From Meiothermus luteus (lineage in GTDB: Bacteria > Deinococcota > Deinococci > Deinococcales > Thermaceae): a DNA stretch of 32,476 nt. The position numbers and the translations under genes were made by a program. The stretch spans positions 1-32,476 of the forward strand of contig NZ_QWKZ01000024.1 of the NCBI RefSeq assembly GCF_003574085.1, given 5' to 3'. Position 1 is the first letter of the stretch. Each line of letters begins with the position of its first letter. The notes beneath the pieces are model-generated. The model had not been told where the DNA came from. It was given only the letters and a program-made list of their open reading frames with translations, and did not search any database. Shown piece by piece: positions 1-32,476 of this stretch.

Positions 1-127
1 CCCCAACCCGCTCACCCCCCACCTCCCGCACCAAGTCGGCCAGGATGGGCGTGGTGGCGGCTACCCTGAGGGTTTGAGCGAAGCCTGGGGTGAGCAGCAG
101 GGGAAGAAGCCAAATGAAGAAACGCAT
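1..127 (-). CDS. Metal ABC transporter substrate-binding protein (ZnuA/MntA/TroA type), 5' end only
   Basis: Reading leftward from the ATG at 127, 42 codons remain before the window edge. They give a signal peptide (MRFFIWLLPLLLTPGFA) followed by LRVAATTPILADLVREVGG, which is the typical first beta strand and helix of cluster A-I zinc/manganese-binding proteins. The protein would be exported and deliver Zn, Mn or Fe to an ABC permease outside the window. It is divergent from the heme operon, and an AT-rich palindrome lies 8 nt above its start. Which metal it binds cannot be told, because the metal ligands lie beyond the edge. Confidence 0.75.
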   Translation of the reverse strand, partial: MRFFIWLLPLLLTPGFAQTLRVAATTPILADLVREVGGERVG

Positions 128-134
128 AAGATTA

Positions 135-145
135 TTGATAATCAA
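135..145. promoter_or_regulatory. Palindrome TTGATAATCAA, candidate metalloregulator operator
   Basis: A perfect 5-1-5 palindrome in an AT-rich patch (131-150) stands 8 nt upstream of the leftward metal-binding protein start. It resembles the GATAAT-type half sites bound by Fur-family repressors (Fur, Zur, Mur). The regulator is inferred; no regulator gene of that family is in the window. Confidence 0.45.
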
Positions 146-197
146 ATATCAAAAAAGATGGGGTGAGCGAGGCCTCAATTCGCCGGCTGTCCCCTGG

Positions 198-218
198 TGC
201 AAGTAGTTATCACTTGCA
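198..218. promoter_or_regulatory. 21-bp dyad TGCAAGT-N7-ACTTGCA, candidate operator of the heme operon
   Basis: Two perfect 7-nt inverted arms (198-204 and 212-218) are separated by AGTTATC. The dyad lies 25 bp above the -35 box of the heme operon. Half-site centres are 14 bp apart, somewhat more than one helical turn, which would suit a dimeric regulator. The position above the -35 suggests an activator, or a repressor acting in the divergent region. No known consensus is claimed. Confidence 0.45.
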
Positions 219-243
219 AAATAACAAAAACCGAGCGGAATAC

Positions 244-272
244 TTGACTTTAACCTCAGGGCGTTCTAGCCT
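244..272 (+). promoter_or_regulatory. Promoter of the heme operon
   Basis: TTGACT (244-249), a 17-nt spacer and TAGCCT (267-272) form a plausible sigma-70-type promoter. Initiation near 279 would leave a very short leader that just includes the GGAGGT Shine-Dalgarno (282-287) of the ATG at 292. Confidence 0.5.
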
Positions 273-291
273 TGGCTCCGTGGAGGTAGGC

Positions 292-621
292 ATGTTCGTG
301 ACCATGAACCGCATCCCGGTAAACCCGGAGCATGCCCAGCGCTTTGAGGAGAACTTTCGCCAGCGGGCTCGGTTGGTAGACCGCATGCCGGGCTTTATCC
401 GCAACCTGGTGCTGCGCCCGGCCAACCCAGCCGAGGAGCCCTACGTGGTGATGACCTTCTGGGAGAGCGAGGCCCACTTCCAGAACTGGGTGAACAGCCC
501 CGAGTTCAAGGAGGGCCACGCCAAGAGCAGTACCCTGCCCCGCGAGGCCTTCCGTGGGCCCAGCCGCTTGGAGAGCTTCTCGGTGGTCACCGACTCGGCC
601 TTGAAGGAGGAGCGGGCATGA
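292..621 (+). CDS. IsdG/HmoA-type heme-degrading monooxygenase
   Basis: This 109-residue single ABM (antibiotic biosynthesis monooxygenase) domain protein has Asn6, Trp66 and His76. These fall where the IsdG/IsdI family places its catalytic Asn-Trp-His triad, with Trp in the context NWVNSPEF and His in EGHAKS. Family members open the heme ring in the cytoplasm and release iron, using a separate electron donor. The ATG at 292 is chosen because GGAGGT precedes it by 4 nt and the ABM fold begins at once; an in-frame upstream start at 163 would add a non-homologous tail across the promoter. It is the first gene of the heme operon, and its stop overlaps the hmuT start (ATGA). The triad and the HmuTUV context make the call strong. 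Confidence 0.85.
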   Translation: MFVTMNRIPVNPEHAQRFEENFRQRARLVDRMPGFIRNLVLRPANPAEEPYVVMTFWESEAHFQNWVNSPEFKEGHAKSSTLPREAFRGPSRLESFSVVTDSALKEERA

Positions 622-1535
622 GGGGGTTTGTCTTGGCTGCTTGCTTGGCCTTGGGGCTCGGCCTAGCCCAGCCCTTCGTCGTCAAGGACGCTCGAGGCCA
701 GGCCGTCGTGGTGCGCTCCATTGAGCGCATCGTGAGCCTGAACGGGGTGACCACCGAGATTCTCTTCGCCCTGGGGGTGGGCGACAAGGTGGTGGGGCGC
801 GACACCAGCAGCTACTACCCGGCTGCGGTGAACAAGCTACCCACCGTGGGCTACCAGTTCCAGCTCAACGCCGAGGGCATCCTGGCCCTGAAGCCCACCT
901 TGGTCTTGGGCCGGGAGGATGCGCGGCCGCCCCAGGTCTTTGATCAGCTCGCCGCCGCCGGGGTGACGGTGGTGCGGGTGCCGGACAAGCCCACCCTCGA
1001 GGGGGCCAAGGAGAAGATTCGCACCATCGCCGCGGCGGTGGGCCAGGTGGAGCGGGGTGAGGCCTTGGTGCGGGCCTTGGAGCGCGACCTTCTGGTGCTG
1101 CGCTCCAAGCAGCGCCAGGCCACCGCGAAGAAGACCCTGAAGGGCCTCTTCCTCTACCTGCGAGGCACCCAGGTGACCTACGTGTGCGGGGAGGGCTCCA
1201 ACCCGGTGGGGATGATGGAACTGGCCGGCATCGCCAACGCGGCTAAGGGCATCAAGGACTGCGCCCAGATGACCGCCGAGGCGGTGGTGGCGGCCCAGCC
1301 CGATGTGATCGTGGTCTTCACCAGAGGACTGGAAAGCGTAGGGGGCTTGGAGGGCCTGCGCAAGCTCCCCGGGGTGATGCAGACCCCGGCGGGGCAGGCG
1401 GGGCGGGTGGTGGCCATTGATGACCTCTACCTGGGCGGGTTTGGCCCCCGGGCCGGGCGGGCCGCGCTGGATTTGTTTGTCGGGGCCTACGAGCGCCAGG
1501 GGCTCTACATCGCCGGGGAGCCGGCCCAGCCATGA
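618..1535 (+). CDS. hmuT: Hemin ABC transporter periplasmic binding protein HmuT
   Basis: A 305-residue exported protein with signal peptide 1-18 (cleavage after LGLGLAQ or nearby), no lipobox, and a cluster A-8 binding-protein fold. The block IERIVSLNGVTTEILFALG, then LPTVGY and AEGILALKPTLVLG, is diagnostic of HmuT/PhuT/ShuT. Tyr79 in VGY matches the axial heme tyrosine region of the family. Cys190 and Cys215 in the C-terminal lobe could form a disulfide. Its start overlaps the monooxygenase stop and its stop overlaps the next start, with AAGGAGG at 604-610 as ribosome site. It hands heme to HmuU/HmuV encoded just downstream. A second copy lies at 10957. Confidence 0.9.
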   Translation: MRGFVLAACLALGLGLAQPFVVKDARGQAVVVRSIERIVSLNGVTTEILFALGVGDKVVGRDTSSYYPAAVNKLPTVGYQFQLNAEGILALKPTLVLGREDARPPQVFDQLAAAGVTVVRVPDKPTLEGAKEKIRTIAAAVGQVERGEALVRALERDLLVLRSKQRQATAKKTLKGLFLYLRGTQVTYVCGEGSNPVGMMELAGIANAAKGIKDCAQMTAEAVVAAQPDVIVVFTRGLESVGGLEGLRKLPGVMQTPAGQAGRVVAIDDLYLGGFGPRAGRAALDLFVGAYERQGLYIAGEPAQP

Positions 1536-2143
1536 GCAGCGCGGTTTCCGCCTACGAACTCCTCCGCTCTGCCCGCCAGGCGGCCTACACCCTGCCCCAG
1601 GGGTTTGCCGGTTTTGAAGCTGACCTGGCCTTCTACGATAGGGGCTGGCATGCCGGTAGGGTGCGGGCTCGAGGCCAGGAGGTGGAGGTGGCCCTTCCCG
1701 AGGGGCTTAAGACCTGGCCCCAGAAGGAGCTGGCCTCTATGCTGGCCCATCGCGCGCCGCGCCCCTTTGAGGAGGCCGAGGGGCGGTACTCCTTGCGGGT
1801 GGTGGAGGAGAGCCCCTTTGGGGTGGCCATCGCCTTGGACGACCCCTTGCGCTCGGTGGTCTGGGTACGGGAGGGGCAGGTGGTGTTGGTGGAGCGCAAC
1901 CCCGGGGAGGTGCGCTTCCGCATCCATGTGCAAAGCCATCTTCCTGCTGGAGAGAGGCGCCTGCCCCACCACTTCACGGTGGTTTACCGGCGAGGCGAGC
2001 TTCTAGAGGCGGTGGAGAGCTACGCCGACACCTACCTCCAGGTGGGTGAGGTCTGGCTGCCCAAGAGTCGTGAGGTGCTCCGGCAGGACGCCCAAGGGCT
2101 TGTCTACCGGGCGTTTCGCCTCGAGGGGCACGCCTTGTTGTGA
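1532..2143 (+). CDS. DUF3386-like protein of the heme operon
   Basis: A 203-residue soluble protein without signal peptide or membrane segment. The opening LLRSARQAAYTLPQGFAGFEADLAF, the mid-protein acidic helices, and the beta-rich C-terminus (HHFTVVYRRGELLEAVESY, then VGEVWLPKSREVL) resemble my memory of DUF3386, a family best known from cyanobacteria. No catalytic motif stands out. It sits between hmuT and hmuU with 4-nt overlap upstream and a 6-nt gap downstream, so it is almost surely co-translated with the heme transporter. A role in cytoplasmic heme handling is a guess from position only. Confidence 0.55.
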   Translation: MSSAVSAYELLRSARQAAYTLPQGFAGFEADLAFYDRGWHAGRVRARGQEVEVALPEGLKTWPQKELASMLAHRAPRPFEEAEGRYSLRVVEESPFGVAIALDDPLRSVVWVREGQVVLVERNPGEVRFRIHVQSHLPAGERRLPHHFTVVYRRGELLEAVESYADTYLQVGEVWLPKSREVLRQDAQGLVYRAFRLEGHALL

Positions 2144-2149
2144 GGGGGT

Positions 2150-3169
2150 ATGACCGGCCTGTACCGCCCCCTGCGCTACCACCGGGCCCTGCTTGCCTTG
2201 GCCTTGGTTCTGCCGGTCGCATTGCTTTTGGCGGCGGGGATGGGGGCCTACTATATCCCGCCCCTGGAGATTCCCCGCATCCTTTGGGAGAAGGCCGACC
2301 AGGCCTACGCGGTGCTGGTCTCCATCCGCTTTCCCCGGGTGGTGCTGGCCGCGGCGGTGGGGGCCCTGCTGGCCCTATCGGGCGCGGCGTTGCAAGGCCT
2401 CTTCCGCAACCCCCTGGCCGACCCGGGGCTTATCGGGGTGACCTCGGGGGCTGGGCTGGGGGCGGCCATCTTCATCGTTTTGGTGCCGGGGGCAGGAGCC
2501 TTGCAGGTCTTCGCCCTGCCCCTCATGGCTTTTGTGGGGGGGCTTCTCACCACCCTTTTGGTCTGGCGGCTGGCCAGCAGCGGGGGGCGGGTGCAAGTCC
2601 TGACCCTGCTCTTGGCGGGCATCGCCCTCAACGCGGCGGCGGGGGCCCTGATTGGCCTCCTCATCAGCCGGGCTACCGACGAGCAGCTCAGGAGCCTCAC
2701 CTTCTGGACCCTGGGGGGCTACGGCGGGGCCACCTGGCCGACCCTGCTGGCCATGGCCCCCACCGGGCTGGTGGCGGTCTGGGGCCTGATGCGCCTGGCC
2801 CGGCCCCTCAACGCCTTGGTGCTGGGAGAGCGGGAGGCCTTCTACCTGGGGGTGAACCTCGAGCCCTTCAAGCGCCGGGCGGTGGCCTTCTCAGCCCTGG
2901 CGGTGGGTACCGCGGTGGCCGTGGCAGGCGGGGTGGGCTTCATCGGGCTGGTGGCCCCCCACCTCTTCCGGCTTCTGGCCGGCCCCGACCACCGCTACCT
3001 GCTGCCCGGGGCCACCCTGCTGGGGGCCTCCCTTAGCGTCCTGGCCGACCTGGTGGCCCGCACCGCGGTAGCCCCGGCAGAGCTGCCGGTGGGGGTGGTG
3101 ACGAGCCTCCTGGGAGCCCCCTTCTTCATCTGGCTGCTGCTGCGCCACAAGCGGGAGGTGGCCCGGTGA
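2150..3169 (+). CDS. hmuU: Hemin ABC transporter permease HmuU (FecCD family)
   Basis: A 339-residue multi-spanning protein of normal BtuC/FecCD length (about ten membrane helices). The family signature LSGAALQGLFRNPLADPGLIG is present near residue 80, GRVQVLTLLLAGIALN at mid-protein, and GGVGFIGLVAPHLFRLLAG with ELPVGVVTSLLGAPFF at the C-terminus. It would form a homodimer in the inner membrane, passing heme from HmuT under the power of HmuV. The ATG at 2150 is the only usable start after the preceding in-frame stop; GAGGGGG sits very close to it. The stop overlaps the hmuV GTG start. Confidence 0.92.
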   Translation: MTGLYRPLRYHRALLALALVLPVALLLAAGMGAYYIPPLEIPRILWEKADQAYAVLVSIRFPRVVLAAAVGALLALSGAALQGLFRNPLADPGLIGVTSGAGLGAAIFIVLVPGAGALQVFALPLMAFVGGLLTTLLVWRLASSGGRVQVLTLLLAGIALNAAAGALIGLLISRATDEQLRSLTFWTLGGYGGATWPTLLAMAPTGLVAVWGLMRLARPLNALVLGEREAFYLGVNLEPFKRRAVAFSALAVGTAVAVAGGVGFIGLVAPHLFRLLAGPDHRYLLPGATLLGASLSVLADLVARTAVAPAELPVGVVTSLLGAPFFIWLLLRHKREVAR

Positions 3170-3963
3170 GCCTGTTGGTGGCCGAGGGCCTGGGCTACAG
3201 CGTGGCGGGGCGCCCCCTCTTGCAGGGGGTGAGCTTCGCCCTGGAGGCCGGGGAGGTGCTGGCGGTGCTGGGCCCCAACGGGGCCGGCAAGACCACCCTG
3301 CTGCGCCTCCTTTCGGGCGAGGCGCGGCCCAGCCAGGGCCGGGTTGAGCTCCTGGGACGGCCCTTGGAGCGCTATGGGGCCCTCGAGCTGGCCCTAGTGC
3401 GCGCGGTGCTGACTCAGCGGCGCGAGGTGGGCTTTCCCTTCAGCGCCTACGAGGTGGCCTTCCTGGGCCGGCTGCCCCACCTGGAGCGCCGGGCCGAAGG
3501 GCCTTTGGACCACGCCCAGACCGAGCAGGCCCTGGCCCATACCCAGGCCCTTCCCTTCGCCCCCCGCCCCTACCCCAGCCTCTCGGGCGGGGAGCAGAGC
3601 CGGGTGGACCTGGCCCGGGTGCTGGCCCAGGAGCCCAGGTTGCTCTTCCTCGACGAGCCCACCAACCACCTAGACCCGCGCCACCAGGTGGAGGTCATGG
3701 CCCTGTGCCGCCGGCTGGCCGAGGGGGGGTTGGGGGTGGTGGTGGTGTTGCACGACCTGAACCTGGCGGGGCTTTTCGCCGACCGGTTGTTGCTTTTGCA
3801 CCAGGGGCGGATGGTGGCGCTGGGCCGCCCCGCCGAGGTGCTGCGGCCGGAGCGGCTCGAGGCGGTCTACGGTCTGCCCTTCGCCCTGGCCCAGCACCCC
3901 AGCGGCCGCCCCTGGGTGATGCCGCTGGCCCAGGCTGAGCCCTCCGCGGTGCCGGGCCTATGA
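3166..3963 (+). CDS. hmuV: Hemin ABC transporter ATP-binding protein HmuV
   Basis: A 265-residue ABC ATPase with Walker A GPNGAGKTT (36-44), signature LSGGEQSRVDLARVLA, Walker B LLFLDEPTNHLD, and the switch histidine in VVVLHDLNLAG. Length and sequence fit the heme/siderophore importer branch (HmuV/FepC). It starts with GTG overlapping the hmuU stop (GTGA). The nearby hmuT and hmuU and the monooxygenase favour heme as the substrate. Confidence 0.9.
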   Translation: MSLLVAEGLGYSVAGRPLLQGVSFALEAGEVLAVLGPNGAGKTTLLRLLSGEARPSQGRVELLGRPLERYGALELALVRAVLTQRREVGFPFSAYEVAFLGRLPHLERRAEGPLDHAQTEQALAHTQALPFAPRPYPSLSGGEQSRVDLARVLAQEPRLLFLDEPTNHLDPRHQVEVMALCRRLAEGGLGVVVVLHDLNLAGLFADRLLLLHQGRMVALGRPAEVLRPERLEAVYGLPFALAQHPSGRPWVMPLAQAEPSAVPGL

Positions 3964-3974
3964 GAGGTTTTGCC

Positions 3975-4550
3975 ATGCAAGCGACCCTTCCTTCTGTTTT
4001 TGAGGTCATCCGCGCCCGCCGCTCGCTGGCGGCGGGCTACCTAGACAAGCCAGTGGAGCGCGAGAAGCTCGAGCAAATCCTGGAGGCCGCCCACTGGGCC
4101 CCCTCGCACGGCCGCACCGAGCCCTGGCGCTGGGTGGTTTTTGAGGGGGAGGCCCGGCGCCGGCTGGGCGAGGCCTTTGCCGAAAGCTACGCCCGCTCCT
4201 TCAGCGGCCCGGACTTCCGCCCCGAGCGTTATAAGGCCCAGCTCGAGCGGGTCTGGGAGGCCCCGGTCTGGATTGGGCTGGGGCTGGAGCCCAGCGGCCG
4301 CTTCCCCGAGTGGGAGGAGGTGGCGGCGGTGGCCTGCGCGGTGCAGAACGCCTGGCTGGCCGCTACCGCTTTGGGCCTGGCCGGTTTTTGGACCTCGGGC
4401 CGGCCGGTGGTGCACGAGCACACCGCGCGGGTCTGTGGCCTGACCCCACCGGCCCGTCTTCTGGGGTTTTTGTACCTGGGCTACCCGGCCGGGCCGCTCC
4501 CCCAGGGCGCGCGCGGAGACTGGCAGAGAAAGGTGGTGTGGAACCCATGA
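3975..4550 (+). CDS. Nitroreductase-family FMN protein of the heme operon
   Basis: A 191-residue nitroreductase-fold protein. FMN-binding features are RARRS (residues 13-17), WAPSHGRTEPWRW (41-53), and the C-terminal half with AVQNAWLAATALGLAGFW, then PPARLLGFLYLGYPAG. The ATG at 3975 has GAGAGG 7 nt upstream; the ATG at 3960 overlaps the hmuV stop and is the alternative (five more residues). It is clearly paralogous to the C-terminal part of the fusion at 10068, sharing APVWI, PEWEE, AVQN and RLLG blocks. Family members reduce flavins, nitro groups or, in some cases, ferric chelates. In this operon I infer a reductive step in heme or iron release; the true substrate is unknown. Confidence 0.8.
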   Translation: MQATLPSVFEVIRARRSLAAGYLDKPVEREKLEQILEAAHWAPSHGRTEPWRWVVFEGEARRRLGEAFAESYARSFSGPDFRPERYKAQLERVWEAPVWIGLGLEPSGRFPEWEEVAAVACAVQNAWLAATALGLAGFWTSGRPVVHEHTARVCGLTPPARLLGFLYLGYPAGPLPQGARGDWQRKVVWNP

Positions 4551-4885
4551 GCTGCCCGCACCTGCGCCGGCTAGCCACCCTGGGCGAGTTTCGCTACATC
4601 GAGAGCTGCCCTTGCAGTGGGGGCATTGTGCACCTTTCCTGGGACGTGGCCACCCTGCACCTCTGCTTCAAGGACTTTGCCTGGCTGGCCGCGGTGGTGG
4701 AGGAGGCGGTGGGGAGGGGCAGCCCCGATCTGCCCCTGGTGCTTTGGGTGGGGAGCGTAGCCTTGCGGATGAGCCACGCCGAGGGCATAGAGCTTCGGGG
4801 GATGATCCGCACGGCCCTGGTGGAGCTGGGCCAGGCCCGGCTCGAGCCCAGCCAGGCTAGGCCTTTTGTGAGGTTGCCGAACTGA
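4547..4885 (+). CDS. Small Cys/His-containing protein of unknown function
   Basis: A 112-residue protein, start ATG overlapping the nitroreductase stop (ATGA). It has Cys3, Cys21, Cys23 and Cys40 with nearby His5, His28 and His37: CPHLRRL, then ESCPCSGG, then HLSWD and HLCFKDF. The spacing suggests a metal or cofactor site, and the overall pattern faintly recalls DUF6686-type small proteins. No signal peptide or membrane segment is seen. The tight coupling to heme genes suggests an accessory in heme or iron handling. I do not recognise the family with confidence. Confidence 0.6.
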   Translation: MSCPHLRRLATLGEFRYIESCPCSGGIVHLSWDVATLHLCFKDFAWLAAVVEEAVGRGSPDLPLVLWVGSVALRMSHAEGIELRGMIRTALVELGQARLEPSQARPFVRLPN

Positions 4886-4910
4886 GGCGCTTTTGCTGAG
4901 GAGGTAGAGG

Positions 4911-5936
4911 ATGCGTGTGATTTCGGTTGTGGTGTGGGCGCTGCTCGGTCTGGCCCAGGCCCAAGGGGTGGAGGCGGTCAAGGGCTACCTAATCGGGCGG
5001 GTGGAGCAGCAAAAAGCCGCCACCGCGGCCTTGGTCAAGGCCAGCCAGGACTACTTCGCCCTGGCTCAGAAGGCCGGCTTTGACTACCGCAAGCTGGCCC
5101 AGGCCCAGCCCGGTCCACTGCGCCAGAGCCTGCAAGCGGCCAGGGCAGCCTGGGTGAAGGCCAGCCCCATCTACGAGAGCGTGGAGGGGATTGTGGCCGG
5201 GGTGGAGTCGCTGGCCGACTTTGACCTGAACCTAGACGCCGGGGCCTCCGCCGCCGAGGGGGGCGATGCGGTGGTCACCTTCGACCTGAAGCTGGAGGAC
5301 GGCCGGGTGTTGCGCCGCCCTGGCAACGCTTTTGGGGTGCTTGAGGGTACCCTTTGGGGCACCGAGCGGGCTTTTAGCAGCGGGGTGCGCTTTGATGTGG
5401 ACGGCGACGGCAAGCTGGGCTTTGGCGACTACCTGCCCGACGCCTACGTGCTCAAAGCCGGGGCGGCCAAGCTGGATGAGCTGACCGGGGGGCTCTTGGC
5501 GGCGGCCCAGGGGTGGAAGCCGACCCCCAGCGACGTCTTTGGGGCCCTGGTGGCCAACGTGCCCACCGCGGCCTCGGTCTTCGTAGCCCGGTGGAAGACC
5601 TCCCGCTTCGTGCTGGGCGAGAAGGCCACCCGGCGCGACTTCAACGTGATTTCCTCGCTGGACGACCTGGTGAACAACATCCGCTCCTGGCAGGAGCTCT
5701 ACGGGGGGGTCTCGAGCCTGGTCCGGGCCAAAAACCCCGCCCTAGACCGCCAGATTGCCGAGGGGCTCTCGGGCCTGAGAGCCTACGCCGAGCGGCTGGT
5801 GGCCCAGGAGAAGACGCGCCGCTTCAGCCTGGAGCAGGCCGAGCTCATCTACAAGGAGGCCGACAACCGGGCCACCGCTGTCACCGGCAAGCTGGCGCAG
5901 GCCGCGGCCCTCTTGGGCTTCAAGGTGGGCCAATGA
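4911..5936 (+). CDS. EfeO/imelysin-like iron-uptake protein with EF-hand-like loop
   Basis: A 341-residue exported, mostly helical protein with signal peptide 1-17 (VWALLGLAQAQ). The helical C-terminus (LDRQIAEGLSGLRAYAERL and EQAELIYKEADNRATAVTG) and its place directly before an FTR1 permease fit the periplasmic EfeO/EfeM/imelysin group. Residues 162-173, DVDGDGKLGFGD, form a canonical DxDxDG calcium-type loop, which is not usual in EfeO. The catalytic-like HxxE of M75 imelysins was not found. AGGAGG lies at 4899-4904, 6 nt upstream. The stop overlaps the FTR1 start, so the two are likely partners in Fe delivery. The family call is moderate; the partner call is stronger. Confidence 0.6.
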   Translation: MRVISVVVWALLGLAQAQGVEAVKGYLIGRVEQQKAATAALVKASQDYFALAQKAGFDYRKLAQAQPGPLRQSLQAARAAWVKASPIYESVEGIVAGVESLADFDLNLDAGASAAEGGDAVVTFDLKLEDGRVLRRPGNAFGVLEGTLWGTERAFSSGVRFDVDGDGKLGFGDYLPDAYVLKAGAAKLDELTGGLLAAAQGWKPTPSDVFGALVANVPTAASVFVARWKTSRFVLGEKATRRDFNVISSLDDLVNNIRSWQELYGGVSSLVRAKNPALDRQIAEGLSGLRAYAERLVAQEKTRRFSLEQAELIYKEADNRATAVTGKLAQAAALLGFKVGQ

Positions 5937-8155
5937 AGCGTTGGGTGGGGCTTTTGTTGGGGCTTGGGCTGGCGCTGGCCCAGCCCACCCCGGCCGAGCG
6001 GGCCGAGGGGCTCAGGGCCAGGCTGGTGGAGGCCCAGCTCGAGCTGGCCTTCGACCCCCAGGCGGCGGCCGGGCTGCTCCAGGCCGCCCACGCGGAGGCG
6101 GCGGCTTTGGCTAAAGCCGGGCTAACGGTAGACCTAAAGCCCCTCGAGGAGGCCCTTAGGGCGCGGGACGAGGCGGCGTTTGCGAGGGCGCGGGCCCGCT
6201 TGTGGACCGACGTCTTGCGCCAGGGCTACCTGAGGCTGGAGGAGGCGGTGCGCTCCGGGGACCTTGCGGCGGCCCAGCGCTGGGCCCTGCTGCGCGAGTA
6301 CCGACCCGCCACCCGCTACGCCGCGCCCGAGGCCGAGGCCACCTTGGCCCTGGAGGAGCTGGGCCAGGGCCGCCTGAAGGCCGAGGAGGCCCTTTTGGCG
6401 CTGCGCGCCGACCTGCTGGGGGCCTACCAGGCCCGGCTGGAGGCCGCGTTGCGCGACCTGGAGGAGGCCCAGTCCCAAGGCCAGCCCGTCCGGGCCGCCG
6501 AGCAGCGGGCCTTGGCCCAGGGCTACTTTGAGATTCTGGCCCCGGCCTACCAAGAGGCGCGGGGGGGCGCCAAGCTGGCCGAGGCCCGCCAGGCGCTGAC
6601 CTCGGGCTCGCTTGCGGCCATCCGGGAGGCCCTCTCGGGCTTCCAGGCGGCCCCCCTCTCCCCCCACGAGCGGGCCCGGCGGGCGGGCCAGACCCTGCGC
6701 TTTTTGGATTTGGTAGCTGTGGAGTACGGCCGGGGGGTGGCGGGCCCGGCGGGGGCGGTGCGGGTCACCAAGGCCTTGGAGATTGAGGAGGCCACGGCCT
6801 TTTTGGAAAGCGCCCGCGCGGCTTGGAGCGACCTGGAGCCGATGTTCCCGGCGGCCAAGGTGGAGGGGGTGCGGCAGGGCTTCCGGGAGCTCGAGCGGGG
6901 CCTGCAGGCCGCCCACCGGGGGGAGAACCCCCCCAGCGCCCAGGCCCTGGAGGAAGGGGTGAGGGCCCTGCGCCAGCGGCTCGAGGCCCTGCTGCCCGCC
7001 GAGTGGCGCCGGGCCGACCCCGCGGGCGACCTGGAGGTCATCCGCCAGCAGCTCAAGGCCCTGGAAAACGCGGTGGCCCAGGGCCGCTACGACCTGGCCG
7101 AGACCGCCCGCATGGACGCCTACGCCCTCTTGGAGTCGGGGCCCGAGGCCCGGCTTAGGGTCTTCGCCCCGGCCCTGGCCCTGGAGATCGAGGACCTGTT
7201 CTGGAACGGGCACAACCCGGATGGCCTGGCCCGCCTGATCCGGCAGAAGGCCCCGCCTGGCGAGGTGCGCGAGACGCGGCGGCGGCTCGAGGCCAAGCTG
7301 CGCGAGGCCAGCGGCTTCCTCTCCACCCAAAGCGCCCCCGCCGCCACCCTGGCCAACGCCGCGGTGATCGTCTTTCGCGAGGGGCTCGAGGCGGTGCTGA
7401 TTCTGGCCGCCCTTTTGGGGAGCTTGAAGCGCCCCGAGGTGCGCCGCTTCCGCCGCCCGCTGTGGCAGGGGGCCCTGCTGGCTTTTGGGGTGACGGTGCT
7501 GACCTGGTTCGCCATGCGGGGGCTTTTGACCCAGTTCGCCCGCTACGGCGAGCGGCTCGAGGCGGTGGTCTCCTTGCTGGCCATTGCGGTGCTGCTCCTC
7601 ATCATGAACTGGTTCTTCCACCAGGTTTACTGGACCGACCACTTAGCCGGCTTCCACCAGCAAAAGCAGCGCCTCCTGCGGGCTGAGGCCGGGCAGTACC
7701 TGGGGCTGCTTTCCCTGGGCTTCGTGAGCGTCTACCGCGAGGGCTTTGAGACGGTGCTCTTCCTGCAGTCCTTGGTGCTCCAGTCCAGCCTGGTCCCGGT
7801 GCTCTTGGGCATCGGGCTGGGCCTGCTGGCCACTTTGGGGGTGGGCCTCGTGGTCTTCGCCCTGCAGGCCAAGCTGCCCTATAAGCGGATGCTCATCGCC
7901 ACCGGGGTGCTGCTGCTCTTGGTGCTGTTCACCATGGTGGGCACCACCGTGCATGTCTGGCAGGTGGTGGGCTGGCTGCCCGCGCACCCCATCGGGGGGC
8001 TGGCCCTTCCCTACTGGGCGGGGATGTGGCTCGGGCTTTACCCCACCTGGGAGGGGCTCTTGGCCCAGGTTCTGGCGGTGGGGGCGGTGCTGGGCAGCTA
8101 CTTCCTGGCCGAGGGGCTCAAGCGCCGGGCGGTGCGAGCGGCTTATCTGAGGTGA
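5933..8155 (+). CDS. FTR1-family iron permease with long N-terminal helical domain
   Basis: A 740-residue protein: signal peptide 1-16, an alpha-helical exported domain (about 17-460) rich in Ala, Glu and Arg, then a seven-helix FTR1 permease. The two iron-binding signatures are REGLE at residues 482-486 and REGFE at 602-606, each inside a predicted membrane helix. FTR1 moves iron across the inner membrane, usually with a periplasmic oxidase or binding protein; here the neighbour is the EfeO-like protein with a 4-nt overlap. No EfeB-type DyP peroxidase is encoded nearby. The N-terminal domain is like that of bacterial FTR1 proteins fused to cytochrome-type or coiled domains, but no CxxCH motif is present. 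Confidence 0.88.
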   Translation: MKRWVGLLLGLGLALAQPTPAERAEGLRARLVEAQLELAFDPQAAAGLLQAAHAEAAALAKAGLTVDLKPLEEALRARDEAAFARARARLWTDVLRQGYLRLEEAVRSGDLAAAQRWALLREYRPATRYAAPEAEATLALEELGQGRLKAEEALLALRADLLGAYQARLEAALRDLEEAQSQGQPVRAAEQRALAQGYFEILAPAYQEARGGAKLAEARQALTSGSLAAIREALSGFQAAPLSPHERARRAGQTLRFLDLVAVEYGRGVAGPAGAVRVTKALEIEEATAFLESARAAWSDLEPMFPAAKVEGVRQGFRELERGLQAAHRGENPPSAQALEEGVRALRQRLEALLPAEWRRADPAGDLEVIRQQLKALENAVAQGRYDLAETARMDAYALLESGPEARLRVFAPALALEIEDLFWNGHNPDGLARLIRQKAPPGEVRETRRRLEAKLREASGFLSTQSAPAATLANAAVIVFREGLEAVLILAALLGSLKRPEVRRFRRPLWQGALLAFGVTVLTWFAMRGLLTQFARYGERLEAVVSLLAIAVLLLIMNWFFHQVYWTDHLAGFHQQKQRLLRAEAGQYLGLLSLGFVSVYREGFETVLFLQSLVLQSSLVPVLLGIGLGLLATLGVGLVVFALQAKLPYKRMLIATGVLLLLVLFTMVGTTVHVWQVVGWLPAHPIGGLALPYWAGMWLGLYPTWEGLLAQVLAVGAVLGSYFLAEGLKRRAVRAAYLR

Positions 8156-8218
8156 AACGTGTCTGTTGGCAAAAAACCCAAGTCCAGAAATCGCTCTTGA
8201 GCTGGAAGGAGAACAAAG

Positions 8219-9169
8219 ATGAAACTACGTAGCGTTGTTGCCTTGTTTGTTGCCCTAGGACTGGCCCTGGCCCAGACCCTTACCATTGAGCACGACGAGG
8301 GCACCACCCGGGTACCCCTCAACCCCCAGCGGGTGGTGGTGATGGACGAGGAGGCCCTGGGCTGGCTGGCCGCGCTGGGGGTGGGCGAGCGCATCGTGGG
8401 GCTGGCCAGCGCCTACCTGACCCCGGCCGACATTGCGGGCGGGCGCATCAAGCCCGAGGTGTTGCAGAAGGGCTTTTTGGCCCGGGCCAGGCTCAACAAC
8501 CCGGCCTATATTGGATCCTGGCTCGAGCCCAACCTGGAAACCCTGCTCACCCTCAAGCCCGACCTGATCGTGCGGCTCACCTGGAAGGGCAACAAGTACT
8601 ACGACAAGCTGAGCCAGATCGCCCCCACCTTGGGCTATGAAGAAGGCGGCAAGGGCTTCTGGGAGCGGGGCCTGCGCGACCTAGGGCGCATCTTCGGCAA
8701 GAGCACCGAGGCCGAGCGCATCATCGGCCAGGTGCGGGGGGCCTACCAGGCCGCGGCCGCCCGCTTGCGCAACGCGGGGGTCTTCCAGAAATACCCCAAG
8801 GTGGTGGTGGTGGCCCCCTTCGCCGGAGGGGCCAACTGGGTCTACACCAACGTGCGGCTCATCCCCGACCTGCGGGCCATGGGCTTCAAGGACGGCTACA
8901 CCCCCAAGGAGGTCACCCTGGGCGTGGGGGCCCAGATCAGCGACGAGGCCCTCATCAGCCTGGACAAACAGACCCTGGTGGTGGTCTTCCCGCCCGGCGG
9001 CCAGTACGACGGCTCCAAGGCCTTCTTCGACAGCCCGGTGGGGCAGAAGCTCAAGGACCAGGCCATCCTCTACACCCCCGAGCCCTTTAGCCCCTACAGC
9101 GGCCCGCTGGTGAGCCTGCGCAACGTGAGCGAGCTAACCCGGCTGATTCTGGAGAAGGTGAAGCCGTGA
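8219..9169 (+). CDS. Ferric-siderophore-type ABC substrate-binding protein (1)
   Basis: A 316-residue exported binding protein of cluster A-8 (FepB/FhuD/FecB type). Signal peptide 1-19 (FVALGLALAQ), no lipobox cysteine. N-lobe block NPQRVVVMDEEALGWLAALGVG, hinge region SWLEPNLETLLTLKPDLIVRL, then a C-lobe ending near residue 316. AAGGAG (8206-8211) lies 7 nt upstream of the ATG. A 63-nt gap separates it from the FTR1 gene, so it may start a new transcript. The stop overlaps the next binding-protein gene. No permease is adjacent; the ligand is unknown. Confidence 0.85.
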   Translation: MKLRSVVALFVALGLALAQTLTIEHDEGTTRVPLNPQRVVVMDEEALGWLAALGVGERIVGLASAYLTPADIAGGRIKPEVLQKGFLARARLNNPAYIGSWLEPNLETLLTLKPDLIVRLTWKGNKYYDKLSQIAPTLGYEEGGKGFWERGLRDLGRIFGKSTEAERIIGQVRGAYQAAAARLRNAGVFQKYPKVVVVAPFAGGANWVYTNVRLIPDLRAMGFKDGYTPKEVTLGVGAQISDEALISLDKQTLVVVFPPGGQYDGSKAFFDSPVGQKLKDQAILYTPEPFSPYSGPLVSLRNVSELTRLILEKVKP

Positions 9170-10059
9170 GGGCCTGGGGTTTGCTTGCGGTGGCGTTGGG
9201 TTTTGGGCTGGCCCTGGCCCAACCCTGCAACGGCCGGTGGGTCAAACATGCGATGGGAGAAAGCTGCGTGCCCAAGGTGCCGCAGCGGGTGGTGGTGCTA
9301 GACACCGGCGAGTTGGATAGCGCCCTGGCTCTGGGAGTCAAGCCGGTGGGGGCGGTAACTGCCACGCCCAATCAGCCCTTTCAGCGCTACCTGGGTAGCC
9401 AGACCCAGGGTATTGAGGTGGTGGGCACCATTGCCCAGCCCAGTCTGGAGAAAATCCTGGCCCTGCGGCCCGACCTCATTCTCACCAACAAGCTTCGTCA
9501 TGGCGCCATCTACGACCAGCTCTCCCGCATCGCCCCCACGGTGATGGCCGAGAGCGTAGGGGTGGTCTGGAAGGAAAACCTCTTGCTGGCTGGAGAGGCC
9601 CTGGGCCGCAGCAGCCAGGCCCGGGTCTTGCTGGCCCAGTACGAGCGGCGGGCCGGCCAACTCCGTAACCGCCTGGGGGGGCGTGGGCGATTGCCCAGCG
9701 TAAGCATCCTGCGATTTGTTCCAGGCCAGATTCGCAGCATGAACAAGGCCAACTTTATCGGCACCATCCTGAGCGATATTGGTCTACCGCGTCCGGCTTT
9801 TCAGAACAAGGATACCTTTGCCGATTACATCTCCCTCGAGCGCCTGCCTGACCTGGACGCCGATTACCTCTTCTACTCCACCTTCGGAGACCCGCTTAAA
9901 ACCGACCAGAACGCTGTGCTGGCCAGCCCGCTGTGGGGCCGGCTGAAGGCGGTGCAAAACAAGCGGGCTATCGCCGTGGACGACGACACCTGGTTTTTGG
10001 CCATCGGGATTCTGGGGGCCCACAAGGTCATGGAGGACCTTGAACGCTTCCTGCGCTAG
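9166..10059 (+). CDS. Ferric-siderophore-type ABC substrate-binding protein (2)
   Basis: A 297-residue exported cluster A-8 binding protein with signal peptide 1-19. The mature start HAMGESCVPKVPQRVVVLD and the hinge PSLEKILALRPDLILTN resemble FecB/YfiY-type receptors. Cys21 and Cys34 bracket the mature N-terminus, and the protein at 12685 has the same two cysteines at the same residue numbers, which suggests a conserved disulfide. It starts at a GTG overlapping the previous stop (GTGA). It is a receptor without its own channel. The substrate is probably a ferric citrate or siderophore-like chelate, by family only. Confidence 0.85.
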   Translation: MRAWGLLAVALGFGLALAQPCNGRWVKHAMGESCVPKVPQRVVVLDTGELDSALALGVKPVGAVTATPNQPFQRYLGSQTQGIEVVGTIAQPSLEKILALRPDLILTNKLRHGAIYDQLSRIAPTVMAESVGVVWKENLLLAGEALGRSSQARVLLAQYERRAGQLRNRLGGRGRLPSVSILRFVPGQIRSMNKANFIGTILSDIGLPRPAFQNKDTFADYISLERLPDLDADYLFYSTFGDPLKTDQNAVLASPLWGRLKAVQNKRAIAVDDDTWFLAIGILGAHKVMEDLERFLR

Positions 10060-10067
10060 GAGGATTT

Positions 10068-10946
10068 GTGACCACCACCGACCTGACCCCCGAGCGGCTT
10101 TCGGCCTACCTCGAGCACATCAACGACGACCACGCCGAGGAGCTGCTGGCCACCATCAAGGCCCTGGGCGGTCCGGAGTGGGCCGAGGGGGCCGAGATGA
10201 CGGCGCTCGGCCCTGAGGGCTTCACTGCCTTGGTCTGGGACGGCGAGCAGAGCGCCCGCTTTGAGCATCGCTTCGCTGAGCCCGCCAGAGATGCCCTGCA
10301 CCTGCGGGAGATGCTGGTGGCGCTGATGAGCCGGCCCCAGCCGGCCCACCGGCCCTACCCCAGCTTTGATGCGGACGCCCTCGAGGCCATCATCCGGGGG
10401 CGGCGCAGCTACGGGGTGCAGGCCCTAAAGCCCGACCCGGTGCCCCGCGCCCTCATCGAGCGCTGCTTGGACGCGGCCCGCTACGCCCCCAACAACGGGC
10501 GCACCCACCCCTTCCGCTTCGTGGTCATCACCGGCCCCGAGGCCAAGCAAAGGCTCTGGGCCAAGGTGCAGGAGGTTTTCCCCAAGGCCCTGCCGGGCTA
10601 CGAGCCGCGCTGGCTGGAGAGCTACCGCAAGCTCATCTTCGGGGCCCCGGTCTGGATTGCCATCGGGATGCAACCCCGCCGCGAGCGGCCTATGCCGGAG
10701 TGGGAGGAGCTGGCCGCGGTGAGCATGGCGGTGCAGAACCTGCACCTGATGGCCGCGGCCCAGGGCCTGGGGGGGCTTTGGGCCAGCGGCCCGGTGGCTA
10801 CCCACCCCGACCTGGCGGCCTACTTCGGCTGGGCCGAGCCCCCCGACCGGCTTTTGGGGCTTTTCTACATGGGCTTTGCCAAGCGGGCTTTGGCCCCGCG
10901 CAAATACCCCAGCTTAGAGAGCCTGGTGCGCTGGGAAGAGGATTAA
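10068..10946 (+). CDS. DUF2470-nitroreductase fusion protein
   Basis: A 292-residue cytoplasmic protein with two parts. Residues 1-88 match DUF2470, the domain found at the C-terminus of HugZ-type heme utilization proteins and in plant GluTR-binding protein: EHINDDHAEELLATIK, then ALGPEGFTALVWDG and REMLVALM. Residues 100-292 are a nitroreductase: GRRSYG (111-116), YAPNNGRTHPFRFVV (139-153), APVWIAIGM, PEWEELAAVSMAVQN and PPDRLLGLFYMGF. The GTG start has AGGAGG upstream. The C-terminal part is a paralogue of the protein at 3975. The fusion couples a heme-associated domain to an FMN reductase fold, so I infer a role in heme or tetrapyrrole reduction or iron release. Confidence 0.85.
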   Translation: MTTTDLTPERLSAYLEHINDDHAEELLATIKALGGPEWAEGAEMTALGPEGFTALVWDGEQSARFEHRFAEPARDALHLREMLVALMSRPQPAHRPYPSFDADALEAIIRGRRSYGVQALKPDPVPRALIERCLDAARYAPNNGRTHPFRFVVITGPEAKQRLWAKVQEVFPKALPGYEPRWLESYRKLIFGAPVWIAIGMQPRRERPMPEWEELAAVSMAVQNLHLMAAAQGLGGLWASGPVATHPDLAAYFGWAEPPDRLLGLFYMGFAKRALAPRKYPSLESLVRWEED

Positions 10947-10956
10947 GGAGGTCTGG

Positions 10957-11847
10957 ATGCGGCAGCTAGTGGTTTTGCTGTGGACGGCTTTGCTCTTGGC
11001 GCAGGCCCAACCCCTGCGGCTGGTGGACGCGACCGGCCAGGAGATTGCGGTTGCCTCCACCGAGCGCATAGTGAGCCTGGACATGACCAGCACAGAGATT
11101 CTCTTCGCCTTAGGGGCAGGCCCCAAGGTGGTGGCCCGCGACGGCAGCTCGGTCTACCCCCCTGAGGCCCAGAAGTTGCCGGTGGTGGGTCTGATGGCCT
11201 TCCCTTACGTTGTAGACAACATCCTGGCCCAAAACCCTACGGTGGTGGTGGGCAAGGTAGGCCTCAAGCCTGACGATCTGGCGGCTCAATTGAAGGCCCG
11301 AGGGGTTCCGTATGTGCAGGTTCCCGCCGAGCCGGGGGTAGAGCCGACCAAAGCCCGGATTCGCCTGCTGGCAAAACTGGTGGGGCAGGTAGAGCGGGGT
11401 GAGGCCTTGGTGGCGGCCCTCGAGCGCGACCTGGCCCAGCTCAAACCCTCGAGCGCTGTGCTGAGGGGTGTTTTTATGTACATGCGGGGCCCCAGCATGG
11501 TCTTTATCTGTGGGCGCTCGTCCAACACCGCCGGGCTGATAGAGCTCGTGGGGGCGAAAAACGCCGCCGACTGGGATGAGTGCCGCCCCAGCAGCCCCGA
11601 GCTTTTGGCCCAGCTCAACCCCGACTTCGTGGTGGTGCTGCAAAGTGGCTTGGGGTCTGTGGGCGGGCTGGAGGGGTTTTTGCGGTTGCCCGGTGTGGCC
11701 CAGACGCAAGCCGGACAGGCCCACAGGGTCATTGCCGTAGCCGACGGCCTGAGCGCTGCCGGAGGGCCCCGGCTGGGGAAGGCGGCCCAGGCCTTGCACC
11801 GGGCTATCTTTGAGCACTCCGGGTTTGTGGAGGTGAACGAGCCCTAG
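10957..11847 (+). CDS. Second HmuT-like hemin-type binding protein
   Basis: A 296-residue exported protein with signal peptide 1-18 and the HmuT block STERIVSLDMTSTEILFALG. It aligns with the HmuT at 618 over its whole length (TTEILFALG/STEILFALG, GQVERGEAL, SVGGLEG, LPGV). However, the position equal to heme-region Tyr79 is Leu79 (LPVVGLM instead of LPTVGY). Cys185 and Cys209 are kept. AAGGAGGT (10945-10952) lies 4 nt above the ATG. No permease follows, so it could share HmuUV or bind a different tetrapyrrole or chelate. The loss of Tyr suggests altered ligation. Confidence 0.85.
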   Translation: MRQLVVLLWTALLLAQAQPLRLVDATGQEIAVASTERIVSLDMTSTEILFALGAGPKVVARDGSSVYPPEAQKLPVVGLMAFPYVVDNILAQNPTVVVGKVGLKPDDLAAQLKARGVPYVQVPAEPGVEPTKARIRLLAKLVGQVERGEALVAALERDLAQLKPSSAVLRGVFMYMRGPSMVFICGRSSNTAGLIELVGAKNAADWDECRPSSPELLAQLNPDFVVVLQSGLGSVGGLEGFLRLPGVAQTQAGQAHRVIAVADGLSAAGGPRLGKAAQALHRAIFEHSGFVEVNEP

Positions 11848-11870
11848 CCAAAAAAAACGGCCAAATCCTA

Positions 11871-11890
11871 AGTAAGTCAATCGGAAATAT
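11871..11890 (+). promoter_or_regulatory. Conserved upstream element, copy A (AGTAAGTCAATCGGAA)
   Basis: This intergenic element matches copy B at 16800 at 13 of its first 16 positions, and similarity continues upstream (CAAATCCT versus CAAACCC). Both lie in short gaps before iron-locus genes. It may be an operator or a leader element. Confidence 0.4.
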
Positions 11891-11919
11891 GTGTTTTGGT
11901 GTGGGGGTAGCCGAGGACC

Positions 11920-12672
11920 ATGGTTTACGCGGTATCAAGGGTGTGGCTGGCCTTTCCCGACCTCGAGCGGGCCGCCGAGACCTACGCCCGTCTGGGCTTT
12001 TGGGTCATTCGGCGCAGACCGGGCTGGGCCCAGATTTTCCTGGCCGATGGTGTGGTGCTGGAACTATTTTCCCTGGCCCATCTGCCGCTGAACCGGGGCT
12101 GTGGCCTTGGTGGAGAAAGCGAGCTACTGGAGCGTCGTCGGCGTTTCTATGAGGGGAAGAAGGGCCTTCTGGACTATGCCCTGAGCCACACTGCCTCCCT
12201 TGTGCCGCTCCCGGCGCAGCTCGAGCAACGGGATATTCCCTACGAGGTGATAGGGGAGAGGCTTTTGCCCCAAATGGTCTTGTGCCCACCGCCGCTGCCG
12301 CTGTGGCTCGAGCCTCCCGCTCCCCTCCCTGTGTCCGAGCAGACCCAACACCCCAATGGGGTGACCGGCCTGCACGCGCTGGTGGTGGGGAGCCCAGCCT
12401 ACCCGGCAGCGCTGGCCCAGCACCGTCGCCTGCTGGGTCCCCCGCTGGGCTTTGAGAATCACGAGGGCCAAAGACGGGCGGTGTTTGCGGTGGGGCATCA
12501 CTTTATCTACCTGCAAGGGGCCAAGCGGGAAGGGCTTTTGGGCCTCATCCTGCGCAACCGGTATGCCCTGTGGGGAGCGCTCGAGGCCGAGCAGACCCTA
12601 GGGGTGCTGCTGACGTTGGTGGGCGACCCGGTCTTTGAGCTGGCCGGGGACTCGGCCCCGGATGCCGACTAG
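11920..12672 (+). CDS. VOC (glyoxalase-like) family protein
   Basis: A 250-residue soluble protein. The N-terminus is a vicinal-oxygen-chelate module: VWLAFPDLERAAETYARLGF, then AQIFLADGVVLELFS. A second half around residues 140-200 (VTGLHALVVGSPAYPAALAQH and HFIYLQGAK) looks like a second VOC repeat, as in the glyoxalase_3 group. Metal ligands of glyoxalase I are not obvious, so it may be a binding or dioxygenase-like protein. It follows a 72-nt gap that holds the conserved element, and is 12 nt upstream of a binding-protein gene. The ribosome site (GAGG) is weak. Its role in the iron locus is unknown; chelate resistance or cleavage is possible. Confidence 0.7.
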   Translation: MVYAVSRVWLAFPDLERAAETYARLGFWVIRRRPGWAQIFLADGVVLELFSLAHLPLNRGCGLGGESELLERRRRFYEGKKGLLDYALSHTASLVPLPAQLEQRDIPYEVIGERLLPQMVLCPPPLPLWLEPPAPLPVSEQTQHPNGVTGLHALVVGSPAYPAALAQHRRLLGPPLGFENHEGQRRAVFAVGHHFIYLQGAKREGLLGLILRNRYALWGALEAEQTLGVLLTLVGDPVFELAGDSAPDAD

Positions 12673-12684
12673 GAAAGGAGTGCT

Positions 12685-13614
12685 ATGAAGCGTATAGGGA
12701 TTTTGTTGGTGTGGATGACCCTGCTGGGGCTGGCCCAGGCTCAGTGCGGCGGGCGGCTGGTTCAGCACGCCCTGGGCGAAAGCTGCGTGGTGGGGGTTCC
12801 CAAGCGGGTGGTGGCGCTGGAATGGACTTACGTGGAAGACCTGCTGGCTTTAGGCGTGCAGCCGGTGGGGGTGGCCGACATCAAGGGCTACCAGGAGTGG
12901 GTGCGTATCCCCATAGCGCTGGATAAGAGCGTTGTGGATGTGGGCACCCGGGCCCAGCCGAGCCTCGAGGTGCTCACCACCCTCAAGCCCGACCTGATTC
13001 TGGCCCCGGCCTTCCGGGTGCGGCAGATTTACCCCCGCCTCGCCCAGATTGCCCCCACCCTGACCTTTGACCCGTTTACTGAGGGGGGCAACCAGTACGC
13101 CGAGATGGTGCGCACCTTCCAGACCATCGCCGAGGTGCTGGGGCGCAGCACCCAGGGCCGCACCGTCCTTACCCGGATGGAAACCCGCTTCGCCCAGGCC
13201 CGCCAGACCCTGCAAAAAGCGGGCCTGTTTGGGCAGCGCTTCGTGCTGGCGCAGGCTTTTACCAGCCGGCAAAACCTCGCCACCATGCGCCTGTTTACCC
13301 GCAACAGCCTGGTCAGCCAGGTGCTGGAGCAGATCGGCCTCAAAAACGCCTGGGGGGACAAGCCCCAGCCCTACGGCTACACCGAGGTGGGGCTCGAGGC
13401 CTTGAGCCAGATCAAGACCGACCACTTCATCTACATCGTTCAGGAGAACGACAACGTCTTTGCCGGCAGCAGCGTGGAAGCGCTTTGGAAAAACCTGGAC
13501 TTCGTGCGCAACCGGCGCGCCTACCGCCTGCCCGGCAACACCTGGACCTTCGGCGGGCCGCTCTCGGCCGAGGGGTTGGTGGAGGCAGTAGTGGGAGCCA
13601 TGACCCGGAGGTAA
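12685..13614 (+). CDS. Ferric-citrate/siderophore-type ABC substrate-binding protein (3)
   Basis: A 309-residue exported cluster A-8 protein of FecB/FatB type. Signal peptide 1-18, then QHALGESCVVGVPKRVVAL. The hinge is PSLEVLTTLKPDLILAP, and the C-lobe has PYGYTEVGLEALSQI, the pattern typical of ferric-dicitrate-like receptors, ending in NRRAYRLPGNTWTFGG. Cys21 follows Gln-Ala-Gln, so it is not a lipobox; with Cys34 it mirrors the pair in the protein at 9166. AGGAAAGGAG lies just upstream of the ATG. It is joined by a 3-nt gap to the next receptor gene. No own permease is adjacent. Confidence 0.87.
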   Translation: MKRIGILLVWMTLLGLAQAQCGGRLVQHALGESCVVGVPKRVVALEWTYVEDLLALGVQPVGVADIKGYQEWVRIPIALDKSVVDVGTRAQPSLEVLTTLKPDLILAPAFRVRQIYPRLAQIAPTLTFDPFTEGGNQYAEMVRTFQTIAEVLGRSTQGRTVLTRMETRFAQARQTLQKAGLFGQRFVLAQAFTSRQNLATMRLFTRNSLVSQVLEQIGLKNAWGDKPQPYGYTEVGLEALSQIKTDHFIYIVQENDNVFAGSSVEALWKNLDFVRNRRAYRLPGNTWTFGGPLSAEGLVEAVVGAMTRR

Positions 13615-13617
13615 GGG

Positions 13618-14556
13618 ATGCGCAGCATATTCTGGCTTGCCGTAGCGCTGCTTTCGGGGCTAAGCCTGGCCCAGTACCCCATGCGGATCCAACACGACGC
13701 CGGCGATGCCGTGATTCCCAGGAAGCCCGAGCGAATCGTGGTACTCGGCGAGGAGTTGATGGAGCTTTTGATTCCTCTGGGCGTCAAGCCGGTAGGTTAC
13801 GGCTCAAGCCGCATGAGCGGGGTGCGGGTGGGGGGAAGGGTCGAGGGGCTGACCTACTACCGCCCCGAAGAGATCGGCCCCGCGGTTTTTGTGGGGGACG
13901 CCTACACCCAGCCCAACTTGGAGGCCATCACCGCGCTCAAGCCCGACCTCATCCTCTTCTGGGCCACCGCGCCTAAACCGGTGGCAGAGGCCCTCAAGAA
14001 AATTGCCCCTACCGTGGGCTGGGACTATAACCGCGACGAAAAAGTAGGCTGGCGCCGGGCCTTCACCGAGACAGCCCGGATGCTGGGGCGGGATAAGCAA
14101 GCTGAAGAAGCGCTGAAGCGCTACGATGCTCAACTCGAGGCCTACCGTCTCAGGGCAGCTCCCTTTGTGGCCCGCAGGCCCAGGGTGACCTTGCTGTTCT
14201 TCTACAACGAGGAGACCACCGGCATCTTTGGTCCCCGCTTCGGTTTTTCCATCGCCCTAACCCGCTTGGGCTTTGAACTGGCGGGCATCCCAGGGGTCTC
14301 TATCCCCGACCGTTCCTACGCCCCTATCTCGAGCGAAGTGCTGCTCAACGTGCAAAGTGACTGGGCCATCTACTTGCGGCCTAAAAGCCCAGACGGCCGC
14401 TACCCCGAACTGACCAGCGAGCGCATGCTCAAGCAGAGCAAGGTGCCCATCTACCGATTCTTGCTTGATGTGCAAGAACCCCAGTCCGGGCCTGTTACCG
14501 ACCTGCGCCGCATCGAGGGCATCCTCCGCTTGCTGGAGGCTGGTCCGCAAAACTAG
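13618..14556 (+). CDS. Ferric-siderophore-type ABC substrate-binding protein (4)
   Basis: A 312-residue exported cluster A-8 protein. Signal peptide 1-19 (ALLSGLSLAQ), N-lobe RKPERIVVLGEELMELLIPLG, hinge QPNLEAITALKPDLILFWA, and C-lobe LLFFYNEETTGIFGPRFGF. It diverges from the other receptors, with more aromatic residues in the C-lobe, which suggests another ligand. Its ATG lies 3 nt after the previous stop, preceded by GGAGGTAAGG. The following flavodoxin-like gene is 13 nt downstream. Confidence 0.85.
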   Translation: MRSIFWLAVALLSGLSLAQYPMRIQHDAGDAVIPRKPERIVVLGEELMELLIPLGVKPVGYGSSRMSGVRVGGRVEGLTYYRPEEIGPAVFVGDAYTQPNLEAITALKPDLILFWATAPKPVAEALKKIAPTVGWDYNRDEKVGWRRAFTETARMLGRDKQAEEALKRYDAQLEAYRLRAAPFVARRPRVTLLFFYNEETTGIFGPRFGFSIALTRLGFELAGIPGVSIPDRSYAPISSEVLLNVQSDWAIYLRPKSPDGRYPELTSERMLKQSKVPIYRFLLDVQEPQSGPVTDLRRIEGILRLLEAGPQN

Positions 14557-14569
14557 GGAGGCGCGGGCC

Positions 14570-15046
14570 ATGTGGATTGTGGTAGGAACCCAGACCCTGG
14601 GCGCCCTCGAGGTGGCCGAGCGGCTGCAGGGCTGCCTGGGCCGGCTGGGCTGCTCTTCCCGGCTGGTCTTTGCTGAAGCGGTGGGCCCAGCGGAGCTTGC
14701 CCGGGAGGAGCGGGCGGTCTTTTGCCTTTCCACCTGGCGCTGGGTCCTGCGCCCTAAGGAACCCGCCGACCTACTGCCGCAAGGGGCGGCCTGGCTTTAC
14801 GAGCGCCTATGCAGGGAGCGGCCCGACCTCTCCCGGCTGCGCTACGCGGTTTGCGCCCTGGGGGAGCGGGCCTACGGCCCCTATTTCTGCAAGGCGGGGA
14901 GCATCTACACCCAGCTTTTGGGCTGGCTTGGGGCGCGGCCCTTGCAGGGCCGGCTCGAGCTGGCCTCGCCGGTGGATGGCTGGGAGGAGCTTGGCGACTG
15001 GGCCGTGGCCCTGGCGGCCAACCTGGGGCAAGGGGTGCGGCCATGA
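14570..15046 (+). CDS. Flavodoxin-like protein (MioC/CysJ N-domain type)
   Basis: A 158-residue protein with a flavodoxin fold. VVGTQTLGALEVAERL (residues 4-19) is the FMN phosphate loop, in the GTQTG-x-AE form of MioC and sulfite-reductase flavoproteins. RLRYAVCALGERAYGPYFCKAG (84-105) is the second FMN loop plus helix of the same group. It probably shuttles electrons in the cytoplasm. GGGAGG (14556-14561) is the ribosome site. Placed among siderophore receptor genes, it is a good candidate reductant for ferric chelates, or donor to the monooxygenase or nitroreductases; that link is inferred. Five cysteines (22, 28, 51, 90, 103) are notable. Confidence 0.75.
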   Translation: MWIVVGTQTLGALEVAERLQGCLGRLGCSSRLVFAEAVGPAELAREERAVFCLSTWRWVLRPKEPADLLPQGAAWLYERLCRERPDLSRLRYAVCALGERAYGPYFCKAGSIYTQLLGWLGARPLQGRLELASPVDGWEELGDWAVALAANLGQGVRP

Positions 15047-15064
15047 AGGCAGAAAGGAGCCTAG

Positions 15065-16765
15065 ATGCAGGAAAACCTTTTGCTGGAGGTGCGTGACCTA
15101 GCGGTGAACTTCCACACCGACGACGGGGTGGTGGAGGCGGTGAAGGGGCTTTCTTTTCACCTGGAGAAGGGTGAGACCTTGGCCATCGTAGGGGAGTCGG
15201 GCTCGGGCAAATCGGTGAGCGCTTTGTCCCTGATGGGGCTTTTACCTAAGCCCGCCGCGCGCATCGTGGGCGGACAGGCCCTTTTTCGCCGCAAAAGCGG
15301 GGAGGTGCTCGACCTCCTAAGGGCCGAAGAGGCTACAATGCGCCGGATCCGTGGCAACGAAATGGCCATGATCTTCCAGGAGCCCATGACCTCCTTGAAC
15401 CCGGTCTACACGGTGGGCGACCAGATTGCCGAGGCCATCGTGCTGCACCAGGGTAAGGGCCGCAAGGAAGCCCGCCAACTGGCCATAGAGATGCTCAACC
15501 TGGTGGAAATCCCCAACCCCCACAAGCGGGTGGACGACTACCCCCACCAGATGTCGGGGGGGATGCGCCAGCGGGTGATGATCGCCATGGCCCTCTCCTG
15601 CAACCCCTCCCTGCTCATCGCCGATGAGCCCACCACCGCGCTGGACGTGATTATCCAGGCCCAGATTTTGGAGCTGATGAAAAAGCTCCAGGCCGAGATT
15701 GGCACCGCGGTGCTCTTTATCACCCACGACCTGGGGGTGGTGGCCGAGATGGCCGACCGGGTGGTGGTGATGCAGCATGGGCTAAAGGTGGAAGAAGCCG
15801 ATGTGTACACCCTCTTCAAGGCCCCCAAGGAGGCGTACACCCAGCGCCTCCTCGCCGCAGTGCCGCGCATAGACCAGGAAAAACCCGCCCCGCCCGAGCG
15901 GGCCACCCCGCCGGTATTGGTCAGGCTGGAGAACCTGCGGGTCTGGTTCCCTCTGCGGGCCGGGGTGCTCTCGAGGGTGGTGGGCCACGTCAAGGCGGTG
16001 GACGACGTCTCCCTCGAGGTCTACAAGGGCGAGGTGCTGGGGCTGGTGGGGGAGTCCGGTTCGGGCAAGACCACCCTGGGCCGCAGCCTGCTGCGCCTCA
16101 TTGAGCCCACCGGAGGGCGCATCTGGTTCAGTGGCCAGGAGATTACCCACCTGCCCAAAGAGGCGCTCAGGGCCTTCCGCCGCCGCATGCAGATTATCTT
16201 CCAGGACCCCTACGCCTCGCTCAACCCGCGCATGACCGTAGGCGACATCATTGCCGAGCCCTTGGTCATCCACCGGGTGGGCAGCCCTAAAGAGCGGCAG
16301 GAGCGGGTGGCCGAGCTTTTGGAGACCGTGCAGCTTTCCCCCGACCACGCCCGCCGCTACCCCCACGAGTTCTCCGGAGGGCAGCGCCAGCGTATCGGCA
16401 TCGCCCGGGCCTTGGCCCTCAACCCCGAGTTCATCGTAGCCGACGAGTGCGTCTCGGCCCTGGACGTCTCCATCCGCGCCGAGATTATCGCGCTGCTTAA
16501 GGAGCTTCGGGCCAGAATGGGCCTGACCCTGCTCTTCATCTCCCACGACCTGGCGGTGGTGGAGGACATCTCCGACCGGGTGGCGGTGATGTACAAGGGG
16601 AGGCTGGTGGAGGTCTCGAGCAGCCACCGCATCTACCGCGAGCCCAAGGACGAGTACACCAAGGCCCTGCTCTCGGCCATCCCCATCCCCGACCCCACGG
16701 TCAAGCGCGAGCGCATTCCCTGGAATCCGGAGGCCTATTCAGCGGCCCGCCAGAAGGGCGCTTGA
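15065..16765 (+). CDS. Fused double ATP-binding protein of an oligopeptide/nickel-type ABC transporter
   Basis: A 566-residue protein with two complete ATPase domains. Domain 1 has Walker A GESGSGKS (43-50), signature [15 protein letters not shown] and Walker [13 protein letters not shown]. Domain 2 has GESGSGKTT (329-337), signature [15 protein letters not shown] and [12 protein letters not shown]. Each half matches the DppD/DppF branch, and the fusion is of the GsiA/YejF kind. The Glu in DEPTT is kept in domain 1; domain 2 has DECVS, as usual for DppF relatives. No DppBC-type permease or DppA-type receptor is nearby, so it must serve a transporter encoded elsewhere. AAAGGAG precedes the ATG. 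Its stop overlaps the -35 box of the next promoter. Confidence 0.9.
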
Positions 16766-16790
16766 CGAGCCCTGGTAGAGGGGATAGACT
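16762..16790 (+). promoter_or_regulatory. Promoter of the FecCD-FepC-receptor-FecCD operon
   Basis: TTGACG (16762-16767), a 17-nt spacer and TAGACT (16785-16790) make a good sigma-70-type promoter. The TGA stop of the preceding ATPase gene is inside the -35 box. Initiation near 16797 would put the conserved element (16800-16815) right at the start of the transcript. Confidence 0.6.
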
Positions 16791-16799
16791 TCAAACCCG

Positions 16800-16820
16800 A
16801 GTAAGTTGATTGGAATACAC
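16800..16820 (+). promoter_or_regulatory. Conserved upstream element, copy B (AGTAAGTTGATTGGAA)
   Basis: It resembles copy A at 11871 and sits between the predicted transcription start and the ATG at 16821. That is a typical place for a repressor operator or for a leader signal. There is no Shine-Dalgarno here, so the element may also matter for initiation. Confidence 0.45.
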
Positions 16821-17822
16821 ATGCTAGGCCGCCCCGCCCTCCCCAGACCCGCCCTAATCCCCCTGCTGGCCCTGGCCCTGCTGGCCCTGGGCGTTTTGGC
16901 TCTGGGCACCGGGGCGGTGCGGATGGGGCCACTGGAGGTTCTCCAGGCCCTGGGCGCCCCGCGCGAGGAGACCCACACCCGCATCCTCTACGAGCTGCGG
17001 CTGCCGCGCATCCTGGTGGGGGCTTTGTGCGGGGCCTTGTTCGCGGCCTCGGGGGCCATCCTGCAAGGGGTGGTGCGCAACCCTTTGGCCTCGCCGGACA
17101 TCGTGGGGGTGGCGGCGGGGGCGGGGTTGGCCGCGGTCTTCACCCTGATTCTCCTGCCCCGGGCCCCGGCCTGGGCCCTGCCGGTGGGGGCTTTTGGGGG
17201 GGCTTTGGCGGCCTTTGGGCTGGTGTACCTGCTGGCCCGCAGGGCGGGAGAGGTACCGCCCATCCGGCTGGCCCTGATTGGGGTGGCGGTGGAGGCCTCG
17301 CTGGACGGGCTGCGCCGGCTCATTTTGGTCCGGGCCGACGACTCCATCGCCCAGGCCCTGATTTTCCTGAGCGGCACGGTTTACGGAGCCGACTGGGAGC
17401 GGCTTTTTCGGGTGCTGCCGTTCGCGGCCCTTCTCATACCCTTGGCCCTCTTGCTCCACCGGCGGCTCGATGTGCTCTCCTTTGGCGACGAGACCGCCAA
17501 GAGCCTGGGGATGCGCCTCGAGCCGGCCCGGCTGGCGGCTTTGGCCCTGGGTACGGCCTTGGCCGCGGTGGCGGTGATGGGGGTAGGCATCCTAGGCTTC
17601 GTGGGGCTCATCGCCCCCCACGCCGCGCGGCTGCTGGTGGGCCCTGGCTTTCGCCTGCTGCTCCCCGCCTCGATGCTCCTGGGGGCTTTGCTGGTGGTGG
17701 GGGCCGACACCTTGGGGCGGGGCCTGGTACCCCCGCTGGAGATTCCGGCGGGCCTGCTCACCACCCTTTTGGGGGCCCCCTACTTCCTCTACCTGATGCG
17801 AAAGGCAGGAAGGGTGCGATGA
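16821..17822 (+). CDS. Ferric-siderophore ABC permease (FecCD family), first of the pair
   Basis: A 333-residue membrane protein of BtuC/FecCD type with about ten helices. [21 protein letters not shown] is the family signature, [20 protein letters not shown] lies at mid-protein, and [21 protein letters not shown] with [16 protein letters not shown] at the C-terminus. The ATG at 16821 is preferred over an in-frame TTG at 16806, which lies in the conserved element; neither has a Shine-Dalgarno. Its stop overlaps the ATPase start (ATGA). It may pair with the permease at 19560, in the manner of FepD/FepG, or homodimerise. Confidence 0.88.
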
Positions 17823-18634
17823 ACCTGCAAACCCAACAGCTCACCTTAGGCTACGATGAGCGCCGCGTCATCGAGGGCCTCAACCTCTCCTTGCCCAGGG
17901 GAAAGATCACCGCCCTCATCGGCCCCAACGGCTGCGGCAAGTCCACCTTGCTGCGGGCCTTGGCCCGGCTTTTGAAGCCCCAGGAAGGGGCGGTGCTGCT
18001 CGACGGCAAGGCCATCCACACCCTGCCCACCAAGGCCGTGGCCCGCCAACTGGCCCTCTTGCCCCAGATGCCCCAGGCCCCCGAGGGGCTTAGCGTGGAG
18101 GAGCTGGTCTGGTTTGGCCGCTACCCCTACCAAAGCGCCTTTGGAGGGCGGAGTGAGCACGACCAGCGGGCAGTAGAGTGGGCCCTCGACCAGACCGGGA
18201 TGCGGGTCTTCGCCAAGAGGTCCCTGGAGACCCTTTCGGGCGGCCAGCGCCAGCGGGCCTGGATCGCCATGGCCCTGGCCCAGGAGACCTCCATTCTGCT
18301 CCTGGACGAACCCACCACCTACCTGGACCTGAGCCATCAGCTCGAGGTCTTGCAGCTCCTGCAAAGGCTCAACCGCGGGGAGGGCAAGACCATCGTGATG
18401 GTGCTGCACGACCTCAACCAGGCGGCCCGCTACGCCCACCACCTGGTGGCGGTGAGCGGGGGCCGGGTGGTGGCCGAAGGACCCCCTGAGGCGGTGCTCA
18501 ACGAGCGCATTCTGCGCGAGGTCTTCGGCCTCAAGGCCCACTTCCTGCGCGACCCCGAGACCGGCACCCCACACTGCATCCCCTACGCCCTGGCGCGTAG
18601 GGAACCCCTTGAACTGGTGGAGGAAAAACCATGA
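17819..18634 (+). CDS. Ferric-siderophore ABC transporter ATP-binding protein (FepC type)
   Basis: A 271-residue ABC ATPase with Walker [10 protein letters not shown], signature [17 protein letters not shown], Walker [13 protein letters not shown] and switch region [24 protein letters not shown] and [16 protein letters not shown] are typical of the FepC/FecE/FhuC branch, and the C-terminal [10 protein letters not shown] is a common tail of the group. Its start overlaps the permease stop and its stop overlaps the receptor start. It probably energises both FecCD permeases of this operon and could also serve the orphan receptors upstream. Confidence 0.92.
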
Positions 18635-19557
18635 AACGAATCCTGGCGGGTCTTCTGGCCCTACTGGGCCTGGCTTTGGCCCAGGTTCAGATCAAGCACG
18701 AGCTGGGCACCCTCACCCTGAACGCCCCGGCGAAGCGGGTGGTGGTGCTGGAGTACAGCTTCCTGGACACCCTGCTGGCCCTGGGGGTGAGCCCGGTAGG
18801 GGCCGCCACCGGCACCCAGGGCGGCGACCGTGGGCTGCCGCCCTACCTCAAAGCCCGCGCTGCGGGCGTAACCTCGATTGGCTCGAGGGCCCAGCCCAGC
18901 CTCGAGGCCATCCTGGCGGTAAGGCCCGAGGTCATCGTGGCCGACGCCTTCGTACACAAAGACCTGATTCCCCAGCTCGAGCGCATCGCCCTTGTGGTGG
19001 CCTTCCAGTCGCGGCGGGGCAGCTTCGACGATTTGAACCAACAGGTGCTGGAGCTCGGGCGGCTGGTGGGCAAAGAGGCCCAGGCCCGGCAGATTCTGGA
19101 AGACCAGGCGCGGCTTTTGCAAAAGGCCCGGGCCTTCGCCAACCCCAAAGCCCCCCCGGTTTTGCTGGGGGTGGCCACCCCAAGTAGCTTCACCGCCCAC
19201 TCCAGCGAGAGCTTCATCGGCTCGCTGCTGGAGCGGCTGGGCCGCAAGAGCCTGGCCAAGCCACAGAGCAACCAGACCCAGTACGAGCTGGGCCTGGAGG
19301 GCCTTTTAGCGCTGAACCCCGCTACCTTGGTGCTCTTCACCGCTCCAGACGAAACCCCCATCGTGCGCGGCTGGGCCAAGAACCCGCTTTGGCAGAGGCT
19401 CGAGGCGGTGAAACGGGGCCGGGTGTACGAGTTTGACCGCGACAACTGGACCCGGGGCCGGGGCCCCCTGGCCACCCGGCTCATCCTGGCCGAGCTGATC
19501 GACAGCGGCCTCCTAGCCGACCGACCCGCAGCGGGCCGCTACGCCTTCAAGCCCTGA
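18631..19557 (+). CDS. Ferric-siderophore-type ABC substrate-binding protein (5), with its own channel
   Basis: A 308-residue exported cluster A-8 receptor. Signal peptide 1-18 (LLGLALAQ), then [20 protein letters not shown], hinge [18 protein letters not shown], and a C-lobe with [22 protein letters not shown], the FecB/FatB-like pattern. It lacks the Cys21/Cys34 pair of the proteins at 9166 and 12685. It starts on an ATGA overlap with the ATPase gene. It is the only non-heme receptor here placed between permease genes, so it is probably the dedicated receptor of this transporter. Confidence 0.9.
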
Positions 19558-19559
19558 GC

Positions 19560-20555
19560 ATGACCCGCTCGCCCCGCCGTCTTCAGGCCTTACCGCTGGT
19601 GTTTGCGCTGGCCGCCGGACTGGTGGCCTTCTCCCTGCTGCTGGCCATCTCGGTGGGGGCGGTGGATGTTCCCTTGGGCGAGGTGTGGCGGCTGCTTTTC
19701 TGGCCGGATGACTCCAACTCGAGCCTCATCGTGCACACCCTGCGCCTGCCCCGGGCTTTGGTGGCCTTGCTGGTGGGGGCCGCGCTGGGGGTCTCGGGGG
19801 CCATGATGCAGGGCGTCACCCGCAACCCCTTGACCGAGCCGGGCATCCTGGGGGTGAACGCGGGGGCCGCGCTGGCCCTGTTGCTGGGGGTGGTCTTCTT
19901 CCCCGGCCTGCCGGCCTGGGCCACGGTGCTGCTGGCCGCTTTGGGCGGGGTGGGGGCGGCGGCGCTGGTCTACAGCATTACCGCGGCGGTGGGCCTGACC
20001 CCGGTGCGGCTGGCCCTGGCCGGCATCGCGGTGGGGGCCATGCTGGGCGCGGCGGCCAGCTTTCTCCTCATCATGTTTGAGGAGCGCACCCGGGGCGCCT
20101 TCATCAACCTTTCGGGCAGCCTGGCCGGGCGCACCTGGGAGCACTTCTGGACCATTTTGCCCTGGGCCCTGCCCGCGCTGCTGTTGGCCGTTGCCCTGTC
20201 GCAGCAGGTCAACCTGCTCGCCTTGGGCGAGGAGGTGGCCCGAAGCCTGGGGGCGCGGGTGGGCCTGGTGCGCTTAGCGGCCGTGGGGCTGGCGGTCCTG
20301 CTGGCCGGGGCCGCGGTGAGCGTGGCCGGGCCCATTGGGTTTTTGGGCCTGGTGGTGCCCCATCTGGCCCGGTGGCTGGTGGGCGCCGACTACCGCCGGG
20401 TGATTCCCCTCTCGGCCCTGCTGGGGGCCAGCCTGCTCTCCTTGGCCGATGTGGCCGCCAGGCTCATAGACCGGCCCCTCGAGACCCCGGTGGGCATCCT
20501 GGTAGTGGCCCTGGGGGCACCCTTCTTCGTCTACCTGGCCCGGCGGGTTGGCTGA
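19560..20555 (+). CDS. Ferric-siderophore ABC permease (FecCD family), second of the pair
   Basis: A 331-residue membrane protein. The signature VSGAMMQGVTRNPLTEPGILGV is present, with PVRLALAGIAVGAMLGAA at mid-protein and GPIGFLGLVVPHLARWLVG and ETPVGILVVALGAPFF at the C-terminus. It belongs to the FepD/FecC side of the family, judging by the MQG-TRNPL-EP form. The ATG lies 2 nt after the receptor stop. With the permease at 16821 it gives two different channel subunits for one ATPase, fitting a FepD/FepG-like heterodimer. It ends the iron locus. Confidence 0.9.
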   Translation: MTRSPRRLQALPLVFALAAGLVAFSLLLAISVGAVDVPLGEVWRLLFWPDDSNSSLIVHTLRLPRALVALLVGAALGVSGAMMQGVTRNPLTEPGILGVNAGAALALLLGVVFFPGLPAWATVLLAALGGVGAAALVYSITAAVGLTPVRLALAGIAVGAMLGAAASFLLIMFEERTRGAFINLSGSLAGRTWEHFWTILPWALPALLLAVALSQQVNLLALGEEVARSLGARVGLVRLAAVGLAVLLAGAAVSVAGPIGFLGLVVPHLARWLVGADYRRVIPLSALLGASLLSLADVAARLIDRPLETPVGILVVALGAPFFVYLARRVG

Positions 20556-20846
20556 GGCCTGGGGCCTTAAAAGCGGCGACGACGCATCTGGTCCGAGGCT
20601 TCTTGGTTCAGTTGGTTCAGAACATGGTCCATGCCGCTGCGGTGAGGCCCTTTCCCTTCTTTTAGGCCCAGGTTTTACGCTGGGAACGGGGGTAGCGACC
20701 ATCACGCCTAGGCCAGCGCTTTGTCCCAGGGAGTGCTTATGGTGGTTTTTACCAAGGCTTTACCTGGGTTTCCGAGGATGGCTGGGGAGCTTGGTGCGCA
20801 AAGGGGTTAGTTACACCCGGGCCAAGCTTCTCCCGGAGGGCTTTCC
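20556..20846. other. 291-bp intergenic region between the iron locus and the two-component genes
   Basis: No convincing gene is present; the overlapping short reading frames have no family features. It holds a 9-bp tandem repeat (20603-20620), a CATGG-T-CCATG palindrome (20623-20633) and a weak CCCAG/CTGGG hairpin. No clear terminator or promoter pair is visible, although the response-regulator operon must start here or be read through from upstream. Confidence 0.5.
20603..20620 (+). repeat. Tandem repeat TTGGTTCAG x2
   Basis: Two adjacent identical 9-mers (20603-20611 and 20612-20620). Nine-bp direct spacing is near one helical turn, as in tandem response-regulator sites of the OmpR/PhoB kind (commonly 10-11 bp). 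It lies 226 bp above the response-regulator start, and a CATGG-T-CCATG palindrome follows. Confidence 0.4.
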
Positions 20847-21515
20847 ATGAAGCTGCGCCTTTTGGTGGTGGAGGATGACGTGGCTTTAGGCCATAGTCTG
20901 CTCGAGGTGCTCGGTCAGCATAGCTTTGCGTCGACGTTGGCCCGTTCCAGGCTCGAGGCCGAGGCTTTGGTTTGGCAAAACCCCTATGAACTCTTCCTCT
21001 TTGACGTGCGCTTGCCGGAGGGCGAGGAGGCCGGTTTTGAGCTGGCCGAGGGGCTTAGGGCAGCGGGCTTTCTACAACCCATCCTCTTTCTCACCGCCCG
21101 CGAGGCCCTGCCTGACCGGGTGCGGGGGCTCTCTTTGGGTGAGGACTACCTGGCCAAGCCCTTCGCTTTGCCGGAGCTGGTGGCCCGCCTGCGGGCGCTG
21201 GCCCGAAGGGGCGAGGTTCGCCCTCAGGTTCTGACCCACGGGAGGCTCAGCCTGCTGCCGGAGCGGCGGGAGGTGCGGTATGGGGGCGAGCTGGTGCGCC
21301 TCAGCGCCAAGGAGTACCAGGTGCTGGAGTTTTTCCTGCTCAGCCCGGGCCGGGTTTTCACCCGCGAGGAGATACTGGAGCGCGTCTGGGGGCCGGGTTT
21401 TGAGTGTGGCTCTAACCTGGTGGAGGTTTATGTGAAAAACCTCAGGCGGCGAATCCACGACAGCCTGATTGAGACGGTGCGGGGCCTAGGATACCGCCTG
21501 GGTGAGCCCCTATGA
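20847..21515 (+). CDS. OmpR/PhoB-family response regulator
   Basis: A 222-residue two-domain regulator. The receiver has the acidic pair Asp10-Asp11, phospho-acceptor Asp53 (LFDVRLP), Thr in ILFLTARE and Lys in YLAKPF. The loop before it is LGEDYLAKPF, one residue shorter than the usual LGADDYLVKPF. The winged-helix effector (about 125-222) has LSAKEYQVLEFFLLSPGRVFTREEILERVWG and ends with VEVYVKNLRRRIHD and TVRGLGYRLG. It would bind direct repeats upstream of target genes. The stop overlaps the kinase start (ATGA). Targets are unknown; the neighbouring iron locus and HhH gene are candidates. Confidence 0.93.
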   Translation: MKLRLLVVEDDVALGHSLLEVLGQHSFASTLARSRLEAEALVWQNPYELFLFDVRLPEGEEAGFELAEGLRAAGFLQPILFLTAREALPDRVRGLSLGEDYLAKPFALPELVARLRALARRGEVRPQVLTHGRLSLLPERREVRYGGELVRLSAKEYQVLEFFLLSPGRVFTREEILERVWGPGFECGSNLVEVYVKNLRRRIHDSLIETVRGLGYRLGEPL

Positions 21516-22807
21516 AGCTGCGCCTGCGGCTGGCCCTGCTGGCCTTCGGTCTGACCGCGGGGGGGCTGGCTTTGGGCCTGGGGGGGCTGTATTTTCTGCT
21601 ACAGAAGCAGGCCCTGGCCCAGATGGACCAAGCGCTCGAGTCGCTGGCCCGCAGCATCCTCAAGGCTGCCTTGGCGGACCCCAAGCACCACCTGTCCCCG
21701 GAGGCTGAGGATGAGCTGACCCAAGAGGAGGGCATCAGCTCGGCCCTCGTGTATCAGGATGGACGGCTCCACTACGCCAGCGGGGCGCTGGACGTCCCCG
21801 AGCCTTTGGATGAGGATGGACTGAGGCGGGGCTGGGGGAGGGCCAGCCGGAACGGATGGCGGGTGCACACCCTCTCGGCCCAGGGGCTCACCGTGCAGGT
21901 GGGCCGGCCCTTGGCCCCTTTGGAGAACTCCCTGATGCTCTATGTGGAGCTGGCCGCTCCCCTGGGGGTTTTGCTGGGGCTGCTGGCTGGGGGGGTGGCC
22001 TGGATTTGGACCGGGCAGGCCCTGAAGAACCTGGAGGGGCTCGCCCAGGCTGCCCGCGGCTTCTCTGAGGAGGCCGAGGTGCCTTTGTACCAAGGCCAGG
22101 ACGAGGTGGCTGAGCTGGCCCGCAGCTTTGCCGAGCTGCTGGGGCGGCTGCGGGCACAGCGGCGCTGGGAACGGCAGTTTTTGGCCTTTTCGGCCCATGA
22201 ACTGCGCACCCCCATCGCCGCCTTTAGGGCCAGCCTGGAGGCGGCGATGCTGCGGGGTGTGCTGGGCCCTGCCCAGATAGGGCGGTTGCACCGGGAGGCG
22301 CTGCGGCTCGAGCGGCTGGCCCAGAATCTGCTGGCCCTCTCCCGGGCCGAGGCGGGTGAGGTGCGGCCCCAGGCCCTTGACCTGGCCGACCTGCTGCGGG
22401 AGGCCTACGACCGCTTTCAGCCCCTCGCCCTGGAGCGGGGTTTTGACCTGCGGCTGGAGGCCCGCGCGGTTTGGGTTTGGGCTGACCCCGGGCTGCTCGA
22501 GCAGGCCCTGGGCAACCTGCTCTCCAACGCCCTTTGGCATGGGCGGCCAGGAGAGGTGGGTTTGTTTTGCGGGGCGGATGGAGAGGAGGCTTGGCTCGAG
22601 GTGACCAACGCCATCGCTGCGGGGCAGGGGAGCGCCGCGGAGGGGCTGGGCCTGCGGGTGGTACGGGCAGTGGCCCAGAGCCTGGGGGGACGGTTTGAAC
22701 TGAGCTTGGGTTCCTTTGCCCGGGCCCGCTTGGTCCTGCCCCTTCAGCTTGGATTCAGCCCTTTCTTTCAGGATGGGGCCGGTGGTCGGAAAGACCCCAA
22801 GAGGTGA
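21512..22807 (+). CDS. Membrane sensor histidine kinase
   Basis: A 431-residue kinase with membrane helix 1 (about 5-29), an extracytoplasmic sensor region of about 110 residues rich in acidic residues (PEAEDELTQEEG and DVPEPLDEDGL), membrane helix 2 (about 142-167), a HAMP linker, phospho-acceptor His229 in FSAHELRTPIAAF, N-box ALGNLLSNALWHG and a G-box around GLGLRVVRAVAQSLGG. The D-box is degenerate (EVTNAIAAGQG), as in many NPG-type kinases. It pairs with the response regulator by 4-nt overlap. The acidic loop could bind a cation, but that is a guess. The far C-terminus is an unstructured tail. Confidence 0.92.
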   Translation: MKLRLRLALLAFGLTAGGLALGLGGLYFLLQKQALAQMDQALESLARSILKAALADPKHHLSPEAEDELTQEEGISSALVYQDGRLHYASGALDVPEPLDEDGLRRGWGRASRNGWRVHTLSAQGLTVQVGRPLAPLENSLMLYVELAAPLGVLLGLLAGGVAWIWTGQALKNLEGLAQAARGFSEEAEVPLYQGQDEVAELARSFAELLGRLRAQRRWERQFLAFSAHELRTPIAAFRASLEAAMLRGVLGPAQIGRLHREALRLERLAQNLLALSRAEAGEVRPQALDLADLLREAYDRFQPLALERGFDLRLEARAVWVWADPGLLEQALGNLLSNALWHGRPGEVGLFCGADGEEAWLEVTNAIAAGQGSAAEGLGLRVVRAVAQSLGGRFELSLGSFARARLVLPLQLGFSPFFQDGAGGRKDPKR

Positions 22808-22811
22808 GCGT

Positions 22812-23120
22812 ATGAAAAGGTTCAAACAGCCCTTGATGGCCCTGTTGGCCCTGGTTGCTCTGGCTGGGGGTGCGCTGGCCAGCCCGGCCCCTGCCCCAAG
22901 CGCCCATCCCACCACCCAGAAGAGCGCCCACAGGATCGCCCCGGTTAATGTCAACACCGCGACCCTGGCGCAGCTCGAGACCCTCCCCGGGGTGGGCCCC
23001 AAGCTGGCGGCGCAAATCATCCAACACCGCCCCTACAAAAACGCCCAAGAGCTACAGGCTAAGGTTAAGGGCATCGGCCCTAAACTTTGGGCCAGCATAA
23101 AGCCTTACGTGCGCTTCTGA
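22812..23120 (+). CDS. Secreted helix-hairpin-helix protein (ComEA-like)
   Basis: A 102-residue protein: signal peptide about 1-23 (LMALLALVALAGGALAS), an Ala/Pro-rich linker, then two HhH motifs. VNVNTATLAQLETLPGVG with PKLAAQIIQHRPY is the ComEA-type first hairpin, and VKGIGPKLWASIKPYV the second. ComEA proteins bind double-stranded DNA at the surface or in the periplasm during natural transformation; other small exported HhH proteins are also known. The ATG lies 4 nt after the kinase stop, with GAGGTGAG as ribosome site, so it belongs to the two-component operon. It lacks a clear lasting membrane anchor. Confidence 0.8.
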   Translation: MKRFKQPLMALLALVALAGGALASPAPAPSAHPTTQKSAHRIAPVNVNTATLAQLETLPGVGPKLAAQIIQHRPYKNAQELQAKVKGIGPKLWASIKPYVRF

Positions 23121-23141
23121 GCGCAAACCCTTCCCTCCTGC

Positions 23142-23166
23142 ACACGGCCCGCTGGGCCGTGTTTTT
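23142..23166 (+). terminator. Intrinsic terminator after the HhH gene
   Basis: A perfect 9-bp stem (ACACGGCCC at 23142-23150 with GGGCCGTGT at 23154-23162), a 3-nt loop and a T-run to 23166. It ends the two-component operon and separates it from secA. Confidence 0.9.
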
Positions 23167-23208
23167 GCCCGCTGCCTGGACCCCGCAGCCATTCTCATCC
23201 GGAAGGGG

Positions 23209-23214
23209 TAGAAT
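23209..23214 (+). promoter_or_regulatory. -10 box TAGAAT of secA, near-leaderless
   Basis: TAGAAT stands 11 nt above the secA ATG at 23226. No Shine-Dalgarno follows it and no good -35 was found. The layout fits an mRNA starting a few nt before the ATG, as is common in Deinococcota. Confidence 0.45.
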
Positions 23215-23225
23215 CGCATTTGGTT

Positions 23226-26200
23226 ATGCTGGCCTGGATTAGCCGACTGCTGGACAACAATGAGCGCAAGGTGGCCCGCTATTGGAAGACCGTGGTGGGG
23301 CCCGTGAACGCGCTCGAGGATGAAATCTCGCGCATCCAAGACCTTGCTGCGGAGTACGCCCGGCTGCGCGAGGCCCACAGGAACGGGGCCAGCCTGGATG
23401 AGCTTTTGCCCCGCGTTTTTGCCCTGACCCGCGAGGCCTCCAAGCGCTACCTGGGGCTGCGTCACTACGATGTGCAGCTCATTGGAGGGGCGGTGTTGCA
23501 CGAGGGCAAAATCGCTGAGATGAAGACCGGGGAGGGCAAGACCCTGGTGGCCACCCTGGCGGTGACCCTCAACGCCCTCGCCGGCAAAGGGGTGCACCTG
23601 GTCACGGTCAACGACTACCTGGCCCGGCGCGACGCGGAGTGGATGGGCCCCATCTACCGGGGGTTGGGCCTCACGGTGGGGGTGGTGCAGAACCACTCGA
23701 GCCCCGAGGAGCGCCGCAGGGCCTACCTCTGCGATGTGACCTACGTGACCAACAGCGAGCTCGGCTTTGACTACCTGCGGGACAACATGGCGGTTACCCC
23801 CGAGCAGCTTGTTTTGCGCCACGATACCCCCTTACACTACGCCATCATTGACGAGGTGGACTCGATTCTGGTGGACGAGGCCCGCACCCCCCTCATCATC
23901 AGCGGCCCGGCGGAGAAGGCCACCGATGTGTACTACCGCATGGCCGAGATTGCTAAAAAGCTCGAGCGCGGGGAGAAGCCCCCGGTGGGCAGCAAGGCCG
24001 AACCCACGGGGGACTACATCGTGGAGGAAAAGCAGAAGGCGGTCCACCTCACCTTGCGGGGCATTGCCAAAGCGGAGAAGCTCCTGGGCGTGGAGGGGCT
24101 TTTCAACACCGAGAACATGGAGCTCGCGCACATGCTCACCCAGGCCATCCGGGCCAAGGAGCTCTACTTTCGCGACCGGGAGTATATCGTTCAAGACGGC
24201 CAGGTCATCATTGTGGACGAATTTACCGGCCGCTTGCAGCCGGGCCGCCGCTTTGGTGAGGGGCTGCACCAGGCCATTGAGGCCAAGGAGGGGGTCAGGA
24301 TTGAGCGGGAGAACCAGACCCTGGCCACCATCACCTACCAGAACTTCTTCCGCCTCTTCGAGAAAACCGCCGGGATGACCGGCACGGCCAAGACCGAGGA
24401 GAAGGAGTTTCAGGAAATCTACGGAATGGATGTGGTGAGCATCCCCACCAACCGCCCGGTGATCCGCAAGGACTACCCCGATGTGGTCTACCGCACCGAA
24501 AGGGGGAAGTTCTTTGCGGTGGTGGAGGAGATCGCCGAAAAGTACGAAAGGGGCCAGCCGGTCTTGGTGGGCACCATCTCGGTGGAGAAGTCCGAGCGGC
24601 TTTCGGCCATGCTCAAAGACGTTCGCCACTTCCTCCCACGGCTGGAGGCTCGAGCCCAGCTGCTTTTGAAGGCGGCGGAGAAGCAGTCGGGCGAGGAGTG
24701 GGATAAGCTCAAGAAGGCCTTGGGGCGCCCTGGAAACCTGAGGGAGGCCGATTTGGAGGCTTACGAGCCCCTTATTCCGCCCAAGGGCAACCTCCGCACC
24801 TACTGGGAGTACCTAAAGCGGGCCGTACACACCGCTGAGCTCATCCGAAAAGGCATACCCCACCAGGTCTTGAACGCCAAGTACCACGAGAAAGAGTCGG
24901 AAATCGTGGCCCAGGCCGGGCGGAGCAAGACCGTGACCATTGCCACCAACATGGCTGGCCGCGGTACCGACATCAAGCTGGGGGGCAACGCCGAGTACCT
25001 GGCCGCCGATCTGCTGCGCAAGGAGGGGCTGGAGCCCCGCTCGGAGTGGCGCATTGAGCTCTTCATCAAGAAACTGGTGCAAGGGGAGGAAGAGGAAGCC
25101 CTCAGGTTGGCCGCCGAGATTGGCGTGCGCCCCTCGGTGATAGACGAAATCCGTCGCCTGCGGGATACTTGTGCTGCCGACGAGGTGCGGGTCAAGGAGC
25201 TTGGGGGGTTGCACATCATCGGCACCGAGCGGCACGAGTCGCGCCGGATTGACAACCAGCTCCGGGGCCGTTCGGGGCGCCAGGGCGACCCGGGCAGCAG
25301 CCGCTTTTATGTTTCTTTTGACGATGACCTGATGCGGCTGTTCGCCTCGGAGCGGGTCATCGCCATGCTGGACCGGATGGGCTTTGACGACTCGGAGCCC
25401 ATTGAGAACCAGATGGTCACCCGCTCCATTGAGCGAGCCCAGAAGCGGGTTGAGGACCGCAACTTTGACATCCGCAAGCAGCTTTTGCGTCTGGACGAGG
25501 TGATGGCCCGCCAGCGGGAGGTCATCTACGCCCAGCGGCGCAACGTGCTTTTGGGGAGCGACGAGGTGGTGCGCGAGGGGGCTTTGGCCATGATTGAGGA
25601 CACCGTGGACGGGGTGGCCTCGAACTACCTAAACCCCCAGCAGCACCCCGACGACTGGGACCTTGAGGGCCTGCGGGCGAGCCTTCTGGACTACATCCCA
25701 GCCCTGCGGGACTTTGATTTCGAGGGCCTGCGCAAGCTCAAGGCCGAAGAGGGGATTGAAAGGCTGGTGGAGGCCGCTAGGGCCGCCTACGAGGCCCGCG
25801 AAACCGAGCTCAACGCCCAGGGGCCAGGGCTGGCCCGGGCGGTAGAGCGCTTTGTGACTCTGCAGGTGGTGGACAACGCCTGGAAGGAGCACCTGCACAA
25901 CATGGATGTGCTCAAGCAGGGCATCTTCCTGCGCGGATACGGTCAGCGCGACCCATTCCAAGAGTACAAGCTCGAGGGCACCCGCTTCTTCAACGAGATG
26001 ATCGCCAGCATCAAGAGTGAGGTGACCCGGTTCCTCTTCCGCCTTCAGGTGGAGGTCAACCGCCAGCCCGTCCCGGCGCCGGTTGCCCCAGAAGTGGAGC
26101 GCGGGGCGCCCCTGCCCCCTTCCGACCCCTTCACCGTGCGCCGCCCGGGGCGTTCCTCGGCCTACGCCGGGCTGAGCCGGGCCGAGCGGCGGCGCTTGGA

Positions 26201-26231
26201 GCGCGAGGAGCGTAAGAAGAACAAGGGCTAG
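23226..26231 (+). CDS. secA: Preprotein translocase motor subunit SecA
   Basis: A 1001-residue SecA. The N-terminus [23 protein letters not shown] is typical. Walker A is MKTGEGKTL (near 100), the DEAD-like box DEVDS, and the second helicase core holds [17 protein letters not shown] and [18 protein letters not shown]. The cross-linking domain and helical scaffold lie between and after. It drives post-translational export through SecYEG. The C-terminus ends [14 protein letters not shown] and lacks the CxCxSGx8CH zinc tail used for SecB. The ATG at 23226 is preferred over a TTG 6 nt earlier. A large insertion-like linker of the usual Thermus kind (about 480-520) is present. Confidence 0.97.
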
Positions 26232-26233
26232 CG

Positions 26234-27100
26234 ATGCTCTCCCGCCGCCGGCTGCTCACCCTTTTGGGTTTGGGGGCTGTGGGGGTGGCGGCGTTTTGGG
26301 CTCGAGCAGCGGCCTACCGCTTTGAGATTAGCCGGTACCGACGGGTTCTGCTGGGCCTAGAGAGGCCGCTTCGGGTGGTGCAGATGAGCGATCTGCACTA
26401 CGGGGCCTTGGTTCACGCGGGGTCGGTGCGGGCCTGGGTGGCGGCGGCCAACGCGCAAAGCCCAGACCTGGTCGTAATTACCGGCGACCTGGTGGACTCG
26501 GGGGTGCGCTTGCCAGGTCTGGGGGTGCTGTACCGTGCGGCTACCCCAGACCTCGAGGCCCTGCTCGAGGCCCTAGGGCAGCTTCGCGCCCCGCTGGGGG
26601 TTTACGCTGTGTGGGGCAACCACGACAACAGCCTGCCCGAGGTGAAGCGCCGCTTGGCTAAGGCGCTGCCCCGCTACGGCGTGGAGCCCCTTTCCAACCG
26701 GGGGGTTTGGGTGCGGGAGGACCTGTACCTAAGTGGGGTGGAGGATTACTGGGCCGAGGAGGCCGACCCCAGGGCGGCGCTCGCCGGATACCGGCCAGGC
26801 CGGGCCAGCCTGGCCCTGGCCCACAACCCCGACTACTGGGACTTCTACTATGGTCTTCCGGTTTCCCTGGTCCTGAGCGGTCATACCCATGGGGGCCAGG
26901 TCTACCTGCCGGGCCTAGGGGCGCCCTGGACCCCCTCCTACTACGGGCAGAGCTACCTGGGCGGATTCTACAGCCCTGGCTATAGCCCGGCTTCCCCTCC
27001 GGTGCACGGGTTTGTCTCGCGTGGCCTGGGGGTCACGCTTCTGCCCTTGCGGGTGAACGCCCCGGCCGAGCTGGTGGTTTTTGACTTTGTCCCGGGGTGA
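26234..27100 (+). CDS. Tat-exported metallophosphoesterase (YkuE-like)
   Basis: A 288-residue protein starting MLSRRRLLTLLGLGAVGVAAF, a twin-arginine-like signal or anchor. The calcineurin-type phosphoesterase motifs are all present: SDLHYG (Asp53, His55), TGDLVDSG (Asp85), GNHDN (129-132), LALAHNPDYW and SGHTHGGQVYLPG. These bind two metal ions. The arrangement is that of YkuE-type cell-surface phosphoesterases; the substrate is unknown. The ATG is 2 nt after the secA stop, so it is probably co-transcribed with secA. Confidence 0.9.
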   Translation: MLSRRRLLTLLGLGAVGVAAFWARAAAYRFEISRYRRVLLGLERPLRVVQMSDLHYGALVHAGSVRAWVAAANAQSPDLVVITGDLVDSGVRLPGLGVLYRAATPDLEALLEALGQLRAPLGVYAVWGNHDNSLPEVKRRLAKALPRYGVEPLSNRGVWVREDLYLSGVEDYWAEEADPRAALAGYRPGRASLALAHNPDYWDFYYGLPVSLVLSGHTHGGQVYLPGLGAPWTPSYYGQSYLGGFYSPGYSPASPPVHGFVSRGLGVTLLPLRVNAPAELVVFDFVPG

Positions 27101-27112
27101 TGGTCGGGGTGC

Positions 27113-27118
27113 TATCCT
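27113..27118 (+). promoter_or_regulatory. -10 box TATCCT with leaderless GTG start
   Basis: TATCCT, then GGGGTT, then GTG (27125). The same -10/GGGGTT/GTG layout occurs before the gene at 30838. There is no Shine-Dalgarno, consistent with a leaderless transcript. Confidence 0.5.
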
Positions 27119-27124
27119 GGGGTT

Positions 27125-27634
27125 GTGAAGCCTTCGCCCTACTGGCGCTTGGTCTGGGTGGGTCTGCTTGGGGTATGGGTTTTTGCCGCCCTGCTGTACG
27201 GCTCCCTGCCCGAGCGCATCCCGAGGCATTTCGGTCTGGATGGGGCGGTGACCGGTTGGGACCCCAAGGGCGCTTTTTGGTTTCTCCCTGTAGCGGCCAG
27301 TTTGGTGGTTCTGCTCCCCTACTTTTTGCTGCATCTGGCGCTCAAGGGCCGCAATTCCCTAAGCCTTCCCCATAGGGCAACCTTTGAAGCCCTACCCTCG
27401 GACGGGCAAGAAAGGGTCCTGCAGCGGCTTAGCGGTTGGGTTGCAGGACTCTCCCTCGTCGCCTTGCTGCTCTTTGCCCAACTTCAGTACGAGGTGCACC
27501 AGGTGGCTACAGGCCAGGTCCAAAAGCTCGGCGCTGGTGTTTGGGTGGCGCTGCTGGGGCTGGGATGGTGCTTAGTTTGGATGCGGTTGGATTTGGGGCG
27601 CGCGGTTGGCTGTGAGGCTCAGCGCACCCGGTAG
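27125..27634 (+). CDS. DUF1648-family membrane protein
   Basis: A 169-residue protein with three or four predicted membrane helices. Between helices 1 and 2 lies YGSLPERIPRHFGLDGAVTGW, then DPKG, which is the DUF1648 pattern (also seen in SdpI-type immunity proteins). The start is a GTG 24 nt after the phosphoesterase stop, with its own -10 box. The 3' end overlaps the tyrA gene on the other strand by 16 nt. Its function is unknown. Confidence 0.75.
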   Translation: MKPSPYWRLVWVGLLGVWVFAALLYGSLPERIPRHFGLDGAVTGWDPKGAFWFLPVAASLVVLLPYFLLHLALKGRNSLSLPHRATFEALPSDGQERVLQRLSGWVAGLSLVALLLFAQLQYEVHQVATGQVQKLGAGVWVALLGLGWCLVWMRLDLGRAVGCEAQRTR

Positions 27635-28701
27635 CCGATGCCCTGCAGGATTTGCCGGGCTTGCTCGCGCTCCTCGAGCGTAGCGAAGCCCATGCGGATG
27701 GCCCCACCCTCGTCGCGGATGGCCAGCACCTCAAAGTTCTTTATGTTGATGCCGGCCTCTCCCAAGGCAGTTGAAACCCGGGCAATCTGGCCGGGTTTAT
27801 CGGGCACCTGGACTACCAGTTCGTGCATCACCGGCAAAAGGCTCCGCCTGACGATGGGCAGCGCGTCGCGGGTGCGCTTGGCCTCTTGGGCCACCTCGAG
27901 CAGCGCCTCGGGCCTTTCGAGCAAGTTCTCGAGTTCCAAAAGCACCGCCCGCAGGTCTTCCACCGCCTCCTTTAGGGCCTCTTTGTTGGCCACCACCATA
28001 TCCCGGCTCATCCGGGGCGAACCAGAGGCCACCCGGGTCAGGTCGCGGAAGCCCCCGGCGGCCAGGAACATCAGCAGCTCGTGGTGGGGGTCCTGGGCCA
28101 CCAGCCGGTTGAGCCCGATGGCCAGCAGGTAGGGCAGGTGGGAGATTCGGGCCACCAGCCGGTCGTGCAGCTCTGGGGGAATCACCAGGGGGTAGGCCCC
28201 CAGGTTTTCCACCAGCCCGCGCACCTGGGCCAGGGCCTCGTCGGGGGTCTGGTGGTTCGGGCTGATGACCCAGACCGCGTTCTGCAGCAGCCCGGCGTGG
28301 GCCGCTTCCACCCCAGCCTTCTCGCTGCCGGCCATGGGATGGGTGCCCACGAAGTTGGGCAGAACCCCGCTCAGGGCCTTCACTACCGGGCCCTTCACGC
28401 TGCCCACATCCATCCAGAGGCTCTGTGGGTTGGCGTACTGGGCCAGCCGCCGGCCCTCCTCCACCAAGACCCCCACCGGGGCGGCGAGCACGCCCAGCTC
28501 GAGCTCTCCCACCCAGCCCCCAGGGGCAGTGTGTACCCGGTCCACCACCTGCAGGGCCAGGGCGTCCTCCAGGGCCCTGGGGTCAGGGTCGTAGGCGTGG
28601 ACCTCCTCAGCCAGGAAACGCTCCCGCAGGCCCAGCGCCACGCTGCCGCCCAGCAGGCCGATTCCGAAGATGCCAACCTTGCGGAAAAGGGGTTTCATCA
28701 T
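27619..28701 (-). CDS. tyrA: Prephenate dehydrogenase with C-terminal ACT domain
   Basis: A 360-residue protein. The Rossmann motif VGIFGIGLLGGSVALGL (9-25) binds NAD, DVGSVKGPVV and FVGTHPMAGSEKAG are the prephenate dehydrogenase active-site blocks, and the ISHLPYLLAIGL helix follows. Residues about 289-360 (HELVVQVPDKPGQIARVSTAL and INIKNFEVLAIR) are an ACT domain, probably for tyrosine feedback. It converts prephenate to 4-hydroxyphenylpyruvate. It lies 40 nt downstream of the DAHP synthase gene on the same strand, under the same attenuator. The 3' end is convergent with the DUF1648 gene. Confidence 0.95.
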   Translation of the reverse strand: MMKPLFRKVGIFGIGLLGGSVALGLRERFLAEEVHAYDPDPRALEDALALQVVDRVHTAPGGWVGELELGVLAAPVGVLVEEGRRLAQYANPQSLWMDVGSVKGPVVKALSGVLPNFVGTHPMAGSEKAGVEAAHAGLLQNAVWVISPNHQTPDEALAQVRGLVENLGAYPLVIPPELHDRLVARISHLPYLLAIGLNRLVAQDPHHELLMFLAAGGFRDLTRVASGSPRMSRDMVVANKEALKEAVEDLRAVLLELENLLERPEALLEVAQEAKRTRDALPIVRRSLLPVMHELVVQVPDKPGQIARVSTALGEAGINIKNFEVLAIRDEGGAIRMGFATLEEREQARQILQGIGYRVR

Positions 28702-28741
28702 AGGTGTTGCCCTGCGTTCGGGGCTTTTTTGCGGTACTTGG

Positions 28742-29779
28742 CTAGACCATCTCCAAAGGCTGGGAGAGCCTGCGGCCCAGGGCCGGCAGCAGGGCTTTGA
28801 TGCGGCTCATCATTTCGGTGAACTGGGCCTCGTTGAGCTGCTGGGCTGCGTCGGACTGGGCTTTTTCTGGCTCGGGATGGGTCTCCACGATAAGCCCGTC
28901 GGCGCCGGCGGCCAGCCCTGCCAGGGCCAGCGCCGTGACCCAGTCGCGCTTGCCGGCGGCGTGGGAGGGGTCAATCCAAACGGGCAGGTGGGTGAGGCTT
29001 TTGAGCACCGGCACCGCCGATACATCCAGGGTGAAGCGGGTGGACCTCTCAAAGGTGCGAATGCCCCGCTCTACCAGGATGACCCGCATGTTGCCCTGGG
29101 CCAGCACGTACTCCGCCGACATCAGGAACTCCTCCAGGGTCATGCTCATGCCGCGCTTCAGCAGCACCGGGCGGCCCGACTGCCCGGCAGCCTGGAGCAG
29201 GGCGAAGTTTTGCGCGTTGCGGGCCCCAATTTGCAGCACGTCGGCGTAGGCCGCCACCAGGTCTACCTGTTCCGGCGAGACCACTTCAGTCACGACGGGC
29301 AGGCCAGTTGCTTGCCGGGCCTGGGCCAGTATCTCTAGGCCCGCTTCCCCTAGCCCTTGGAAGCTATAGGGGGAGGTGCGCGGTTTGAAGGCGCCTCCCC
29401 GGAGCATCTGGGCGCCGTGTTGCTTGACGTAGCGGGCTGCTGTGAGGGTCTGCTCCAGGCTCTCCACCCCGCAAGGCCCGGCCGCGACCATCACCTCCCC
29501 CCCGCCGGTGGCCCCGGTGGGGAAGCGCAGCACGGTGGGCCGGGGGGAGACCTCGAGGCTGGCCAGCTTGTAGGGCTTGGAGATGGGAATCACGTCTTGC
29601 ACGGGCTCTAGCGCGCGGAAGTGCTCAATTAGTTCTGGGGTGGGCCCCTTGCCGATGGCCCCAATCAGGGTGGTGTGCTCCCCCTCGGAAACATGGGGCC
29701 GGTAGCCCACCCGCCGCACCTCCTCCACCACCGCTTCTATCTCCTTCGGGCCTGTGCCGTGCTTGAGGATGATTAGCAT
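28742..29779 (-). CDS. aroF: 3-deoxy-7-phosphoheptulonate (DAHP) synthase, type I beta
   Basis: A 345-residue protein: N-terminal ferredoxin-like regulatory domain (about 1-70, MLIILKHGTGPKEIEAVVEEV), then a TIM barrel. The barrel has the metal and substrate motifs AAGPCGVES, GGAFKPRTSPYSFQGLGE, LLKRGMSMTLEEFLMSAEYV, WIDPSHAAGKRDWV and IVETHPEPEKAQSD. It makes DAHP from phosphoenolpyruvate and erythrose 4-phosphate, the first shikimate step. The N-terminal domain in this class mediates Tyr/Phe inhibition. GAGGAGG lies upstream of the ATG. Transcription is governed by the leader-peptide attenuator upstream, and tyrA follows. Confidence 0.96.
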   Translation of the reverse strand: MLIILKHGTGPKEIEAVVEEVRRVGYRPHVSEGEHTTLIGAIGKGPTPELIEHFRALEPVQDVIPISKPYKLASLEVSPRPTVLRFPTGATGGGEVMVAAGPCGVESLEQTLTAARYVKQHGAQMLRGGAFKPRTSPYSFQGLGEAGLEILAQARQATGLPVVTEVVSPEQVDLVAAYADVLQIGARNAQNFALLQAAGQSGRPVLLKRGMSMTLEEFLMSAEYVLAQGNMRVILVERGIRTFERSTRFTLDVSAVPVLKSLTHLPVWIDPSHAAGKRDWVTALALAGLAAGADGLIVETHPEPEKAQSDAAQQLNEAQFTEMMSRIKALLPALGRRLSQPLEMV

Positions 29780-29796
29780 GCTTCCTCCTCTTGCGC

Positions 29797-29828
29797 AAAG
29801 AAAACTTCCGGGGTTTTGTCCCCGGAAG
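29797..29828 (-). terminator. Attenuator terminator of the aro leader
   Basis: Read leftward: CTTCCGGGG (29828-29820), loop ACAAAA, CCCCGGAAG (29813-29805), then TTTTCTTT (29804-29797). It is a strong intrinsic terminator just before the DAHP synthase ribosome site. Flanking TTGCGCA/TGCGCAA arms (about 29836 and 29792) could close an outer stem. Confidence 0.9.
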
Positions 29829-29846
29829 CTTGCCTGCGCAAAACCG

Positions 29847-29930
29847 CTACGCCAGCCTCACGGGGACCGCGGGCCAATAAAAGTACCCGAAGGGATGGGT
29901 CTGGCCGGGCTGTCCCCGATGGGCCTGCAT
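29847..29930 (-). CDS. Aromatic leader peptide of the aroF-tyrA attenuator
   Basis: A 27-codon reading frame, ATG at 29930 to TAG at 29849-29847. Residues 13-20 read PFGYFYWP: codons TTC GGG TAC TTT TAT TGG give Phe14, Tyr16, Phe17, Tyr18 and Trp19, so five of six residues are aromatic. All three aromatic amino acids are sampled. It has no Shine-Dalgarno, and the predicted transcript start is only about 4 nt above the ATG, so it is probably translated as a leaderless message. It lies between the aro promoter and the terminator and is followed by DAHP synthase. Its job is to sense charged Phe, Tyr and Trp tRNA. Confidence 0.85.
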   Translation of the reverse strand: MQAHRGQPGQTHPFGYFYWPAVPVRLA

Positions 29931-29938
29931 ATGCTGTG

Positions 29939-29968
29939 AGTCTATAGGTGGTCTTCGGGTTTTGTCAA
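29939..29968 (-). promoter_or_regulatory. Promoter of the aroF-tyrA operon
   Basis: Read leftward: TTGACA (29968-29963), then TATAGA after a 16-nt spacer (29946-29941) or TAGACT after 18 nt (29944-29939). The perfect -35 contains the TGA stop of the thioesterase gene. Initiation is expected near 29934. Confidence 0.8.
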
Positions 29969-30363
29969 CGCAGGGGGGTGATGGCCAGGGTACAGCGGGA
30001 GACGCAGACCAGCCGGCCGGCCTCATCCCGAATCTCGATGTTCCAGACCGCGGTGGTGCGGCCGGAGTGAAGGGGGACACCGGTGGCGACAACCCTGCCC
30101 GCCTGGACGGGGCGCAGGTGGTTGGCGTTGATTTCCATTCCGAAGCTGGTGTACCCCTCGGGGGCTCCCAGGTAGGCTCCGATGCTGGCTACGGTTTCGG
30201 CCAGGGCCACCGAGGCCCCGCCGTGTAGGTAGCCGAAAGGCTGGTGGAGCCTGGGGGTCACCTCCATCGCGGCCACCACCTTCTGGGGGCTGGCCTCCAG
30301 AATCTCTATGCCCAGGGTTTTCATGAGGGTTTCGCGCTCGAGCTGGGTAGGGTCTAGCTTCAT
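29965..30363 (-). CDS. Hotdog-fold thioesterase (PaaI/YbgC-like group)
   Basis: A 132-residue single hotdog domain. QPFGYLHGGASVALAETVASIGA is the hallmark HGG-containing helix region with the catalytic-type acidic residue, followed by GMEINANHLRPVQAGRVVATGVPLHSGRTTAVWNIEI. Members hydrolyse acyl- or aryl-CoA; substrate unknown. The ATG at 30363 (MKLDPTQLERE) is chosen; the ATG at 30375 would add four residues. Reading further upstream would run antisense through the tmRNA and is rejected. Its stop codon is part of the -35 box of the aro promoter. Confidence 0.9.
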   Translation of the reverse strand: MKLDPTQLERETLMKTLGIEILEASPQKVVAAMEVTPRLHQPFGYLHGGASVALAETVASIGAYLGAPEGYTSFGMEINANHLRPVQAGRVVATGVPLHSGRTTAVWNIEIRDEAGRLVCVSRCTLAITPLR

Positions 30364-30370
30364 GCCGATT

Positions 30371-30376
30371 AGCATA
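30371..30376 (-). promoter_or_regulatory. -10 box TATGCT of the thioesterase gene
   Basis: Read leftward, TATGCT is followed by 7 nt and then ATG (30363), a leaderless layout. No good -35 is visible on this strand. The box lies next to the divergent tmRNA promoter. Confidence 0.4.
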
Positions 30377-30378
30377 CC

Positions 30379-30407
30379 TTGCCAAAGGGAAGAAGCCCTG
30401 CTAGAAT
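30379..30407 (+). promoter_or_regulatory. Promoter of the tmRNA gene
   Basis: TTGCCA (30379-30384), 17-nt spacer, TAGAAT (30402-30407): a strong consensus-like promoter. Initiation near 30414 leaves a few nt to be trimmed from the tmRNA precursor. Confidence 0.8.
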
Positions 30408-30419
30408 AGGGCTTTGCCC

Positions 30420-30764
30420 GGGGGCGTACTGGATTCGACAGGGACGCTTGAGGGCAGTACGGCGTGCCGAGGTAGCCCATGGCCTCGTAAAAATGGGCAA
30501 AGCCATAACTGGCAACAAGACCTACGCTCTCGCTGCTTAAGCAGCGACGCCCCTCAGAAGCCCAGCCGATGGCGTGCTGAGCGGGCGACCCAAAGTCGGC
30601 TAGCCTGCGGCAAGGCTCCGTAGCCAAGGGCGAAACCCAACGGAGCTAGGCCTAGGCCCGCTGTTGGTGGCGCAAGCCTAGGCGAGATGCAAACACCAAC
30701 TACGCACGTAGATGTCTGCCCGATGGGTCTTTGGACGGGAGTTCGATCCTCCCCGCCTCCACCA
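30420..30764 (+). ncRNA. ssrA: Transfer-messenger RNA (tmRNA)
   Basis: A 345-nt one-piece tmRNA. The 5' end GGGGGCG (30420-30426) pairs with CGCCTCC before the ACCA end at 30761-30764. GGGGGCGTACTGGATTCGAC and the T-loop GGGAGTTCGATCCTCCC are diagnostic. The tag reading frame at 30511-30540 is GGC AAC AAG ACC TAC GCT CTC GCT GCT TAA, giving tag GNKTYALAA after the alanine from the charged tmRNA, with the usual ALAA degradation tail. It rescues stalled ribosomes together with SmpB. The CCA end is encoded. Its own promoter and terminator flank it. Confidence 0.97.
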
Positions 30765-30767
30765 AAG

Positions 30768-30796
30768 GCCGCCCTAAGGGGCGGCGATTGATTTTT
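30768..30796 (+). terminator. Terminator of the tmRNA gene
   Basis: GCCGCCC (30768-30774) pairs with GGGCGGC (30779-30785) around a TAAG loop; a T-run (30792-30796) follows after GATTGA. The T-run is slightly displaced, but the stem is strong. Confidence 0.75.
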
Positions 30797-30825
30797 CCCG
30801 CGCCGTTTTCTAATTCCCGAAGTCC

Positions 30826-30831
30826 CATAAT
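30826..30831 (+). promoter_or_regulatory. -10 box CATAAT with leaderless GTG start
   Basis: CATAAT, then GGGGTT, then the GTG at 30838. The arrangement copies that of the gene at 27125. No Shine-Dalgarno is present. Confidence 0.55.
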
Positions 30832-30837
30832 GGGGTT

Positions 30838-32476
30838 GTGCTCTTAGCCTTACGCCTAGGGGTGGTGGCCCTTCTGTTGTTGGCTGCCTTGGGGCCGAGC
30901 CTGCCGCTGGGGCCGGTGCGCACGGTGGTTCTGCTGGACCAAAGCCCCTCGGTGCGGCAGGCTGTGTGGAAGGTGGGACCCGAGCTGTATCTACCCGGGG
31001 CCCGCTATGTGGCCTTTGCCAGCGGAGCGGTGTCGGTGGCGGCCCCCACTGCGCGGCGGCTTGACCTGGGGGAGGGTACCCGCTTGCAGGAGGCCATAAG
31101 GCAGGCCCTGGAACTGCGTCCCGACCGGATTGTGCTGGTCTCGGACGGGCTCTTCCAAGACAGCCCTCTGCCCCCGCCAGTGCCCCTTTATGCCCTCTAC
31201 CAGCCCCCTAGCCCTAACCTCTCCTTGGCCTTGCTGGGGCCTACCCTGCCTTTGCGGGGGGAGATGGTGGAGGTGCGGGCGGTGCTGGAGGCCACCGCGC
31301 CGATTCAGGCCCGGCTCACCCTGGAAGGCCCAGCCGGTCGGCTCGAGCGGGTGCTTTCGCTGGAACCTGGGCGGCGCAGCCTGGGCTACCGCTTTTCGCT
31401 AGAGGGGCCCAGCGTGGTCTCGGCCTGGGTGGAAAGCCCGCTGGGCCGGGAGGAGGCGCGGCTCGAGCTAACCCCTTCCGATGCCACCCGGGTCTGGGTG
31501 TTGGGGGATGCGGCCCTGGCCCGTTACCTGAAGGCCCAGGGATTTGTGGTGGAGGAGCGCAAAGAAATTACCCTTCCAATCCAGGCCGAGGTGGTGGCCC
31601 TGGGGGTAGGGGTCAAGGACCTTTCGCCCGCTGAACTGGACGCCTTGGGGAGCTTTTTGCAGCAGGGGGGTAGCCTGCTTTGGACCGCCACCTCTAGGGG
31701 GCTATTCTTCGGGGGCTGGGAGCGCAGCAGCCTGGCCGACAGCCTGCCGCTGGAGCCGGTGGAGGAGCCGGGCGGGGTGGGGATTGTGCTGGTGCTGGAC
31801 GTTTCGGGCAGCATGCTCGAGGCCGACAAGCTGGGATTGGCGGTGGTAGGGGCTTTGGAGCTAGTACGCTCGGCCAGGCCGCAGGACTACATTGGGGTGG
31901 TACTCTTCTCCGACCGGCCGCGCTGGCTTTTTCGGCCTCGTCCCATGACCGAGCAGGGGCGCAAGGAGGCCGAGAGCCTGCTGCTCTCTGTGCGGGCAGG
32001 GGGGGGAACCATGATTCGCCGGGCCTACCTAGAGGCGTTGGAGGCGCTGGAGGGGGTGCCCACCGATTCCAAGCAGGTTATCGCCCTCACCGACGGATTG
32101 GCTGCCGATGTGACCCCCGACCTCTTTGATGCGGCCCGCGACGCCAGCCCGAGGATTAAGACCAGCACAGTGGCCATTGGGGCCGACGCCGACCGCCAGT
32201 TTCTGCAGGAGCTGGCCCGGGCTGGGGGGGGTGCCTTTTGGGATGTGCCGAGCCCCCAAGACCTTCCCCGATTCTTCCTGGAGGAGGCCCAGCGGGCTTT
32301 TCGCCGCGAGGCCTTGGAGGGTCGCTTTCCGGTGGGGGTGGGCCTCCATCCCATCGCCCGGGGGGCTAGCCCGCCACCTCTTCCGGTGCTGCTGCCGGCC
32401 AAGGCCAAGCCCTGGGCCCAGGCGGTGCTGACCAGCGGAGAGGGGGTGGTGCTGGCGGTGGGGGAGAGCGGACGGG
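30838..32476 (+). CDS. Membrane-anchored protein with two VWA-like domains, 3' end cut
   Basis: The frame stays open from a GTG at 30838 to the window edge (546 codons). A signal or anchor helix (about 1-24) is followed by a short VWA-like domain: DQSPS (34-38), Thr81 in GTRLQEAI and Asp103 in LVSDGLF. A beta-rich middle and a region VVALGVGVKDLSPAELDALGSF (GATase1-like) come next. A second full VWA domain has DVSGS (321-325), Thr391 in GGGTMIRRAYLEAL and Asp419 in LTDGLA. Both have the MIDAS metal-site pattern DxSxS...T...D. The layout resembles VWA/glutamine-amidotransferase-like surface proteins near BatA-type systems. Function unknown; the C-terminus is missing. Confidence 0.8.
   Translation, partial: MLLALRLGVVALLLLAALGPSLPLGPVRTVVLLDQSPSVRQAVWKVGPELYLPGARYVAFASGAVSVAAPTARRLDLGEGTRLQEAIRQALELRPDRIVLVSDGLFQDSPLPPPVPLYALYQPPSPNLSLALLGPTLPLRGEMVEVRAVLEATAPIQARLTLEGPAGRLERVLSLEPGRRSLGYRFSLEGPSVVSAWVESPLGREEARLELTPSDATRVWVLGDAALARYLKAQGFVVEERKEITLPIQAEVVALGVGVKDLSPAELDALGSFLQQGGSLLWTATSRGLFFGGWERSSLADSLPLEPVEEPGGVGIVLVLDVSGSMLEADKLGLAVVGALELVRSARPQDYIGVVLFSDRPRWLFRPRPMTEQGRKEAESLLLSVRAGGGTMIRRAYLEALEALEGVPTDSKQVIALTDGLAADVTPDLFDAARDASPRIKTSTVAIGADADRQFLQELARAGGGAFWDVPSPQDLPRFFLEEAQRAFRREALEGRFPVGVGLHPIARGASPPPLPVLLPAKAKPWAQAVLTSGEGVVLAVGESGR

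Follow-up and report, generated by a model that had tools for sequence, protein, structure and literature searches.

A DRI (DUF2470)–nitroreductase fusion in a heme/iron island of Meiothermus luteus, probably linking heme to enzymatic iron release

Introduction

Nitroreductases are normally FMN homodimers, and siderophore-interacting proteins (SIP) are flavin-dependent ferric-siderophore reductases. DUF2470, now named DRI, occurs together with a split-barrel catalytic domain in the HugZ/ChuZ heme oxygenases, which lie in heme/iron loci. In Dri1 (Ssr1698) of Synechocystis, a single-domain protein with no reductase attached, heme is held in a dimer through His79 of each chain; His79 shares a zinc with His16, His21 and Glu76, and Arg90 forms salt bridges with the propionates (PMC11014987). 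Heme binding is lost in the His16Ala-His21Ala variant of Dri1, as it is upon mutation of His9 and His14 of ChuZ, and the His16/His21 pair is conserved across most DRI proteins, in contrast with Glu76, His79 and Arg90, which are conserved in cyanobacteria only (PMC11014987). The published DRI fusions involve PNPOx-like, heme oxygenase, TMEM254 and haemolysin-like domains and, in Pseudomonadota, SIP-like domains; nitroreductase is not among the listed partners (PMC11014987).

A nitroreductase with a role in iron release has been described in Staphylococcus aureus, where NtrA reductively liberates the iron held by staphyloferrin A. It also supports IsdG/I-dependent heme use, and an iruO ntrA double mutant uses heme very poorly (PMC6018153, PMC7139808). 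Here we analyze an open reading frame that joins a DRI domain to a nitroreductase domain, located in a window (the whole stretch of 32,476 nucleotides under analysis) of contig NZ_QWKZ01000024.1 of Meiothermus luteus.

Results

The open reading frame runs uninterrupted from a GTG codon to the stop and encodes 292 residues, with the following features:

10068–10946, + strand: DRI (DUF2470)–nitroreductase fusion gene (open reading frame and Pfam matches; kept in genomes G011 and G020)
10110–10325, + strand: DRI/DUF2470 domain, residues 15–86 (Pfam match and alignment to Dri1)
10116–10118 and 10131–10133, + strand: codons of His17 and His22, which align with Dri1 His16 and His21
10392–10874, + strand: FMN nitroreductase domain, residues 109–269, YdjA-like (profile and structure-sequence matches)

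In hmmscan searches, both matches clear the curated cut-offs by far: DUF2470 (PF10615, cut-off 22 bits) at residues 15–86 with E = 2.5e-10 and 41.2 bits, and Nitroreductase (PF00881, cut-off 23.5 bits) at residues 109–269 with E = 8.9e-27 and 94.7 bits. An earlier note on this DNA, which had proposed the PF10615 search, was thus right in recognizing DUF2470 and in calling the remainder an FMN nitroreductase. Its description of the N-terminus as HugZ-type does not carry over to the protein as a whole: the fusion scores 19.3 bits with the HugZ model TIGR04109, whose cut-off is 240, and has no PNPOx match. Since the HugZ split barrel is absent, the fusion is not a HugZ heme oxygenase, even though it shares with HugZ/ChuZ both DUF2470 and a heme/iron locus.

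Among solved structures, the best match of the N-terminus is Ssr1698/Dri1 (E = 1e-4) and those of the C-terminus are YdjA-type nitroreductases (E = 3e-16). The minimal nitroreductase E. coli YdjA (3BM1) is the closest of these by sequence, and in the same alignment RRS and GG-W-SG segments are common to both proteins. YdjA, however, has no DRI domain, and the fusion falls far under the curated YdjA equivalog cut-off (NF008088, 66.1 bits against 183); identity with BluB was likewise rejected (TIGR02476, 62.5 bits against 150). In a nitroreductase tree, the fused forms group with a remnant from genome G040 (support 99/99), their deeper placement being left unsettled by the tree. AlphaFold2 predictions on the three-row alignment of the fusion reached a pLDDT of 48.8 and yielded no usable structural model.

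Alignment of the DRI half with Dri1 places the heme-binding histidine pair at His17 and His22 in the window and in the G011 and G020 orthologues. In contrast, the zinc-mirror residues are not retained: Glu76 is replaced by Leu77 and His79 by Arg80, and the Arg90 column is variable, with Gln91 in the window and Arg or Lys in the orthologues. Arginine at the His79 column is also seen in many HugZ-type rows, and His78, kept in all three fusions, lies two columns before it and cannot be called a third ligand. By homology, the DRI half is predicted to bind heme through His17 and His22; because Glu76, His79 and Arg90 are not kept, the affinity might be low or the mode of binding different, and a zinc-mirror geometry cannot be presumed. 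Elsewhere in the collection, a single-domain DUF2470 protein (G048:C30:36676–36900, in the window's order) carries the Dri1-type zinc-mirror Glu and His (SAEDAHQVL) and has no Arg90 equivalent; this Glu/His combination was called cyanobacteria-specific in the Dri1 paper (PMC11014987).

Orthologues of the fusion are found in a Meiothermus metagenome-assembled genome (G011, 97% identical) and in a sister genus (G020, 91%), and a scan of genome contigs returned only the orthologue of Meiothermus sp. SKYB64 (NZ_JANXCG010000015.1), with the same 97% match as that of G011. The G020 orthologue has an ATG start codon exactly where the window's open reading frame starts (MTTTDL), which supports the assigned start; that of G011 begins with GTG one residue later. 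Across the G011 and G020 orthologues the fusion and its island are kept and both domains are under purifying selection, with dN/dS values of 0.05–0.13 for DRI and 0.03–0.23 for the nitroreductase that are rough given the few substitutions. The linker is far less constrained than either domain, and this combination of two domains under purifying selection and a loose linker argues for a working protein. Chance or an assembly artefact does not account for the fusion.

The fusion lies in a heme/iron island of about 20 kb (window positions 163–20555) that includes an operon with an IsdG-like monooxygenase:

163–621, + strand: IsdG/HmuQ-like heme monooxygenase (PF03992; likely start near 292)
618–1535, + strand: hemin-type binding protein, hmu operon
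1532–2143: DUF3386 protein, hmu operon, encoded after the binding protein and before the permease (present in G011 too)
2150–3963, + strand: hmu operon genes for FecCD-type permease and ABC ATPase (from sequence reading and conserved neighbours, not a Pfam scan)
3975–4550, + strand: stand-alone nitroreductase closing the hmu operon, 40–42% identical to the fused domain
4547–4885: 112-residue protein with no Pfam match
9166–10059, + strand: siderophore-type binding protein (YfiY/SirA-like), ending 8 bp before the fusion gene
10957–11847, + strand: hemin-type binding protein (5GJ3, HmuT/ShuT-like), starting 10 bp after the fusion gene
14558–15046, + strand: flavodoxin (MioC-like) of the same island

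The 112-residue protein is followed by an imelysin, an FTR1-type permease, two binding proteins and the fusion; after it come the hemin-type binding protein, a weakly glyoxalase-like protein, two more binding proteins, the flavodoxin, which is a possible electron carrier, a DppD-DppF-like double ATPase and, finally, a FecCD/ABC/binding protein/FecCD set. Six Peripla_BP_2 binding proteins surround the fusion within 8219–19557, in addition to the one at 618–1535, and the double ATPase in this region has no obvious permease of its own. Open reading frames similar to the 112-residue protein recur in the heme/siderophore loci of G011, G020, G010 and G016, and another adjoins a HugZ-type gene in G042.

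The monooxygenase is closest in structure searches to 1IUJ (TT1380), followed by HmoB, MhuD and IsdI. The IsdG-type Asn, Trp and His are apparently present, as the N of MFVTMN and the W and H of NWVNSPEFKEGH, the latter two ten residues apart. A profile search of the genome found no PF01126 heme oxygenase, and no bilin-handling gene was identified within the window. The setting that the earlier note had described, a heme/iron locus with a hemin-binding protein beside the fusion and an IsdG-type monooxygenase in its company, is thus borne out, and the heme/chelate link recurs in the islands of the orthologues.

The stand-alone nitroreductase is present in the monooxygenase operons of the window genome and G011; the G020 island lacks it and keeps the fusion. 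The transporter proteins of the G020 island are mostly 88–96% identical to those of the window (a few small genes, 69–85%), at 79% identity for SecA. In G010 and G016, SecA is 90–91% identical to the window's, yet the island proteins are mostly 55–80% identical and the nitroreductase is unfused. The island therefore resembles its counterpart in another genus more than the islands of closer relatives, and has most likely been transferred horizontally between lineages.

Among the 111 genomes of the phylum searched, DUF2470 in any form was found in five and the fusion only in the window genome, G011 and G020. The survey of fusions suggested by the earlier note thus yielded two orthologous cases, and no further fusion was seen in some 830 genomes, 96 of them with DUF2470 (17 listed loci lie outside those examined); the other DUF2470 open reading frames examined are single-domain or have another partner, mainly a HugZ-type region on the N-terminal side. 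Viral contigs contained no fusion, and plasmids gave only partial nitroreductase matches, none covering 80% of the query. A candidate in G040 (61% identity over residues 178–291) was discarded, being a C-terminal remnant of only 121 residues. This remnant (L053:9478–9843) adjoins a DNA methyltransferase-like open reading frame and is next to FecCD/ABC genes of the window's kind.

A general association of nitroreductases with neighbouring DUF2470 genes was also rejected as weak, at 2 of the 43 regions (0.66 Mb). In one, the heme/siderophore locus of G042, a HugZ-type DUF2470 protein occurs with a separate nitroreductase located between binding-protein genes. In the other, from the Actinomycetota genome G584 (L097/L078), a short DUF2470 open reading frame lies beside a pyridine-nucleotide-type oxidoreductase and a divergent nitroreductase.

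Discussion

Taken together, these data suggest, with a probability that we place at about one half, that the fusion is an iron-release FMN reductase, cytoplasmic and dependent on NAD(P)H, whose heme-binding domain serves in regulation or docking. Hydride taken from NAD(P)H by the nitroreductase half would provide electrons for iron complexes brought into the cell; the recipients would most likely be ferric siderophores and/or heme degradation by the IsdG-like monooxygenase. The DRI half would bind heme via His17/His22 and adjust or position the reductase according to heme. The reductase is thus probably heme-gated; its use of FMN and NAD(P)H is predicted from the nitroreductase family, and its substrate, whether heme, biliverdin or a ferric chelate, and the direction of regulation are likewise putative.

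This interpretation is supported by domain matches well above the Pfam cut-offs, by the histidine pair kept in all three orthologues, by the purifying selection seen on each domain, and by the position of the gene, which is flanked by a siderophore-type binding-protein gene on one side and a hemin-type one on the other, within an island that also encodes an IsdG-like monooxygenase. The genome, moreover, has no canonical heme oxygenase. Against it stand the loss of the zinc-mirror residues, the nitroreductase already present in the hmu operon, the rarity of DUF2470-nitroreductase co-location outside this group and the low pLDDT. With the NtrA precedent, the DRI-SIP fusions and the G042 locus, an FMN reductase that releases iron and has one domain responding to heme is nonetheless the most economical reading. 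The likeness to NtrA, which is not described with a DRI domain, is one of family, iron release and functional IsdG/I link, and the DRI-SIP fusions are a parallel whose catalytic fold is SIP instead of nitroreductase, a distinction drawn from their published description.

The protein might also serve the monooxygenase, with DRI docking heme or the heme-loaded enzyme and FMN providing the electrons for ring opening, so that heme would be cargo and not a signal. The IsdG-like gene in the same island, the IruO/NtrA precedent (PMC6018153) and the retention of the fusion in the G020 island lacking the stand-alone nitroreductase all fit such an electron donor; we nevertheless consider it unlikely, with a more obvious donor encoded in the monooxygenase operon of the window genome and G011, and with the fusion directly following a siderophore-type binding protein. 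That the fusion is a plain quinone, flavin or xenobiotic reductase, in which DRI no longer binds heme and merely stabilizes the protein, would agree with the many substrates on which most nitroreductases act, the loss of the third heme/zinc ligand and the narrow distribution. Purifying selection on the domain with His17/His22 and conserved placement in a heme/iron island make this unlikely as well.

Very doubtful, in turn, is a nitroreductase dimer whose DRI domains hold a tetrapyrrole (heme, biliverdin or another) that the enzyme reduces directly, and just as doubtful the corresponding arrangement, in which the dimer would pair two DRI domains with one heme between them near FMN as a self-contained heme/bilin reductase of a new type. 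A heme-binding histidine pair beside a flavin enzyme and the broad chemistry of the nitroreductase superfamily (as in the BluB-like score of 62 bits) speak for it, but the zinc-mirror residues and a bilin-handling gene in the window are both missing, and it has no structural support.

Returning to the iron-release reductase, the earlier note's suggestion of an undescribed route holds only in part. Reductive iron release by NtrA (PMC6018153, PMC7139808) and DRI-SIP proteins (PMC11014987) were already known; the novelty lies in the pairing of DRI with a nitroreductase, an apparently unrecorded combination of narrow distribution. The two domains were not found together in the literature searched, a scope that leaves aside the Pfam/InterPro architecture tables, and absence from all databases is not claimed.

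DRI domains have been proposed as heme-dependent regulatory modules with targets known in few cases, and a covalent fusion names the partner: here, a predicted FMN reductase in a heme/siderophore import island, which should be convenient to purify and test as a protein of a thermophile group. The fusion probably links heme to enzymatic iron release. Control of the reductase by heme, if it exists, would tie heme sufficiency directly to iron release; if the enzyme itself handles heme, a reductase would be added to the small set of heme-processing enzymes.
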